In this document: piece by piece, positions 1 through 64,000 of the stretch | Layout: each line of letters opens with the position of its first letter | Position numbering within the stretch: position 1 is the first letter of the stretch | Source of the DNA: Nitrospira defluvii | GTDB taxonomy: Bacteria; Nitrospirota; Nitrospiria; Nitrospirales; Nitrospiraceae | Direction: 5' to 3' | Length of the DNA: 64,000 nt | NCBI GenBank assembly: GCA_000196815.1 | Contig: FP929003.1 | Coordinates: 1,240,001-1,304,000, forward strand | The notes under the pieces: model-generated | Database searches by the model: none | What the model saw: only the letters and a program-made list of their open reading frames with translations | Told to the model about the DNA's origin: nothing | Translations under genes and position numbers: made by a program

Positions 1-29
1 TCGGAATGGCAGGAAAGACCCAGTCCGTC

Positions 30-58
30 TTTACAGCGTGATGCGTAACTGCTAAAGT
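30..58 (+). promoter_or_regulatory. Possible sigma70 promoter
   Basis: TTTACA at 30-35 and TAAAGT at 53-58 are separated by 17 bases and lie about 60 bases upstream of the first gene. Both hexamers are imperfect, so this is a weak call. Confidence 0.35.
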
Positions 59-116
59 TCCGCGACTTTATCCATCCAGTTGCTCCGCACAATGAACGGA
101 AAGAGGTTTGTCTGGG

Positions 117-494
117 ATGAGGAGTGAGTTCAATCAGCCGAGGCCCAGCCTGCTCGGCGTGTTAGTGATCGGCGCCGCACTCTGCGTGGCTCTCGCCGGA
201 CTCGGAAGTTTTTTGACCTCGGTCTATGCCGCCAGTAACACCGTACACGAGATCAAAGGAACGGTTGAAGCCGTCAATCCAACGGATGACCCACCTGTCA
301 TTGTGGTCAGAGGGCAGCATGGAGCAAATGAAGAAACGGTGGTCGGTGCGGTGCTCAAGCAGGGTGCCACCATCGTGCGCGGGAAAAAGCGGATCGGGCT
401 CGATCGGATTCACGCTGGAGACAAGGTGACGTTGAAGTATGTCAAAACTCGCGACGGCCTCGCCGTTCGGTCAATTGTGCTCCACCGCAATTAG
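117..494 (+). CDS. Small exported protein of unknown function
   Basis: A protein of about 125 residues with a hydrophobic N-terminal segment ending near SVYAASN, which looks like a cleavable signal peptide, so it is probably periplasmic. The mature part (HEIKGTVEAV ... GDKVTLKYVK) resembles small beta-barrel, DUF5666-like domains, but I cannot assign a function. The reading frame opens with TTG at 108. I prefer ATG at 117 because the purine-rich AAAGAGG at 100-106 is too close to the TTG and well spaced for the ATG. It is followed 56 bases later by a lipoprotein gene on the same strand, possibly co-transcribed. Confidence 0.6.
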   Translation: MRSEFNQPRPSLLGVLVIGAALCVALAGLGSFLTSVYAASNTVHEIKGTVEAVNPTDDPPVIVVRGQHGANEETVVGAVLKQGATIVRGKKRIGLDRIHAGDKVTLKYVKTRDGLAVRSIVLHRN

Positions 495-550
495 CCAATG
501 ACTAGATGCCAGTTATGGATTTGTTACTCACAAGGAGGTAGAGAGATTTT

Positions 551-1210
551 ATGATTCGACAGCATGTGGTGCGGGGGATATCTGCGCCGGTGGCCGTCGG
601 GTTGCTGCTCCTGTTGGGCTGCTCCGGGAAAGGCGACATTATTCCGATGAACCTGACCCCGAAAATGCAAGCGGATGCCACCGGTGCTGCGCAGGTGGTA
701 AAGCCTATGGCGGGGCCTCGAGTGATGGTTATTCCGTTTGAAGATGGGCGCGCCGATCGAACCAAGGTAGGGAGTCGAAGCTCGATGTGGGGAGGAGAGA
801 CATATTTTAATGTGTCGAGCGGAAGTGCTGGCGAGGAAACCGCCCAGGCATTTGCCGATTATCTCAAGCGCAAGGGATGGCAAGCGCAATATGCCAAGAC
901 TGCTCCCGTAGCCTCAGAAGCCGGTCCCGATGTTGTGGTTTCCGGGAAGATTCTCGAATTGGCGGTCGATGCCCGGCGCGGGGTATTTCTTACTGATATT
1001 GAAGCCCGAACCAAGCTGGTCATTCAGGCGAGTAACCGAGAAGACAGCAGCTCACTCGTACGAACCGACGCACATTCAGGTAGCCATGACAATGTGTTGT
1101 GGTTCGAGCCGCAGGATGGAGAAAGTATTCTGTCAGAAGTGTTGGAGAAGAATTTCGAGCGGTTCGTCGTAAGCACCAAATTCGAAGACAGGGCTATTCG
1201 ATTTCGTTAA
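551..1210 (+). CDS. Putative lipoprotein, YajG-like
   Basis: A 219-residue protein with a lipoprotein signal: a hydrophobic stretch ending in LLLLLGC, with the lipobox cysteine near residue 24. It should be lipid-anchored in the envelope. The segment PRVMVIPFEDGRADRTKVG and a later DVVVSGKILEL recall YajG-type lipoproteins, which have no settled function; this is a resemblance from memory only. A strong ribosome-binding site AAGGAGG sits 13 bases upstream of the ATG. Nothing else in the sequence points to a role. Confidence 0.7.
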   Translation: MIRQHVVRGISAPVAVGLLLLLGCSGKGDIIPMNLTPKMQADATGAAQVVKPMAGPRVMVIPFEDGRADRTKVGSRSSMWGGETYFNVSSGSAGEETAQAFADYLKRKGWQAQYAKTAPVASEAGPDVVVSGKILELAVDARRGVFLTDIEARTKLVIQASNREDSSSLVRTDAHSGSHDNVLWFEPQDGESILSEVLEKNFERFVVSTKFEDRAIRFR

Positions 1211-1551
1211 ATCAGGTCGCGCCGGGAAATCGATGAGCTGGTCCGATTTTATCCGGCTGATCCGAGAGCCTGACAATTTGGACTTGTGTTTACTATTGAA
1301 CTATCAGTTAGTTTTGAGCGCAGAGGCGTCCTGCCTATCGGTGAGCGGAAGAAGCTCCCCTGTTTCGTCGTTCCGCTTAGCAAAATTATGGATTTCTTCT
1401 TCGTCGAGCATTGAGTTCTCTGCCCGTTTGTAGGGGGCATTGCTACCCAGACGGTATTGTCGCCAAAGGCAATCTTGCGTAGCCTTACTTCACTGAGTAT
1501 GAGAGTTGTCTGGCAGGCGGTGAGGTGTAGGCTTTCACACGAGGTGTTTTT
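1211..1551. other. 341-base intergenic region, no supported gene
   Basis: Short open frames exist here on both strands (66 and 63 codons) but they lack a convincing ribosome-binding site and recognisable protein sequence. I see no terminator with a T-run. The 3' part presumably carries the promoter of the RlpA-like gene, but no clear -35/-10 pair stands out. Confidence 0.4.
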
Positions 1552-2211
1552 ATGGATATGAACTCCCCCAACCCCTTCCGTCGTAAGGCTGGTTACGCTG
1601 CAATTCCTTTGGCTGGCTGTCTTCTCCTGAGTGCCTGTTCCGCGCTGCCGAAAGGTGAACTTACGTTGGACCTTGGCATTAAAGATCGGGGAGTCGCTTC
1701 ATGGTATGGCAAGGAGTTTCATGGAAAGCTCGCAGCAAATGGGGAGGCCTTCGATATGACGGCCTTCACTGCTGCTCATCGCAAATTGCCGTTAGGTAGT
1801 GTGGTTCGTGTGGTTAATTTTACCAACGGAAAAACCGTTCAAGTTCGAATTAATGATCGAGGACCATACGTTGCAGGGCGTATGCTGGATCTTTCGCATG
1901 CGGCGGCTCGCGAGTTGGGCATGGTTGAAGCTGGTACTACGGCGGTGCAGATTGAGGTGGTTGGAGATCATCGTCCGGTCGCGCAGATTCCCTCGACCAA
2001 GGTTCCTTCTGTAGCCGGTATGGTATTGAATACGGATATGCGCACAGTGAGGCAACATCGTCGACCGGATGAGGGGGTTGAACGACATGCCGTTCCTTTA
2101 AGAATCATGCCACAAGAAGCCCTCTACGTGAGGCGTGAGCGCCGTATCGGTAGTATGTTGGCAGCCGATCACACGGCTCACAACACCGTCCCCGTCCTCA
2201 TCCTATCCTAA
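1552..2211 (+). CDS. rlpA: RlpA-like septal ring lipoprotein
   Basis: A 219-residue lipoprotein: the signal ends in LLLSACS (lipobox cysteine near residue 29). It is followed by a double-psi beta-barrel domain at about residues 45-135, with the RlpA hallmarks GVASWYGKEFHGKLAANGE, AAHRKLPLGSVV and VRINDRGPYV...GRMLDLSHAAA. RlpA proteins are lytic transglycosylases that act on naked glycan strands at the septum. The C-terminal 75 residues are unlike a SPOR domain, so septal targeting by SPOR is not supported here. The ATG at 1552 is preceded by CACGAGGTG. It stands alone, with a likely promoter for the next gene after it. Confidence 0.85.
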   Translation: MDMNSPNPFRRKAGYAAIPLAGCLLLSACSALPKGELTLDLGIKDRGVASWYGKEFHGKLAANGEAFDMTAFTAAHRKLPLGSVVRVVNFTNGKTVQVRINDRGPYVAGRMLDLSHAAARELGMVEAGTTAVQIEVVGDHRPVAQIPSTKVPSVAGMVLNTDMRTVRQHRRPDEGVERHAVPLRIMPQEALYVRRERRIGSMLAADHTAHNTVPVLILS

Positions 2212-2230
2212 GTAAGCGCTACTCCGTTAG

Positions 2231-2260
2231 TTGACACTTCCGCCCGTACTTGATTAGACT
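2231..2260 (+). promoter_or_regulatory. Possible sigma70 promoter
   Basis: A perfect TTGACA at 2231-2236 is followed after 18 bases by TAGACT at 2255-2260. It lies about 80 bases before the small basic protein gene, in the right orientation. Confidence 0.45.
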
Positions 2261-2338
2261 GCCCCCTCTGGAGCAAAGCCTGATTGTGCCCTTATTTCTT
2301 ACGTTTGTTGATCTTAATTGTTGGAGGTTGAAAGCTGA

Positions 2339-2542
2339 ATGGCAAAGAAACCAGCCGGTGAATCAGACGAAGTCCGACTCAAGAAAAAAGTTGCGGCACG
2401 AGTAACGAAAGAAGCAAAACTTTCAGGTGATCCTGCTGCACGCTCTTTGCGCAAACGGCTCAAGCGGGTGCAGCGCAAACGGCGTGCGCTCGTATCGAGA
2501 AAAAAACATGCGGCTGGCAAGCAGGTTGAAGCGAAGTCATAA
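2339..2542 (+). CDS. Small lysine/arginine-rich protein
   Basis: A 67-residue, strongly basic protein (AKKPAGESDEVRLKKKV ... RKRLKRVQRKRRALVSRKKH). I do not recognise a family. The charge suggests nucleic-acid or ribosome association, which is inference only. GGAGG at 2323-2327 is 11 bases before the ATG, and a promoter-like TTGACA/TAGACT lies upstream, so expression is plausible. It is followed 64 bases later by a HEAT-repeat protein gene on the same strand. Confidence 0.55.
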   Translation: MAKKPAGESDEVRLKKKVAARVTKEAKLSGDPAARSLRKRLKRVQRKRRALVSRKKHAAGKQVEAKS

Positions 2543-2606
2543 ACGGTTGCGGGCGTGAGGGATTTGATCACCATGCCCAGCCCTCTGCGGAACAAGGAAC
2601 ACTAAT

Positions 2607-3437
2607 ATGAAACACACTGGTGAAAAAGAAGAACAGGCCCAGGCTGTTTCCCCCATTGGCCAAGTTGGGGATGAGACCTTGACAGATCAGGTCTCGGATC
2701 AACTAGCTGCGTCCTTGGAATCTTCGGCAGGGGGCCAGGACCTCACTGAACCATTGCAGGAAGTGGTTCTTGAGGAAGAGCAGGTCAAGGACGAGATCGA
2801 TATTCAAATTGATCTGCTCAAAGATCCTGATTGGGTGGTCAGGCGTGAGGCCGCAATCACGCTGGGAGAAATGGGCGATGAGCGTTGCGTTGAACCATTA
2901 GCTGCGGCTCTTCGCGATGGTGACTGGCAGGTGAGGGAAGTTGCAATTGAGGGAATTGGGCAGATCGGTTCTCCCGCCGTCGAGGTTTTGCTTAAGTTGC
3001 TTCGAGATTGGGACGTGCGGAAGTCGGCCATCACGGCCTTGGGGAAAATTCGTGATGAGCGTGTGCTTGAGCCTCTGATGCAACAGCTCCGAAATGATGA
3101 ATTCATGGAGGATGCTACCGACGCATTGGTCAATCTTGGTGAGCCAGCCCTCCCCGGACTGATCAAGGCACTGAAAGACAAAGAAGAGTTAGTGCGGAAG
3201 CAAGCGGTGATAGCACTGGGCCGGATTAAGTCTCCCGAGGCCATCGATCCGCTGATTGAGATGTTGCAGAATAAGGACTGGTTTACTCGGCTGACGGCTG
3301 CTGCGGCACTTGAAGCGATCGGTGATGAGCGTGGCCGCGAAGCGATCAAGCCGTTGTTGAAAGACAGTGATATGGTGGTCAAGATGCGAGTCGAGCGTAT
3401 TCTGGCTAAGTGGAAGAAGCAACCGGCGGCTGTTTAG
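2607..3437 (+). CDS. HEAT-repeat protein
   Basis: A 276-residue protein. Residues 1-65 are acidic and low in complexity. From about residue 70 there are five to six HEAT/PBS-lyase-type helical repeats of about 31 residues (for example DPDWVVRREAAITLGEMGDE, DGDWQVREVAIEGIGQIG, NKDWFTRLTAAAALEAIGDE). Such repeats are protein-binding scaffolds. There is no signal peptide, so it is probably cytoplasmic. It converges with the minus-strand gene ending at 3445, only seven bases away. The partner is unknown. Confidence 0.75.
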   Translation: MKHTGEKEEQAQAVSPIGQVGDETLTDQVSDQLAASLESSAGGQDLTEPLQEVVLEEEQVKDEIDIQIDLLKDPDWVVRREAAITLGEMGDERCVEPLAAALRDGDWQVREVAIEGIGQIGSPAVEVLLKLLRDWDVRKSAITALGKIRDERVLEPLMQQLRNDEFMEDATDALVNLGEPALPGLIKALKDKEELVRKQAVIALGRIKSPEAIDPLIEMLQNKDWFTRLTAAAALEAIGDERGREAIKPLLKDSDMVVKMRVERILAKWKKQPAAV

Positions 3438-3444
3438 CATCCCG

Positions 3445-3879
3445 TCACTTGCGGAGAAGAAGGTCCAGTTCCTTTTGGATGTCGTCCAGTTTGGTGGCGG
3501 ATACCTTTTTTCCAAGGGATAGTTCCAGGCGAAGTTCTCTGATTTTTCCTGCCAGCTCTTTGACCGAAGCGTTAGGATCTACTTGTTTTCCCCCACGTGT
3601 GACTAGCTCGAGTGAATTGAGAGCGTCCGCGAGTTCCTTGGCCGCATCGGCCGTATTCTTGTTGTAAATGTCGGCTTTTGCTTGCACGACGTTGGATTTT
3701 GCGTCAACCAGGCTCTGGCGGCGATGCAGGTCCCGTTCTATTCCCAGGGTAGTATCCACGACATTCCGTGAGAAATCCCGCACCGTTTGCTCAAGATTAT
3801 TCGCCGGCTGTTTTCCCCAGAGGTATCCGAATCCGAACGAGAGGGCTAGTAGCATCAATAGCCCTATAAATCTGAGCAT
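3445..3879 (-). CDS. Membrane-anchored coiled-coil protein, unknown function
   Basis: A 144-residue protein with one N-terminal hydrophobic segment (MLRFIGLLMLLALSFGFGYL). The remainder is charged and probably helical, with coiled-coil spacing toward the C terminus (IRELRLELSLGKK ... IQKELDLLLRK). It is probably an inner-membrane protein with a periplasmic helical domain. It is the last gene of a minus-strand operon, 15 bases after the exported HEAT-repeat gene. No family is recognised. Confidence 0.6.
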   Translation of the reverse strand: MLRFIGLLMLLALSFGFGYLWGKQPANNLEQTVRDFSRNVVDTTLGIERDLHRRQSLVDAKSNVVQAKADIYNKNTADAAKELADALNSLELVTRGGKQVDPNASVKELAGKIRELRLELSLGKKVSATKLDDIQKELDLLLRK

Positions 3880-3894
3880 GCTGATTCTCAGCCC

Positions 3895-5340
3895 CTAGCG
3901 GGCGCTCCCTTGTTTGCCTTTTGGGGACAAGACACGGATGAGGCTTCCTGCTGAAGCAATGCGGACTGCGGGGTCCGAATCTTGGAGACCGGCTTTAAGG
4001 GGCGAGACAAGAGATTTTTGTTGAAGTTTGCCCAGCGCCCGCGCTGCCATGAGTCGCGGTAGCGGCTGCTGATCTCGAAGTAAACTTTCAAGCACGGCCA
4101 GGGCATTGGGAGTGGTTGCAGCCGCCAGGGCGTGCGCAGCTCCGCCACGTACTGAGGGATCGGGATGACGGGCGAGGTCTGCGGCATTCAAAACGGCGCT
4201 TGCGTCACCGAGTCGGAGGAGCGCCTCGACGGCGCTGATGCGAACGTGCTCATCAGGGTCCCGCAACAGCGGTTGAACAACGCTGCGAGTTTCATTGTCG
4301 CCCAGTCGGCCGAGGCTCGAAGCAGCGACACTGCGGACGCGCGGGTTCTCGTCACTTAGCGCGTGTGTCAGTGGAGCGATCCCGTCTGTGCTACCGAATT
4401 CTCCTAGTGCCCCCGCTGCAAACGCACGGACCGCAGGATGGGGGTCGTAGACAGCTTGGCTCAGGATCGACAGGCTTGCAGGTCGTCGCAATCGTCCGAG
4501 CATGCCTAGGGCTGCCATACGCACCTCTGGGTCTGGGAGCGTGACGGCATTGGAGATGTCGGTTAGGACATCCGTCCGCCCAAGCTTGTACAATCCCGCG
4601 AAGGCAAAGATGGATTCCGGGCCCTCATCGACGCGGGCGATTTCAGTCAGTTGATCCGCAATCCCGGAGACCTTGGCATCACTGAGGGCATTGATGGCTG
4701 CGATGCGGACGCCGGGAGCTTCGTCGCGCAGCGCTCGTTTGAGCGCCGAGGAGCGTCCGGCTAGGCCGGCTCGTCCAATGGCCTCGGCCGCGCGAGCGCG
4801 GACCAGAGCCGATGAGTCCAGCAAGCCGTCTTCGAGGATCGGTAACGTGTCGCTCTCGCCCATTTCCGCCAGCGCCGTGTAGGCAGCGATGCGGATATGT
4901 TCCTGCGTATCACGAACACGAGTGACAATAAAACTTCGTGCAATCTCCCGCAGCAACGCGGGTTCGTCCGGACGATTGTTTGCGACGAGTTTAGTGTAGA
5001 GTTTCCAGGCCTCCTCAGGCTTCCCTAGTTTGAGATGACTGAGAAGGCTATAGCGCAAGACTTCTAGCCCCGGTTGCTGGCCAGGGGGCAACTGTTGCAG
5101 GAGCTCCAGTACTCGATTGTATTCAGCCGCTTGGTAGAGCGTCATGGCCTGTTGCTCGAGTGAGGGGACGGCGGGCTTGGGTGAAGATGGGGCTGCTGTT
5201 GCCAGGTGGGGAATGGACAAGACCAACAGTGCAACCCCGGCCTGAAATGCCCAGGTTGTGTGTCGGCGGATTCGCTGAAGATTCGGGCAAGGCCCGCTTA
5301 TGCTACCACTTGTTCGGGGTGCGCGCGGTGGCCGGTGCAT
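3895..5340 (-). CDS. Exported HEAT-repeat protein
   Basis: A 481-residue protein. A hydrophobic segment at about residues 31-48 ends in ATAAPSS, which looks like a signal peptide, so a periplasmic location is likely. From about residue 100 it is almost wholly HEAT/PBS-lyase repeats (for example DSSALVRARAAEAIGRAG, YDPHPAVRAFAAGALGEFG, DPDEHVRISAVEALLRLGD). The N-terminal part (AEYNRVLELLQQL) may be TPR-like. The first ATG overlaps the end of glgP by 38 bases, so a translation-coupled start or a slightly later start are both possible. It probably shares a transcript with glgP. Confidence 0.75.
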   Translation of the reverse strand: MHRPPRAPRTSGSISGPCPNLQRIRRHTTWAFQAGVALLVLSIPHLATAAPSSPKPAVPSLEQQAMTLYQAAEYNRVLELLQQLPPGQQPGLEVLRYSLLSHLKLGKPEEAWKLYTKLVANNRPDEPALLREIARSFIVTRVRDTQEHIRIAAYTALAEMGESDTLPILEDGLLDSSALVRARAAEAIGRAGLAGRSSALKRALRDEAPGVRIAAINALSDAKVSGIADQLTEIARVDEGPESIFAFAGLYKLGRTDVLTDISNAVTLPDPEVRMAALGMLGRLRRPASLSILSQAVYDPHPAVRAFAAGALGEFGSTDGIAPLTHALSDENPRVRSVAASSLGRLGDNETRSVVQPLLRDPDEHVRISAVEALLRLGDASAVLNAADLARHPDPSVRGGAAHALAAATTPNALAVLESLLRDQQPLPRLMAARALGKLQQKSLVSPLKAGLQDSDPAVRIASAGSLIRVLSPKGKQGSAR

Positions 5341-7462
5341 ACAGCTGCCTCATGTATTCCTTGACCATCCGTTTGGTGCAAAAGCGGGGAGCAACGGTCT
5401 TAATGCTCTCTTTGACGATCTGAAGCCATCCGCGAGGAATGCCGTCCAGGTCGCGTTGGTAGAACAGGGGTACGACCTCCTGCTCTAGCAATCGAAACAA
5501 TTGTTCCGCATCGTGAGCATCCTGCGCCTGGGTATCCGTTCCCTCGGGCAGAGGTTGAATGCCCCATCCGTTCGCGCCGTTGTACCCCTCATGCCACCAG
5601 CCATCGAGGACACTGAGGTTGATCACCCCATTGAGTGCGGCCTTTTGGCCGCTGGTTCCACTTGCCTCGAGCGGGGCCCGTGGCGTGTTTAGCCAAATAT
5701 CGACGCCTTGCACCAGGTACTTTGCCATATGCATGTCGTAGTCTTCGAGGAAGGCGACATGACCACCGAGTTTGTGATCGTTGCAGAAACTCAGCACCTC
5801 GTGAATGAAGTAGCGGCCCGGTTCGTCGGCGGGGTGCGCTTTACCTGCAAACACGATCTGGACGGGCCGCCACCGATTGTGAAGCAACTGTTTAAGTCGA
5901 TCGAGATCTCGGAACAGGAGTGTTGCACGTTTGTAGGTCGCGAACCGTCTGGCAAATCCGATCGTGAGGGCTTCGGGGTCCAGCAGGGTTCCCCGGGCGA
6001 TTGCTTGCATGGGTTGGAGATGGCCGCGAATCCAGCCGTCCCGCGCGCGTTCGCGAATAAACCGCATCAGTTTGCGCCGCGTTGTTTGTCGAACGGCCCA
6101 GAGGGCGTCATCCGGCAGATCGGTGACTCGTTGCCAGATGATGGGGTCATCGACTCGTTCCGCCCAATCGGGGCTGAGATATTTGGCATAGAGCGAGTTC
6201 GCTTCCGGGGAGATCCATGTGGGCGCGTGAATGCCGTTGGTCAGGCTACGGATGGGGACGAGATCCTGCGCCAGTCCCGGCCACAGGTGTTGCCACATTT
6301 GTCGGGAGACGCGTCCGTGCTCACGGCTTACGCCGTTGACGTGGGCCGACAGCCGCATGGCGAGGGCCGTCATGTTGAATCCGTGTCCCGCGCTTTCTGG
6401 CGTTTCACCTAGACGTAGGAACTCTTCCCTGGAGAGTCCGAGTTGGCCCCAGTAGTTGCTGAAGTACCGATCCATCAGATGAAACGGGAAAATATCGTGT
6501 CCGGCTGGAACGGGAGTGTGCGTGGTGAAAACGGTGCTTTGTCGAACCAGATCGCTTGCTTCGGCATGGCTGTGGCCGGTGGTGACGAATTCCCGGATGC
6601 GTTCCAGGGTTAGGAAGGCCGAATGGCCTTCATTGCAATGCCAGACCGCGGGATCAATGCCCAGGGCGCGTAAGATCCGTACGCCGCCGATCCCGAGCAA
6701 AAATTCCTGACAGAGCCGGATTTCCTGGTCTCCACCGTAGAGCCGCGCGGAGAGGGCACGATCTTCGGGCGTATTCTCAGGCACATCGGTATCGATGAGA
6801 TAAAGGGACATACGCCCCGCACGCACCTGCCAGACGAGCACCGTAACCTGGCGGTGGCCGATCTCGACCTTGATGGAGCAGGGGATGCCGGTCGACGTCA
6901 TGGCCTGGTGAATCGGAGAATCGTATCTATTAAAGGGCACATAGGTGGCTTCCTGCCATCCTTCCGGGTTGATACGCTGTTTGAAATATCCTTGCGGGTA
7001 CATGAAGCCGATACCGACGAGAGGAATGCCCAGGTCACTGGCCTCTTTGCAATGGTCTCCGGCCAAGATGCCAAGTCCTCCGCTGTAAATCGGGATGGAA
7101 ATATGCAGCCCGAACTCAGCCGAAAAGTAGGCGATGGGCGAATTCTGGAGCGCGGGGAATTCCGTCGCCGCCCAGGTGTTCTTACTGCTCAGATATTCGT
7201 CGAAGGCGCGCAAAACGGCGGAGTATTGCCGGGCGAAATTCGGATCGCCGGCCAAGGTTGCGAAGCGTTCGGGTTTCACGCCAGAGAGTAGCTGAACAGG
7301 GTTATGATGGGTCAGAAACCAGAGCGTCGGGTCGATGGACTCGAACAGCTGACGCGCCGGTTGGTTCCAGCTCCACCAGAGATTGCGGGCCAGTTCGCCG
7401 AGTCGATGCAGGCTTTGGGGAACCGTATCTTGAGGGGGTTGTATGTGGTCGGGTGCTTGCAC
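5303..7462 (-). CDS. glgP: Alpha-glucan (glycogen) phosphorylase
   Basis: A 719-residue member of glycosyltransferase family 35, the short form found in many bacteria. It releases glucose-1-phosphate from glycogen or maltodextrin in the cytoplasm. Recognisable parts are the N-terminal NLWWSWNQPARQLFESIDP, YFSAEFGLH, THTPVPAGHD, the RFATYKRATLLF segment and the cofactor-site region EASGTSGQKAALNG with the PLP-binding lysine, followed by LSVLDGWWHEGYNGANGW. It lies second in a minus-strand operon, 69 bases downstream of an unknown gene and overlapping a HEAT-repeat gene. No other glycogen gene lies in this window. Confidence 0.93.
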   Translation of the reverse strand: MQAPDHIQPPQDTVPQSLHRLGELARNLWWSWNQPARQLFESIDPTLWFLTHHNPVQLLSGVKPERFATLAGDPNFARQYSAVLRAFDEYLSSKNTWAATEFPALQNSPIAYFSAEFGLHISIPIYSGGLGILAGDHCKEASDLGIPLVGIGFMYPQGYFKQRINPEGWQEATYVPFNRYDSPIHQAMTSTGIPCSIKVEIGHRQVTVLVWQVRAGRMSLYLIDTDVPENTPEDRALSARLYGGDQEIRLCQEFLLGIGGVRILRALGIDPAVWHCNEGHSAFLTLERIREFVTTGHSHAEASDLVRQSTVFTTHTPVPAGHDIFPFHLMDRYFSNYWGQLGLSREEFLRLGETPESAGHGFNMTALAMRLSAHVNGVSREHGRVSRQMWQHLWPGLAQDLVPIRSLTNGIHAPTWISPEANSLYAKYLSPDWAERVDDPIIWQRVTDLPDDALWAVRQTTRRKLMRFIRERARDGWIRGHLQPMQAIARGTLLDPEALTIGFARRFATYKRATLLFRDLDRLKQLLHNRWRPVQIVFAGKAHPADEPGRYFIHEVLSFCNDHKLGGHVAFLEDYDMHMAKYLVQGVDIWLNTPRAPLEASGTSGQKAALNGVINLSVLDGWWHEGYNGANGWGIQPLPEGTDTQAQDAHDAEQLFRLLEQEVVPLFYQRDLDGIPRGWLQIVKESIKTVAPRFCTKRMVKEYMRQLYAPATARTPNKW

Positions 7463-7531
7463 GACGCCTCCGTGGAATGTGATCGATGGGTGAGGAAGGA
7501 GACCACGAGGTCACGCTTCCGGAATGCTGCG

Positions 7532-8368
7532 TCAGGCGTGTCCGGCTTTGTGCCAGGAAGCCCACTGGTCAGAAAAGGCGACGGTGGCGTAGCGCTCTCC
7601 GAGAATCTTGGCGACTCGATTCATGGTCGTCGTCAGTTGTTTGGCCTCCTCTTGGGTCAGGTCCTGACGAAAACGCGGATGGAGTCCCCATCGCGTCTCG
7701 ACTTCCTCGCCTTTGATGCTCGACATGACACTGACCAATTTGATATCGGCGCCGGTAGCTCCTCGAGGCGCGCTGCTTCCCCCGGTCGTGGCCGGGTTGG
7801 GTGTCGCATCGGCGGCAGCAGGGGGCGTTTGTCCTTCGAAAATCCCGATGAGGGCCGGAATCACGGCGCTGACACAGAGCGTGGCCGCGGCGGTTACAGC
7901 CGGGTTGCGCGGCGCTCCGACCGCACGGGCGACGCGATCACTGAAGTCACGGTACAGGTCGTTCTTGGCAGGGCTGTCCTCCGTCACGAGAAACCGGTAG
8001 CGCTCATAGGTCTGTCGGCTTTCGGCCACGGCCGTTCCGATCGTCAACACGATTTCCGTCTGGTCGCTGCCGGCGCCGAAGGCCGGCTCCAGGGCTTTCT
8101 TAAGCTGGTCGATGACCGTGTCCGTCAACTGGTCCATGAATTGCGGTTGTTCTTTGAGTGGGATGTGGAGGGCCGATACACGATCGGTCAGGTTGAACAT
8201 AACGCGCAAGAATTCGAGATAAATGGTCCACTCATCCTGGTGTTTCAGCTTTAAGGCCTGCTCCGGGGCCGCACGTTTAATGACGGAGACGGACTCTCCT
8301 GCCACTGCGAGCATGAGCTCTGCCACGGTTTGCATCTGCTGAGCGAATGAATACAGTCTGGTTGTCAT
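7532..8368 (-). CDS. Conserved-looking protein of unknown function
   Basis: A 278-residue soluble protein, mostly alpha-helical by composition. A hydrophobic stretch in the middle (VTAAATLCVSAVIPALIGIF) is followed by an Ala/Pro/Thr-rich linker and a charged C-terminal part. I do not recognise a family. It is the first gene of the minus-strand operon ahead of glgP, with AGGGGA just upstream of its ATG and a TATAAT-containing promoter 20 bases further on. A link to glycogen metabolism is only suggested by position. Confidence 0.65.
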   Translation of the reverse strand: MTTRLYSFAQQMQTVAELMLAVAGESVSVIKRAAPEQALKLKHQDEWTIYLEFLRVMFNLTDRVSALHIPLKEQPQFMDQLTDTVIDQLKKALEPAFGAGSDQTEIVLTIGTAVAESRQTYERYRFLVTEDSPAKNDLYRDFSDRVARAVGAPRNPAVTAAATLCVSAVIPALIGIFEGQTPPAAADATPNPATTGGSSAPRGATGADIKLVSVMSSIKGEEVETRWGLHPRFRQDLTQEEAKQLTTTMNRVAKILGERYATVAFSDQWASWHKAGHA

Positions 8369-8389
8369 AGAAGTCCCCTGCTGGTCGGC

Positions 8390-8418
8390 ATTATATACAA
8401 CTCAATTTGAAGGTCCAA
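8390..8418 (-). promoter_or_regulatory. Likely sigma70 promoter of the glgP operon
   Basis: On the minus strand TTGGAC (8418-8413) is followed after 17 bases by a perfect TATAAT (8395-8390), about 22 bases before the ATG of the first operon gene. The -35 box is weak and the -10 box is perfect. Confidence 0.55.
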
Positions 8419-8468
8419 GTGTTGATCTCGATGCATGCGCGCGGAGCGGGCGACTCGCGGTTCTGTCG

Positions 8469-8497
8469 TTGCAAGGTCTTCGGTGGTATGTTATACA
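8469..8497 (+). promoter_or_regulatory. Possible promoter of the helicase gene
   Basis: TTGCAA at 8469-8474 and TATACA at 8492-8497 are 17 bases apart. They precede the ATG at 8545, which would argue against the upstream in-frame starts at 8407 and 8488. Confidence 0.4.
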
Positions 8498-8544
8498 GCG
8501 CGACCGCTCCCGTCACGTGCCTCACTGCCTGGTCGGATGCCAAC

Positions 8545-10572
8545 ATGGACCGAGAGATCAAACCCTACATTCTGAAACGGACTCCGGATCAAGACCAGGT
8601 CCGGAAGTTCTCGTTGGATTATGCCAAGGAGCTCAACGCGCAGCAGTATGCGGCTGTAACGGCGGCGGATGGCCCCGCCCTTGTCATTGCCGGTGCCGGA
8701 AGCGGCAAGACGCGGACGCTCGTGCATCGTGTCGCCTATCTCATCGATTCCGGGGTGGACCCGTCCCAGATTTTGCTGCTGACGTTCACGAGGAAATCTT
8801 CCGAGGAAATGCTGGAGCGTGTCGGCGCGCTGATCGGCTCGCGCAGCCAGCGAGTCTGTGGCGGCACCTTTCATTCCGTCGCCAACATGCTGCTCCGACG
8901 CCATGGGCGAGTGCTCGGGATCGAACCGGGATTTACAATCATGGATCGCGGCGATGCCGAAGATCTGATCGCCCTCTTGCGCGCACAATTGGGGTTGAAC
9001 GAAAAAGACAAGCGATTCCCTCGGAAGGGAACCATCGCGGAGATTTACAGTAAGTGCGAGAACACGTTGCGCGGATTGGAGGAGATTGTCCTTGACGAGT
9101 TTTCCCACTTTGCGGACCATCTGGAGGCACTGGGAAAACTCCAGCGCGCCTATCAGGCCGCGAAGCGCCAGCGCCAGTTGCTTGATTACGACGACCTTTT
9201 GGTGCTGTTGCGGGACTTGTTGACGAAAGATGAGCCCAAGAGGCGGGCGATCTCACAGCAATTCCGCTACATCCTGGTGGATGAGTATCAGGATACGAAT
9301 CGGCTGCAGGCGGAACTGATTCGGAAACTGGCGGCCACGCACGACAATGTCATGGTCGTGGGTGACGACTCCCAGTCCATTTATGCATTTCGAGGCGCGA
9401 CGTTCCGCAACATCATGGAATTTCCCTCCTGGTTCCCCGGCGCCAAGATCTACAAGCTGGAGGAAAATTACCGCAGCACCCAGCCGATTCTGAGTCTGGC
9501 CAACGAAATCATTCAGGAAGCCCCCGAGAAATATACGAAGCATCTGTTTACACGCAAGTTGGATGGGCCCTTGCCGGCGCTGGTGGAGGCAGCTGGGGAG
9601 AATGCGCAGTCTCGATTTGTGGCCCAAAAAATCCTGGAACTGCGCGAGGAGGGCGTTCCGCTGAGTGAGATTGCGGTGCTCTTTCGCTCCAGCTTTCACT
9701 CCTTCGATCTGGAAATCGAGTTGTCGCGCTGCGGGCTGCCGTTTGTGAAGCGAGGCGGGATCAAATTCATCGAGGCCGCCCATGTGAAGGATCTCCTGGC
9801 CCACTTGCGGGTGGTCGTGAATCCTCAGGATGCGGTCAGTTGGCATCGCGTGCTCATGCTGGTCGAAGGGGTCGGTCCCAAGAAGGCGCAGGATCTGGTT
9901 GCGGCCATGGTGAGGGTGAACGATCCGTATCAGGTGTTGCGGGACAGTAGCGGTCGCTCGGGCAAGGGGTTGAAACAGTTGGGGGTGGTGCTCGAAAACC
10001 TGTCGAAGAGTGATGATTTGAGTCCGACCGAACAGGTGAATCGGGTGTATGAATATTATCTGCCGATCCTCAAGGATCATCACGACGACTATCCCAAGCG
10101 GATTCGGGATCTGGACCATTTGCACACTATTGCCGAAAGTTATCCCGGGTTGACTGAGTTCCTGGCTGATTTGGCGTTGGCACCGCCGGACGGCAGTGCG
10201 GTGGGCGTGGAACCGTCGGGGCGGGACGACGAGCAGGTGGTGCTATCGACGATTCATTCAGCGAAGGGGCTGGAGTGGCAGTGCGTATTTTTGTTATGGG
10301 TCGTCGACGGGAAGTTCCCCTCTGTGTTTTCGTTCAACACCGATGAAGAGCTGGAAGAGGAGCGGCGCTTACTGTATGTCGCGGTGACTCGGGCGAAACG
10401 CTACCTGTTCTTGACCTATCCGATCAATGTGTATGACCGGAGTTCCGGCATGTTGTTATCTAAGCCATCGCGATTCCTGGATCACGTGTCGCCCCGCTTG
10501 TTTGAAACATTGGCTCTGGTCGAGGAAGGCCATGGGCATGAATGGGGGCACGAGCATGATCGGTACGTCTAG
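8545..10572 (+). CDS. UvrD/PcrA/Rep-family ATP-dependent DNA helicase
   Basis: A superfamily 1A 3'-5' DNA helicase of about 675 residues. Motifs appear in order: NAQQYAAVTA (Q motif region), AGAGSGKTRT (Walker A, about residue 50), LLTFTRKSSEEM (Ia), ILVDEYQDTN (II), VVGDDSQSIYAFRGA (III), LEENYRST (IV), LSTIHSAKGLEW (V) and LLYVAVTRAKR (VI). It probably acts in repair or replication restart. The open frame reaches back to 8407, but that stretch overlaps promoter-like sequence and does not look helicase-like, so I prefer ATG 8545. Choosing between UvrD, PcrA and Rep needs a tree. Confidence 0.9.
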   Translation: MDREIKPYILKRTPDQDQVRKFSLDYAKELNAQQYAAVTAADGPALVIAGAGSGKTRTLVHRVAYLIDSGVDPSQILLLTFTRKSSEEMLERVGALIGSRSQRVCGGTFHSVANMLLRRHGRVLGIEPGFTIMDRGDAEDLIALLRAQLGLNEKDKRFPRKGTIAEIYSKCENTLRGLEEIVLDEFSHFADHLEALGKLQRAYQAAKRQRQLLDYDDLLVLLRDLLTKDEPKRRAISQQFRYILVDEYQDTNRLQAELIRKLAATHDNVMVVGDDSQSIYAFRGATFRNIMEFPSWFPGAKIYKLEENYRSTQPILSLANEIIQEAPEKYTKHLFTRKLDGPLPALVEAAGENAQSRFVAQKILELREEGVPLSEIAVLFRSSFHSFDLEIELSRCGLPFVKRGGIKFIEAAHVKDLLAHLRVVVNPQDAVSWHRVLMLVEGVGPKKAQDLVAAMVRVNDPYQVLRDSSGRSGKGLKQLGVVLENLSKSDDLSPTEQVNRVYEYYLPILKDHHDDYPKRIRDLDHLHTIAESYPGLTEFLADLALAPPDGSAVGVEPSGRDDEQVVLSTIHSAKGLEWQCVFLLWVVDGKFPSVFSFNTDEELEEERRLLYVAVTRAKRYLFLTYPINVYDRSSGMLLSKPSRFLDHVSPRLFETLALVEEGHGHEWGHEHDRYV

Positions 10573-10633
10573 GTCGATCGTTCCCACCGTATAACTCTGG
10601 TTTGGGCTGTCTTACTCCATTCTACGATTCAGG

Positions 10634-11578
10634 ATGAACATGCGTCGGGTGCACGTCCATAGCGGTTGGTTCGGAGCTGTGCTGCCCGCGATGGCCGCGG
10701 GACTTCTGCTGGGACTTCTGGTCTTCGGCCAGGCTAGAGCAGGGACGTCCTCGTCGGCTTCGGACTCCTCGCGCTTCTGGGGCGCATTGGTAGCGGAAGC
10801 AAAAGCCCTCCATCTTCCCACTCGGTTCCTCGAACAAATTCCATCCCAGTTTGTAGCGTTTGAGTTTGAGGATCTGCACGCGTTTGCCGCGGAGTACCAC
10901 CCGGCCGAGCATCGCATGGTGTTGGACCGATCCCTCTCCCTGAATGCAGCGGGGAGGACCTTGCGTCCATTGGCGCGGTTGACGCACAAGGAGTTGGAAA
11001 CGCTGTATCACGAACTGTTTCATGCCTACATGGATTTTCTCGAACAGGAGCGTGCGCCGTCGGCTGCCCACGCCTCGTTTATGGCGTTCGCCCGCGAGCA
11101 GCAACGGTGCCGCTATCAGCAGGTCCTCATCACGCCGGTGCTCCAAAAGAAAGATTTGAAAGAGGAGCGCTTTCTCAGCGAGGCCGAGTCGTGGGAAGCG
11201 TTGAATGAAACCTGGGCTGTGTTTGTGGGGTGGGCGATCTGGACCCAGCTGGAAGTGGAGAAGAAGAGGGGGGCACGTGAGCTTCGATCATCCGGCTGGG
11301 CGCTGAATGTTCCGGCTTGGACCGCCCGGCTCAGTCAGGCGGAGCAGGACGCAAGCCTGAGTGGATATTACGAGCCGGAGGATCCGGGTGAAAAGGCGCT
11401 GGCACGCAAGCGATTTCTTGCGCCGGACTTTCGTCTATCTGCCCCGGAACTCTTACTGCTCATGAGGGAAGTTCTGGGCAGTTCGGCGGACATGATTCGC
11501 CAGGCCGATCAGGTATTGAAGCGCGCGAGGGCTGTGCCGGCCTCACGTGGAGCCTGTGATACTCCTGCCGCATCGTAG
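10634..11578 (+). CDS. Exported protein with HExxH motif, putative metallopeptidase
   Basis: A 314-residue protein with an N-terminal signal or anchor (hydrophobic residues 15-32, then GQARAG). A zinc-protease-like motif YHELFHAYMD lies at about residues 125-134, and LNETWAVFVGW about 60 residues later could supply a third glutamate ligand, as in gluzincins. This is motif evidence only and I do not recognise the family. It lies between a helicase gene and a tRNA cluster, 61 bases after the helicase, with no functional clue from its neighbours. ATG 10640 is an alternative start. Confidence 0.6.
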   Translation: MNMRRVHVHSGWFGAVLPAMAAGLLLGLLVFGQARAGTSSSASDSSRFWGALVAEAKALHLPTRFLEQIPSQFVAFEFEDLHAFAAEYHPAEHRMVLDRSLSLNAAGRTLRPLARLTHKELETLYHELFHAYMDFLEQERAPSAAHASFMAFAREQQRCRYQQVLITPVLQKKDLKEERFLSEAESWEALNETWAVFVGWAIWTQLEVEKKRGARELRSSGWALNVPAWTARLSQAEQDASLSGYYEPEDPGEKALARKRFLAPDFRLSAPELLLLMREVLGSSADMIRQADQVLKRARAVPASRGACDTPAAS

Positions 11579-11605
11579 AATTGTTCCTGCATAGAACATA
11601 CCCCC

Positions 11606-11634
11606 TTGACAATGGAACGCGTCGCAAATAAAAT
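11606..11634 (+). promoter_or_regulatory. Sigma70 promoter for the tRNA-tuf cluster
   Basis: A perfect TTGACA (11606-11611), a 17-base spacer and TAAAAT (11629-11634). It lies about 180 bases upstream of tRNA-Tyr and is the only strong promoter seen before the three tRNAs and tuf. The leader in between holds a CATTCT/AGAATG hairpin and no gene. Confidence 0.65.
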
Positions 11635-11815
11635 CGGCTGCTTTCGAAGCCAGGTCAATCCTCATTTCATCAGCGCTCCAGCCCTGTTGTTTTGCTGGGG
11701 AGCTGTGCATGGTGGGGCTTACTTTCATTCTTCTTTCCGGAGAATGAAGTCGCTCTGGTTCGGGAATTACTTGAAATAAATAGTCTTCGCTTGAGTTTGG
11801 GAACACGTGCCTAGC

Positions 11816-11901
11816 GGGCAGGTACCCAAGTGGACAAAGGGGGCAGACTGTAAATCTGCTGCCTTATGGCTTCCAAGGTTCGAATCCTTGCCTGCCCACC
11901 A
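11816..11901 (+). tRNA. tRNA-Tyr (GTA anticodon)
   Basis: The acceptor arms GGGCAGG and CCTGCCC close an 86-base class II tRNA with a long variable arm. The anticodon loop reads CTGTAAA (GTA, Tyr). The T-loop TTCGAAT is present and the 3' CCA is encoded. Confidence 0.95.
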
Positions 11902-12034
11902 AACTGAGCGTATTCGACCGAATATCACGTGAAACGTGTGCGTCCGGTTGGGTAATGTACTGGGCGCGATGCGCAGGATTGTGTGGTCGAGCGTGTCGCG
12001 TCGGATCGTTGGAGTGTTGGTCGGGTCACCGTGG

Positions 12035-12109
12035 GCGGGCGTAGCTCAGTGGTAGAGTTCCAGCCTTCCAAGCTGGCTGTCGTGGGTTCAAATCCCATCG
12101 CCCGCTCCA
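12035..12109 (+). tRNA. tRNA-Gly (TCC anticodon)
   Basis: The acceptor pair GCGGGCG/CGCCCGC, the D-arm TAGCTCAGTGGTAGA, the anticodon stem CCAGC/GCTGG with loop CTTCCAA (TCC, Gly), the T-loop TTCAAAT and an encoded CCA are all visible. Confidence 0.95.
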
Positions 12110-12176
12110 AATATAGCGTGCTCGACCGCGGATGCGGACAGAGCGTGCGAGGGTGGACTAAGACTGTGAGTTCAGG

Positions 12177-12252
12177 GCCCACGTAGCTCAGTTGGCAGAG
12201 CACGTCCTTGGTAAGGACGAGGTCACGCGTTCGATTCGCGTCGTGGGCTCCA
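12177..12252 (+). tRNA. tRNA-Thr (GGT anticodon)
   Basis: The acceptor pair GCCCACG/CGTGGGC, the D-arm TAGCTCAGTTGGCAGAGCA, the anticodon stem CGTCC/GGACG with loop TTGGTAA (GGT, Thr), the T-loop TTCGATT and an encoded CCA. It lies 100 bases upstream of tuf, the classic tRNA-tufB arrangement. Confidence 0.95.
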
Positions 12253-12352
12253 GAGTTAGGTTTGTCCGGTTAGGGTCGCTGTCTGCTGCTGGAGAGCCGG
12301 AATATACGGTTGGGATTCTGGGAAAATAGTGTTCTGAGAAAAGGAGTGAATC

Positions 12353-13558
12353 ATGGCGAAGGCGAAATTTGAGCGACGGAAGCCCCACGTGAACATTGGG
12401 ACGATCGGGCACGTGGACCATGGCAAGACGACGCTGACGAGTGCGCTGACCAAGATCTGCTCGGATCGCGGGATGGCGAAATTCGTGAGCTATGACGAAG
12501 TGGCGAAGGCGAGCGAGAGTCAGGGGCGCCGGGATGCCAGCAAGATCATGACGATCGCGATCAGCCACGTCGAGTATGAGACGGACAACCGGCACTATGC
12601 GCACGTTGACTGCCCGGGCCACGCCGACTATGTGAAGAACATGATCACCGGCGCCGCGCAGATGGACGGAGCGATCCTGGTGGTGAGTGCTGCGGACGGC
12701 CCGATGCCGCAGACGCGGGAGCACATTTTGTTGGCGCGCCAAGTCGGCGTCCCCTACATCGTGGTGTTTCTGAATAAGGCGGATAAGGTCGATGACAAGG
12801 AATTGTTGGAATTGGTCGAGCTCGAAGTGCGGGAGCTGCTGACGAAGTACGACTTCCCGGGCGATAAGATTCCGATCGTGCAGGGGTCGGCGCTGAAGGC
12901 GGTCGAGGGGGATCAGGGGCCGTTGGGCGTGCCGTCCATTCTGAAGTTGCTCGAAGCCGTCGATACCTACATCCCGACGCCGACTCGGGCCATTGATAAG
13001 CCGTTCTTGATGCCGATCGAAGACGTCTTCACGATCAGCGGACGCGGCACGGTCGTGACGGGCCGATGCGAGAAGGGGATCGTGAAGGTCGGCGACGAAA
13101 TCGAAATCGTCGGCTTGCGGCCCACGCAGACGACCATCGTGACGGGCGTGGAAATGTTCCGCAAGGTGCTCGATGAGGGGCAGGCGGGCGATAACATCGG
13201 CGTCTTGTTGCGCGGCACGAAGAAGGAGGATGTGGAGCGGGGCATGGTGTTGGCCAAGCCGAAGAGCATCACGCCGCACACGAAGTTCAAGGCCGAGATT
13301 TATGTGTTGACCAAGGAAGAAGGTGGGCGTCATACGCCGTTCTTTAACGGCTACCGGCCGCAATTCTACTTCCGGACGACCGACGTGACCGGGATCGTGA
13401 CGTTAACGCCGGGCGTGGAGATGGTGATGCCGGGGGACAATGTGACGGTCACGGGCGAATTGATCAGTCCGATCGCCATGGATCAGGGGTTGCGGTTTGC
13501 GGTTCGAGAGGGCGGCAAGACCGTCGGCTCGGGCGTCGTCACGGAAATTTTAGCGTAA
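12353..13558 (+). CDS. tuf: Elongation factor Tu (copy 1)
   Basis: A 401-residue translation GTPase that delivers aminoacyl-tRNA to the ribosome. G-domain motifs are GHVDHGKT (G1), [12 protein letters not shown] (G3) and NKADKVDD (G4); domains 2 and 3 follow with the usual GRGTVVTGR segment. AAGGAGTG precedes the ATG. It sits in the tufB-like context, behind tRNA-Tyr, -Gly and -Thr. Its sequence matches the second copy at 28585-29790 almost base for base: I found one difference, a silent T/C at 12397. The similarity stops at the stop codon. Confidence 0.98.
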
Positions 13559-13598
13559 GAATGCGCGATCGGCGGTTGGCGGTCAGCTTGTGACTTGA

Positions 13599-13627
13599 GG
13601 CTGATGGCTGAGCGCTGACGGCTCAGG
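13599..13627 (+). repeat. Degenerate GGCTGA/CTCAG repeat spacer
   Basis: Tandem, imperfect units of GGCTGAT, GGCTGAGC and GCTGACGGCTCAG lie between tuf and rpmG. Similar CTGAG/CTCAG-rich spacers occur before rplK, between rpoB and rpoC, and before nadE. Confidence 0.4.
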
Positions 13628-13636
13628 GGATGGCAA

Positions 13637-13786
13637 ATGCGAGATATCATCGACTTGGCCTGTACGGTCTGCAAGCAGCGAAATTATACGACCCGCAAGA
13701 ACAAAAAGAACGATCCGGATCGCCTGGAGCGGAACAAGTTCTGTAAGTTCTGCCGGAAGCACATTGCTCATAAGGAAGTGAAGTAG
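13637..13786 (+). CDS. rpmG: Ribosomal protein L33 (bL33), zinc-ribbon form
   Basis: A 49-residue protein translating as [20 protein letters not shown] and onward to [15 protein letters not shown]. Two CxxC pairs (CTVC, CKFC) mark the zinc-binding form. It is part of the large ribosomal subunit. A purine-rich AGGGGATGG lies just before the ATG. The position between tuf and secE, with tRNA-Trp following, is the usual one in many bacteria. Confidence 0.95.
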
Positions 13787-13846
13787 AGCTTTTCTGCTGG
13801 GTTTTGGGCATGGTCTTTGGCTCGGCAGCGCTCATGTTCCGGCTGG

Positions 13847-13921
13847 AGGGGCATGGTGTCAACGGCAGCACATCGGTCTCCAAAACCGAGAGTCTAGGTT
13901 CAAATCCTAGTGCCCCTGCCA
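13847..13921 (+). tRNA. tRNA-Trp (CCA anticodon)
   Basis: The acceptor pair AGGGGCA/TGCCCCT, the anticodon stem TCGGT/ACCGA with loop CTCCAAA (CCA, Trp), the T-loop TTCAAAT and an encoded CCA. It lies between rpmG and secE. Confidence 0.95.
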
Positions 13922-14010
13922 AGCCCTTGTGCGTGAATGAGCGGGTGCCCGGCGCCGGACGGGGCCGGCTCGCTAAACTGTCTGGGAAGTTCTGAGAGAG
14001 GATTGTAACC

Positions 14011-14205
14011 GTGTTTCAGCGATTGATCGCCTCTATTCGAGAATTCATCGATGGTGTGCGTGGTGAACTCAAGAAGGTCTCGTTCCCATCGAAGGCGGAA
14101 ACGATCGGCGCCACCACGGTCGTGATCGTGTTCTGTATCCTCATGTCCCTTTATCTGTCGATGATGGATTCCGTGCTGGGCTGGCTGATGCGCAAGGTCA
14201 TTTAG
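14011..14205 (+). CDS. secE: Preprotein translocase subunit SecE
   Basis: A 64-residue, short-form SecE with the amphipathic segment RGELKKVSFPSKAETIGATT followed by a single transmembrane helix (VVIVFCILMSLYLSMM). It clamps SecY in the inner membrane. The start is GTG at 14011, with AGAGAGGA about 10 bases upstream. It is followed by nusG, as in most bacteria. Confidence 0.95.
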   Translation: MFQRLIASIREFIDGVRGELKKVSFPSKAETIGATTVVIVFCILMSLYLSMMDSVLGWLMRKVI

Positions 14206-14275
14206 TTGCGTGGTGCGGCTGGACAGGTCCGGCGTTGCCCGGACGATACGATGCTGGATGTTCAGCTGAGAGGAG

Positions 14276-14818
14276 ATGATGAGCAATAAGAACTGGTACG
14301 TCATCCATACCTATGCGGGGTTTGAGGGTCGCGTGAAGACCAGTCTCCTTGAGCGCGCAAGTCAAATGGGGCTCACTGAGCGACTTGGGCAGGTCCTGGT
14401 TCCGACGGAAGATGTGATCGAGATCAAGGACGGAAAGCGACGCACGTCCCGGAGGAAATTCTTTCCGGGTTATGTTCTGATCGAACTCGAGGCGCCGCTG
14501 GCTGATGAAACCTTGCAGATGATTAAGGAGACCCCCAAGGTGACCGGGTTCGTCGGGGGAGGGGCTCAGCCTACACCACTGTCCTCGGAAGAGGTGGATT
14601 CTCTGCTTAAGCAGGTAGATGCCGGCGCGGCGGGACCGCGCGAGCAGGTCCGGTTTATCAAGGGCGACAATGTTCGCATTGTGGATGGTCCGTTCCTCGG
14701 CTTTAATGGCGCGGTCGATGATGTGGATGCTGACCATAGCCGGGTGAAAGTGTTTGTCAGTATTTTTGGCCGGTCTACGCCGGTCGAACTTGGTTTCTTG
14801 CAGGTCGAACGTATTTGA
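14276..14818 (+). CDS. nusG: Transcription termination/antitermination factor NusG
   Basis: A 180-residue protein. The N-terminal NGN domain (NWYVIHTYAGFEGRVK ... RRKFFPGYVLIE) binds the RNA polymerase clamp. The C-terminal KOW domain (VRFIKGDNVRIVDGPFLGF) binds Rho or ribosomal S10. GAGAGGAG immediately precedes two in-frame ATGs (14276 and 14279); the second is better spaced. It lies between secE and rplK. Confidence 0.96.
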   Translation: MMSNKNWYVIHTYAGFEGRVKTSLLERASQMGLTERLGQVLVPTEDVIEIKDGKRRTSRRKFFPGYVLIELEAPLADETLQMIKETPKVTGFVGGGAQPTPLSSEEVDSLLKQVDAGAAGPREQVRFIKGDNVRIVDGPFLGFNGAVDDVDADHSRVKVFVSIFGRSTPVELGFLQVERI

Positions 14819-14839
14819 GGTCACTGGATTCGAGATGGT

Positions 14840-14886
14840 GGACTGAGAGCCGTTCTCAGCCCTCGTGCTCAGTCCGCAGTTCTCAG
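14840..14886 (+). other. Alternative hairpins ahead of rplK
   Basis: CTGAGA at 14843-14848 can pair with TCTCAG at 14854-14859. Alternatively GGACTGAG (14840-14847) can pair with CTCAGTCC (14868-14875), and a third CTCAG follows at 14882. The L11 operon leader is where L1 autoregulation occurs in other bacteria. I cannot say that this is the L1 site. Confidence 0.35.
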
Positions 14887-14896
14887 GGAGTAACTC

Positions 14897-15319
14897 ATGG
14901 CCAAGGAAGTATCAGCGCAGATTAAATTGCAGATTCCGGCCGGCAAGGCCAATCCTGCTCCGCCGGTTGGTCCGTCATTGGGACAGCATGGCGTGAACAT
15001 CATGGAGTTCTGTAAGCAGTTTAACGCCAAGACGCAGAAGGACGGGGATAGCATCATCCCGGTGATCATTACGGTCTATAAGGACCGGAGCTTTACCTTC
15101 ATTATGAAGACGCCTCCGGCCTCGGACTTGCTGAAGAAGGCGGCCGGGATCATCAAGGGATCGGGCGTGCCGCATAAGGACAAAGTGGGAAAGGTGAGTC
15201 AGGCCCAGGTCCGTGAAATCGCGCAAAAAAAATTGTCCGACCTGAATGCGGCCGATCTTGAGGGCGCCATCAAGATTATCCAGGGGACCGCGCGCAGTAT
15301 GGGCATCACCGTCCAGTAA
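14897..15319 (+). CDS. rplK: Ribosomal protein L11 (uL11)
   Basis: A 140-residue protein of the GTPase-associated centre of the large subunit, where it binds 23S rRNA and helps factor binding and the stringent response. The family signature is clear: [20 protein letters not shown] in the N-terminal domain and [10 protein letters not shown] ... GTARSMGI in the RNA-binding C-terminal domain. It heads the rplK-rplA-rplJ-rplL-rpoB-rpoC run. Confidence 0.97.
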
Positions 15320-15363
15320 GTTTCTGCAGAGTGAACCTCCGGCGGATGTGAAGGAGTAGCAGT

Positions 15364-16056
15364 ATGGGAAAGAAGATGACCGCGGCTCAGGAGAAGGTCG
15401 AGCCTAGGTTTTATGGGTTGAAAGAGGCAGTCGAGGCCGTTAAGCAGGCGGCCTTTGCCAAGTACGATGAATCCGTCGATCTGGCGATTCGGCTGGGGAT
15501 TGATCCCAAACGGTCGGATCAGATGGTACGCGGGACCACGGCGTTGCCGCATGGGACGGGTAAGAAGCTCCGCGTGCTCGTATTTGCCAAAGGCGAAAAA
15601 GAGCAGGAGGCTCGCCAGGCAGGCGCAGATCATGTGGGCTCGGATGATCTGATGGAAAAGATCAAGGCCGGGTGGATGGAGTTTGACTGTGCCATCTCCA
15701 CGCCTGATCTCATGGCCTCAGTCGGTAAGCTTGGAAAGGTGCTCGGTCCTCGCGGATTGATGCCCAATCCGAAGACCGGCACGGTCACGTTTGAGGTCGG
15801 CAAGGCGGTCAGTGAAATTCGCAAGGGCCGCGTCGAGTTCAAGGTCGAGAAGGCCGGAATCGTGCAAGTGCCTGTGGGTAAAGTATCGTTTGACGTTCAA
15901 AAATTGTATGACAATGCGCAGGCCGTGCTGGAGTCTGTGGTGAAAGCGAAGCCCTCCTCCTGCAAGGGCCGATACATCAAGAGTGTGACGATGTCGAGCA
16001 CGATGGGACCTGGCGTGAAGCTTGATCCTGTGGCGCTGTCGAAGTTGTGGAGTTGA
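15364..16056 (+). CDS. rplA: Ribosomal protein L1 (uL1)
   Basis: A 230-residue protein of the L1 stalk. Typical segments are [34 protein letters not shown] and [11 protein letters not shown]1 usually also represses its own operon by binding the rplK leader. It lies 44 bases after rplK and only 31 bases before rplJ, leaving no room for a classical L10 leader. Confidence 0.97.
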
Positions 16057-16087
16057 GAACAGGCAGGTTCTCAGTAAGGGGAGAGGC

Positions 16088-17023
16088 ATGAAGAAAGAAG
16101 AGAAGGCAACAGCGATCGCAGAGTTGACAGAAAAGTTCGGTCGCGCACGCTTGGCGATTCTGACGGAGTGCGCCGGAATGCCCGTCAATCAGATGACCGA
16201 GTTGCGCAGGCAGTTGCGCGGCGCCAAGGCGGAGTATTGCGTCATCAAGAATACTCTGGCCGTGCGCGCCTCGACCGGCACGATTCTCGCCGACGCCAAA
16301 GATCACTTCAAGGGGCCGACCGGCCTGGTGATCGGATATGACGATCCCGTGCTTCCGGCGAAAATCTTGCGCGATTTCATTCAGGCTGAAAAGCGGTCTG
16401 AGAAGATCAAGGTGACGGTCGGAGTGTTGGAGGGCCGGCTGGTGCAGGCTGCGGATCTGAACGCGATTGCGCAGCTGCCGAAAAAGGAAGTGTTGATTGC
16501 GATGCTGCTATCGGCCATGCAGGGCCCGATTCGCGGCGTGGTGTACGCGTTGAGCGGAGTGTTAAGCAAGTTCGTGCGAGTCATTGCAGCCATTCAGGAT
16601 AAAAAGAAAGGGGAGGGCGACATGTCAGCAGCAGCAGGAACCAAGTTGTCACAAGATGAATTGATCAAGGCAATCGAGGGCATGAGCGTGTTGGAATTGG
16701 CCGATCTGGTCAAGGGGCTGGAGACGCGCTTTGGTGTGACGGCGGCGGCGCCTGTGGCCGTGGCGGCCGTGGGTGGTGGCGGGGCGGCAGCGGCTCCCGC
16801 TGAAGAGAAGACGGCCTTTGATGTGATCCTGGTCAGTGCTCCGGCAGACAAGAAGATCCAGGTCATCAAGGTGGTGCGTGAGCTCACCAGCCTCGGACTT
16901 AAGGAAGCGAAGGACCTGGTCGAGGGCGCTCCGAAGCCCATCAAGGCTGGTGCCACCAAGGAAGAAGCCGACACGATGAAGAAGAAGCTCGAGGAAAGCG
17001 GAGCGAAGGTCGAAGTTAAGTAA
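16088..17023 (+). CDS. rplJ: Ribosomal protein L10 (uL10), open in frame into L7/L12
   Basis: L10 anchors the L7/L12 stalk to the ribosome. The L10 part is about 178 residues (16088-16621): [37 protein letters not shown], and a C terminus of usual type ([17 protein letters not shown]). AAGGGGAGAGG precedes the ATG. There is no stop codon between this C terminus and the ATG of L7/L12 at 16622, so the frame encodes a 311-residue L10-L12 fusion. The L10 part has the normal length, so the absent stop is the only abnormality. It could be a real fusion, a single-base change of a TAA or TAG among the AAA/AAG codons, or a sequencing error. Confidence 0.85.
16622..17023 (+). CDS. rplL: Ribosomal protein L7/L12 (bL12)
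   Basis: A protein of about 133 residues: an N-terminal dimerisation domain ([20 protein letters not shown]), an Ala/Gly-rich hinge (about residues 40-60) and the C-terminal factor-binding domain ([18 protein letters not shown] ... [18 protein letters not shown]). It recruits translation factors and is normally present in four or six copies per ribosome. GGGAGG lies 6 bases upstream of the ATG, so independent initiation is likely even though the upstream rplJ frame runs straight in. Confidence 0.93.
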
Positions 17024-17104
17024 CGGTTTGCTGGGCGGCTGTGTGAGTTGTCCGTTGGGATGGCGCGGGGCGTTCATCTCCTTATGAGCTTGGAGGGCTA
17101 TCGA

Positions 17105-20100
17105 ATGTCGGAATCGACTCTTTCGGAGTTTGTCGAACGTAAGGATTTTTCTCGGATTCGTACGAGCATCGATATTCCCGATCTCATCGAAATCCAGAAG
17201 CGGTCCTACGAAGAGTTCCTCCAAATGGAAGTCGAGCCGGACCGTCGCAAAGATCAGGGTTTGCAGGCGGCATTAGCCAGCGTCTTTCCCATTACGGACT
17301 ACAACAACACGGCGGCCTTGGAGTTCTCCAACTATTCGTTGGGAACTCCGAAGTACGACGAACGGGAGTGCCTTGAGCAGGGCATGACGTTTGCCGTTCC
17401 CTTGAAGTTGCGTGTGCGGTTGATTGTCTTCGATAAAGAGGACAAGGGGCCGAAGAAGAAGGTGCTAGACGTTCGGGAGCAGGAGGTCTATGTCGGCGAA
17501 CTTCCGCTCATGACCGAGCGCGGTACGTTCCTTATCAACGGGACCGAGCGAGTGGTGGTCAGCCAGTTGCACCGCTCGCCGGGCGCGTCGTTCACGCACG
17601 ATAAGGGGCGGACCCATGCCAGCGGCAAGGTGTTGTATTCTGCCCGGATTATTCCCTATCGCGGATCCTGGCTCGATTTCGAGTTCGACGCACGGGACAT
17701 TCTTTACGTTCGCATCGATCGCCGTCGTAAAATGCCTGCGACGATCCTGTTGAAGGCGTTCGGGTATAGCACCGACGACTTATTGCGGATGTATTACCCC
17801 GTGGAGGAGATTCGTGTTTCCAAGGGAAAGCTCTACCGGAAGCTCGATCCTGAAATCCATCACGGGTTGAAGTGTTCGACGGAAGTGATGGAGAAGGGCG
17901 GCAAAGACCCGCTCGTTCGCGAAGGCGCGAAGCTGACGAAAGTCTTGATCGCCAAGCTGAAGGCGGCGGGCATCAAGGAAATTCCCGTCACCCCAGCCGA
18001 GTTGGTGGGACGTGCGGTCCTGACGGAGTTGGTCGACAGCGGCAAGAAGCAGTCGCTGGCCGAGAAGAACCAGCGTCTGACCGAAGAGATTCTGGAGAAG
18101 ATCCTTGATAGCGATATCGAGGAATTCAAGGTCATTTATCTTGATACGACCAATGCCACGCTGGTCATCCTCGATACGCTCGACATGGAGCGCACAGGAT
18201 CGAAGGAAGAGGCGATGGTCGAAATCTATCGCCGCCTCAGGCCGGGTGAGACACCGTCTGTCGAAACTGCCAGAGCCCTGTTCGATAATTTGTTTTTAAG
18301 CCCCAAGCGATACGATCTGTCGCCCGTCGGACGGCTCAAGCTCAACAAGAAGCTGGGCCTCGATTTCGCGCTCGAACAACGGACCTTGACGGCGCAGGAT
18401 ATCGTGGAGGTGGTGCGATATTTGGTGAACCTCAAGATCGGTCGCGGCGAGATCGACGACATCGACCACTTGGGCAACCGGCGTGTCCGGTCGGTCGGTG
18501 AACTGTTGGAGAACCAGTTCCGGTTGGGTCTCGTGCGTATGGAGCGAAGCATTAAAGAGCGCATGAATCTGCTGGATATGGAGACCGTATTGCCGCATGA
18601 CCTGATCAACGCCAAGCCCGTGGTGGCGGCGGTGAAGGAATTTTTCAGCAGCAGTCAGCTCTCCCAGTTCATGGACCAAACGAATCCCCTTGCCGAGATT
18701 ACGCACAAGCGCCGGCTGTCAGCTCTTGGCCCCGGCGGTTTGACTCGCGAGCGCGCAGGTTTCGAAGTGCGCGACGTGCATCCATCTCACTACAGCCGCA
18801 TTTGTCCGATTGAGACGCCGGAAGGTCCGAACATCGGCTTGATTACGTCACTCGCAACCTACGCGCGGATCAACGAATTTGGATTTATCGAGGCGCCGTA
18901 TCGGAAGGTCGTGAAGGGGCGCGTCAGTGACGAACTGGAATATCTTTCGGCGATTGAGGGAGACAAGTACATCATTGCCCAGGCGAATTCGAAAGTTGAT
19001 ACGTCGGGTCGCCTCGTGTCCGAGACGGTGTCGGCACGCTCAGCCGGGGACTTTATCACCGCGACCCCCGACAAGATCGAATATATGGACGTGTCCCCGA
19101 AGCAGGTCGTCAGCGTCGCGACGGCGCTGGTACCGTTTCTTGAGCATGACGACGCAAACCGCGCCTTGATGGGATCGAACATGCAGCGCCAGGCGGTGCC
19201 GCTGTTGAAGGCTGAGTCGCCGCTGGTCGGCACCGGCATGGAAGCCGTAGTTGCGCGTGACTCAGGTTATGTTGTCCAGGCCAAGCGTGAAGGTGTCGTG
19301 GAAAGTGTCGATGCCACCCGAATTGTGGTGCGGGCTGATGCCAAAGAGGGCCGCAAGCGCAACGATTCCGGCCTTGATGTGTATGAGATGATCAAGTTCC
19401 AGCGCTCGAACCAGAATACCTGTATCACTCAGACTCCCGTGGTTCGGATCGGTGAGCCGGTCAAGAGGGGGCAGGTGCTGGCCGATGGTCCCGCTATCGA
19501 TCATGGAGAGCTCGCACTCGGAAAGAATGTGCTCGTCGCGTTTATGCCGTGGGGTGGATACAACTTCGAAGACGCGATTTTGTTGAGTGAAAAGCTGGTG
19601 CGGGAAGATGCCTTCACGTCCATTCATATCGAGGAGTTTGAAGTCGAAGCCCGCGATACCAAATTGGGTAAGGAAGATATTACCCGCGACATTCCGAATG
19701 TCGGCGAAGAAGCGCTTCGTGACCTTGATGAGAGCGGAATCATCCGAATCGGCGCCGAGGTCAAGCCTGGCGACATTCTCGTCGGGAAGGTGACTCCGAA
19801 GGGCGAGACCCAACTGACGCCGGAAGAGAAGCTGTTGCGTGCAATTTTCGGTGAGAAGGCCGGAGACGTCAAGGATACGTCTCTCACGGTGCCGCCCGGC
19901 GTGGAAGGCATCGTCGTCGATGTGAAGATCTTCTCCCGCAAAGGCTTGGATAAGGATGAACGCTCCAAGAGTATCGAGAGCGAAGATCATATGAAGCTGC
20001 AGCGCGACCACCAGGAAGAGCTGCGGATCATTGAAGATGAAAAGACCAAGAAGGTCCGCAAGCTGCTGCTCGGTAAAGTGGTCGGACGGGACCTGATGGA

Positions 20101-21064
20101 TCCAGAAACGGGCGGTGTCATTCTGAAGAAGAAGGGCAAGCTCACTGCGGAAATTTTGAAGCGGCTTCCGGACGACATGGTGCGGCACATTATTCTCAGC
20201 GATCCGGATGAGCAGAAGGAGCTGGAGGATGTCGAGCGCCGCGCCAAGGAGCAGATTGAAATCCTGCAGACCCTGTACGACGAAAAAGTTGGCCGATTAA
20301 GACGGGGCGATGAACTTCCGCCCGGTGTGATCAAGTTGGTCAAGGTCTACATCGCAATGAAGCGGAAGATCCAGGTCGGCGACAAAATGGCGGGACGTCA
20401 CGGGAATAAGGGTGTCGTTTCACGCGTGCTGCCGGAAGAGGATATGCCCTATTTGCCGGACGGAACTCCGGTGGAAATCGTTCTGAATCCGTTGGGCGTA
20501 CCGTCCCGTATGAACGTTGGACAAATCCTGGAGACGCACTTGGGGTGGGCTGCCAGAGCGTTGGGGATCAAGGTGGCGAGCCCCGTATTCGACGGGGCTT
20601 CTGAGAAAGAGATCAAGGAACTGCTCAAGAAGGCGAAGTTGTCTCCAAGTGGTCAAACGATGTTGATGGACGGGCGTACCGGTGAATCCTTCAGCAGCCC
20701 CGTCACGGTCGGATATATGTATGTCTTGAAGCTCCACCACCTGGTGGACGATAAAATTCACGCTCGGTCCATCGGTCCATACTCCCTTGTGACGCAACAG
20801 CCACTTGGAGGAAAGGCGCAGTTCGGTGGTCAACGTTTGGGAGAGATGGAAGTGTGGGCGCTTCAGGCCTACGGGGCCGCGTCCATTCTCCAGGAATTCC
20901 TGACTGTGAAATCCGACGACGTGCCGGGCCGGTCCCGCATGTACGAGGCAATTGTGAAGGGCGAACCGTTCCTGGAGCCTGGATTGCCGGAATCGTTCAA
21001 CGTGTTAGTCAAAGAGCTGCAAAGTCTTGGGCTCGATGTCGAGCTGGTTAAATCAAAGGACTGA
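17105..21064 (+). CDS. rpoB: RNA polymerase beta subunit
   Basis: A 1319-residue catalytic-core subunit. The rifampicin-pocket region reads [20 protein letters not shown] and continues with [19 protein letters not shown], the wild-type, sensitive-looking sequence. The C terminus has the usual [20 protein letters not shown]. The frame is open from 17048, but GGAGGG at 17092-17097 and the start of similarity ([18 protein letters not shown]) support ATG 17105. It is followed 84 bases later by rpoC. Confidence 0.97.
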
Positions 21065-21148
21065 TTCTAGTGCTGAGTCTTGAGATCGGAAGCCGGATAG
21101 CTCACCACTCAGAACTGCGCTCAGGCGGCCGTTAAGGAGGGATCAACC

Positions 21149-24100
21149 TTGGAAGGTGTATACACATTATTCGAAAAGCCGCGCGACTCGGTGTCGTTCG
21201 ACTCGATGCGGATTCGCATTGCGTCGCCAGAAAAAATCAGGTCGTGGTCCTATGGCGAAGTCAAGAAGCCCGAAACGATCAATTATCGATCGTTTAAGCC
21301 TGAAAAGGACGGGTTGTTCTGCGCGAAGATTTTCGGTCCGATCAAGGACTGGGAGTGCAATTGCGGCAAGTACAAGCGGATGAAGCATCGCGGCATCGTC
21401 TGCGACAAGTGCGGTGTCGAAGTCATTCAATCGAAGGTGCGTCGTGAGCGGATGGGGCACATCGAGCTGGCGGCACCGGTGGCGCATATCTGGTTCTTGA
21501 AGGGGGTGCCGAGCCGTATCGGGACGTTGCTCGACATGAGCCTCAAGCAGCTCGAAAAGATCCTCTATTTCGAGAGCTACGTCATGGTCGATCCCGGTTC
21601 TACCAGCATGAGCGAGCAGGAGTTGGTCTCGGAAGAGCAGTTGCGGTCCCTGCAGTCTGAGTATGGGAGCGGTGCGTTTAAGGTTGGTATCGGCGCCGAG
21701 GCGATTCGCGAACTCCTCAGGAAGGTCGACATTAATACGCAGTGGGATGAATTGCATGTGAAGGCGAAGGCCTCCGCATCCGCTGCGCTCAAAAAGAAGT
21801 ATGCCAAGCGGTTGAAGGTCTTGGAGGCATTCCGCCGTTCCGGGAATAAGCCGGAGTGGATGATTATGGATGTCATCCCGGTGCTCCCGCCGGAACTGCG
21901 CCCTCTCGTCCCGTTGGACGGAGGCCGCTTTGCGACGTCTGATCTTAACGACCTCTATCGTCGGGTGATCAACCGGAACAATCGCTTGAAGCGCCTCATT
22001 GAGTTGAAGGCCCCTGGTGTCATCATCCGCAATGAAATGCGGATGTTGCAAGAGGCCGTGGACGCGCTGTTTGATAACGGCAGACGCGGTCGGGCCATTC
22101 GCGGGCCAAACAAGCGTCCGTTAAAGTCGTTGAGTGACATGCTTAAAGGCAAGCAGGGGCGTTTCCGGCAGAATTTGTTGGGAAAGCGCGTGGACTACTC
22201 CGGTCGAACGGTCATCGTCGTCGGCCCGGAGCTGCGGTTGCACCAATGTGGATTGCCCAAGAAAATGGCCCTGGAATTGTTCAAGCCCTTTATCTTCCAC
22301 AAGCTGGAAGAACGTGGCGCGGCGACGACCATTAAGAGTGCCAAACGGTTAGTGGAAAAAGAGCGACCTGAAGTATGGGATGTGCTGGACGAAGTGATCC
22401 GGGAACACCCGGTACTGCTCAATCGCGCGCCGACCCTGCACAGACTGGGTATTCAGGCATTCGATCCGGTTCTGGTTGAAGGCAAGGCGATCCGGCTGCA
22501 CCCCCTGGTGTGCGCCGCGTTCAACGCCGACTTCGACGGAGATCAAATGGCAGTCCACGTGCCGTTGTCTGTGGAGGCGCAAGTCGAAGCTCGTGTGCTG
22601 ATGATGTCGATCAACAACATTCTGTCTCCTGCCAACGGGAAGCCGATTGCCGTTCCTTCGCAAGACATGGTGCTTGGTTGTTACTGGTTGACCAAGGAGC
22701 GAGTAGGCGCGAAGGGTGAGGGTAAGTTGTTCGGCTCACCTGAAGAAGCGCGAATTGCGTACGATGCGGGAGCGCTGGACGAGCACGCGCGGATCAAGGT
22801 CCGGGTCAACGGTTCGATGGTGCAGACGACCGCCGGCCGCGTCATTCTGGCCGAAATTCTGCCTCCGATGATGCCGTTCGCCGACGCCAATAAGTTGATG
22901 ACGAAGAAGGAAATGTCGAAACTCATCGACGCAGTCTACCGGCAGGCGGGGCATCGAGAGACGGTGACGTTCCTAGACAAGATCAAGGATCTCGGGTTCC
23001 ACTATGCGACCCGAGCGGGGATGTCCATCTGCATTGATAACATGCACATCCCATCCCGCAAGGAAGACCTCATCGGGAAGGCCCAACATGAAGTCAATGA
23101 AATTGAAAAGCAGTATTCCGAAGGTCTGATCACCAACGGTGAGCGATACAACAAAGTCATCGACATTTGGGCGCACGTCACCGAACAGGTGGCCAATGAG
23201 ATGATGAAGGAGTTGGGCGCCGGAGGCGATCCAGCGAAGATTGAGTCCTTCAACCCGATCTTCATGATGGCCGATTCGGGTGCAAGAGGTAGTTCGCAAC
23301 AGATTCGTCAGCTCGGCGGTATGCGCGGACTCATGGCCAAACCATCCGGCGAAATCATCGAAACCCCGATCACGGCGAACTTTCGTGAAGGGTTGACGGT
23401 GTTGCAATACTTCATTTCCACGCACGGTGCCCGCAAAGGTTTGGCGGACACGGCCCTCAAGACGGCCAATTCAGGTTATCTGACGCGTCGATTGGTCGAC
23501 ATCGCCCAGGACGTCATCGTGACCGAAGAGGATTGCGGTACGACCGATGGGATTTTGGTCAGCGCGTTGCTTGAAGGCGGGGAAATCATTCAGCCATTGG
23601 AGGAGCGCCTCCTCGGACGGCTTGCCGGCGAGGACATTCGCGATCCGGTGACCGGTGAGATCATCGTTTCCTTTAACGAGGAAATCGACGAAGAGCAGGC
23701 GAAGGCGGTGGTGGAAGCCGGCGTCGATCGGGTCAAGATCCGATCAGTGCTGACATGCCAATCTGCCCGGGGTGTCTGCAGGCTCTGCTACGGACGTGAT
23801 CTCTCGCGCGGACGTCTTGTTGAAAAAGGCGAGCCTGTGGGGGTTATTGCTGCGCAATCCATCGGTGAGCCTGGTACTCAGTTGACGATGCGCACATTCC
23901 ACATCGGTGGTACGGCCAGCAAAGTGGTCGAGCAGACGGTGTTGGAGGCTAAGCACGCGGGTCATCTGAAATACATGAGTTTGGATGCCAAGAAAAATGC
24001 CGACGTGCACAACGCGGGCATTGCCGTTCGGAACAAAGAGGGCGAATGGGTTGTCATGAACCGCAATGCGAAAATTGCGATCGTTGACGACAGTGGCCGT

Positions 24101-25339
24101 GAGCGTGAAAAATATCCGGTCGTCTATGGCGCCAAGATCAAGGTGAAGGATGGCGATCGGGTTGAGGTTGGGCAAAAATTAGTCGAATGGGATCCTTATT
24201 CATTGACCATCCTGACGGAGACCGGCGGAAAGGTCGCCTATGGCGACATTCTCGAAGGCGTCACCATGAAGGAAGAGTTCGACGAAGTGACCGGGCTGTC
24301 ACGAAAGGTCATCATTGAGCAGAGTGGGGCGACGCTTCGACCGCGCGTATCGATCAAGGATGACAGCGGGAAGACGGCCAAAGTGTCCGGGTCTGGAGGA
24401 GCGCCGGTTGCCCGCTATCTCTTACCGGTAGGCGCTCACATTTTTGTCGAGAAGGGTGCGATGGTGCATCCCGGCGACGTCCTAGCCAAGATTCCGCGTG
24501 AAACGACCAAGACCAAGGACATCACCGGAGGTCTCCCGCGCGTTGCGGAGCTCTTTGAGGCGCGCAAGCCTAAAGAGCAGGCGGTGATCAGCGAGATCGA
24601 CGGCGAAGTGTCGTATGGCGGTTTCGTAAAGGGTATGCGGAAGGTTCTGGTCGACAATAAGATGGGGGACATCAAGGAGTATTTCATTCCCAAGGGTAAG
24701 CACGTCAACGTCCACGAGGGCGATTGGGTTCGGGCCGGTGAGCCGTTGATGGACGGCTCAGCCAATCCTCACGACATCCTGGACGTGCTAGGGCCAAAGG
24801 AGCAGCAGAAATATCTGGTGGATGAAGTGCAAGATGTCTATCGCTTGCAAGGTGTGTCGATCAACGACAAGCATATTGAGATCATCGTGCGGCAGATGCT
24901 GCGCAAGGTCAGGATTGAGGACCCGGGTGATACCTCGTTTTTGCCAGGCAGCCAGGTGAGCAAGGGGCTTTTCGATGTAGAAAATCAGAGGGTCTTGGAG
25001 AAAGACGGGAAGCCGGCTCTCGGTAAGCCGGTCTTGCTGGGCATCACCAAGGCAGCCCTGACCACGGATAGCTTCATTTCCGCGGCGTCGTTCCAAGAGA
25101 CGACTCGCGTGCTGACCGAGGCCGCGATCAATGGCCGCGAGGATAGTCTCCTCGGCTTGAAAGAAAACGTGATCGTGGGCCGTCTCATACCTGCCGGAAG
25201 CGGATTTGAGGAGTATCGGGAAACGTTCGTGGCCAGTGCCAAGGCCCCCGGGGAGTTGTCTGGTGGACAACCGCAGCCAGTTGCCGTGGGTCAGCCTGCA
25301 ACTGGTTCCGACGGGACTAATTCAGAAAATAATGGATGA
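21149..25339 (+). CDS. rpoC: RNA polymerase beta' subunit
   Basis: A 1396-residue catalytic-core subunit. The N-terminal zinc ribbon ([19 protein letters not shown]) and the active-site [16 protein letters not shown], with three Mg-binding aspartates, are intact. A second zinc site is at [15 protein letters not shown]. The start is TTG at 21149, 8 bases after a strong AAGGAGG. The C-terminal tail is Gln/Gly/Ser-rich. The next operon's promoter begins 18 bases after the stop. Confidence 0.98.
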
Positions 25340-25356
25340 AAAGAAAAAGAACGTTC

Positions 25357-25385
25357 TTGACATAAGTAGTACACATCTCTATAAT
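25357..25385 (+). promoter_or_regulatory. Near-perfect sigma70 promoter of the str-S10-spc-alpha operon
   Basis: TTGACA (25357-25362), an exact 17-base spacer and TATAAT (25380-25385) match the consensus fully. It begins 18 bases after the rpoC stop and lies 64 bases before rpsL, which gives a leader of about 55 bases. Confidence 0.9.
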
Positions 25386-25390
25386 CCGAC

Positions 25391-25412
25391 GGCTTCGCTC
25401 ACGAGCCTTTTT
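25391..25412 (+). terminator. Short hairpin plus T-run at the start of the str transcript
   Basis: GGC-T-TCG pairs with CGA-GCC around a CTCA loop (25391-25407), followed by five T residues (25408-25412). It looks like a weak intrinsic terminator for rpoBC read-through. It coincides with the expected start site of the downstream promoter, so it would form the 5' end of that transcript. Confidence 0.4.
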
Positions 25413-25448
25413 GAGCAACTGTCTGTTTTTCAAGAAAGAGTATAGTGC

Positions 25449-25820
25449 ATGCCAACGATTAATCAGCTGGTGCGAAAAGGTCGGACGCTCGTAAAGTCAA
25501 AGACGAAAAGTCCGGCGCTCAAACGCTGTCCGCAAAAGCGCGGCGTCTGTCTCCGTGTTTATACTACTACTCCGAAGAAGCCTAACTCCGCGCTTCGGAA
25601 GGTGGCTCGCGTTCGTCTGACGAACGGCATGGAGGTTACGACCTACATTCCTGGTGTCGGGCATAATCTCCAGGAGCACTCGATTGTGCTGGTTCGGGGT
25701 GGTCGTGTAAAGGACTTGCCGGGTGTGCGATACCACATCGTTCGTGGTTCCTTGGATGCGGTCGGTGTGGCTGATCGGAAGCAGGCGCGATCGAAGTATG
25801 GGGCGAAGCGGCCCAAGTAG
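25449..25820 (+). CDS. rpsL: Ribosomal protein S12 (uS12)
   Basis: A 123-residue decoding-centre protein. The segment [20 protein letters not shown] carries the lysine usually seen in streptomycin-sensitive strains, and [20 protein letters not shown] follows. It is the first gene of the str operon, behind a consensus promoter. Confidence 0.98.
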
Positions 25821-25881
25821 TAATTGATTGTGTCATTGCGTGATTGCGCAGTGAAAACCGATTTCATTTTATAGGACAACG

Positions 25882-26355
25882 ATGCCACGCGGACAATTTT
25901 TCGGTCATCGAGAAGCGCAGCCGGACTCCAAGTATCGTGACAAGCTTGTCGGGAAGTTTTTGAATGTCCTGATGGGTGGTGGAAAGAAGAGTACTGCTGA
26001 GCGGATCTGTTATGGGGCGTTTGATTTGATTCAGGAGAAAACCAATGGTGGTGATCCGATGAAGATTTTTAAGTCTGCCATTGATAACGTGAAGCCGGTA
26101 GTTGAGGTGAAGTCGCGTCGGGTTGGTGGTGCTTCTTATCAGGTCCCTGTTGAGATACGCCCGTCTCGTCGTGTTTCGCTGGCTCTTCGATGGATTACTG
26201 AATACTCCCGCTCGCGTGGTGGGAAGAGTATGCAGGATCGGCTTGCTGCTGAATTGTTGGACGCCTCCAATAATACCGGTGCGTCAGTGAAGAAGCGTGA
26301 AGATGTTCATCGGATGGCAGAGGCCAATAAGGCTTTTGCTCATTATCGTTGGTAG
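25882..26355 (+). CDS. rpsG: Ribosomal protein S7 (uS7)
   Basis: A 157-residue protein that starts assembly of the 30S head and commonly autoregulates the str operon. Family segments are [34 protein letters not shown] and NKAFAHYRW. It lies 61 bases after rpsL. Codon third positions become noticeably T-rich from here on. Confidence 0.97.
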
Positions 26356-26467
26356 TGTTGTGTCGTGCTGCTGGTGGGCCGGGCTGCAATGCTGCTGAGT
26401 AAGATTCGCATTGCGGCGGAAGGTTTGCGGCTCGGATGGCAGCACGTTCGTTTTTTCTGGGGGAGTT

Positions 26468-28549
26468 GTGGCTAGGCAGACACCGTTAGAGCGAACAAGA
26501 AATATTGGCATCATGGCTCACATTGATGCTGGCAAGACTACGACCACAGAGCGCATTCTCTACTATACGGGAATGACGCATAAGATGGGTGAGGTTCATG
26601 AGGGCGCTGCCACCATGGACTGGATGGAGCAAGAGCGTGAGCGTGGTATTACGATCACGGCTGCTGCTACGACGTGCTTCTGGCGTGAGCATCGTATCAA
26701 TATTATTGATACGCCTGGTCATGTGGACTTTACCATCGAGGTCGAGCGATCCCTACGCGTCTTGGATGGTGCGGTCGCCGCTTTTGACTCCGTTCAAGGT
26801 GTTGAGCCTCAGTCTGAAACCGTTTGGCGCCAGGCTGATAAGTACGAGGTTCCGCGTATTGCTTTCATGAATAAGATGGATCGAATTGGTGCGGATTTTT
26901 ATGCCAGTGTTCAGTCGATCATTGATCGCCTGGGTGCCAATCCTGTCCCCATTCAGATTCCAATCGGGCGGGAGGCTGAGTTCCGGGGGTCTGTCGATCT
27001 TATTTCGATGAAGGGCTATTTTTACGACGACGAGACGTTGGGCGCCAAATATAAAATCGGTGAAATTCCGGCTGATATGGTCGATCAGGCCAATGAGTAT
27101 CGTCAGAAAATGCTCGACGCAGTGGCTGAGTTCGACGATCAAGTTATGGAGAAGTATATCAACGGTCAGCCTTTGAGTGAGGAGGAGGTGCGACGGGTCG
27201 TTCGCGCTGGGACTATCGCCATGAAGGTCGTGCCTGTCTTGTGCGGCTCCGCATTTAAGAATAAGGGCGTTCAGCAGCTCCTCGATGGCGTCGTTGATTT
27301 CCTTCCATCTCCGGTGGATATTCCCCCTGTGATCGGTGTCGATCCTAACACTTCGAAGGAAGTCGAGAGGAGTCCCTCTGATTCCGAGCCATTTTCTGCT
27401 TTGGCCTTTAAGATCATGACGGATCCGTTCGCCGGTCAGCTCACATTTTTCCGTGTCTATTCGGGCACATTGAAGACGGGTACGCCAGTCTTGAATGTGA
27501 CTAAGGGGACCAAGGACCGTGTCGGTCGTCTGTTGAAGATGCACGCTAACAAGCGTGAGGAAATTGATATTGTCTACGCCGGTGATATTGCGGCTGCCGT
27601 TGGTCTTAAGAGTGCGACGACCGGTGATACGCTGGCTGATGAAAAGCAGCCTGTCTTGCTCGAAATCATGAAGTTCCCTGAGCCGGTTATTGCTATGGCG
27701 ATTGAGCCAAAGACCAAGCCGGACCAGGAAAAAATGGGTTTCGCCCTCCAGAAGTTGGCGCAGGAAGATCCTTCGTTTCGTGTCCGGACTGATGAGGAGA
27801 CTGCCCAGACGATTATTGCTGGTATGGGTGAGTTGCATCTCGAGATCATTGTTGATCGGCTGATGCGTGAATTTAAGGTTGAGGCCAATGTTGGCAAGCC
27901 TGAAGTCGCGTTTCGGGAAACCATCCGTCGGAAGGCTGAAGCGGAGTCGAAGTACATCAAGCAGACCGGTGGTCGTGGTCAGTATGGTCATGTGGTTATG
28001 ACTGTAGAGCCTTCGGAGCCGGGTAAGGGGCTAGAGTTTATTAATAAGACCGTTGGCGGATCCATTCCGAAAGAATACATCCCCGCTATTGAAAAAGGTG
28101 TCAAGGAGCGGATGGAGACCGGGGTTGTGGCTGGGTTCCCATTGCGCGATGTCAAGGTAACCGTCATTGACGGGTCCTACCACGATGTCGACTCGAATGA
28201 AATGGCATTTAAGATCGCCGCTTCGATGGGGTTTGCCGATGCCTGTAAGAAAGCTGATCCTGTCTTGCTCGAGCCGATCATGAAGGTTGAGGTGCTCGTG
28301 CCTCAAGATTTCATGGGTGATGTCATTGGTAATTTGAACGGTCGGAGAGGGAAGGTTCAGGGCATGAAGGTGCGCGCCGGTGCTCAGGCTATCGAGGCGA
28401 CCGTCCCGTTGATGGAAATGTTCGGCTACGCGACCGATTTGCGGTCTAGAACGCAGGGGCGCGCAACATACAGTATGGAATTTGATCGCTATGACCAGGT
28501 GCCGCGTCAAATCGCGGAAGCGATTACCGCAAAGCATCGGGGCGAGTAA
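26468..28549 (+). CDS. fusA: Elongation factor G
   Basis: A 693-residue translocation GTPase. Its motifs are [15 protein letters not shown] (G1), DTPGHVDFT (G3) and NKMDRIGAD (G4), and the C-terminal domains IV and V include [10 protein letters not shown] and the closing [16 protein letters not shown]. The frame opens at 26411, but the family N terminus ([19 protein letters not shown]) supports GTG at 26468, with GGGGGAG just upstream. It is third in the str operon. Confidence 0.97.
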
Positions 28550-28584
28550 GGTTTTTGGTTTTGTGAATTAGGGGAGGATTGGGG

Positions 28585-29790
28585 ATGGCGAAGGCGAAAT
28601 TTGAGCGACGGAAGCCCCACGTGAACATCGGGACGATCGGGCACGTGGACCATGGCAAGACGACGCTGACGAGTGCGCTGACCAAGATCTGCTCGGATCG
28701 CGGGATGGCGAAATTCGTGAGCTATGACGAAGTGGCGAAGGCGAGCGAGAGTCAGGGGCGCCGGGATGCCAGCAAGATCATGACGATCGCGATCAGCCAC
28801 GTCGAGTATGAGACGGACAACCGGCACTATGCGCACGTTGACTGCCCGGGCCACGCCGACTATGTGAAGAACATGATCACCGGCGCCGCGCAGATGGACG
28901 GAGCGATCCTGGTGGTGAGTGCTGCGGACGGCCCGATGCCGCAGACGCGGGAGCACATTTTGTTGGCGCGCCAAGTCGGCGTCCCCTACATCGTGGTGTT
29001 TCTGAATAAGGCGGATAAGGTCGATGACAAGGAATTGTTGGAATTGGTCGAGCTCGAAGTGCGGGAGCTGCTGACGAAGTACGACTTCCCGGGCGATAAG
29101 ATTCCGATCGTGCAGGGGTCGGCGCTGAAGGCGGTCGAGGGGGATCAGGGGCCGTTGGGCGTGCCGTCCATTCTGAAGTTGCTCGAAGCCGTCGATACCT
29201 ACATCCCGACGCCGACTCGGGCCATTGATAAGCCGTTCTTGATGCCGATCGAAGACGTCTTCACGATCAGCGGACGCGGCACGGTCGTGACGGGCCGATG
29301 CGAGAAGGGGATCGTGAAGGTCGGCGACGAAATCGAAATCGTCGGCTTGCGGCCCACGCAGACGACCATCGTGACGGGCGTGGAAATGTTCCGCAAGGTG
29401 CTCGATGAGGGGCAGGCGGGCGATAACATCGGCGTCTTGTTGCGCGGCACGAAGAAGGAGGATGTGGAGCGGGGCATGGTGTTGGCCAAGCCGAAGAGCA
29501 TCACGCCGCACACGAAGTTCAAGGCCGAGATTTATGTGTTGACCAAGGAAGAAGGTGGGCGTCATACGCCGTTCTTTAACGGCTACCGGCCGCAATTCTA
29601 CTTCCGGACGACCGACGTGACCGGGATCGTGACGTTAACGCCGGGCGTGGAGATGGTGATGCCGGGGGACAATGTGACGGTCACGGGCGAATTGATCAGT
29701 CCGATCGCCATGGATCAGGGGTTGCGGTTTGCGGTTCGAGAGGGCGGCAAGACCGTCGGCTCGGGCGTCGTCACGGAAATTTTAGCGTAG
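28585..29790 (+). CDS. tuf: Elongation factor Tu (copy 2)
   Basis: The 401-residue product has the same protein sequence as copy 1 at 12353-13558. The DNA differs at one position that I found by eye (C at 28629, T in copy 1). It sits in the tufA position, between fusA and rpsJ. GGGGAGG lies 7 bases before the ATG. Its GC-ending codons contrast with the T-rich wobble of its neighbours fusA and rpsJ, as expected if the copies are homogenised by gene conversion. Confidence 0.98.
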
Positions 29791-29830
29791 TGATGTCCCG
29801 GTCCATTGGCCGGCATGTGAGGAGTTGAGC

Positions 29831-30142
29831 GTGAAAGTCGATCAAAGAATTCGAATCAGGCTGCGCGGTTTTGATTATCGCGTGCTTGATCAATCGGTAG
29901 TCGAGATCGTTGAAACTGTGAGACGTAGTGGTGCTCGAGTGGTCGGGCCCATTCCCTTGCCGACTCGGATTGAAAAGTTTACAGTGCAGCGCTCGACTCA
30001 CGTTGATAAGAAGTCTCGTGAGCAATTTGAGATCCGCACTCACAAGCGGCTATTAGATATTATGGAGCCGACGCCAGAAACGATGGATTCGCTAATGAAG
30101 TTGAACTTGGCGGCCGGTGTTGATGTGGAGATTAAGCTCTGA
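29831..30142 (+). CDS. rpsJ: Ribosomal protein S10 (uS10)
   Basis: A 103-residue 30S protein that also binds NusG and takes part in antitermination (NusE). [17 protein letters not shown] and [14 protein letters not shown] are typical. GTG at 29831 gives the family length and is 6 bases after GGAG; a TTG six bases upstream is less likely. It opens the S10 gene block directly after tuf. Confidence 0.97.
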
Positions 30143-30184
30143 CGATTGGTTCTGCCCATCTTGTTTTGGGCTGACAGGAAGACG

Positions 30185-30805
30185 ATGACAAACGGATTGT
30201 TGGGAAAAAAATTGGGGATGACCCAAGTGTATGACGAAAGTGTGTTGGCTCCGGTCACGGTGATCGAGGCAGGCCCTTGCCGCGTCGTTTCAGTCAAGAC
30301 GAAAGAGCGCGACGGCTACGAAGCCGTGCAGCTATCCTTCGGGGAAGTTAAGGAGCAGAGGTTGTCGCGGGGAGAGCTCGGTCATCTGAAAAAGCATCAA
30401 GCGGCCCCGAGTCGTTGGTTGCGAGAGTTTCCGAAGGTCGGGGATGTGACTGTTGGTCAGACCGTCAAAGTGGATATGTTTAAGAAGGGTGATTGGGTCG
30501 ATGTGGTCGGTGTTTCTAAGGGTAAGGGATTTCAGGGGGTGGTTCGGCGCCACAACTACGCGGGTGGCCCTGAAACGCACGGTTCTATGTTCCATAGGGC
30601 GCCTGGCTCTATTGGTGCCAGTTCGTATCCGTCCCGTGTTTGGAAGAATAAGGCCCTGCCTGGGCATATGGGGGATGAGCGCGTCACGGTTCAGCGATTA
30701 AAGGTGGTTGACGCCCGTCCAGATGAAAACCTGTTGTTCGTCCGCGGAGCAGTCCCTGGTGGTGTGAACGGATTGCTTATTGTGCGGAAATCGAAAAAGA
30801 GTTGA
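30185..30805 (+). CDS. rplC: Ribosomal protein L3 (uL3)
   Basis: A 206-residue protein near the peptidyl-transferase centre and an early assembly factor. GLLGKKLGMTQVYDE at the start, then GVSKGKGFQGVVRRHNYAGG and HRAPGSIGASSYPSRVWK, are diagnostic. The frame is open from 30146, but ATG 30185 matches the family start and has AGGAAG upstream. Confidence 0.97.
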   Translation: MTNGLLGKKLGMTQVYDESVLAPVTVIEAGPCRVVSVKTKERDGYEAVQLSFGEVKEQRLSRGELGHLKKHQAAPSRWLREFPKVGDVTVGQTVKVDMFKKGDWVDVVGVSKGKGFQGVVRRHNYAGGPETHGSMFHRAPGSIGASSYPSRVWKNKALPGHMGDERVTVQRLKVVDARPDENLLFVRGAVPGGVNGLLIVRKSKKS

Positions 30806-30808
30806 GCC

Positions 30809-31432
30809 ATGCCGATCGTTGATGTTGTTGACTCGAAGAAGAAGAAAGTCGGTACAGTGGACTTGCCGAGCGAAGTGTTCGGCTGTAAGCCGCATGTCCC
30901 GCTGGTGCATGAAGCTGTTGTGATGCAGCGTGCTTGTGATCGCCAGGGAACTGCTTCAACTTTGCGAAGAGGCGAAGTGAGTGGTTCTGGCAAGAAGCCC
31001 TGGAAGCAAAAGCATACCGGGAGAGCTCGTGCTGGTTCATTGCGTTCTCCTGTCTGGAGGCATGGAGGGACCGTTTTTGGTCCGAAGCCACGAAGTTATG
31101 CGTTTGGCATGCCAAGGAAGAAGTACCGTGCGGCGCTGCAAAGTGCCTTGTCGGCAAAAGCTTTGGAGGGAAATGTAGTCGTGGTGTCTGATTTAACCAT
31201 TAATCAGGCCAAGACAAAATTGCTCGCCAATGCGCTCACGCAGCTCGGTATATCCGGAACAGCGTTGCTGGTTGTTGGTGACGCCAATTCCCATCTCGTG
31301 CAGGCAGGAAGAAATCTTTCTGGCATTACGATCTTAAGGCCGGAAGAGCTGAATGTGTATGACGTCCTCCGGTGCCACTCCCTAATTATCCCGCAAAGTG
31401 AGCTAAATCGGGTTAAGGAGGTGTGGTCATGA
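30809..31432 (+). CDS. rplD: Ribosomal protein L4 (uL4)
   Basis: A 207-residue exit-tunnel protein that in many bacteria also represses the S10 operon. GRARAGSLRSPVWRHGGTVF is the extended-loop region. It starts 3 bases after rplC and overlaps rplW by four bases (ATGA), which suggests coupled translation. Confidence 0.96.
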   Translation: MPIVDVVDSKKKKVGTVDLPSEVFGCKPHVPLVHEAVVMQRACDRQGTASTLRRGEVSGSGKKPWKQKHTGRARAGSLRSPVWRHGGTVFGPKPRSYAFGMPRKKYRAALQSALSAKALEGNVVVVSDLTINQAKTKLLANALTQLGISGTALLVVGDANSHLVQAGRNLSGITILRPEELNVYDVLRCHSLIIPQSELNRVKEVWS

Positions 31433-31722
31433 AGGGCGACCTGCACCAGGTGTTGATACAACCGTTGTTGACTGAGAAAATTACTGCTCTGCGTGAGCAG
31501 GGAAATACCGTTGGTTTCCTAGTGCATCCTGATGCGAATAAGATTCAGATTAGGCAGGCCGTTGAAACGCTTTTGAAAGTGAAGGTTTCCCGCGTGAATG
31601 TGGTCAATATTCGCGGCAAGGTGAAGCGGCTCGGTCGGTTTGTTGGGAAACGGTCTGATTGGAAGAAGGCATTTGTCACGTTGAAAGAAGGCGAGAAGCT
31701 GGAGCTATTCGAAAGCGTGTAG
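31429..31722 (+). CDS. rplW: Ribosomal protein L23 (uL23)
   Basis: A 97-residue protein at the tunnel exit, the docking site for trigger factor and SRP. QPLLTEKITALREQGNTVGF and HPDANKIQIRQAVETLL are typical. A strong AAGGAGG at 31415-31421 fixes ATG 31429, inside the end of rplD. Confidence 0.96.
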   Translation: MKGDLHQVLIQPLLTEKITALREQGNTVGFLVHPDANKIQIRQAVETLLKVKVSRVNVVNIRGKVKRLGRFVGKRSDWKKAFVTLKEGEKLELFESV

Positions 31723-31753
31723 CCGGGGCATCTCGACAGAGTGGAAATAGGCT

Positions 31754-32581
31754 ATGGCATTAAAAGTTTATAAACCAACGACTCCTGGACGGCGTGGTAT
31801 GACGGCCATCCAGGGCGAGAAGCTGACTAAGAAGAAGCCAGAAAAGGCTCTGACCGGCTTCCATCTTCGCACGGGCGGTCGTAACAATGACGGTCGCCAA
31901 ACCATTCGATTTCGTGGGGGGGGGCATAAGCGACTTTACCGCCAGATTGATTTTCGGCGGGATAAGGCTGGTATTCCGGCTAAGGTCGCGTCTATTGAAT
32001 ACGATCCCAACCGGTCATCCAGAATTGCTTTGTTGCATTATGTGGACGGGGAGAAGCGTTACATTCTTGCTCCCGTAGGCTTGTCTATCAATGACGTCGT
32101 GCAGTCTGGTGTTGGCGCCGAGGTCCGTCCAGGGAATGCGTTGCCGCTCGTGAATATTCCCCTGGGTACCACGATTCACAATATCGAACTGAAGCCAGGC
32201 AAGGGTGGGCAGTTGATTCGGAGTGCCGGTGGCTCCGCTCAGGTTATGGGCCGTGATGGGGCGTATGTTCAGATTCGTCTGAAGTCCGGTGAGATGCGCA
32301 AGGTGTTGTCGACTTGCATGGCCACGGTCGGTCAAGTCGGTAACGTTGATCACGAGAACGTTGTTGTTGGTAAGGCAGGTCGTACGCGCTGGAAGGGAAA
32401 GCGCCCCCATGTTCGAGGTGTGGTGATGAATCCTGTCGACCACCCGCACGGTGGTGGCGAAGGAAAGTCCGGGCAAGGCAATCCCCACCCGGTCTCCCCT
32501 TGGGGCACCCCGGCTAAGGGTTATAAGACCCGTAAGAACAAGGCGACCGATAAGTTCATCATCTCGCGTAGGAAGAAGTAG
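31754..32581 (+). CDS. rplB: Ribosomal protein L2 (uL2)
   Basis: A 275-residue, highly conserved protein needed for subunit joining and peptidyl-transferase assembly. [31 protein letters not shown]-like [18 protein letters not shown] and the Arg/Lys-rich C terminus are present. It lies 31 bases after rplW. Confidence 0.98.
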
Positions 32582-32592
32582 GAGAGCGGAGA

Positions 32593-32880
32593 ATGCCTCG
32601 TTCAATTACTAAGGGCCCATTCGTTGACGATCATCTGATGAAGAAGGTTGAGCAGATGAATCAGACGAAGGATCGGAAGCTGATTAAAACCTGGTCACGT
32701 CGGTCTACTGTTGTGCCGGATATGATCGGGCACACGTTTGCTGTGCACAACGGGAAGAAATTCATTCCTGTTTTCGTCACGGAAAATATGGTTGGCCATA
32801 AGCTCGGTGAATTTGCTCCTACCCGGTTTTTTAAAGGGCATGGACAGGCAAAGACCGAAAAAGCTGTGGCTCTTAAGTAA
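32593..32880 (+). CDS. rpsS: Ribosomal protein S19 (uS19)
   Basis: A 95-residue protein of the 30S head. [37 protein letters not shown] and [16 protein letters not shown] are family hallmarks. It starts 11 bases after rplB, with AGGAGAG upstream. Confidence 0.97.
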
Positions 32881-32924
32881 TCGCTAGTTCGCTGAAGGAT
32901 CGGAAGGTTTGGGTGGGGTCAGCT

Positions 32925-33278
32925 ATGGCAGAAGCAAAAGCAATATTACGATTTGTTAGAGTGACGCCTCGGAAGGCGCGCATTGTCATCGATATGATTC
33001 GCGGGCAGCAGGTGCCGATGGCATTGGCTATGCTCCGACACACTCCTAAGCATGCCGCACGTGTCATTGAGAAGCTTCTTCGTTCCGCCGTCGCCAATGC
33101 GGAGCAGAAGGAGTTGGGTGATAGTGACGAAATGTGGGTGTCTCAAGCCGTGGTAAACTGCGGCCCCATTTATAAGCGCTTTCGGGCGCGATCGATGGGC
33201 CGTGCGAACTCAATTCAGAAGCGCACCAGCCATATCACCATTGCGGTTGCTGCTCCTGGCGCTGCGGTCAATAGCTAG
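32925..33278 (+). CDS. rplV: Ribosomal protein L22 (uL22)
   Basis: A 117-residue protein lining the exit tunnel. AILRFVRVTPRKARIVIDMI and the hairpin tip region RFRARSMGRANSIQKRTSHI are typical. ATG 32925 is chosen over an upstream in-frame start at 32913 because the family N terminus begins here. Confidence 0.96.
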   Translation: MAEAKAILRFVRVTPRKARIVIDMIRGQQVPMALAMLRHTPKHAARVIEKLLRSAVANAEQKELGDSDEMWVSQAVVNCGPIYKRFRARSMGRANSIQKRTSHITIAVAAPGAAVNS

Positions 33279-33310
33279 AGCTTTTACACTTAGACTGAGG
33301 GTTATTCTTC

Positions 33311-33979
33311 ATGGGTCAGAAGACACATCCAATTGGGTATCGCATCGGGTATAACTACACGTGGAGCTCTCGCTGGTACGCGGATAAGGATTATGCAAGG
33401 CTTCTCCATCAGGACATCAAGATTCGAAAGATGGTGAAAGCCAAACTGTACCATGCTGGTGTCGCCAAAGTGGAAATTGAGCGCTCGGGCGACCAGACGA
33501 GGGTAATCATCCATACGGCTCGTCCAGGCATTATCATTGGACGCAAGGGGGCCGAGGTTGACAAGCTCAAGGCCGCTCTGGAGAAGGAATACTCTGGTCA
33601 GGCGTATATCACGGTCAAAGAAATTAAGAAGCCTGAATTGGATGCGCAATTAGTAAGCGAGAATGTGGCGACCCAATTGGAGAAGCGCGTTGCATTTCGT
33701 CGCGCGATGAAGCGGAGCGTGCAGTCTGCTCTTCGTCTAGGGGCCCAAGGAATCAAGATCATGGTAGCGGGGCGTTTGGGCGGGGCGGAAATCGCTCGAA
33801 CCGAGTGGTATAGAGAAGGGCGTGTCCCCCTTCATACCTTGCGCGCCGAGGTGGACTATGGTTTCGCTGAGGCTCATACCACGATGGGGCAGATTGGTGT
33901 GAAGACCTGGATCTACAAGGGTGAACTGTTGCCTGCCCTTCAACTGAAACCAGACTCGGCACTAGGCCGGCTTGGCTGA
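33311..33979 (+). CDS. rpsC: Ribosomal protein S3 (uS3)
   Basis: A 222-residue protein at the mRNA entry site. [20 protein letters not shown], the KH-domain [18 protein letters not shown] and the C-terminal [20 protein letters not shown] are diagnostic. It lies 32 bases after rplV. Confidence 0.97.
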
Positions 33980-34007
33980 AGTGCCTCGATAAGGAAAAGG
34001 TGGGTTT

Positions 34008-34424
34008 GTGTTAGCGCCAAAGAAAGTTAAGTTCAGAAAAATGCAGAAGGGCCGCATGCGGGGGAAAGCCTACCGTGGAGGGGCCATTACGCTTGGAGAG
34101 TTCGGCTTGAAGGCATTGGAGCCTGGTTGGGTCACTAGCCGCCAAATTGAGGCGGCGCGTATTGCAATTACCAGGTTCGTCAAGCGTGGTGGGCAAGTTT
34201 GGACCAGGATATTCCCGGATAAACCTATTACCAAAAAGCCGGCTGAAACTCGCATGGGTAAGGGAAAAGGCAACCCAGAATACTGGGTGGCCGTGGTCAA
34301 GCCTGGTCGGATCATGTACGAAATGAGTGGCGTGGCTCCCGATGTCGCGAAGCAGGCCTTGAAATTAGCTGCTTACAAGCTTCCTATCGCAACCAAATTT
34401 GTTGTCCGCGGCGAGTTTCAGTAA
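34008..34424 (+). CDS. rplP: Ribosomal protein L16 (uL16)
   Basis: A 138-residue protein at the A-site of the large subunit. [40 protein letters not shown] and [18 protein letters not shown] are typical. It starts with GTG, as AAGGAAAAGG upstream and the family N terminus indicate. Confidence 0.97.
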
Positions 34425-34452
34425 CCTGTAGCGCGTGTTGAGTGGTGATGTG

Positions 34453-34674
34453 ATGGATGTAAAAGAACTGAGCGGTCTCTCAATTGATGAGTTGACCGAA
34501 AAAGAAAAGCAGTTGCGTCATGAGCTGTTTAACTTTCGTTTCCAACTCGGGATCGGACGGCTAGAGAATCCGATGCAAGTTCGGGCTACGAAGCGCAATA
34601 TTGCTCGGCTTAAGACAGTCAGGCGTCAACTGGAATTGTTGCAGACACAGGCCGATCAGCCGGTCGCCAAGTAG
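34453..34674 (+). CDS. rpmC: Ribosomal protein L29 (uL29)
   Basis: A 73-residue two-helix protein at the tunnel exit. [20 protein letters not shown] and [20 protein letters not shown] are typical. ATG 34453 fits the family; the frame itself is open from GTG 34435. It lies between rplP and rpsQ. Confidence 0.95.
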
Positions 34675-34688
34675 GAGAGAAGGGGCGT

Positions 34689-34958
34689 ATGAAGGAAGGC
34701 CAACAACATCGACGTGAGTGGTATGGCAACGTCGTCAGCAACAAGATGAATAAGACAGTGGTCGTTGCCGTGGAACGGTCGGTCATTCATCCCATCTACA
34801 AGAAGGTTCTTCGCCGAGTGACAAAGCTTAAGGCGCACGATGAAGGTAACGTGTGCAAAGTAGGGGATCGAGTGCAGCTCAGCGAGACGCGTCCCATCAG
34901 CAAAGATAAGCATTGGCGTGTGGTGCGCGTGATGGTCAAGGGGCAACCTGAAAAGTAA
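34689..34958 (+). CDS. rpsQ: Ribosomal protein S17 (uS17)
   Basis: An 89-residue OB-fold 30S protein. [31 protein letters not shown] and [20 protein letters not shown] are typical. AGGAGAGAAGGGG lies upstream. It is the last gene of the S10 block. Confidence 0.96.
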
Positions 34959-35018
34959 CCACGGAATACACTTGAACCGCTGAGGTGATTCGATCCTTGG
35001 CAGTGAGTAGGGCAGGGC

Positions 35019-35387
35019 ATGATTCAGAATTACACTTACATGGATGTGGCCGACAATTCAGGCGCGAAGCAAGTCATGTGTTTTCATGTGCTTGGGGGCA
35101 CCAGGCGTCGGTATGGATCGTTAGGCGACATTGTCGTTGTCGCCGTCAAGGAGGCGATTCCTCAGGCTGGTGTGAAGAAGGGTGATGTGAGTCGGGCAGT
35201 CATTGTCCGCACGACGAAGGAAGTTCGCCGTGACGACGGGTCTTACATCAAGTTTGACCGCAATGCCTGCGTGCTGATCAACGCGCAAGGCGAGCCTGTT
35301 GGTACCCGTATTTTCGGCCCAGTCGCTCGTGAGCTTCGCTGGAAGAAGTTCATGAAAATTATCTCGCTCGCGCCGGAAGTCTTGTAG
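35019..35387 (+). CDS. rplN: Ribosomal protein L14 (uL14)
   Basis: A 122-residue protein at the subunit interface. [40 protein letters not shown] and [13 protein letters not shown] are family signatures. It opens the spc block. Confidence 0.97.
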
Positions 35388-35413
35388 TTGACGGAAGAAA
35401 GGTTCTGGTAGGG

Positions 35414-35740
35414 ATGGCACGAATCAAAACGAAAATTCGCAAAGGCGACACCGTCGTGGTGGTTACCGGACGTGAACGCGGCAAGTCAGGCAAGGTCTTG
35501 TCTGTGGATACTGTAAACGGCAAGGTCTTCGTGGAAAAGCTTAACATGATCAAGCGTCACACCAAGCCGAATCAAAAACTTCGTCAGGGTGGGATTCTTG
35601 AACGCGAAGCACCGCTTGCCATTTCCAATGTGATGTTTTTGTGTCCAGTTACGAAGAAACCAACTCGGTTGGGGGTCAAGCGCCAGGAAGATGGTCGGCG
35701 GGCCAGGCTGAGTAAGAAATCCAAAGAAATCGTCGAATAG
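35414..35740 (+). CDS. rplX: Ribosomal protein L24 (uL24)
   Basis: A 108-residue KOW-domain protein that starts 50S assembly. [20 protein letters not shown] and [17 protein letters not shown] are typical. It lies 26 bases after rplN. Confidence 0.96.
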
Positions 35741-35760
35741 TCGGAACAGGAAAGACGTTC

Positions 35761-36414
35761 ATGGCAAAAGTAGAGAAGGGTAAGGGCGGCAAAGGAGCTA
35801 CTCCAAAGTCGTCGACAAAGAAGGAAGCGGTGGTTCCTGAGATCTCTCAGGACTCCGGCAATGAGCATCAGTTCGCGCCTCGACTCAGGGAGACCTATCG
35901 CGAGCAGGTGGTTCCGGCTCTCATGAAAGAGTTCGGCTACGGCAATTTGATGCAAGTTCCAAGACTTGAAAGAATCGTCTTAAACGTGGGTATGGGTGAG
36001 GCGATTCAGAACGTCAAGTTACTTGAGAGTGCGTCGAATGAATTGGGGATCATCACCGGTCAAAAGCCAATCACTACACGAGCAAAAAAGGCCATTGCTG
36101 GCTTTAAGTTGCGGCAGGGGATGCCAATCGGTGCGAAGGTTACGCTTAGAAGCCGTCGCATGTGGGAGTTCCTCGATCGGTTGATTTCTCTCGCGCTCCC
36201 ACGAATCCGTGACTTTCGCGGCATATCGCCCAAGGCTTTTGATGGCCGCGGCAATTATACGCTCGGCTTAAAAGAGCAATTGATTTTTCCGGAGATTGAG
36301 TACGATAGTGTCGCCTCAATCCATGGTATGGATATCACCATTGTCACTACCGCGAGAACGAATGACGAGGGTAAGGCGTTGCTCAAGCACCTGGGTATGC
36401 CGTTTCGGGCCTAG
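35761..36414 (+). CDS. rplE: Ribosomal protein L5 (uL5) with N-terminal extension
   Basis: A 217-residue protein that contacts 5S rRNA and the P-site tRNA. The standard L5 fold starts near residue 39 ([20 protein letters not shown]) and runs through [17 protein letters not shown] and [17 protein letters not shown]. About 38 extra N-terminal residues, rich in Lys, Gly, Ser and Thr ([20 protein letters not shown]), precede it; the usual length is about 179. The ATG at 35761 has AGGAAAG upstream, and I see no better start closer to the core. Confidence 0.95.
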
Positions 36415-36471
36415 TGCTCATTTAGTTCGCTAGGTGTGGTGTTGTAGGCAAGTAGGAGTAAGGGGGATTCA

Positions 36472-36657
36472 GTGTCTAGATTAGCACTCAAGAATAAGGC
36501 CGCCGCAAAGTCAAAGTTTGGCTGTCGAGACTATCACCGATGCGGGCTCTGTGGGCGGGTCCGCGGGTTCTTGCGACGTTTTCGGATGTGCCGTATTTGT
36601 TTTCGATTGCTCAGCCTGAAGGGCGAAATTCCAGGAGTGCGAAAGTCAAGCTGGTAG
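36472..36657 (+). CDS. rpsN: Ribosomal protein S14 (uS14), zinc-binding short form
   Basis: A 61-residue, type Z S14 with a CxxC...CxxC zinc site ([20 protein letters not shown]) and a normal C terminus ([13 protein letters not shown]). The start is GTG, and AGTAGGAGTAAGGGGG lies just upstream. Confidence 0.95.
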
Positions 36658-36702
36658 TCGCCTTGCTGGAAGCTTGTCTCTGTAAGCGTAGAAGAGGAAT
36701 GC

Positions 36703-37098
36703 ATGATTACTGATCCAATTGCTGATCTGTTAGTGAGATTAGGGAACGCTGCTCGCCGGCGTCAAGATGTGGTGAAGGTCCCAGTTTCCAAGGTGAAGCG
36801 GCAGATTCTCAACATCCTTGGCAAGGAAGGATTCATTCTTGGTTACGGCGAAATGCAAGAAGGCGGTCATCCCTATTTCTCCGTCCAGCTTCGCTATGTT
36901 GAAGAGGCGCGACCGATGATCACGGGCATGCGTCGAATCAGCAAGCCTGGGCGTCGAGTGTATGTCGGTCGGGATGACGTGCCTAAGGTAAGGAATGGGA
37001 TTGGTTTGGCGGTCATTTCTACCTCGAAAGGTCTTATGACCGACAGTGATTCCAGGCGGTCAGGATTAGGTGGTGAAGTTCTGTGTTCCGTCTGGTAA
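36703..37098 (+). CDS. rpsH: Ribosomal protein S8 (uS8)
   Basis: A 131-residue 30S platform protein, often the spc-operon repressor. MITDPIADLLVRLGNAARRR, RRISKPGRRVYVGRDDVPKV and GLAVISTSKGLMTD are typical. AGAGGAATGC precedes the ATG. Confidence 0.97.
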   Translation: MITDPIADLLVRLGNAARRRQDVVKVPVSKVKRQILNILGKEGFILGYGEMQEGGHPYFSVQLRYVEEARPMITGMRRISKPGRRVYVGRDDVPKVRNGIGLAVISTSKGLMTDSDSRRSGLGGEVLCSVW

Positions 37099-37154
37099 TA
37101 GTGTCGGCTGAGACGCGGTAATAACTGGGGTCGCTGTAACGTAACGGGGTTCGT

Positions 37155-37691
37155 ATGTCGCGGATAGGGCGGAAACCAATTTCAGTTCCAGCTGGTGTGG
37201 ACATTAAGGTGGCCGGTCGTGTTGTTTCGGTTAAGGGCCCGATTGGGAAACTTGATTGGACGCTGACCGATGGATTGAGCGTTGCTGTCAATGACGGGCA
37301 GTTAGTTGTCAACCGTTCCGGCGATGCGCGCCAGATACGCGCGATGCACGGGTTGGTTCGTGCTGAGCTCAGTAACATTATCCAGGGTGTCACGAAGGGT
37401 TATGAGAAAGCCCTTGAGATTACTGGTGTCGGTTACAAGGCGCAGCTTCAGGGACGAGAGATGAGTTTTAATGTAGGGTACATTAATCCCGTAACGTATA
37501 CAGTTCCCGCGGGCATTGATGTCAAGGTCGACAAGCAGACCCTCATCTCCATTAAGGGCGTTGATAAGCGGCTAGTCGGTCAAGTCGCCGCGAACATTCG
37601 CTCGATTAAGCCACCTGATGTGTATAAGCAAAAAGGAATTCGATACGCCGGGGAAGTCTTGAGGAAGAAGGCGGGCAAGACCGGCAAGTAG
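37155..37691 (+). CDS. rplF: Ribosomal protein L6 (uL6)
   Basis: A 178-residue protein near the factor-binding site. MSRIGRKPISVPAGVDIKV, GYEKALEITGVGYKAQLQGR and KPPDVYKQKGIRYAGEVLRK are diagnostic. It lies 56 bases after rpsH. Confidence 0.97.
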   Translation: MSRIGRKPISVPAGVDIKVAGRVVSVKGPIGKLDWTLTDGLSVAVNDGQLVVNRSGDARQIRAMHGLVRAELSNIIQGVTKGYEKALEITGVGYKAQLQGREMSFNVGYINPVTYTVPAGIDVKVDKQTLISIKGVDKRLVGQVAANIRSIKPPDVYKQKGIRYAGEVLRKKAGKTGK

Positions 37692-37700
37692 AGGCATCTG

Positions 37701-38066
37701 ATGAATACTCAAGAAAAAAATAGAAAATTAGCACGCCGTAAACAGCGAGTTCGGAAATCAGTCATCGGGACGAGTGAACGGCCGCGCTTGAATGTGTTTC
37801 GTAGCCGTGCTCACATTTATGCGCAAATTATCGATGACCTTCGCGGGCATACGGTAGCGTCCGCTTCAACGCTGGACGAATCATTGCGGAAAACCGTGAA
37901 GTCGACGGGAAGTATCGAGGGTGCGAAGGCCGTTGGAAAGCTTATCGCCGAGCGTGCAAAGGCTGCCAAGGTTTCAATGGTGGTCTTTGATCGCGGAGGC
38001 AGGCAGTATCATGGTCGCGTGAAGGCCCTGGCTGATGCGTCGCGTGAAGGCGGACTGCAGTTTTAG
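37701..38066 (+). CDS. rplR: Ribosomal protein L18 (uL18)
   Basis: A 121-residue 5S rRNA-binding protein. [20 protein letters not shown] and [20 protein letters not shown] are typical. It starts 9 bases after rplF. Confidence 0.96.
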
Positions 38067-38122
38067 TCAAGGCAGATTGCTCGTCAGGAGCACATTGAGA
38101 CGACTTAAAGGAGAATGACGTT

Positions 38123-38626
38123 GTGCGAGTCAATCCCGAAGAATTGAGCCTCAAAGACAAGGTGGTATTTATCAACCGCGTCGCTAAAGTAGTTAAGGGC
38201 GGCAAGCGTTTTAACTTCTGCGCCTTGGTTGTGGTAGGAGATGGGCAGGGGTATGTTGGTGTGGGCAAGGGCAAAGCGGCAGAGGTCCCCGTCGCAATTT
38301 CCAAGGCTGTTGAGCAAGCGAAAAAGCATCTCGTGCGCGTTCCGATCAAGGGGGGTACTATCCCGCACGAAGTGCACGGACTTTTTGGCGCTGAGCATGT
38401 GCTGCTGAAGCCTGCTGCGGATGGAACGGGAATCATTGCCGGAGGCGCTGTGCGTGCGGTGGTCGAACTCGCAGGAGCGCATAACATTATCGCCAAAACA
38501 TTGGGCCGCGGCAATCCGTTCAATGCCGTCAGAGCTACTCTCCACGGGCTCCAGCAGTTGTGCGATCCTCAAGAAATGATGAGGCTACGCCGCAGTGCTG
38601 GAAGCGAAGCGCAGGTACATGTCTAA
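38123..38626 (+). CDS. rpsE: Ribosomal protein S5 (uS5)
   Basis: A 167-residue protein involved in decoding fidelity. [40 protein letters not shown] and the C-terminal [19 protein letters not shown] are typical. GTG at 38123 follows AAAGGAGAATGACGTT. Its TAA overlaps the ATG of rpmD by one base. Confidence 0.97.
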
Positions 38627-38835
38627 TGGCTACTGAAAAGAAATCTACAAGTGCTCAGGCGAGCCTTCGTATCACCTTGAAGCGGAGCCCGATCGGGACA
38701 CCGTATAAGCATCGATTGGTGCTGAGGGGATTGGGGCTTCGAAAACTCAATGCCACTGTGTTGCGTCCTGCCAGTGATCAGGTTAAGGGCATGATTGCAA
38801 AGGTGGGCTATTTACTGGAAGTGAGTCCCCAATGA
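38626..38835 (+). CDS. rpmD: Ribosomal protein L30 (uL30)
   Basis: A 69-residue protein. RITLKRSPIGTPYKHRLVLR and LGLRKLNATVLRPASDQVKG are family features. ATG 38626 overlaps the rpsE stop (TAATG), and its own stop overlaps rplO (ATGA), so translation is probably coupled. Confidence 0.95.
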   Translation: MATEKKSTSAQASLRITLKRSPIGTPYKHRLVLRGLGLRKLNATVLRPASDQVKGMIAKVGYLLEVSPQ

Positions 38836-39281
38836 AGCTGCATGATCTAGCTCCTTCTCGAGGAGCGAAACACAAGCGGAAGCGAATCGGCCGCGGCCCA
38901 GGGTCCGGTCATGGAAAGACCGCTACGAAGGGTCACAAGGGCCTCAAGGCTCGTTCAGGTGGTGGGAAGCGCCCTGGGTTTGAGGGTGGCCAAATGCCCT
39001 TGATTCGTCGAGTCCCGAAGTATGGTTTCACGAATCAATTTCGAACTGAGTATACGATCATTAATTTGAAAAGTCTGGCTGATCTGGAGACGACAGAAGC
39101 CATTACGCCCCAACTCTTGATGAATGAAGGCCTTGTGCGACGAAAGGGAGAGCTGATTAAGATCCTTGCCCAGGGAGAGCTCACGAAGCCTCTCGTGGTT
39201 CAGGCTCATAAGTTCAGCAAGTCAGCAGAGGCAAAGATTCAGGCAGCCGGGGGGAGGGCCGAGGTCATTCCCTGTGTTTGA
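38832..39281 (+). CDS. rplO: Ribosomal protein L15 (uL15)
   Basis: A 149-residue protein. The Gly/Lys-rich N-terminal tail (KRKRIGRGPGSGHGKTATKG) that threads into 23S rRNA and the segment GGQMPLIRRVPKYGFTN are diagnostic. It overlaps rpmD by four bases and secY by eight. Confidence 0.97.
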   Translation: MKLHDLAPSRGAKHKRKRIGRGPGSGHGKTATKGHKGLKARSGGGKRPGFEGGQMPLIRRVPKYGFTNQFRTEYTIINLKSLADLETTEAITPQLLMNEGLVRRKGELIKILAQGELTKPLVVQAHKFSKSAEAKIQAAGGRAEVIPCV

Positions 39282-40587
39282 GCGTCTGCTGACAAGTTTT
39301 CAAAACATCTTCAAGATCCCCGAGCTCCGTACGCGCGTGTTATTCACGCTCGGGATGCTTATTGTCTATCGTGTCGGTGCGCACATTCCCACGCCGGGTA
39401 TCAATGGAGAAGCTCTCTCTGACTTCCTGCAGAAGCAAGGTGGTGCGCTTCTCGGCTTTCTGGATATTTTCTCCGGTGGCTCCCTCTCACGACTGACAAT
39501 CTTTGCGCTGGGGATCATGCCCTACATCAGCGCATCGATTATTCTCCAGTTGTTGACGGTGGTTATTCCTCATCTCTCTAAATTAGCGAAAGAGGGTGAG
39601 CGAGGCCGCAAGAAGATTATTCAATACACACGATTCGGTACGATCGTCATCGCATTGATTCAGGGTTTCGGCATTGCCGTCGGCCTTGAACAAATGAACC
39701 AAGGTGCGTTCGTGCTCAGCCCGGGCTGGGGATTCCGATTCATGACCGTCATTACGCTCTGCGCGGGTACTGGGTTTTTGATGTGGCTTGGCGAGCAGAT
39801 CACCGAGCGAGGAATCGGGAATGGCATTTCGCTGATCATTTTCGCCGGGATCGTGGCAAGGCTTCCCGCAGCGGTGGCACAAACGTTCGATCTCTACAAG
39901 GTTGGCCAACTGAGCTTTCCGCTCTTGGTCGTCTTGACGCTCATCATGTTTGGGGTGGTAGCTGCCATTGTCTTCTTGGAGAGCGGACGAAGAAAAGTGC
40001 CGGTACAATATGCAAAACGAGTCATTGGGCGACGGGTTTACGGTGGGCAAAGTACCCACATTCCGCTCAAGATTAATACAGCTGGAGTCATTCCTCCAAT
40101 TTTCGCCTCTTCGATCATTGCGTTTCCAGCAACGATCGCGGGATTCTTTGAAACACCGTGGATCAAGGCCGTTGGATCACAATTAGCACCGGGTTCCCTT
40201 CTTTATACGTTGATGTATGTCGGCCTGATCGTCTTCTTCTGCTTCTTTTACACTGCCGTGGTGATGAACCCCGTTGATATGGCAGATAATCTGAAGAAAT
40301 ACGGTGGGTTCGTTCCTGGTATCAGACCTGGGCAGCGTACTTCCGACTATATTTACTCCGTTTTGACGAAAATCACTTTTGCCGGGGCGATTTATCTCGC
40401 CATCGTGTGCGTGATTCCTGAGTTTTTAATTTATAAGCTCAATATGCCCTTTTACTTCGGCGGAACATCTCTCTTGATCGTAATCGGCGTCGGGCTGGAT
40501 ACAGCCCAACAAATTGAGTCCCATCTGTTGAATCGCAACTACGATGGGTTCCTTCAAAAGGGTAAACTTCGCGGCAGAACGACTTAA
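39274..40587 (+). CDS. secY: Preprotein translocase subunit SecY
   Basis: A 437-residue, ten-helix channel of the Sec translocon. The N-terminal FKIPELRTRVLFTLGMLIVY and IPTPGIN, the plug region after LGFLDIFSGGSL and the cytoplasmic loop YAKRVIGRRVYGGQ are typical. GTG at 39274, inside the end of rplO, gives the family N terminus; longer in-frame starts lie in rplO and are not credible. It should work with SecE, encoded at 14011. Confidence 0.96.
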   Translation: MFERLLTSFQNIFKIPELRTRVLFTLGMLIVYRVGAHIPTPGINGEALSDFLQKQGGALLGFLDIFSGGSLSRLTIFALGIMPYISASIILQLLTVVIPHLSKLAKEGERGRKKIIQYTRFGTIVIALIQGFGIAVGLEQMNQGAFVLSPGWGFRFMTVITLCAGTGFLMWLGEQITERGIGNGISLIIFAGIVARLPAAVAQTFDLYKVGQLSFPLLVVLTLIMFGVVAAIVFLESGRRKVPVQYAKRVIGRRVYGGQSTHIPLKINTAGVIPPIFASSIIAFPATIAGFFETPWIKAVGSQLAPGSLLYTLMYVGLIVFFCFFYTAVVMNPVDMADNLKKYGGFVPGIRPGQRTSDYIYSVLTKITFAGAIYLAIVCVIPEFLIYKLNMPFYFGGTSLLIVIGVGLDTAQQIESHLLNRNYDGFLQKGKLRGRTT

Positions 40588-40596
40588 GGCTAATTC

Positions 40597-41253
40597 ATGC
40601 GTCTCGTATTTCTTGGTGCACCAGGGGTGGGTAAAGGAACTCAGGCTGATCGGGTAACCGCTCAGTTTGGTTGGCCCAAGATTTCTACCGGAGACATTTT
40701 AAGAGAGGCCGTGAGGAACCAGACCGCCTTAGGGATCGAGGCAAAAAAGAGTATGGATGCCGGGAAGCTCGTTCCTGATAATGTTGTTATCGGTATGGTT
40801 CGCGCCAAAGTAGCTGAGCCGTTATGTCAGAACGGTTTCGTCTTAGATGGATTCCCACGGACTGTTCCTCAGGCCGAAGAGCTGAGTGGAATTCTGGCTG
40901 AGCGAGGTGTAAGTCTCGATCGAGTTATTAATTTCCGGGTTTCTCGCGAAGATGTGATTAGACGCCTGAGTGGTCGCCGGAGTTGTCCCAAGTGCCAGAG
41001 CGTGTTTCATGTAGATTTTGCCGCGCCGAAGATTGAGGGGCAATGTGACCGCTGTGGCGCTTTGCTGGTTCAACGAAGTGATGACAAGCCGGAGACCATT
41101 GAAGCCCGTTTGAAAGTTTATGATGAACAGACAGCGCCGTTAATCGCCTACTATGAAAAGAAGAAAGCCCTAAGTGAGCTTGATGGGTCTGGCGATATGA
41201 CTCACGTTTACGATAGGCTATCGAAGGTGCTCGTTGGGCTTGGCGCTAAATGA
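40597..41253 (+). CDS. adk: Adenylate kinase, zinc-lid form
   Basis: A 218-residue enzyme that interconverts ATP + AMP and 2 ADP. GAPGVGKGTQADRV is the P-loop, and LDGFPRTVPQAE and RLSGRRSCP mark the AMP site and the lid. The long-form lid carries four cysteines (CPKC ... CDRC), which implies a structural zinc. It overlaps map by four bases. Confidence 0.97.
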   Translation: MRLVFLGAPGVGKGTQADRVTAQFGWPKISTGDILREAVRNQTALGIEAKKSMDAGKLVPDNVVIGMVRAKVAEPLCQNGFVLDGFPRTVPQAEELSGILAERGVSLDRVINFRVSREDVIRRLSGRRSCPKCQSVFHVDFAAPKIEGQCDRCGALLVQRSDDKPETIEARLKVYDEQTAPLIAYYEKKKALSELDGSGDMTHVYDRLSKVLVGLGAK

Positions 41254-42005
41254 TCGTGTTCAAGACGCCGGACGAAGTTTCATTAATGGCGCAGGCTTCT
41301 CATGTGGTAGCAGAAGTGTTGGAGTTGTTAAAGGAGAAGGTGGCACCAGGCATTACAACTGATGATTTGGATCGCATGGCTGAAGAGGCGATTAGAGGTC
41401 GTGGCGCCATTCCCGCCTTCAAAGGATATCGGAACTACCCCAAGACGCTGTGTGCATCGGTCAACGAGCAGGTTGTTCACGGAATTCCATCGAAGCGTCG
41501 CCTCAAGGAAGGTGATATTATCGGCCTTGATTTGGGAGCGATCGTTTCAGGCTTCTACGGTGATTCCGCAGTGACGGTACCGGTTGGTGTGGCCAGCAGC
41601 GAGGCACTGCGGCTGATTCAAATAACTGAAGAATCGATGTACCGTGGCATCGCGAAAGCCGTAGTCGGCAATCGACTGTCCGATGTGTCTCATGCAGTCC
41701 AATCGCATGTTGAGCAGGCTGGATTTGCCGTGGTGACCGAATTCGTCGGGCATGGGATAGGGCGACAGCTCCATGAGGAACCGCAGGTTCCGAATTATGG
41801 ACGGCCCGGGCAGGGACCGCGTCTTCAGGTCGGGATGGTGTTGGCGATTGAACCCATGGTGAATATGGGTAGCAGTGCGATTCGTATTTTAGAAGATCGA
41901 TGGACGGCTGTGACTCAGGACGGGCGCTGGTCCGCTCATTTCGAGCATACGATCGCCATTCAGCCGAATGGCCCTGCGAGAATTCTGTCACAGTTATCAC
42001 ATTAA
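41250..42005 (+). CDS. map: Methionine aminopeptidase, type I
   Basis: A 251-residue metalloenzyme that removes the initiator Met from nascent proteins. The five metal ligands lie in GLDLGAIVSGFYGDSAVTV (two Asp), GHGIGRQLHEEP (His), LAIEPMV (Glu) and FEHTIAI (Glu). The gene pair adk-map inside the spc block is common. Confidence 0.96.
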   Translation: MIVFKTPDEVSLMAQASHVVAEVLELLKEKVAPGITTDDLDRMAEEAIRGRGAIPAFKGYRNYPKTLCASVNEQVVHGIPSKRRLKEGDIIGLDLGAIVSGFYGDSAVTVPVGVASSEALRLIQITEESMYRGIAKAVVGNRLSDVSHAVQSHVEQAGFAVVTEFVGHGIGRQLHEEPQVPNYGRPGQGPRLQVGMVLAIEPMVNMGSSAIRILEDRWTAVTQDGRWSAHFEHTIAIQPNGPARILSQLSH

Positions 42006-42026
42006 GACTGGGAGGCCTAAGGATAC

Positions 42027-42245
42027 GTGCCAAAAGAAGATGTCATAGAAGTGACCGGCACGGTGGCTGAGACGCTCCCGAATGCAATGTTTCGTGTAGA
42101 ACTGGAACATGGGCACAGAATTTTAGCGCACATCTCTGGAAAAATGCGGATGCACTTCATCCGTATTCTTCCTGGCGATAAGGTGACTGTGCAATTGTCG
42201 CCCTATGATCTAACCAGGGGCCGGATTACCTATCGCTTCAAGTAG
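42027..42245 (+). CDS. infA: Translation initiation factor IF-1
   Basis: A 72-residue OB-fold factor that occupies the A-site during initiation. [40 protein letters not shown] and [11 protein letters not shown] are diagnostic. The start is GTG, with GGGAGG about 11 bases upstream. Confidence 0.97.
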
Positions 42246-42263
42246 TGGAGAAATGGAATTGCT

Positions 42264-42377
42264 ATGAAGGTCAAGTCGTCAGTCAAGCCGATTTGTGCGA
42301 AATGTAAAGTGGTCCGCAGGCGTGGTGTCGTTCGGGTATTATGCGCCAATCCGCGTCACAAGCAGCGACAGGGTTGA
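42264..42377 (+). CDS. rpmJ: Ribosomal protein L36 (bL36)
   Basis: A 37-residue zinc-ribbon protein: [20 protein letters not shown], then [17 protein letters not shown]. Three cysteines and one histidine (CAKC, C, H) mark the zinc form. It lies in its usual place between infA and rpsM. Confidence 0.95.
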
Positions 42378-42510
42378 CCGGAATGTGGGTTGCCTTGGCA
42401 GGGGGAGGTTGGGCCCGCAAGGGGCTGGTCGAGGCGACATCTGAACGGTGTTGCGAGGGCCCTTCAAGCCAGCTCACGGTGCAATCAAGGGAAGGAATTA
42501 GGGGGTAATT

Positions 42511-42900
42511 ATGGCGCGTATTGCGGGCGTGGATTTGCCAAAAGACAAAAGGATCGATATCGGTCTGACCTATGTGTACGGGATTGGTCGGGTTGCCGCT
42601 CAGGTGATTCTGAAGAAGGCCGGAGTCGATGGATCCATTCGCGTGAAAGATGTCAGTGAGGACAAGATCGTCAAGATTCGAGAAGTCATCGAACGTGACT
42701 ATCGCGTGGAAGGCGATTTGCGTAAAGAAGTGTCGATGAACATCAAGCGACTGGTGGATACCGGAACATTTCGTGGGCTCCGGCATCGCAAGGGGTTGCC
42801 TGTTCGTGGACAGCGGACCAAGACCAATGCGCGTACCCGCAAGGGGCGCCGCTCCGGTGTTGGAAGCAAACCGCAGAAGCCCGCTGGTTCAAGAGCATAA
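42511..42900 (+). CDS. rpsM: Ribosomal protein S13 (uS13)
   Basis: A 129-residue protein of the 30S head that contacts the 50S subunit. [38 protein letters not shown] and [20 protein letters not shown] are diagnostic. AAGGAATTAGGGGG lies upstream. It opens the alpha block after a 133-base gap. Confidence 0.97.
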
Positions 42901-42941
42901 GAGATTAGACCGAGCAGGCGCCATGCGCTGAGGGAGATTCT

Positions 42942-43325
42942 ATGAGTGTGAAGAAGGGCAAGAAGAAAGAACGGAAGATTGTTCAGAGCGGAGTCGCTCA
43001 CGTTCAAGCGTCGTTCAATAATACGATTGTGACTATTACTGATATGAGCGGTAACACCGTGGTGTGGGCCAGCTCAGGGAATCAAGGATTTAAAGGCTCC
43101 CGTAAAAGCACACCGTTTGCGGCGCAGCGAGCGGGAGAGGCGGCGGCGAGAAAGGCCATGGAGAACGGCATGCGGCAGGTTGATGTGTATGTCAACGGGC
43201 CGGGGGCGGGCCGCGAGTCTGCCATTCGCTCGTTGCAAAGCGCCGGGTTGCGCATCAATCTGATTCGAGACGTGACGCCAATCCCCCACAATGGATGCCG
43301 GCCTCCGAAGCGCCGACGTGTTTAG
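42942..43325 (+). CDS. rpsK: Ribosomal protein S11 (uS11)
   Basis: A 127-residue platform protein. [40 protein letters not shown] and [19 protein letters not shown] are diagnostic. GAGGGAG lies upstream of the ATG. Confidence 0.97.
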
Positions 43326-43406
43326 TTGTGGTCGCGACGTCATCAGAACAAGGTAATCGCTGAGTTGATCGTACTTGAGTCGTTGAGGTAGAGGAGGGGT
43401 AGTAGC

Positions 43407-44033
43407 GTGGCAAAATATAGTGGACCTGTCTGCCGCTTGTGTCGGAGAGAGGGCGAGAAGCTCTTTTTAAAAGGGTCTCGTTGCATGACCGAGAAGTGCG
43501 CGATTGAGCGCCGGAGTTATCCCCCTGGGCAGCATGGTCAAGCTCGTCAGCGGACGTCGGATTATAGCCTGCAGTTGCGCGAAAAACAGAAGCTCAAGAG
43601 GATTTACGGACTGCAAGAGTGTCAATTCCGTGGCATTTTTGAACGGGCCGAACGGCAAGCCGGCGTCACTGGCGATACGTTGCTGCGCCTCCTGGAATGC
43701 CGCTTGGACAATGTGGTGTATCGGCTCGGCTTTGGAGCCTCTCGGAAAGAGGCCCGGCAGTTGGTCAATCATGGTCACATGATGATCAACGGTCGTAAAG
43801 TGAAGGCGCCCGGTGCTCTTGTCAAAGCGGGGGATTCCGTGGAAGTCCGACAGAAGAGCCGTGAACTTCTCCCCATTCAAGGCGCACTGGCGGCAGTGGA
43901 TGGACGGGGTATTCCGGAGTGGCTTGAATTGGACCGAACAGCCTGCAAGGGCACCATTCGTTCGTTGCCGACCAAGGAGCACATCGTGCTCCCTGTCAAC
44001 GAACAGATGGTCGTGGAATTGTACTCGCGCTAA
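43407..44033 (+). CDS. rpsD: Ribosomal protein S4 (uS4), cysteine-containing form
   Basis: A 208-residue assembly initiator of the 30S subunit and often the repressor of the alpha operon. The N-terminal zinc motif (CRLCRREGEKLF then CMTEKC) and the S4 RNA-binding domain (LECRLDNVVYRLGFGASRKE, QLVNHGHMMINGRKVKAPG) are present. GTG at 43407 follows a GAGGAGGGG. Confidence 0.97.
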   Translation: MAKYSGPVCRLCRREGEKLFLKGSRCMTEKCAIERRSYPPGQHGQARQRTSDYSLQLREKQKLKRIYGLQECQFRGIFERAERQAGVTGDTLLRLLECRLDNVVYRLGFGASRKEARQLVNHGHMMINGRKVKAPGALVKAGDSVEVRQKSRELLPIQGALAAVDGRGIPEWLELDRTACKGTIRSLPTKEHIVLPVNEQMVVELYSR

Positions 44034-44117
44034 GATTCCGTGGCTGGAGAGCCGCTTGCTCATTACGGCCATGGCTGAACGATAGATGGGCACACACGAG
44101 TTAATGAAGGGGGAGTC

Positions 44118-45119
44118 ATGATTAAAGCGATGAAAGACTTTCAGATCCCCATGCGGGTGGAAGTCGACAAGGACACTCTTTCCCCGACATTCGGCAGATT
44201 TACGACCGAGGCATTTGAGCGAGGATTCGGCACCACGGTGGGGAACTCCCTGCGTCGTGTGTTGCTGTCTTCTTTGACGGGGGCTGCGGTGACCACCGTC
44301 AAGATCGAAGGAGTGTTGCACGAATTCTCCACGATTCCTGGCGTGACAGAAGATGTCACATCCATTATTTTGAATGTGAAAAGTCTGCGGTTGGCGTTGC
44401 AGGGTGACAAGCCCAAGACCATCCGGCTGAAGAAAAAAGGACCTGGCGAAGCGAAGGGCTCTGATATTACACACGATGGGGATGTCACAATTCTCACTCC
44501 TGATCTGCATATTGCCACTCTGGACAAGGACGCCTCGCTGGATTTGGAAATGACGATCAAGCATGGCCGTGGATTTGTGCCGGCCGAACGAAATAAAGAG
44601 GAAGGATTGCCCATCGGGGTGATCGCCGTGGACTCCATTTTCTCTCCAATCAAGCGAGTGAATTTCCACGTCGAGAATGCGCGTGTAGGTCGTATGACCG
44701 ACTATGACAAGCTGACGCTTGAAATTTGGACGGACGGCACGATCTCTCCGCGTGACGCGTTGTCCAACGCGGCAGGCATCCTCCGCGAACATCTGGATAT
44801 CTTCATTAATCCTGAAGAGCGCTCTGATGCGAAACCGGCTGCGGGCAGTGAAGATTTGTCTGATGAAGTGAATAAGAATCTCTATCGCAGCGTGAATGAG
44901 TTGGAATTGTCCGTTCGGGCAGCCAATTGCCTGAAGAATGCCAATATCAAGACGATTGCCGACCTGGTGCAAAAAACAGAAGCAGAAATGTTGAAGACCA
45001 AGAATTTCGGGAAAAAGTCCCTCAATGAAATCAAGGAAATCCTGACCGAAATGGGACTGAGCCTTGGAATGAAAGTCGACGCCTTGCCGTCAGGCGATGC
45101 GGGCGTACGTTCAGAGTAA
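44118..45119 (+). CDS. rpoA: RNA polymerase alpha subunit
   Basis: A 333-residue subunit. The N-terminal assembly domain includes [20 protein letters not shown] and [16 protein letters not shown]. The C-terminal domain ([39 protein letters not shown]) contacts UP elements and activators. AAGGGGGAG lies upstream of the ATG. Confidence 0.98.
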
Positions 45120-45137
45120 GAAAGGAACAGGACTACC

Positions 45138-45584
45138 GTGCGCCACAAAAAGAAGGGTCGACAGCTCGGACGTCAAACTAAACACCGATGGGCTCTGTTC
45201 CGGAGTCTGGTGACTTCGTTGCTCGAACATGAGCGAATCGAAACGACGGAAGCCAAGGCCAAGGAAGTCCGTGGCTTTACCGATCGCATGATTACCCTTG
45301 GGAAAGAGGGGGGGCTTCCTGCCCGTCGCCGAGCTCTGAGCTTCTTGCGAAGCAAGGCAGTGGTGGCGAAGCTGTTCAGCGATGTCGCATCACGTTTTCG
45401 AGAACGTCCCGGAGGCTACACTCGTATCATCCGGACTCGTCGGCGAATTGGTGATGCTGCGGAGATGGTGGCCATTGAATTGGTGACCAGGCCGGAGAAG
45501 CCGAAGGCCGTGCCATCAACGGACGTCGCGGTCGCTGACAAGAAAGATACGACAGAAAAGCCTTCTGCCCAAGCAGAAAGCTAA
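45138..45584 (+). CDS. rplQ: Ribosomal protein L17 (bL17)
   Basis: A 148-residue protein. [37 protein letters not shown] and [19 protein letters not shown] are diagnostic. The C-terminal 30 residues are an Ala/Lys/Thr-rich tail beyond the core. It starts with GTG and is the last gene of the superoperon; a strong hairpin follows 10 bases after its stop. Confidence 0.96.
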
Positions 45585-45593
45585 TCATCGAGA

Positions 45594-45627
45594 GCCACGA
45601 CGACCTCAGGGTCGTCGTGGCCTTGTT
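45594..45627 (+). terminator. Terminator of the str-S10-spc-alpha superoperon
   Basis: A perfect 12-bp stem, GCCACGACGACC (45594-45605) and its complement (45610-45621), closes a TCAG tetraloop. The following CTTGTTCCC is only moderately T-rich. Its position right after rplQ supports termination. Confidence 0.75.
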
Positions 45628-45692
45628 CCCGCCCCACCTCAATCTACATCCTTATATCCGATCATTTTCTCAGGCCATGCGCGGACTGTAGG

Positions 45693-45721
45693 TTTACTTG
45701 GCCAGGGTGGAATGCTACTAT
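45693..45721 (+). promoter_or_regulatory. Possible promoter of the lpt-rpoN operon
   Basis: TTTACT (45693-45698) and TACTAT (45716-45721) are 17 bases apart, about 50 bases upstream of lptC. Both boxes are imperfect. Confidence 0.4.
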
Positions 45722-45772
45722 CATGCCACCGACTGTGACCTGGGAAGCTCTTTAAATTAGGGGCTTTTTGCC

Positions 45773-46345
45773 ATGTGGGAACGTTGGATTCGACGAGGCC
45801 TTCTAGCTCTGAGTGTGGTACTTGCTGCATTCCTTGGGTATTTGCTCGTCACACGCTCCAATCCTGGATCTTCATCGCGTTCTGTGGCGCCGGTTGGCAC
45901 CGAATCGGCCGACGCCAGAATTCAAGACTTTACCTTCACCCAGACAAAAGGCGATCTTGTTCAGTGGAAAGTTCAAGCTGAACAGGCGCGTCTGTTTGAA
46001 AAGGAGAGCCGGGCGATACTGAACAATGTCCAAATTACTATGTACGGGGCACAGGGAAAAGAACTGACCTTGTCGGGTGATGAGGGCACGCTTGATACGC
46101 AGACCAAAAATTTTCAACTTTCCAACAGGACCACGCCGATTGTGGTTGAAACACAAAGTGGCTATACCATTCAGACAAATCATCTTGTGTGGACTGATGC
46201 GCGGCATGAAATTCAAACTCCAGACCATGTCACGATTAACGGACATGGATTGCAAGTCACCGGCAGGGGGTTGCTGGGGAAAATGGATACGGAAGAATTT
46301 CAGGTGTTGGACGACGTGCGCGTCGATGTGGTGCCTGCTTCTTAG
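45773..46345 (+). CDS. lptC: LPS export protein LptC
   Basis: A 190-residue protein with one N-terminal transmembrane anchor (LLALSVVLAAFLGYLLVT) and a periplasmic LptC/OstA-type beta-jellyroll (TQTKGDLVQWKVQAEQARLF ... LTLSGDEGTLDTQTKNFQL). It passes lipopolysaccharide from the LptBFG transporter to LptA. The gene order lptC-lptA-lptB-rpoN matches that of many diderm bacteria. It overlaps the next gene by 20 bases. Confidence 0.88.
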   Translation: MWERWIRRGLLALSVVLAAFLGYLLVTRSNPGSSSRSVAPVGTESADARIQDFTFTQTKGDLVQWKVQAEQARLFEKESRAILNNVQITMYGAQGKELTLSGDEGTLDTQTKNFQLSNRTTPIVVETQSGYTIQTNHLVWTDARHEIQTPDHVTINGHGLQVTGRGLLGKMDTEEFQVLDDVRVDVVPAS

Positions 46346-46919
46346 CGGTGTCGCACTGCAGACCAGTCCCTGGGCGCACGGGGCAGAGCCAAGCGCTGCG
46401 AAAGGGGCCACTTCCAATCCCGCATCGACGACGATTACGTCTCGCACCATGACGGTAAGTAACCAGGCAAATACCGCGATTTTTGATGGGGCGGTTGTTT
46501 TGACTCGTGGCTTGCTGGTGGTGCATTCGGATCATATGGTGGTCTCGTTTCATCCCAACCGCAATGGGGCCGACAGCAAGAATGCTAACGGTGCAACCAA
46601 GCCGAAGAACAATTCGAGTGCGAGCAAGCCGGAACCACAAGGGCTGGATGCGGCTCCCGCGGTCTCGGAGCGTAGTATCCGGATGGTCGAAGCGACGGGC
46701 CGAGTGAGAATTGAGAAAGAAGATGGGCGCGCGACCTGCCAGAAGGCCGTGTATTACGAAGATGAAAAGAAAATCATTCTGACAGGCGATCCGGTGGCTT
46801 GGCAGAAAGGGACGCGCGTATCCGGCAAGCGGATCATTATGTTTCTGGACGAGGATCGCAGTGTGGTGGAGGGAGACTCTCAGGTGGTCATCGAGGGCGA
46901 AAGCGGTGGCAAGCGGTGA
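46326..46919 (+). CDS. lptA: LPS transport periplasmic protein LptA
   Basis: A protein of about 197 residues with a signal peptide ([20 protein letters not shown]) and an OstA-type domain ([40 protein letters not shown]). A Lys/Asn/Ser-rich insert of about 45 residues separates two parts of the domain. It bridges LPS across the periplasm. ATG 46326 lies within the end of lptC and is chosen because a signal peptide starts there; the frame is open further upstream. Confidence 0.83.
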
Positions 46920-47701
46920 GCCCGACATCGTTTGACGCCCAGCCATCCGTCGCCCAGGGTACGACATCAACGGGCATGCCGGATCGTCTGGCTGCCAACG
47001 GCCTGGTAAAGAGTTTTCGCGGACGAAAAGTGGTCAAGGGTGTATCGCTCGATGTGCAGGCCGGCGAAGTCGTCGGTCTGCTCGGGCCGAACGGCGCAGG
47101 GAAAACGACGATCTTCGATATGATGGTAGGGTTGTGTCAGCCGGATGAAGGTACGATTGCCTTAAGCGGCCAGGAAATAACCGATTTGCCCATGTATAAG
47201 CGGGCCCGGAAGGGCATCGGGTATTTGCCGCAGGAGTCATCGGTGTTTCGCCGGCTGTCAGTGGAACACAATATCCTTGCGATTCTGGAGATGCTGGGCT
47301 ATTCGAGAAGTGAGCGCATGGAGCGGGTCGAGACATTGCTCAAGGAACTGGATCTGGTGCATATTCGCAAAAGTAAGGCCTATGCCTTGTCAGGGGGAGA
47401 GCGTCGACGGCTGGAGATCACGCGGGCATTGGCGACCAGCCCCTCATTCATGCTGCTGGATGAGCCTTTTGCCGGTATCGATCCCATCGCGGTGGCCGAT
47501 ATCCAGCAAATCATTATCCGGTTGAAACAGCGGAATATCGGCGTGTTGATTACGGACCACAATGTTCGGGAGACGTTGTCGATTACCGATCGAGCCTACA
47601 TCATCAATGAAGGCACGATCTTGGAAGCGGGCCCACCCGGGGTAATCGAGAAAAGTGAAATGGCCAGGGCCGTGTATTTGGGCGAAGGATTCCGCCTGTA
47701 G
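46916..47701 (+). CDS. lptB: LPS export ABC transporter ATPase LptB
   Basis: A 261-residue ATPase that powers LPS extraction from the inner membrane. [16 protein letters not shown] is Walker [18 protein letters not shown] the signature and [19 protein letters not shown] Walker [21 protein letters not shown] is typical of LptB. GTG at 46916 overlaps the lptA stop (GTGA), which suggests coupling. ATG 46976 is the alternative and fits the conserved N terminus better. Confidence 0.93.
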
Positions 47702-47721
47702 CGGCAGGGAGTGAGTGTGCG

Positions 47722-49239
47722 ATGAAGCTGCGACTGGATCTCAGGCTCAGTCAAAAACTGATTATGACGCCGCAATTGCAGCAGGCGATCAAATTGCTGC
47801 AACTGTCTCGTTTGGAGCTTCAGCAAAGTCTGCAGCAGCATCTCATGGAAAATCCGTTGTTGGATGAATTGGCGACGGAGACGGAAGAAAGTGAGGAGAC
47901 GGCGACGGCAGAGCGAGAACAGCCCGACACGTCGACCACCGTATCCAGTGAAGTGCGAGGAGAGGGGGACGATAAGCCTGCCGAAAGCGGGGAAAACGCC
48001 GAGGAATTTTCGGCCTCCAGCTGGGAAGATTACTTCGATACGGACATGCGCCGCGGAGAGACTGAGTATAGTTCTTCCTCGAAGGAGGAGTTCCCCTCGT
48101 ATGAACAAACCGTGGCGAAGTCGACGTCGTTAGAAGATCACCTTGTCTGGCAGTTGTCGTTATCGGGCCTCTCGGATCGAGAAAAAGCGATCGGACGCCT
48201 GATCATCGGAAATCTGGACGACGACGGGTATCTCCGGATGAGTTTGGATGAGCTGGTCGCGGGCACGGACTATTCCGTGGCGGACGCTGAGTCGGTGCTG
48301 AAGGATGTTCAGGGATTCGATCCAAATGGTGTGGCGGCACGGGACTTATCCGAATGTCTGCTGCTTCAACTGAAGTTTTTGGGCCGAAGCCAGATTGGCT
48401 CCTTGGGGTCGCGCCCGGGAGTGCTGAAGGGGACGGTGCTGGAATCCATCGTGCTCCACCATCTGAAGGATCTGGAGAAGAAACAGTACAACCGCATCGC
48501 CAAGGCGCTGAATATTTCGATGGACGACGTTTTTGAAGCGACCCGGATCATCGAAGGGTTGGAGCCGAAGCCTGGACGCCCCTTCTCGAATACACAGAAT
48601 TATGCGATCGTCCCGGATGTTTTTGTCGTCAAGAACGAAGGGGTGTGGGAAGTGTTGCTCAATGACGACGGCCTACCGCGTATGCGCATCAGCCCGTACT
48701 ACAAGCAATTGATGTCGTCAGGGCAATCGGGGTCGGCGGAGACCAAGGCTTATCTGGATGACAAATTGCGGGCCGCGCAGTGGGTGATTCGGAGTATCGA
48801 ACAGCGCAACAAGACCATTGTGAAGGTCGTGTCGAGTATCGTGAAGTTTCAAGAGGGTTTTTTCGAGCGCGGGATCCAGCACTTGAAACCGTTGGTTCTC
48901 AAGCAAGTCGCCGAGGATATCGGGATGCACGAGTCGACGATCAGCCGGGTGACGGCCAATAAATATATGTATTGTCCACAGGGGATGTTGGAGTTGAAAT
49001 TTTTCTTTAACGCCGGGCTTCAGCGCGCGGATCAGCCGATGGACATGTTGTCGTCCCTCACGGTGCGCGAAATGATCCGGCAAATGGTCGCGGCGGAAGA
49101 CGCGCGCAAACCGCTCAAAGATGAGGAGATCGCCGCGCGGCTGCGGACGCAGCAAGTGCTGATCGCCCGTCGCACCGTCGCGAAGTATCGCGCGGAGGAC
49201 AACATTCCCTCCGCCACCCAACGCAGGAAGTTTTTCTAA
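47722..49239 (+). CDS. rpoN: RNA polymerase sigma-54 factor
   Basis: A 505-residue sigma factor for enhancer-dependent promoters, often those of nitrogen genes. Region I is Gln/Leu-rich (QKLIMTPQLQQAIKLLQLSR), an acidic region II follows, and the C terminus has the HTH and the RpoN box (ARRTVAKYRAEDNIPSATQR). It lies 20 bases after lptB. I found no clear sigma-54 promoter in front of the amt gene in this window. Confidence 0.96.
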   Translation: MKLRLDLRLSQKLIMTPQLQQAIKLLQLSRLELQQSLQQHLMENPLLDELATETEESEETATAEREQPDTSTTVSSEVRGEGDDKPAESGENAEEFSASSWEDYFDTDMRRGETEYSSSSKEEFPSYEQTVAKSTSLEDHLVWQLSLSGLSDREKAIGRLIIGNLDDDGYLRMSLDELVAGTDYSVADAESVLKDVQGFDPNGVAARDLSECLLLQLKFLGRSQIGSLGSRPGVLKGTVLESIVLHHLKDLEKKQYNRIAKALNISMDDVFEATRIIEGLEPKPGRPFSNTQNYAIVPDVFVVKNEGVWEVLLNDDGLPRMRISPYYKQLMSSGQSGSAETKAYLDDKLRAAQWVIRSIEQRNKTIVKVVSSIVKFQEGFFERGIQHLKPLVLKQVAEDIGMHESTISRVTANKYMYCPQGMLELKFFFNAGLQRADQPMDMLSSLTVREMIRQMVAAEDARKPLKDEEIAARLRTQQVLIARRTVAKYRAEDNIPSATQRRKFF

Positions 49240-49344
49240 GCTGGTCGGGTCTGGCACCGGGGAGCAGCCTCTCTGGTGGTACAACAATCGTCGCAACAGG
49301 CTGGAACGTACGGTGGTGCGGACAGCCTGAGAAACGAGGATGGA

Positions 49345-49896
49345 ATGCGATTGATGATCACGGGGCGGCATGTGGCAGTCACTCCTGCTCTACGGGAGTA
49401 TATCGAAACACGCATGGAGCGGCTGGACCGCTACGGGCTGAAGCTCGGGACCTTGCAGATTTTGCTCAGCGTGGAAAAATTTCATCATGTGGCTGAAGTG
49501 GTGGGTGTCGTGCAGAGCCGGCGTTTACAAGCGAAAACCTCAACCGAGGAAATGTATGCCTCGATCGATGAAGTCGTTGATAAACTGGGGGCTCAGTTAC
49601 GGAAATTGAAAGAGCGCAAGGTTAACCACAAATTCGGCGATCAACCACGTGTGCGGGCAATCACGCGAAAGGCTCCCCGGGCTGCGCGCAACGAAGTCGA
49701 AGTGGTTCGACCGACTCTCGAAGTGTTGACGGTCGAAGAGGCTGTCGAGGCGCTGAATTCCGCGAAACTCGCGGTGCTGGTCTTTGTGAATGCGCTGTCC
49801 GGCACGGTTCAGGTTCTCCAGCGCTTGCCGAATGGACGAGTGTCTCTGATCGATCCCGCCAGCGACCGTGCTCGCACTGCTCATGGCCGCGCTTAA
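49345..49896 (+). CDS. hpf: Ribosome hibernation promoting factor, long form
   Basis: A 183-residue protein. The N-terminal domain (RLMITGRHVAVTPALREYIE, ASIDEVVDKLGAQLRKLKER) binds the 30S decoding site. The C-terminal domain (PTLEVLTVEEAVEALNSAKL, VLQRLPNGRVSLIDP) drives 100S dimer formation in long HPFs. The frame is open from 49276, but ATG 49345 has GAGGA upstream and begins the family sequence. It follows rpoN, as in many bacteria. Confidence 0.9.
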   Translation: MRLMITGRHVAVTPALREYIETRMERLDRYGLKLGTLQILLSVEKFHHVAEVVGVVQSRRLQAKTSTEEMYASIDEVVDKLGAQLRKLKERKVNHKFGDQPRVRAITRKAPRAARNEVEVVRPTLEVLTVEEAVEALNSAKLAVLVFVNALSGTVQVLQRLPNGRVSLIDPASDRARTAHGRA

Positions 49897-50749
49897 TCTC
49901 GTCGTAATCAGCGGCCTTTCCGGCTCCGGAAAGAGCCATGCCTTGAAAGCCTTCGAAGACGCGGGATATTTCTGCGTCGACAATCTTCCTCCGGCCCTTC
50001 TTCCCACCTTTGTCGAGTTATGCCACCAGCAGGGCGGGGAAATTAAGAATGTCGCCCTGGGCATCGATATTCGCGAGCGAGTCTTTTTCGGGGATTTGGC
50101 AAAGGTCCTGGGCGAGCTAAAAGCGCAGGGCCACGCGCTGCAACTCGTGTTTCTGGAAGCCCGAGAGGAAGTGCTGGTTCGCCGGTTTTCCGAGAGCCGC
50201 CGTCCGCATCCCTTGTTGCCGCACATGCCGGTCGTGGAAGGCGTGCGGTTCGAGCGTGAGCGCCTCAGCGAACTGCGGAAGCATGCCGACCGGGTTATCG
50301 ACACCTCCAACATTACGGTGCATGAATTGCGCGAGTTGCTGATCCGGCAGTTCCGCCAGGAAACGGCCGCCCGCCGCATGACCATCTCGCTGGTCACATT
50401 CGGGTACAAGTTCGGCGTGCCCTATGACATCGACCTGCTCTTCGACGTGCGTTTCATTCGCAATCCGTTCTTCGTGCCCGAGCTCAAAGCATTGACCGGG
50501 GAGGATGCCCGCGTGCAGCAGTATGTATTGGGAGATCCCGCGGCCGGTCAATTTCTCGAACATCTGCAAGGCTTGTTCGGCTTTCTGATCCCGCTCTATG
50601 AGCGGGATCAGCGAAGCTACCTCAGCATCGGCATCGGTTGTACCGGAGGGCGTCATCGGTCCGTGACCATGGCGTTGCATCTCCGGGAACAATTTGCCGC
50701 CCTCGGTTATGATGTGTCCGTCACCCACCGCGACATGCAAAAACCCTAG
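49883..50749 (+). CDS. rapZ: RNase adapter / nucleotide-binding protein RapZ
   Basis: A 288-residue P-loop protein. GLSGSGKSHALKAFEDAGYF holds the Walker A motif, VDNLPPALLP follows, and the C-terminal domain (IGCTGGRHRSVTMALHLREQ) is typical. In E. coli it directs small-RNA decay that controls amino-sugar synthesis; the role here is unknown. It overlaps the end of hpf by 14 bases. The ptsN gene that often lies between hpf and rapZ is absent. Confidence 0.93.
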   Translation: MAALNLVVISGLSGSGKSHALKAFEDAGYFCVDNLPPALLPTFVELCHQQGGEIKNVALGIDIRERVFFGDLAKVLGELKAQGHALQLVFLEAREEVLVRRFSESRRPHPLLPHMPVVEGVRFERERLSELRKHADRVIDTSNITVHELRELLIRQFRQETAARRMTISLVTFGYKFGVPYDIDLLFDVRFIRNPFFVPELKALTGEDARVQQYVLGDPAAGQFLEHLQGLFGFLIPLYERDQRSYLSIGIGCTGGRHRSVTMALHLREQFAALGYDVSVTHRDMQKP

Positions 50750-50805
50750 TTCCTGAGCGCTGTTTCGCCGTTTCCTCATGAGAAATCCCTGCGAGGTCCG
50801 CTTTC

Positions 50806-50833
50806 TTGACAGGTGGACTATATCAACTATACT
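50806..50833 (+). promoter_or_regulatory. Sigma70 promoter of the pil operon
   Basis: A perfect TTGACA (50806-50811), a 16-base spacer and TATACT (50828-50833). It lies about 50 bases upstream of the small HTH gene. Confidence 0.65.
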
Positions 50834-50884
50834 TAATTCCGTGGGCTCGAAACACGCGATGAATAGAGGCGTTTGAGGCGGTTT

Positions 50885-51100
50885 GTGAAGAAAGTCAGCG
50901 ATGTCCCCAAAAAGAAATTGTACAAGACCAACGAGGTCTGCGAGATGTTCGACATCTCGCGCGCGACGTTATTTCGCTGGGAGCGTGAAGGATTGATCAC
51001 CGGACCGCCCCGCGACTGGCGAAATTGGCGTCTGTATACCGCCGAAAATGTCGAACAAATCAGGCACGTGATGGGTGGTGGACGAAAAGAGGTTGCGTAG
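50885..51100 (+). CDS. Small MerR-like HTH protein
   Basis: A 71-residue protein that is little more than a MerR-type winged-helix DNA-binding domain (YKTNEVCEMFDISRATLFRW, then WRNWRLYTAENVEQIRHVM). There is no effector or coiled-coil domain. GTG 50885 follows GAGGCGG; TTG 50873 is possible. It is the first gene after a strong promoter and lies 13 bases before pilM, so it may autoregulate the pilus assembly operon; that is inference from position. Confidence 0.75.
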   Translation: MKKVSDVPKKKLYKTNEVCEMFDISRATLFRWEREGLITGPPRDWRNWRLYTAENVEQIRHVMGGGRKEVA

Positions 51101-51113
51101 AGAGGGCACGAGC

Positions 51114-52211
51114 ATGCTGGCTTCATTGAAAAATCTGGCTGATATGGAATTTCTCTCGATGTTTTCCCCGCAGCGGCAGTTGCTGGGGCTCGACATCGGT
51201 TCGAGCAGCATCAAACTGGTGCAGATCAAGGAACATCGGGGCCGGTATACGTTGCAGAAGTTCGCGGTCAAGGAGTTGGAACCCGAGGTGATCGTGGACG
51301 GCACGGTCATGGACGAAGGGCGTGTCGTGACGGCCATCAAGGAATTGCTGGCCGAACAGAATGTCAAATTGAAGCAGGTTGCCATCTCCATCTCCGGCCA
51401 TGCGGTCATTGTGAAGAAGATTTCTCTGCCGCCGATGCCCGATGAAGAACTCGATGCCCAGGTGAAGTTGTCTGCCGAACAGTACATTCCCTTCGATATC
51501 AATGAAGTAAACCTCGACTTTCATGTGTTGCCCCCGTCGGAGAACCCGGACGAGCAGAGCGAAATGTCGATTGTGCTGGTCGCGGCCAAAAAAGACAAGA
51601 TCAACGAATTGACCGAACTGGTAAAGGCGGCCGGACTGACTCCGGTCGTGATGGATGTCGATGCATTTGCGGTGGAGAACATGTATGGCGTGACCTCCCC
51701 CTCCACGCAAGACGACACCACGATTCTGGTGAACATCGGGGCCAGCGTGATGAACGTGAATATCGTGGGAGGAGGCGTCTCTCTTTTTACTCGCGATATT
51801 CCCCTGGGAGGGAACCGGTATTCCGAGGCTGTGCAGCGCGAGATGGGGGTCTCGTTCGAAGAAGCGGAGCAACTCAAGAAAAGCGACCAAGACGACGATC
51901 ATACACTCGCAGCGGTCATGGAGAGCGTGAATGCGGAAGTGGCGTCGGAGATCGCACGCACGATCGATTACTTCAAGACAACCTCTTCGGAGAGCGAAAT
52001 TGCGCGAGTCTTGCTGTTCGGCGGGGGAGCCAAGGTCAAGGGCCTGGCTCAACAGCTTCGCGATCGCATGCATGTCGAGGTGGAAATCGCGAATCCCTTC
52101 AATGAGATCGACACGTCACAGTGCGACGTCGATCCCGATCAGTTGACCGAAATGGGGCCGCTTGCGGCGGTGGGGGTAGGCCTCGCGCTCCGGACGGTGG
52201 GGGACCGATGA
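51114..52211 (+). CDS. pilM: Type IV pilus assembly protein PilM
   Basis: A 365-residue actin-fold cytoplasmic ATP-binding protein. The phosphate-1 loop is LGLDIGSSSIKLVQIKEHRG, and later segments are ILVNIGASVMNVNIV and LFGGGAKVKGLAQQL. It links the inner-membrane alignment complex to the pilus motors by binding PilN. ATG 51114 has AGAGAGGG upstream. Its stop overlaps pilN by four bases. Confidence 0.93.
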   Translation: MLASLKNLADMEFLSMFSPQRQLLGLDIGSSSIKLVQIKEHRGRYTLQKFAVKELEPEVIVDGTVMDEGRVVTAIKELLAEQNVKLKQVAISISGHAVIVKKISLPPMPDEELDAQVKLSAEQYIPFDINEVNLDFHVLPPSENPDEQSEMSIVLVAAKKDKINELTELVKAAGLTPVVMDVDAFAVENMYGVTSPSTQDDTTILVNIGASVMNVNIVGGGVSLFTRDIPLGGNRYSEAVQREMGVSFEEAEQLKKSDQDDDHTLAAVMESVNAEVASEIARTIDYFKTTSSESEIARVLLFGGGAKVKGLAQQLRDRMHVEVEIANPFNEIDTSQCDVDPDQLTEMGPLAAVGVGLALRTVGDR

Positions 52212-52762
52212 TTAGAATCAACTTACTCGCAACTGGGCCCCGGTCCAGAAAAGCCAAACCGCAGTGGGATGTACGTGCTGAGGCCTTGATCGGCATCGCG
52301 GTGTTGCTGGTCACCTTGACGGGGTGTTGGTATTACGCCGCTTCCCTTGATGAGGAGATCCAAGCCAAGCAGAGCGAGAAGCAGGTCAAGGACAAGCAGG
52401 TTGCGCAGCTAAAAGAGCAAGTCAAGGCCGTGCAAGACTTTGAAGAGAAGAAGAAGCAGCTTGAAGCGAAAAATCGCATCATCGACCAGCTCGAAAAGAG
52501 CCGGACAGGACCGGTCAAGGTGTTGGACCACGTCAGTCAGAGTCTGAATCCCCTGAAGGTCTGGCTCGTGCGGCTCAATCTCAAGGGCAACAATGTCGAG
52601 CTCGAAGGTCGCGCGCTGACAAACGATGATGTGGTGGAATTCGTGAACAACCTGCGGCGGACCGATCAATTCGGTGCCATCAAGTTGATGGAGAGCCGGG
52701 CGGGACTGGACAACAAGATGAACACCTATCAATTCAAACTCGACCTGTCGATGAAAGGCTAA
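52208..52762 (+). CDS. pilN: Type IV pilus assembly protein PilN
   Basis: A 184-residue bitopic protein. The N terminus MIRINLLATGPRSRKAK is the PilM-binding motif, a transmembrane helix follows (LIGIAVLLVTLTGCWYYA), then a coiled coil (about residues 50-100) and a ferredoxin-like periplasmic domain. It starts within the pilM stop (ATGA). Confidence 0.92.
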   Translation: MIRINLLATGPRSRKAKPQWDVRAEALIGIAVLLVTLTGCWYYAASLDEEIQAKQSEKQVKDKQVAQLKEQVKAVQDFEEKKKQLEAKNRIIDQLEKSRTGPVKVLDHVSQSLNPLKVWLVRLNLKGNNVELEGRALTNDDVVEFVNNLRRTDQFGAIKLMESRAGLDNKMNTYQFKLDLSMKG

Positions 52763-52763
52763 C

Positions 52764-53387
52764 ATGAGTCTGAATGCAATCAGCTTAGACGGCCTCCGCA
52801 GCATTCCGACAGGTCAGAAAGTCGCGCTGCTAGGACTGTTGGTGGCGGCGATTCTAGTAGGGTTCTATTTCTACGTGGTCGATCCCAAGACCATGGAGTT
52901 GGAAGCGGTTCAGGGGCAGGTCGCCCAGTTGGATACCGAGATTCAGAATCTGACCTTGAAGGTCAAACATCTGGATGAACTGGTGGCGGCGAGCAAGCAG
53001 CTGGAAATCGAATTGGCCGCGAAGAAGGAGCGCCTTCCGCCGGAAGAAGAGGCGGTGATGCTGCTCAAGCAAGTGTCCGATCTTGGCATGCGACTGGGTT
53101 TGGATGTCCGTCTCTGGAAGCCGGGCACGCAAGCCGAGGATCCGTCGAAGCTGTTTATTCGGATGCCGATCAACGTGGAAGTGGCCGGCGGATACCATAC
53201 GGCCGCCATCTTCTTCGATCGTATCAGCAAGCTGTCCCGGATCGTGACGGTTCAGGATGTGCGGATCGGTGCGGCTCGCGTCGATCAAGGACGTGTGGTC
53301 ACGCAGACGGTGTTCGATTTGGTGGCCTACGCCGCCCCGGGAGAGAAAAAAGCCGCCGCGCCCGTTCCTGCGGCGAAGCCAAAGTGA
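52764..53387 (+). CDS. pilO: Type IV pilus assembly protein PilO
   Basis: A 207-residue bitopic protein that pairs with PilN. It has a transmembrane helix (VALLGLLVAAILVGFYFYVV), a coiled coil (QLDTEIQNLTLKVKHLDELV) and a periplasmic domain with the PilO segment VEVAGGYHTAAIFFDRISKL. It begins one base after pilN and overlaps the open frame of pilP. Confidence 0.93.
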   Translation: MSLNAISLDGLRSIPTGQKVALLGLLVAAILVGFYFYVVDPKTMELEAVQGQVAQLDTEIQNLTLKVKHLDELVAASKQLEIELAAKKERLPPEEEAVMLLKQVSDLGMRLGLDVRLWKPGTQAEDPSKLFIRMPINVEVAGGYHTAAIFFDRISKLSRIVTVQDVRIGAARVDQGRVVTQTVFDLVAYAAPGEKKAAAPVPAAKPK

Positions 53388-53428
53388 GGATTGGAGCCCA
53401 GCTTATGCTCAACGCGAGGGGAAGCACC

Positions 53429-54034
53429 GTGAAGAGACGAATCTGGTGGCGCGGGTCGATGGCCGTAGCAGCGGTTCTGTTGGCGAGTGGAGGCGCGGTG
53501 TCGTCTGTCGAGGCGAAGACTTTTCCTCACTTGCGCCAAGTGGCGTCCATGCGGCCGGCCGATTCCCTGAAGATCATGCCGTTGCCGGAGGGGCCGCGCT
53601 CAGGGCCGGCAGTTGAAGCTCCAGCCTCGCGTTCCGAAGCGGCGGTCTCAGCCTCAGCGGATTCACTATCGACGGAATTTTCAGGGACATCCTACGATCC
53701 GTCGGGTCGTCGGGATCCCTTCCTGCCTATGATCCAACTGGGCCAGCAGACAGAGCAGGATGCGACCCTTCCCCCGCTGCAGCGTGTCGGCCTCACGGAA
53801 CTGAGTTTGATCGGGGTGCTCTGGGGCAATTACGGTTACACGGCCATGGTTCAGACGCCGGACGGCAAAGGCTACAGCATCCGCCGCGGGACACGGATCG
53901 GGCCCAACAATGGTGTGGTCAGTTCAATCACCGAACGAGGCATCATCGTTCAAGAGCGGTTCACGGACGTGTACGGGAATAAACAGGAGCGGGAATACGT
54001 CAAGCTCCTGCACCCGAAAGAGGGTACAGAATGA
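53429..54034 (+). CDS. pilP: Type IV pilus assembly protein PilP
   Basis: A protein of about 201 residues. After a signal-like segment (MAVAAVLLASGGAVSSVEA), a linker leads to the PilP beta domain (SGRRDPFLPMIQ, LTELSLIGVLWGNYGYTAMV, GTRIGPNNGVVSSITERGII). It connects PilNO to the secretin. A frame start at GTG 53384 overlaps pilO, but GAGGGGA before GTG 53429 gives a cleaner signal peptide. A lipobox cysteine, usual in PilP, is not visible. Confidence 0.85.
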   Translation: MKRRIWWRGSMAVAAVLLASGGAVSSVEAKTFPHLRQVASMRPADSLKIMPLPEGPRSGPAVEAPASRSEAAVSASADSLSTEFSGTSYDPSGRRDPFLPMIQLGQQTEQDATLPPLQRVGLTELSLIGVLWGNYGYTAMVQTPDGKGYSIRRGTRIGPNNGVVSSITERGIIVQERFTDVYGNKQEREYVKLLHPKEGTE

Positions 54035-56025
54035 AACAAGCACAGGTTGGTGTACATCCGCTGCTGAGTGTCACTGTGATGGCCGGTGTGTTGGGGCTTG
54101 CCGGATATGTGCAAGCTGCGGCGCCAGGCGAGACGACCGGACTGACTGGATTCACACAGGCCGTTGATCAAAGTGCGGCCGTGTCCGTGGAGAGCGCCGC
54201 ACCCGTTCCGGAGCGCGCCGTTGCTGCTGCCCCGGCTGCGACAATGCTGACAAAAGTGGAAGCGAAGCCTGACGGGAGCCGGATGGCCTTGATTCTGAGC
54301 GGGAACGGTGTCTTTACGCATACCGTGAAGATGATCGGGGATCGTCGGATGGTCGTCGACATGCCGCACATTCAGTCGGACGGCCACCAGTCACAGCTGA
54401 TGGTCGGGCATGCCTTGCTGTCGAGAGTCCGATTCGGGTATCACGCGGATAAGGTGCGGTTAGTGCTGGATTTAACGCAGTCCGTCGAACATACCGTCGA
54501 TTCAACCGACGGCCGCCTGGTCCTGACTCTGGAGCCGAAGGCGGTGGCGTCTCTCATTGAACCGAACGCCTTCGACGGTGGCGCCTTGGCCCATGTTGAG
54601 GCGTCGGCGGAACAGCCGGGCGCGCTCGAACCGAAGCAGCCGGCGTCCCATCCCATGCTGGTGGCGAATAAATCACCGAAAGCTTTATTTCGTATCCAGC
54701 CGATTCAATTGACGGCGGAGTCGGTCCAGAAAGAAGACCGGAAGCCTGAGAGTAATGAGGTGGTGAACGGCGCGTCCCGATTCGTCGGCCGGCGTATCTC
54801 CCTCGATTTTCAGCAAGCCGATATCAGCAATGTGTTGCGGTTGATTGCGGAGGTCAGCGGCTTCAACATTGTGGTCGGGGAGGGTGTCAAAAGCAAAGTC
54901 ACGATGAAGCTGGCGAATGTACCGTGGGATCAGGCCCTCGAGATGCTGCTGAAAATGAATGCGTTGGGAATGATCCGCCAGGGCAACATCGTGTGGGTGG
55001 ATACCCTGCAGAATATCGCCAAGCAACAGGATGAAGAGGCGCGGGCGAAGGACTCGAAGGCGAAGGCAGAGCCGATCGTCACCCGGGTATTCTATATCCG
55101 GAATCTCAACGCCACGGAAGTGCAAACGTCGTTACGACAGAACCTGAGTCCGCGCGGGACGATGACGGTCAGCGCCGCGAGCAATGCCCTCATCATCAGC
55201 GACACGGAATCCAAGCTGGAAGTCCTGCGGCAGTTGCTGGATGGCGTCGATCTCGAAGTGCCGCAAGTGCAGATTGAGGCCCGCATCGTACAGGCCGACA
55301 CGACCTATACCCGCTCGCTTGGTGTGCAGTGGGGTATTCAGAACGTCAATCAGCTGGGAAGCTCCAGCGGAACGTCTGCCTTCAAGACCGGCACCACCGG
55401 GGCATTCGGCGCCCAAGTCTCGGACTTCCTGATCAACTTGCCGGCTAACCCCGGATTGCCGTCGGTGCCGGGAGCCGGGTTCTCGATCGGGAAAACCGAC
55501 GGGGCGATGTTGGATGTGCGGTTGTCGGCCGGTGAATTGCTGGGCTTGACCAAGGTGATCGCGGCGCCGAAGATCACGACGCTGGACAAACGGGATGCCA
55601 AGATTGCCCAGGGTGAATCGATTCCGTTCCAGACCACGTCGTTGCAGGGAACACAGACGACTTTCGTGGATGCGAACCTGGAGCTGAACGTGACGCCGCA
55701 AATTACCTCTCGCGACCCGAAAGAGATCGGCAAGCAGATTCTCATGAAGGTGCGGGCCACCCGGAACGCTGTCGGCGCCCGGAGCAACCCGGCCGGTCCG
55801 AGCATCGATCGTCGTGAAGCGACGACCCAGGTGCTGGTGCGTGACGGGGAAACCATGGTCATCGGCGGTGTCTTCGTCGATACTCAGTCGAACAACGTGG
55901 CCGGAATTCCCTACCTGTCACGTATCCCGGTCCTGGGCTGGTTGTTCAAGAACAAGACCGAGAACGTCTCCAAGCAAGAGTTGCTGATCTTCCTGACGCC
56001 GACGATCGTGCGCTCGACAACTTGA
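54031..56025 (+). CDS. pilQ: Type IV pilus secretin PilQ
   Basis: A 664-residue outer-membrane channel. After a signal sequence come one AMIN domain (about residues 70-170; VVDMPHIQSDGHQSQLMVG), an STN/N0 domain (ISLDFQQADISNVLRLIAEV), an N1 domain (VFYIRNLNATEVQTSLRQNL) and the secretin domain (VPQVQIEARIVQADTTYTRS, VLVRDGETMVIGGVFVD). Its ATG overlaps the pilP stop by four bases. It closes the pilMNOPQ operon. Confidence 0.95.
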   Translation: MKQAQVGVHPLLSVTVMAGVLGLAGYVQAAAPGETTGLTGFTQAVDQSAAVSVESAAPVPERAVAAAPAATMLTKVEAKPDGSRMALILSGNGVFTHTVKMIGDRRMVVDMPHIQSDGHQSQLMVGHALLSRVRFGYHADKVRLVLDLTQSVEHTVDSTDGRLVLTLEPKAVASLIEPNAFDGGALAHVEASAEQPGALEPKQPASHPMLVANKSPKALFRIQPIQLTAESVQKEDRKPESNEVVNGASRFVGRRISLDFQQADISNVLRLIAEVSGFNIVVGEGVKSKVTMKLANVPWDQALEMLLKMNALGMIRQGNIVWVDTLQNIAKQQDEEARAKDSKAKAEPIVTRVFYIRNLNATEVQTSLRQNLSPRGTMTVSAASNALIISDTESKLEVLRQLLDGVDLEVPQVQIEARIVQADTTYTRSLGVQWGIQNVNQLGSSSGTSAFKTGTTGAFGAQVSDFLINLPANPGLPSVPGAGFSIGKTDGAMLDVRLSAGELLGLTKVIAAPKITTLDKRDAKIAQGESIPFQTTSLQGTQTTFVDANLELNVTPQITSRDPKEIGKQILMKVRATRNAVGARSNPAGPSIDRREATTQVLVRDGETMVIGGVFVDTQSNNVAGIPYLSRIPVLGWLFKNKTENVSKQELLIFLTPTIVRSTT

Positions 56026-56051
56026 CAGGTCCCAGCGCGGCAAGTTAATAA

Positions 56052-56092
56052 TCGCCCCCATTGAAGATGGTACGCTATCTCAATGGGGGCGA
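56052..56092 (+). terminator. Strong hairpin after pilQ, probable terminator
   Basis: TCGCCCCCATTG (56052-56063) pairs with CAATGGGGGCGA (56081-56092). Inside it AGAT pairs with ATCT around GGTACGCT. No T-run follows, so Rho-independent termination is uncertain. TTGACA overlapping the pilQ stop (56022-56027), with AT-rich sequence 17 bases later, could be an aroB promoter, which would put the hairpin at the 5' end of that message. Confidence 0.5.
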
Positions 56093-56295
56093 ATCCTGCG
56101 GAACGTGTCTTTTCCCCCTATCTGATAGCGCTCCTTCCGGGTGTCTTCTTCCCCTAATATCGCAGGTTACGATCCAGTCTCCTTCGCCTCATGGCCTATC
56201 GGGTGTCTGGATTGTTCGCGTGGCTCGCTTCACGGGCCGTGCCGCCATCATGGACTTGAGACTCAGCCCTGCGTCCACACACTGCGTGATACCTG

Positions 56296-57453
56296 ATGAC
56301 ACGTCCTGCTATTAATACGCCCTCTCACTCCATTCATGTCAACCTCGGCGCGCGAAGTTACGCCATCGTCATTCGCCGCGATCTTCTTCAGGAGATCGGG
56401 GAGGAGCTGAAGCGTCTCAAATGCGCGGGCAAGGTAGGGGTCGTGACCGATCGCAATCTTGCCAAGCACTATCTTCCGCAGGTGACTCGCAGGCTGAAGG
56501 CCGCCGGGTTTACGGTTGTTCCCATCGTGCTGCCTCCCGGGGAGCGGACGAAAACCCTTCACTCCATCGGGACAGTCATGGATGCCCTCGTGAATGCCAG
56601 ATTTGAGCGTTCCTCGACGTTGCTGGCCTTGGGCGGAGGTGTGATCGGCGACATCACGGGGTTTGCCGCCGCGATCTACCAGCGGGGCATCCCCTTCGTG
56701 CAAATGCCGACGAGTCTGGTGGCTCAGGTCGATTCAAGCGTCGGCGGGAAGACAGGGGTCGATCACCCCAAGGGGAAAAATTTGATCGGGGCCTTCAACC
56801 AGCCGCGCGCGGTATTCATCGATCCAGCAATGTTGGCGACTCTGCCGACGCGCGAATGGGTGGGCGGTCTGGCCGAGGTGATCAAGTACGGCGTGATTGA
56901 GGACGCGGCCTTCTTTGAGTATCTGGAACAGAACATCGAATCGATCAAGCATTTGACCGACGACGTGGTCGCACACATCGTGAAACGGTCCTGTGAGCTC
57001 AAAGCGCAAGTTGTCTCGGAGGATGAGCGGGAGGCAGACCGGCGCCGCATTTTGAACTTCGGCCATACGATCGGCCATGCGCTGGAGTCCCTCGGCGGGT
57101 ATCGGGGGTTCATTCACGGTGAAGCCGTCGCGGTCGGGATGGTTTATGAGGCCGATCTGGCCAGATATCTCGGCTATTGTGGAGAAGAGGTGGTCGCACG
57201 ATTGCGTGCCCTGGTGAAGGCCGCGGGTTTGCCTGACCGGCTGCCGAAGGTTGCGTTTACAGCCTTGTGGAGCGCCATGCAGCAGGACAAGAAAGTGTCT
57301 GCCGGGACGATTTATTGTGTGGTGCCCGAGAAAATCGGGGCTGTACGAATCGTTCCGCTGGAGAAGGAGACGACCCGCGCCTGGTTGCAGGATGTCCGCG
57401 CCAGGCAAGCAACCGAATCGAAGCGTGCCAGGCCTGTCAGACGGGCACGTTAG
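56296..57453 (+). CDS. aroB: 3-dehydroquinate synthase
   Basis: A 385-residue enzyme of the shikimate pathway that converts DAHP to dehydroquinate with NAD and a divalent metal. LALGGGVIGDITGFAAA is the NAD-binding segment, and the metal ligands lie in LAEVIKYGVI (Glu), FGHTIGHALE (His) and IHGEAVAVGM (His). It is slightly long because of a basic C-terminal tail (QATESKRARPVRRAR). No clear ribosome-binding site precedes the ATG. It is followed after 7 bases by the GAF-ANTAR gene. Confidence 0.95.
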   Translation: MTRPAINTPSHSIHVNLGARSYAIVIRRDLLQEIGEELKRLKCAGKVGVVTDRNLAKHYLPQVTRRLKAAGFTVVPIVLPPGERTKTLHSIGTVMDALVNARFERSSTLLALGGGVIGDITGFAAAIYQRGIPFVQMPTSLVAQVDSSVGGKTGVDHPKGKNLIGAFNQPRAVFIDPAMLATLPTREWVGGLAEVIKYGVIEDAAFFEYLEQNIESIKHLTDDVVAHIVKRSCELKAQVVSEDEREADRRRILNFGHTIGHALESLGGYRGFIHGEAVAVGMVYEADLARYLGYCGEEVVARLRALVKAAGLPDRLPKVAFTALWSAMQQDKKVSAGTIYCVVPEKIGAVRIVPLEKETTRAWLQDVRARQATESKRARPVRRAR

Positions 57454-57460
57454 GAGTGGA

Positions 57461-58720
57461 ATGGCGACAAAACGAACGTTAGCCCAAATCGAGCAAGCCT
57501 TGCGTGAAAAGACCCGCGAGGTGGATGTGCTCCATCGTATCAGCGAGTCGATCAGCAATACCCTCGATTTGGAGGCAGTGCTCCGGCATATCGTGGATAT
57601 GGTCGTTGAAGTGACCAAAGCCGACGCCTGCTTGCTGTATTTGTTGTCGGATAACAGGGACGAGCTGATCCTGCGGGCCTCCAAGAATCCGCATCCGAAG
57701 CTGATCGGACGGATTACCATCGGGATGGGCGAGGGCATCACAGGGTGGGTGGCCCGGGAGCGGACGCGGGTCGTCATTCCCAACAGCGCCAGTGATGACA
57801 CACGGTTTAAGTTCTTTCACAATCTGCCGGAAGACCGGTACCAGGCATTTGTCTCCGTGCCGATTACGACGAAGCAGGAGGTCGTCGGCGTCATCAATGT
57901 GCAGCACAAGCGGTCGCGCCGATACCGGCCCGACGAACTGGCGCTGCTCTCGACCATTGCCACACAGGTCGGCGGAGCCATCGAAAACGCCCGTTTGTAC
58001 GATCAAATGACGCGGAAAGCCCTGCAACTCGACACGCTCTCCCAGGTTTCAGAAACCGTGTCGTCGAACCGACTGATCGAAGATGTGCTGCAATTGATTG
58101 TGACGATGACGGCCCAGATGATGGGGTCGAAGATTTGTTCCATCATCTTGTTGGACCAAACCACGGGTGAACTTCGCATCGCCGCCACACAAAGTCTGAG
58201 CGAGCAATACCGGCGCAAACCCAACGTGAAGATCGGCCAGAGCATCAGCGGGCGCGCCGTTCAGGATCGTCGGCCGATCATCGTGCCGGATGTCACCAAA
58301 GAAGGCACCTATATGTATCCGGACATGGCCGCGAAGGAAGGCCTTTGCTCACTTCTGTGTGTGCCGATGCTGGTGCGGGAGAAAGCCATCGGGGTCATTA
58401 ATACGTATACCTCAAAGCCGCATACCTTCACGGCTGAGGATGTGAAACTGATGCAGGCGATTGCCAATCAGGCCGCGATTTCCATTGAGCACACCACGTT
58501 GCTGGAGAAATCGTTTGAGATGCAGGAAGCGTTGCAGGTTCGCAAGTTGCTCGACCGGGCCAAGGGATATCTCATGCGGTCGAAACGGCTGTCGGAAGAA
58601 GACGCGTTCAAATTGATTCAACGCCAGAGCATGGATCTTCGCAAATCCATGCGAGAGATCGCAGAAGCCATTCTCCTGGCCGGAGAAATCGAAGAACGGG
58701 CGGATAAGGGCAGGAGTTGA
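57461..58720 (+). CDS. GAF-GAF-ANTAR regulator, putative RNA-binding antiterminator
   Basis: A 419-residue protein. GAF domain 1 spans about residues 21-180 (MGEGITGWVARERTRVVIPN, EVVGVINVQHK) and GAF domain 2 about residues 188-345 (IGQSISGRAVQDRRPIIVPD, EKAIGVINTYT). The C terminus at about 352-408 is an ANTAR domain (LLDRAKGYLMRSKRLSEEDA, FKLIQRQSMDLRKSMREIAE). ANTAR proteins bind paired RNA hairpins with six-base loops and prevent transcription termination. GAF domains bind small ligands or sense redox, but the ligand here is unknown. AGGAGTGGA fixes ATG 57461, directly after aroB. Matching RNA motifs lie at 60448-60553 and 62451-62493. Confidence 0.88.
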   Translation: MATKRTLAQIEQALREKTREVDVLHRISESISNTLDLEAVLRHIVDMVVEVTKADACLLYLLSDNRDELILRASKNPHPKLIGRITIGMGEGITGWVARERTRVVIPNSASDDTRFKFFHNLPEDRYQAFVSVPITTKQEVVGVINVQHKRSRRYRPDELALLSTIATQVGGAIENARLYDQMTRKALQLDTLSQVSETVSSNRLIEDVLQLIVTMTAQMMGSKICSIILLDQTTGELRIAATQSLSEQYRRKPNVKIGQSISGRAVQDRRPIIVPDVTKEGTYMYPDMAAKEGLCSLLCVPMLVREKAIGVINTYTSKPHTFTAEDVKLMQAIANQAAISIEHTTLLEKSFEMQEALQVRKLLDRAKGYLMRSKRLSEEDAFKLIQRQSMDLRKSMREIAEAILLAGEIEERADKGRS

Positions 58721-59015
58721 TCGCCACTCGGGGAACCTGACGACCATACGGCACGGCGCAGGCCCTGACAGCTGGATTGATCTTCGTAGTGCCGGGGTTG
58801 AATCCGAACCGGGCCTTTCAGATTACGTCACGCTCCGTTTGTCTGCTGCATCTCATTGTGCTTCATTGGCGGTACTCCCTCGGAAGGCTCCGGGTGAGAT
58901 CGACTTGTGACCAGCCTCATGGCCAAGGGCCACAGTGAAGTGATTTCGCTGAATGTCTACCATCAATGAACGCAACAGCACATGTTCGAGACTGTCCGGG
59001 AATGGTGAAGGTTGG
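58721..59015. other. 295-base spacer, no supported gene
   Basis: I see no RNA gene, strong promoter or T-tailed terminator here, and no hexaloop hairpin of the kind found before nadE. The frame of the next gene is open from 58953, but its signal peptide starts at 59016. Confidence 0.35.
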
Positions 59016-59405
59016 ATGGAGAGGAGACGGCGTGTTGCCACAGCGTTTCTGCTGGCACTTGTGACAAGTGGCTGCACTACCGGTCACTACACCCCGCTTG
59101 CCGGAGCCGACAAGGACCAAGTTGAACAGCTCAAGGAGCATGTCTATCGTGTGGAATACCGCGTCAGTTCGTTTACGTCGCAAGAACAGCTGGATGCCTA
59201 CCTGCGACGGCGTTGCGCGGAGCTGACCTTGCGCGAGGGCTACGATTTTTTTCACCTCGCCCAGCGTGCAGATGTGCTGACATTCTCACGACGAACGTCG
59301 ATGACGGTGACGATGTATAAGGGCAGAAAGCCGGTGAGTGCCGATGACGTCTATGACGCGAAGGAGGTCCTGGCGCAGCCGGACCTTCTTTCCGGCACCC
59401 AATGA
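59016..59405 (+). CDS. Small lipoprotein, CC0125/CC1285-like
   Basis: A 129-residue lipoprotein. The signal MERRRRVATAFLLALVTSGC ends at the lipobox cysteine. The segment YRVEYRVSSFTSQEQLDAYL, then RRRCAELTLREGYDFFHLAQ, resembles the CC0125/CC1285 lipoprotein family, whose function is unknown; this is recognised from memory. GAAGGTTGG precedes ATG 59016. It converges with the minus-strand gene ending at 59422. Confidence 0.65.
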   Translation: MERRRRVATAFLLALVTSGCTTGHYTPLAGADKDQVEQLKEHVYRVEYRVSSFTSQEQLDAYLRRRCAELTLREGYDFFHLAQRADVLTFSRRTSMTVTMYKGRKPVSADDVYDAKEVLAQPDLLSGTQ

Positions 59406-59421
59406 CGGTTCTCGTTCGTCG

Positions 59422-60333
59422 TTAGGGTGTCGCCGTCGGCTTGCGGGGCGCCGCTTTCGGCTTTGCCTTGGAGGCAGCGGCATCCTTCTCAGCTAACTGC
59501 CGCCGTACCGATTCCAACTCCACCTTGAGTTTTTGGAGTTCCTCCGCCTGTTTGACCACCACATCTTTCGTGGATTGGAGTTCCTGTTGCATGCGACGCT
59601 GTTCGATCGCGGGCGAAGTTTGTGTCGATGCTGCCTCGGCAGTTGAGTTGTGGTCTGCCGCGACAGGAGATGGCGGAGGAAGCTGACTCAGCGCCTCAAG
59701 GGAGACCGCGATACGCGGCCGTTCCGGCTCCACGATCATCCAGGATTGGGGGGCGTCGCTTGGTACCAGGGCTTGGGAGGGCGTGAAGGAGAGCCTGAGC
59801 GTCTCGGGTCTGGTTTGTCCATCCGCGGCAGTCGATCGGTAGCGAGACAGGATCACTCGTAGCGTGGTCTTGTACACGTAGAGTGCGCCTTGGGTTGTGA
59901 GTCCGTCATCCTGCATGGTGAAGCGAACCTGCTGGTCGGGCTGGGCCTGTGCGAGTGCGGTGGCGATGAGCGGGGCCAGAAACTCCACTTCCTCGTGAGA
60001 GAACAGCGGATAACTCTCCTGCGCCATACTGCTTCCCGGTCGATTGAGTCCTGAAACGGACAGGCCCGTGAGCAGGCGTCCCGTCAGCGAGGCCGTCAGA
60101 TGGGCAGGATGCGATGCCTGAAAAGTCTGCGGGGTACCGTATTTGGCAGTGGTACCACGGGTGGCCTGGCGTTCAAGGGCGACGGATCCCAGGGGACCCT
60201 GTCCGACAGGGATCAGGTTCGTCCCGAGGCTGCAGGCGTAGAGGAGGAGGCAGGGAAGTGCCACCTGCCAGGCGAGCAGGAGACTGCTGAGTCGTGATTG
60301 TGTCGGGGCGGGACGGCGAATCAGGAGCCGCAT
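59422..60333 (-). CDS. Lipoprotein with C-terminal coiled coil, unknown function
   Basis: A protein of about 303 residues. A hydrophobic N-terminal signal ends in LPCLLLYACS, with a plausible lipobox cysteine near residue 32. The middle has no recognised domain (EVEFLAPLIATALAQAQPDQ, LSFTPSQALVPSDAPQSWMI). The last 60 residues form a coiled coil (QAEELQKLKVELESVRRQLA) and a Lys/Pro/Ala tail. The frame is open to 60582, but ATG 60333 starts the signal peptide; no good ribosome-binding site is seen before it. It diverges from the nadE leader. Confidence 0.65.
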   Translation of the reverse strand: MRLLIRRPAPTQSRLSSLLLAWQVALPCLLLYACSLGTNLIPVGQGPLGSVALERQATRGTTAKYGTPQTFQASHPAHLTASLTGRLLTGLSVSGLNRPGSSMAQESYPLFSHEEVEFLAPLIATALAQAQPDQQVRFTMQDDGLTTQGALYVYKTTLRVILSRYRSTAADGQTRPETLRLSFTPSQALVPSDAPQSWMIVEPERPRIAVSLEALSQLPPPSPVAADHNSTAEAASTQTSPAIEQRRMQQELQSTKDVVVKQAEELQKLKVELESVRRQLAEKDAAASKAKPKAAPRKPTATP

Positions 60334-60403
60334 GGCGGAGGATTGTACCACAGGCTGACTGCGGAACCGTCTGATTTCCGCTGGAAAAGTGCGATTCAAG
60401 TGG

Positions 60404-60433
60404 TTGACAGCCAGTTTAGGCCGGTGGTATACA
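60404..60433 (+). promoter_or_regulatory. Sigma70 promoter of the nadE leader
   Basis: A perfect TTGACA (60404-60409), an 18-base spacer and TATACA (60428-60433) with an extended TGG before the -10 box. The expected start near 60440 is 8 bases before the first hexaloop hairpin. Confidence 0.65.
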
Positions 60434-60447
60434 CACGGGATCATTTC

Positions 60448-60553
60448 CGGGGACAACGGCGTCTCCGACGAGCAATTCGTTCCGAACGATACATTGGAAC
60501 CAGGACAACGACGTCCTCCGATCCACTGAGGTGGGTCTGAGGACGTTTTTTTT
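60448..60553 (+). promoter_or_regulatory. Candidate ANTAR-responsive antitermination leader of nadE
   Basis: Hairpin P1: CGGGGAC (60448-60454), loop AACGGC, GTCTCCG (60461-60467); seven pairs, one of them G-T. Hairpin P2: AGGAC (60502-60506), loop AACGAC, GTCCT (60513-60517). Both loops have six bases with A at position 1 and G at position 4, the known recognition rule of ANTAR proteins. P2 shares 60511-60517 with the 5' arm of the terminator, so P2 and the terminator exclude each other. The 34-base linker can form a small TCGTT/AACGA hairpin. Inferred: a bound ANTAR protein stabilises P1-P2 and lets transcription reach nadE. Confidence 0.75.
60511..60553 (+). terminator. Intrinsic terminator in the nadE leader
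   Basis: ACGTCCTC (60511-60518) pairs with GAGGACGT (60539-60546). After one mismatch, GATCCAC (60520-60526) pairs with GTGGGTC (60531-60537) around TGAG. Eight T residues follow (60546-60553). It lies about 112 bases before nadE and after a plus-strand promoter, with no gene in between, so it is an attenuator rather than an operon end. Confidence 0.9.
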
Positions 60554-60665
60554 ATCAGCATGTTGATGACCCCTATCAGCACCGAGCGATCAGACGTCAG
60601 CTCAGGGTCCAGAAGGTCCGATGACTCGTGTTCAGGCTGAACGCTGAGGGTTACAGGCTGTAAAT

Positions 60666-62435
60666 ATGCGTCCGCTCCGAATTGCCATGGCCCAGATCAA
60701 TCCGACCGTCGGGGATATTGCCGGCAACACGCGCTTGATCCAAACGTGGATCAAGGAAGCGCGCAGGGCTAAGGCCGATCTCGTGGCCTTCCCGGAACTG
60801 GCTGTCACCGGCTATCCGCCGGAGGATTTGTTGTTCAAGCCTCGCTTTATCGAGGACACGCAGCGTGCCTTGAAGGCGGTCGCGGCCGAAGCACGCGGGT
60901 TAGTCGTGGTCGTCGGGTATGTCGGCCAGGGGGCGACGGCTGTTTCGGCCTCAGAGGCTCCTTCATTCCCGCTGGCCGGTCGGCATGAGTTGTACAACGA
61001 GGCCGCGGTGCTGTCTGATCGGCGGATTCTGGCCACCTACCGGAAACGGCATCTGCCGAACTACGGCGTGTTCGACGAGAGCCGGTACTTTCACCCAGGC
61101 TCTCGCCTGCCGCTGCTGGTCCTGAACGGCGCGACGATCGGGGTCAATATTTGCGAAGACATTTGGTTTTCGGACGGGCCCACGCGGCTGCAGGCCTCGG
61201 CCGGCGCCGAGGTCATCGTCAATATCAACGCATCTCCGTTCCATGTCGGGAAGGGCCGGATGCGCGAACAGGTGCTGGCGACCAGGGCCCGTGAAAATCG
61301 CGTGATCGTGACGTACACCAACACAGTCGGTGGGCAGGACGAACTGGTGTTCGACGGCTGCAGCATGATTGTGGACCAGGCGGGCGAGATCGTGGGGCGG
61401 GGGAAGGCGTTTGAGCAGGATCTCATCGTGGCGGATCTCGATGTCGCGGCCGTGGGGCGTGTGCGACTGGCCCAGGGCCGCAGGAAACCCCTGCCGCCGC
61501 GTGTGGCGGCCCTCATCGATCGGGTCGATGTGCGCCTGCCTGCGAGAAAGTCGCAGTCGGTCGTGGTACCGGATCTGGAGCCTCCGTTGGGTCGTCTCGA
61601 CGAGGCCTATCGCGCCTTGGTTCTCGGGGTGCAGGACTATGTCCGCAAGAACGGGTTCAAGCGCGTCGTCATCGGATTGAGCGGAGGGGTGGACTCGGCC
61701 ATCACTGCAGTCATCGCGGTAGACGCCTTGGGCGCGGAGAATGTGCTCGGGGTGTTCATGCCGTCGCCGTACACGTCCCGAGCCAGCCGGGAAGATGTCG
61801 CCGACATGGCCCGCCGGCTGCATATTCAGGTCGATACCCTGTCCATCACGGCGACGTTCAAGAGTTACCTGCGCGCCCTCGGCCGATCCTTCAAGGGCCG
61901 GCGCCCGGACACGACTGAAGAGAATTTGCAGGCACGGATCAGGGGCAATCTGCTGATGGCCTATTCGAACAAGTTCGGCCATCTGGTGCTGACCACCGGA
62001 AATAAAAGCGAGATGAGCGTCGGATACGCGACGCTGTACGGCGATATGGCCGGAGGGTTTGCGGTGATCAAGGATGTGCCGAAGACCATGGTGTATGAGT
62101 TGTCGCACATGCGCAACCTGGTCGGGCCGGTTCCGGTCATCCCGAAACGTGTGCTCGAGCGGGCTCCGACCGCGGAGTTACGGCCCGATCAAAAGGACGA
62201 AGACAGTTTGCCGCCCTATGCCATCCTCGATCCGATTCTCAAGGCCTACGTCGAGGAGGACCGTGCGTTGGAAGACATTACAGCGATGGGGTTCGATCGG
62301 GAGACGGTCGCGCGGGTGATCGCGTTGGTGGACCGGAGTGAGTACAAGCGGCGGCAGGCACCGCTGGGAATCAAGATTACGCATCGAGCGTTCGGGAAGG
62401 ATCGGCGGATGCCGATCACCAACGGGTATCGGTAG
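60666..62435 (+). CDS. nadE: Glutamine-dependent NAD+ synthetase
   Basis: A 589-residue, two-domain enzyme. The N-terminal nitrilase-like glutaminase domain (about residues 1-270) has the Glu-Lys-Cys triad in FPELAVTGYPPEDLLF, YRKRHLPNYGVFDE and IGVNICEDIWFSDG. The C-terminal synthetase (about 300-589) has the ATP-binding GLSGGVDSAI and TTGNKSEMSVGYATLYGDMA. It makes NAD+ from deamido-NAD with ammonia drawn from glutamine, so it is tied to nitrogen status. Its expression appears to be controlled by the attenuator upstream. CTGTAAAT directly before the ATG is a poor ribosome-binding site. Confidence 0.95.
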   Translation: MRPLRIAMAQINPTVGDIAGNTRLIQTWIKEARRAKADLVAFPELAVTGYPPEDLLFKPRFIEDTQRALKAVAAEARGLVVVVGYVGQGATAVSASEAPSFPLAGRHELYNEAAVLSDRRILATYRKRHLPNYGVFDESRYFHPGSRLPLLVLNGATIGVNICEDIWFSDGPTRLQASAGAEVIVNINASPFHVGKGRMREQVLATRARENRVIVTYTNTVGGQDELVFDGCSMIVDQAGEIVGRGKAFEQDLIVADLDVAAVGRVRLAQGRRKPLPPRVAALIDRVDVRLPARKSQSVVVPDLEPPLGRLDEAYRALVLGVQDYVRKNGFKRVVIGLSGGVDSAITAVIAVDALGAENVLGVFMPSPYTSRASREDVADMARRLHIQVDTLSITATFKSYLRALGRSFKGRRPDTTEENLQARIRGNLLMAYSNKFGHLVLTTGNKSEMSVGYATLYGDMAGGFAVIKDVPKTMVYELSHMRNLVGPVPVIPKRVLERAPTAELRPDQKDEDSLPPYAILDPILKAYVEEDRALEDITAMGFDRETVARVIALVDRSEYKRRQAPLGIKITHRAFGKDRRMPITNGYR

Positions 62436-62450
62436 TACGGGCCGCATCAG

Positions 62451-62493
62451 GACCGACAACGACGTCGGTCGGCAACACTGGCAATGGCGCCAG
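62451..62493 (+). promoter_or_regulatory. Second candidate ANTAR hexaloop pair, before the porin-like and amt genes
   Basis: Hairpin 1: GACCGAC (62451-62457), loop AACGAC, GTCGGTC (62464-62470), seven perfect pairs. Seven bases later hairpin 2: CTGGC (62478-62482), loop AATGGC, GCCAG (62489-62493). Both loops follow A-A-Y-G-R-C, the same consensus as in the nadE leader. It starts 16 bases after the nadE stop, so it probably acts on read-through from nadE or on a promoter inside the nadE 3' end. Confidence 0.65.
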
Positions 62494-62502
62494 AGAGTCG
62501 GG

Positions 62503-62562
62503 GCTCACAGACCGTTCTATACGACGGTCTTCTGAGCGGGCACTTTTACTTCTTCTCTCTTT
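62503..62562 (+). terminator. Possible terminator after the second hexaloop pair
   Basis: GCTCA (62503-62507) pairs with TGAGC (62533-62537) and, inside, AGACCGT (62509-62515) with ACGGTCT (62524-62530). A pyrimidine-rich, interrupted T tract follows (62544-62562). It is weaker than the nadE terminator and does not overlap hairpin 2 as cleanly, although AGAGAG at 62492-62497 could pair with CTCTCT at 62555-62560. Confidence 0.45.
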
Positions 62563-62571
62563 GGAGGCGTC

Positions 62572-63450
62572 ATGAATATGCTGGTTGGCCGAAAGGCACG
62601 GACATGGGTGTTGGGGTTGGCATTACTTGCCGGAGTCGGTGGTGGGGCGCTTGGCGAGGCGCAAGCCGGGGCAACAGATGACCTCATGGATACGACCAAA
62701 CACCCCGTGTCGGTCACCATGGCGATGCAAGCCGATAGTTTCTTCGGGTTCAATCCCTCCATCTACGGGACCTATGGATTGACCGACAACATCGCCCTGG
62801 CCTTCAACTTCACCTATTGGACCATGATCAACGGCGTGGGTGTGCACGACAACGCGCCCTGGCTAGAAACTGACATGGGCTTGAATTTTACCTTCCTGGA
62901 AAAGCGGCTATCGGTCACTCCTATGATCGGATTCGTGCACGGGCAATTGCTCTCTTCGCGCGGGGGCTTCTTTCCCAACGGCGGTGGGAGTGTGAACGAG
63001 CGAACGACGGCGTTTGAAGGCGTCGTGCCCAACATTATCGCGAATTATACGGATGATCGCTTCGAAGGCGAGTTCTATCTGGGCTACTACAAGGCTATCC
63101 GGAGTGAAGGGGGCAGCGGAGGCGGCGGTGCAACCGGGTGCAGCGGACTTGTCGACACGAATTGTTTGGGCACCAGTCAGACCGGTGGTCGAGGAACCTG
63201 GGACTTCTTGCATTATTGGGTGAGTGCCGGCATGCGTGTGAACAGCATGTGGTCCCTCGGTGCCCACTATGAGCATTTGCTGACGACGAGAGACAGCAGC
63301 GCCCCCGGGGCGGCTCAGGACTATTATCGCTGGATCGGACCGTACGTCGAAATGAAATTGCCGGGGAACATGGCCTTCCGGTTCACAGTGGGTAAAGACC
63401 TGACAGATAATCAGGATTTCTATAAGTTGAAGTTCACGAAGACGTTTTAG
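62572..63450 (+). CDS. Outer-membrane beta-barrel-like protein, unknown function
   Basis: A 292-residue protein with a signal peptide (VLGLALLAGVGGGALGEAQA, cleavage before GATDD). The mature part has alternating aromatic, beta-strand-like segments (NIALAFNFTYWTMINGVGV, YEHLL, PYVEMKLPGNMAFRFTVGKD) and ends in an aromatic residue (KFTKTF), as outer-membrane barrels do. A Gly-rich loop with two cysteines lies at about residues 183-205. TTGGAGG precedes the ATG. It sits between two putative regulatory RNA elements and 77 bases before the ammonium transporter gene, so a role in nitrogen-compound passage is possible but unproven. Confidence 0.7.
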   Translation: MNMLVGRKARTWVLGLALLAGVGGGALGEAQAGATDDLMDTTKHPVSVTMAMQADSFFGFNPSIYGTYGLTDNIALAFNFTYWTMINGVGVHDNAPWLETDMGLNFTFLEKRLSVTPMIGFVHGQLLSSRGGFFPNGGGSVNERTTAFEGVVPNIIANYTDDRFEGEFYLGYYKAIRSEGGSGGGGATGCSGLVDTNCLGTSQTGGRGTWDFLHYWVSAGMRVNSMWSLGAHYEHLLTTRDSSAPGAAQDYYRWIGPYVEMKLPGNMAFRFTVGKDLTDNQDFYKLKFTKTF

Positions 63451-63461
63451 TCTCTCGCCCG

Positions 63462-63494
63462 GGCCTCCTCCTCTGCTGAGTCAGGGAGGAGGCC
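63462..63494 (+). other. Strong hairpin between the barrel gene and amt
   Basis: GGCCTCCTCC (63462-63471) pairs perfectly with GGAGGAGGCC (63485-63494), and CTG/CAG pair inside around CTGAGT. No T-run follows and the loop does not match the A1/G4 rule, so this is not a third ANTAR site. It could stabilise the upstream message end or reduce read-through into amt. Confidence 0.5.
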
Positions 63495-63527
63495 GATCGG
63501 TGAGCGGCGCAGCCGAAGGAGGATACG

Positions 63528-64000
63528 GTGAAGAGATCGGCACAGCGGAAAACGGTCGTCGTGGGCGTGGCAGGGGCGTTGATCCTGCTGGCGGAGTCAT
63601 GGGGGACTCAGGTCTGGGCGCAGAATACGCCGCTGAAGGTCGATACGGGTGATACGGCATGGGTGCTGGTGTCCTCGGCGTTTGTGCTGGCGATGCTGAT
63701 GCCGGGACTGGCGTTGTTTTACGGGGGCTTGGTGCGGACCAAGAACGTACTCGGCACGATCATGCAAAGTGTCATGATCCTGAGTGTGGTGAGTCTACTG
63801 TGGATCCTGTTCGGGTATAGCCTGGCGTTCGGGCCGGATAAGGGCGGGGTGATCGGAGGCTTGGAATGGGTCGGGCTCAGCGGAGTGGGCAGTGAGCCGC
63901 ACCCGGTCTATGGACCGACGATTCCCCACCAGGCCTTCATGTTGTTCCAATTGATGTTCGCCGCTATCGCACCGGCGTTGATTACCGGCGCGTTTGCCGA
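63528..64000 (+). CDS. amt: Ammonium transporter, Amt family (5' part, runs off the window)
   Basis: The frame is open from GTG 63528 to the window edge (about 157 codons). After a signal-like N terminus (VVVGVAGALILLAESWG, VWAQN) come the Amt hallmarks DTAWVLVSSAFVLAMLMPGL, ALFYGGLVRTKNVLGTIMQS and FMLFQLMFAAIAPALITGAF. Amt proteins are trimeric inner-membrane channels for ammonium. GAAGGAGG at 63515-63522 fixes the GTG start. It lies downstream of the second hexaloop pair. I found no sigma-54 promoter in front of it. Confidence 0.93.
   Translation, partial: MKRSAQRKTVVVGVAGALILLAESWGTQVWAQNTPLKVDTGDTAWVLVSSAFVLAMLMPGLALFYGGLVRTKNVLGTIMQSVMILSVVSLLWILFGYSLAFGPDKGGVIGGLEWVGLSGVGSEPHPVYGPTIPHQAFMLFQLMFAAIAPALITGAFA

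Follow-up and report, generated by a model that had tools for sequence, protein, structure and literature searches.

The segment upstream of nadE in Nitrospira defluvii raises the question of whether a promoter, two hairpins and an intrinsic terminator together form a regulatory leader and, if so, which protein operates it and which other genes fall under the same control. The window, that is, the whole stretch of 64,000 nucleotides under analysis, at positions 1,240,001 to 1,304,000 of the genome, was examined by computation for anatomy, conservation, covariation, co-occurrence with ANTAR genes and regulon content. On this basis, the segment is very probably a nadE transcription-attenuation leader operated by a GAF-GAF-ANTAR protein, with nadE placed within a nitrogen-acquisition regulon.

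An earlier note had described a sigma70 promoter, hairpin P1 (loop AACGGC), hairpin P2 (loop AACGAC), an eight-T terminator whose 5' arm overlaps the P2 3' arm, and nadE about 110 bases downstream, and direct reading of the sequence placed all of these as described (Table 1). The P2 3' arm (60513-60517) lies inside the terminator 5' arm (60510-60518), with five positions common to both, and the nadE ATG at 60666 stands 112 nt past the T-run. Transcription is predicted to start near 60440, ahead of P1. A strict sigma70 scan with its -10 rule did not pick up the leader promoter because the -10 hexamer, TATACA, has only four of six consensus matches, and the leader terminator was likewise not picked up by an automatic terminator scan. 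Sigma70-like promoters with 9-11 of 12 consensus matches lie ahead of P1 in all 28 leaders checked.

Table 1. Features of the nadE locus, with coordinates in the window.
Feature	Coordinates	Strand	Basis
GAF-GAF-ANTAR one-component regulator, 419 aa, predicted RNA-binding antiterminator for the nadE leader	57461..58720	+	Pfam GAF x2, ANTAR
Sigma70-type promoter, TTGACA 60404-60409, 18 nt, TATACA 60428-60433	60404..60433	+	Sequence
Hairpin P1, loop AACGGC 60455-60460	60448..60467	+	Folding; two-sided changes among relatives in 4/6 modelled pairs
Hairpin within the 34-nt P1-P2 linker (predicted)	60479..60500	+	Folding only; absent from some relatives
Hairpin P2, loop AACGAC 60507-60512; predicted antiterminator hairpin	60502..60517	+	Sequence, folding
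Intrinsic terminator with T8 60546-60553; 5' arm contains the P2 3' arm	60510..60553	+	-26.2 kcal/mol
nadE, glutamine-dependent NAD synthetase, 589 aa	60666..62435	+	Pfam CN_hydrolase + NAD_synthase
Second tandem hexaloop element, GACCGAC-AACGAC-GTCGGTC and CTGGC-AATGGC-GCCAG	62451..62493	+	Covariance model R1, 51.8 bits; training member
DUF6733 gene, signal-peptide-like start	62572..63450	+	Pfam DUF6733

The leader folds more stably than its shuffles (z=-3.14), in the predicted order P1, linker hairpin and P2, with the terminator ousting P2 once the RNA reaches about 60544. Predicted energies are -45.1 kcal/mol for the terminator state and -35.9 kcal/mol with P2 enforced; the terminator state is thus about 9 kcal/mol more stable, and termination is therefore the expected default.

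Within the window's genus, most Nitrospira have the tandem hairpins at matching places of their nadE loci, as do distant Nitrospirales. In the alignment of 22 elements on which covariance model R1 was trained, the covariation score is 0.435, compared with 0.168 +/- 0.022 for shuffled and at most 0.128 for slid alignments, and P1 carries two-sided changes in four of its six pairs. An R1 search of the fetched loci returned 97 matches, 87 of them distinct, with a covariation score of 0.367 against 0.134, the alignment being fitted to R1 and including several training members. The compensatory changes that the earlier note had suggested seeking upstream of nadE are thus strong in P1 and modest in P2, whose own covariation is thin because it is nearly invariant. 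An overlapping terminator, with its 5' arm beginning in the region of the P2 3' arm, accompanies 81 of 92 related elements, and the terminator stem positions past P2 vary while their pairing is kept. Loops and hairpins, whose conservation and covariation in relatives had been named beforehand as a point on which the reading could fail, are conserved and covarying.

Among the distinct elements, G occupies loop position 4 in 83/87 (P1) and 86/87 (P2), and position 1 is A in 74/87 and 75/87, respectively, and otherwise almost always G. The near-invariant G4 agrees with the crystal structure, in which it makes the sole base-specific contact (PMC8934654). Three elements upstream of nadE (L010, L012, L022) have P2 loops that start with G (GATGAC), off the A1 rule.

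An R1 match stands immediately upstream of 25 of the 26 nadE genes in the genus, G016 being the exception. Outside the genus, the nadE leader occurs in other genera (L199, L206, L208, L212), in family f2 (L195) and in family f12 of the class (L210), and it follows the ANTAR gene directly in distant Nitrospirales. At two loci (L011, L013) nadE adjoins an ANTAR gene yet has no leader.

A candidate regulator is encoded 2 kb upstream of the leader, in a gene that the earlier note had overlooked together with the second tandem hexaloop element. Its C-terminal ANTAR domain (PF03861) scores 67.5 bits against a cut-off of 27.3 in Pfam and is the sole ANTAR match in the single-contig genome of 4,317,083 bases; each of the 29 genus genomes, and each ANTAR-bearing genome of the class sample, likewise carries one ANTAR gene. 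The ANTAR-type antitermination reading of the leader put forward in the earlier note is accordingly supported, as the genome encodes a single regulator of the cognate type, close to the leader. When the protein is aligned with NasR (4akk), the residues R340, K345, K347 and the aromatic W362 named in PMC7496416 correspond to R, R, K and F, so that the aromatic is kept and R at the K345 position is a change that NasR tolerates, while R366 and N373 correspond to Q and R. Pfam reported no NIT nitrate/nitrite-sensing domain in the regulator and two GAF domains instead, and the AlphaFold model (mean pLDDT 79.7) comprises two GAF domains, long helices and a C-terminal helical bundle.

A scan of the N. 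defluvii genome (4.3 Mb) with R1 found four sites at E<0.01, with the next-best E not below 0.69. None of the four is more than about 11 kb from the ANTAR gene: they lie before nadE, before the DUF6733 gene and, as two in tandem that were outside the R1 training set, before nirC-cynS-nirA. The covariance-model search over Nitrospira genomes that had been proposed earlier gave matches in 29 of 29 genus genomes. In a class sample of 147, R1 matches occurred in 68 of 104 ANTAR-bearing but only 2 of 43 ANTAR-less genomes (Fisher p ~1e-12, ignoring the relatedness of the genomes), and, counting the family alone, 51 of its 53 ANTAR-bearing genomes had them. Among 29 further nadE-bearing genomes of other Nitrospirota, seven were ANTAR-less and none of these had the element at E<0.01; three of the seven are Nitrospira in which nadE is present with neither ANTAR gene nor leader. 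Two genomes are exceptions, having a leader-like element and no detected ANTAR protein: G124 (L193/L231), with no recognised gene within 7 kb downstream of the element, and G184 (L194), with three hexaloop hairpins in series. Two R1 matches without a T-run (L144, L160) were set aside as likely false.

The genes behind these elements extend the picture beyond nadE. The second element of the window begins 15 nt past the nadE stop, ahead of the DUF6733 gene, and is conserved in relatives; no terminator was recognised there, and a possible pairing of its P2 3' arm (GGCGCC) with GGCGTC at the ribosome site would hint at translational control. The DUF6733 gene is a probable second target of the regulator. 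Outside the window (L085 6518-6694, genome 1309517-1309693), two complete leaders follow one another, each having a terminator of its own, ahead of nirC (nitrite transporter), cynS (cyanate hydratase) and nirA, and DUF6733, amtB, glnB, glnD and glnA sit between nadE and this double leader. The proximity of N. defluvii nirA to glnA, amtB and glnK has been described in a published comparison of Nitrospira, in a passage that does not name a regulator (PMC5767232). In relatives, elements precede nadE, nirC-cynS, nirC-nirA, amtB and a gene for an NMT1_2 (nitrate-type ABC) binding protein, as well as genes for a NirB-like reductase, BBP2 porins, an SH3-like lipoprotein and DUF6733. Additionally, many genus members (L131, L132, L134, L139-L141, L147, L152, L155) encode, close to the ANTAR gene, a porin-like protein of about 455 aa with no Pfam match, whose gene follows an ANTAR leader of its own. 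The other predicted targets are thus uptake genes for ammonium, nitrate and nitrite, together with porins, and since the targets are largely nitrogen genes, nadE is assigned to an ANTAR nitrogen-assimilation regulon. It is a sensible member because it is of the glutamine-dependent type, which is known to be controlled by PII; PII-nadE islands have been reported in Nitrospirae (PMC7196632).

Several other explanations of the segment deserve consideration. The hairpins might have arisen by chance, with the terminator merely insulating nadE from upstream transcription, and the motif by itself indeed proves little, since tandem A1/G4 hairpins occur at about chance frequency: under a loose rule (A1, G4, stem of at least 5, G-U allowed), the + strand of the 64-kb window holds two tandem pairs, against about 2.2 expected from a simple estimate. 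The nadE leader, however, is far above chance through its conservation, its covariation, the genome-wide scan and the adjoining ANTAR gene; covariation contradicts a chance origin, the specificity of the scan and conservation also speak against it, and so does the promoter found immediately ahead of P1 in every one of the 28 leaders checked, which makes this explanation exceedingly improbable. A decoy function, in which the short terminated RNA mainly titrates the ANTAR protein in the manner of EutX/Rli55, with expression of nadE coming from elsewhere, would suit the G124 element with its lack of a recognised neighbouring gene and the ability of single hexaloops to bind ANTAR (PMC8934654). Yet nadE lies directly behind the element in 25 of 26 nadE-bearing genus genomes, and in distant Nitrospirales (L039, L042, L050, L057) its ATG comes straight after the terminator T-run, so that a decoy is very unlikely to be the main function.

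Another alternative retains the attenuator and assigns its reading to a non-ANTAR factor, such as a metabolite riboswitch, another RNA-binding protein or a leader peptide, that switches between P2 and terminator. A terminator switch alone would appear identical, and the element is kept in G124 and G184, both ANTAR-less. Rfam, however, gave no family match at the nadE leader, the conserved part consists of two G4 hexaloops, which are the ANTAR signature, the elements track the presence of ANTAR genes, and the same element stands ahead of unrelated nitrogen genes; an attenuator of this kind is accordingly improbable.

For the ANTAR-operated leader, we infer regulator binding, antitermination and the direction of control as follows. 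RNA polymerase would start near 60440 and make P1 and then P2; without active regulator, the terminator would oust P2 and transcription would halt at the T-run near 60553, whereas a regulator activated via its GAF domains would bind the hexaloops and keep P2 closed, thereby blocking the terminator and allowing nadE to be transcribed. The same regulator would serve the elements before nirC-cynS-nirA and the DUF6733 gene in N. defluvii and, in relatives, those before amtB, the nitrate-type ABC binding protein and porins. As for the signal, GAF1 is closest in sequence, among PDB entries, to 3e0y and to the PtsP GAF domains 3ci6 and 3trc, and then to NifA-like Nlh1, and Foldseek with the whole regulator gave generic tandem-GAF matches and a PtsP GAF domain, which is not decisive for the ligand. 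In other bacteria, the PtsP GAF domain binds glutamine (PMC4848567). Because GAF1 resembles this domain, internal nitrogen status, in the form of glutamine or 2-oxoglutarate, may be guessed as the signal.

The proposed system resembles NasR-nasF of Klebsiella (NIT-ANTAR) in its one-component ANTAR regulator, P1/P2 hexaloops, overlapping terminator and assimilatory nitrite/nitrate genes (PMC3369931, PMC7496416). It differs in that the sensor is GAF-GAF and not NIT, in that the targets include nadE, cyanase, porins and DUF6733, and in the linkage of the regulator gene to nadE. With EutV and eutP/G/S/A of Enterococcus faecalis it shares a dual hexaloop in which positions 1 and 4 are conserved, a P2 3' arm within the terminator and the service of several leaders by one regulator, whereas EutV is a phosphorylated REC-ANTAR protein and about one in seven loops here has G at position 1. 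The linkers also differ, as the short P1-P2 linker of the eut members (5-12 nt) is not found in the nadE leader, where it measures 34 nt, within a range of 7-38 nt across the element set. In the eut system, a linker of 14 nt, or 20 nt added, ruined function (PMC3369931, PMC8934654). A predicted hairpin inside a long linker may bring P1 and P2 closer, but among linkers of at least 26 nt only 16 of 36 (44%) fold with z below -1. The coupling of PII and NadE (PMC7196632) likewise ties a glutamine-dependent NAD synthetase to nitrogen status; PII, however, works by protein contact on the enzyme, while the control proposed here would act on nadE transcription via RNA.

Control of nitrogen genes by ANTAR proteins is well documented, and GAF-ANTAR proteins have been called uncharacterised (Ramesh 2012, PMC3369931). 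The earlier note knew of no report of NAD synthetase under such control, and searches of the open-access literature on ANTAR with NAD synthetase and with Nitrospira or Nitrospirae, the supplementary target tables of Ramesh 2012 aside, likewise yielded none; within that scope, the mechanism is already known, and what appears unreported is the target, the type of regulator and the regulon. Both in soils and in treatment plants, Nitrospira are of major importance as nitrite oxidisers, and no report was found on the control of their nitrogen assimilation. The locus supplies candidate RNA targets for a GAF-GAF-ANTAR protein and offers one regulator, one defined RNA target and a list of targets testable in vitro without genetics; if the reading is true, NAD synthetase would here be under nitrogen control at the transcript level, the first such case found in the search and parallel to the PII-NadE contact. 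A bolder proposal, tentative and rather doubtful, is that a class-wide one-component regulator with a PtsP-like GAF domain responding to glutamine/2-oxoglutarate sets NAD synthesis and nitrogen uptake jointly by antitermination at hexaloops held far apart by an intervening hairpin, which, if true, would constitute a direct RNA-level link from nitrogen to NAD in nitrifiers.

At six loci of relatives (L003-L006, L008, L015), the spacer between terminator and nadE is filled by a recurring palindromic intergenic sequence like GTACTGCGCGAGTACGCCTCAGATC, which is not in the window. At the four loci where the ATG directly follows the T-run, the ribosome site is probably provided by the terminator 3' arm GAGGAC itself, and control could act there on both transcription and translation.
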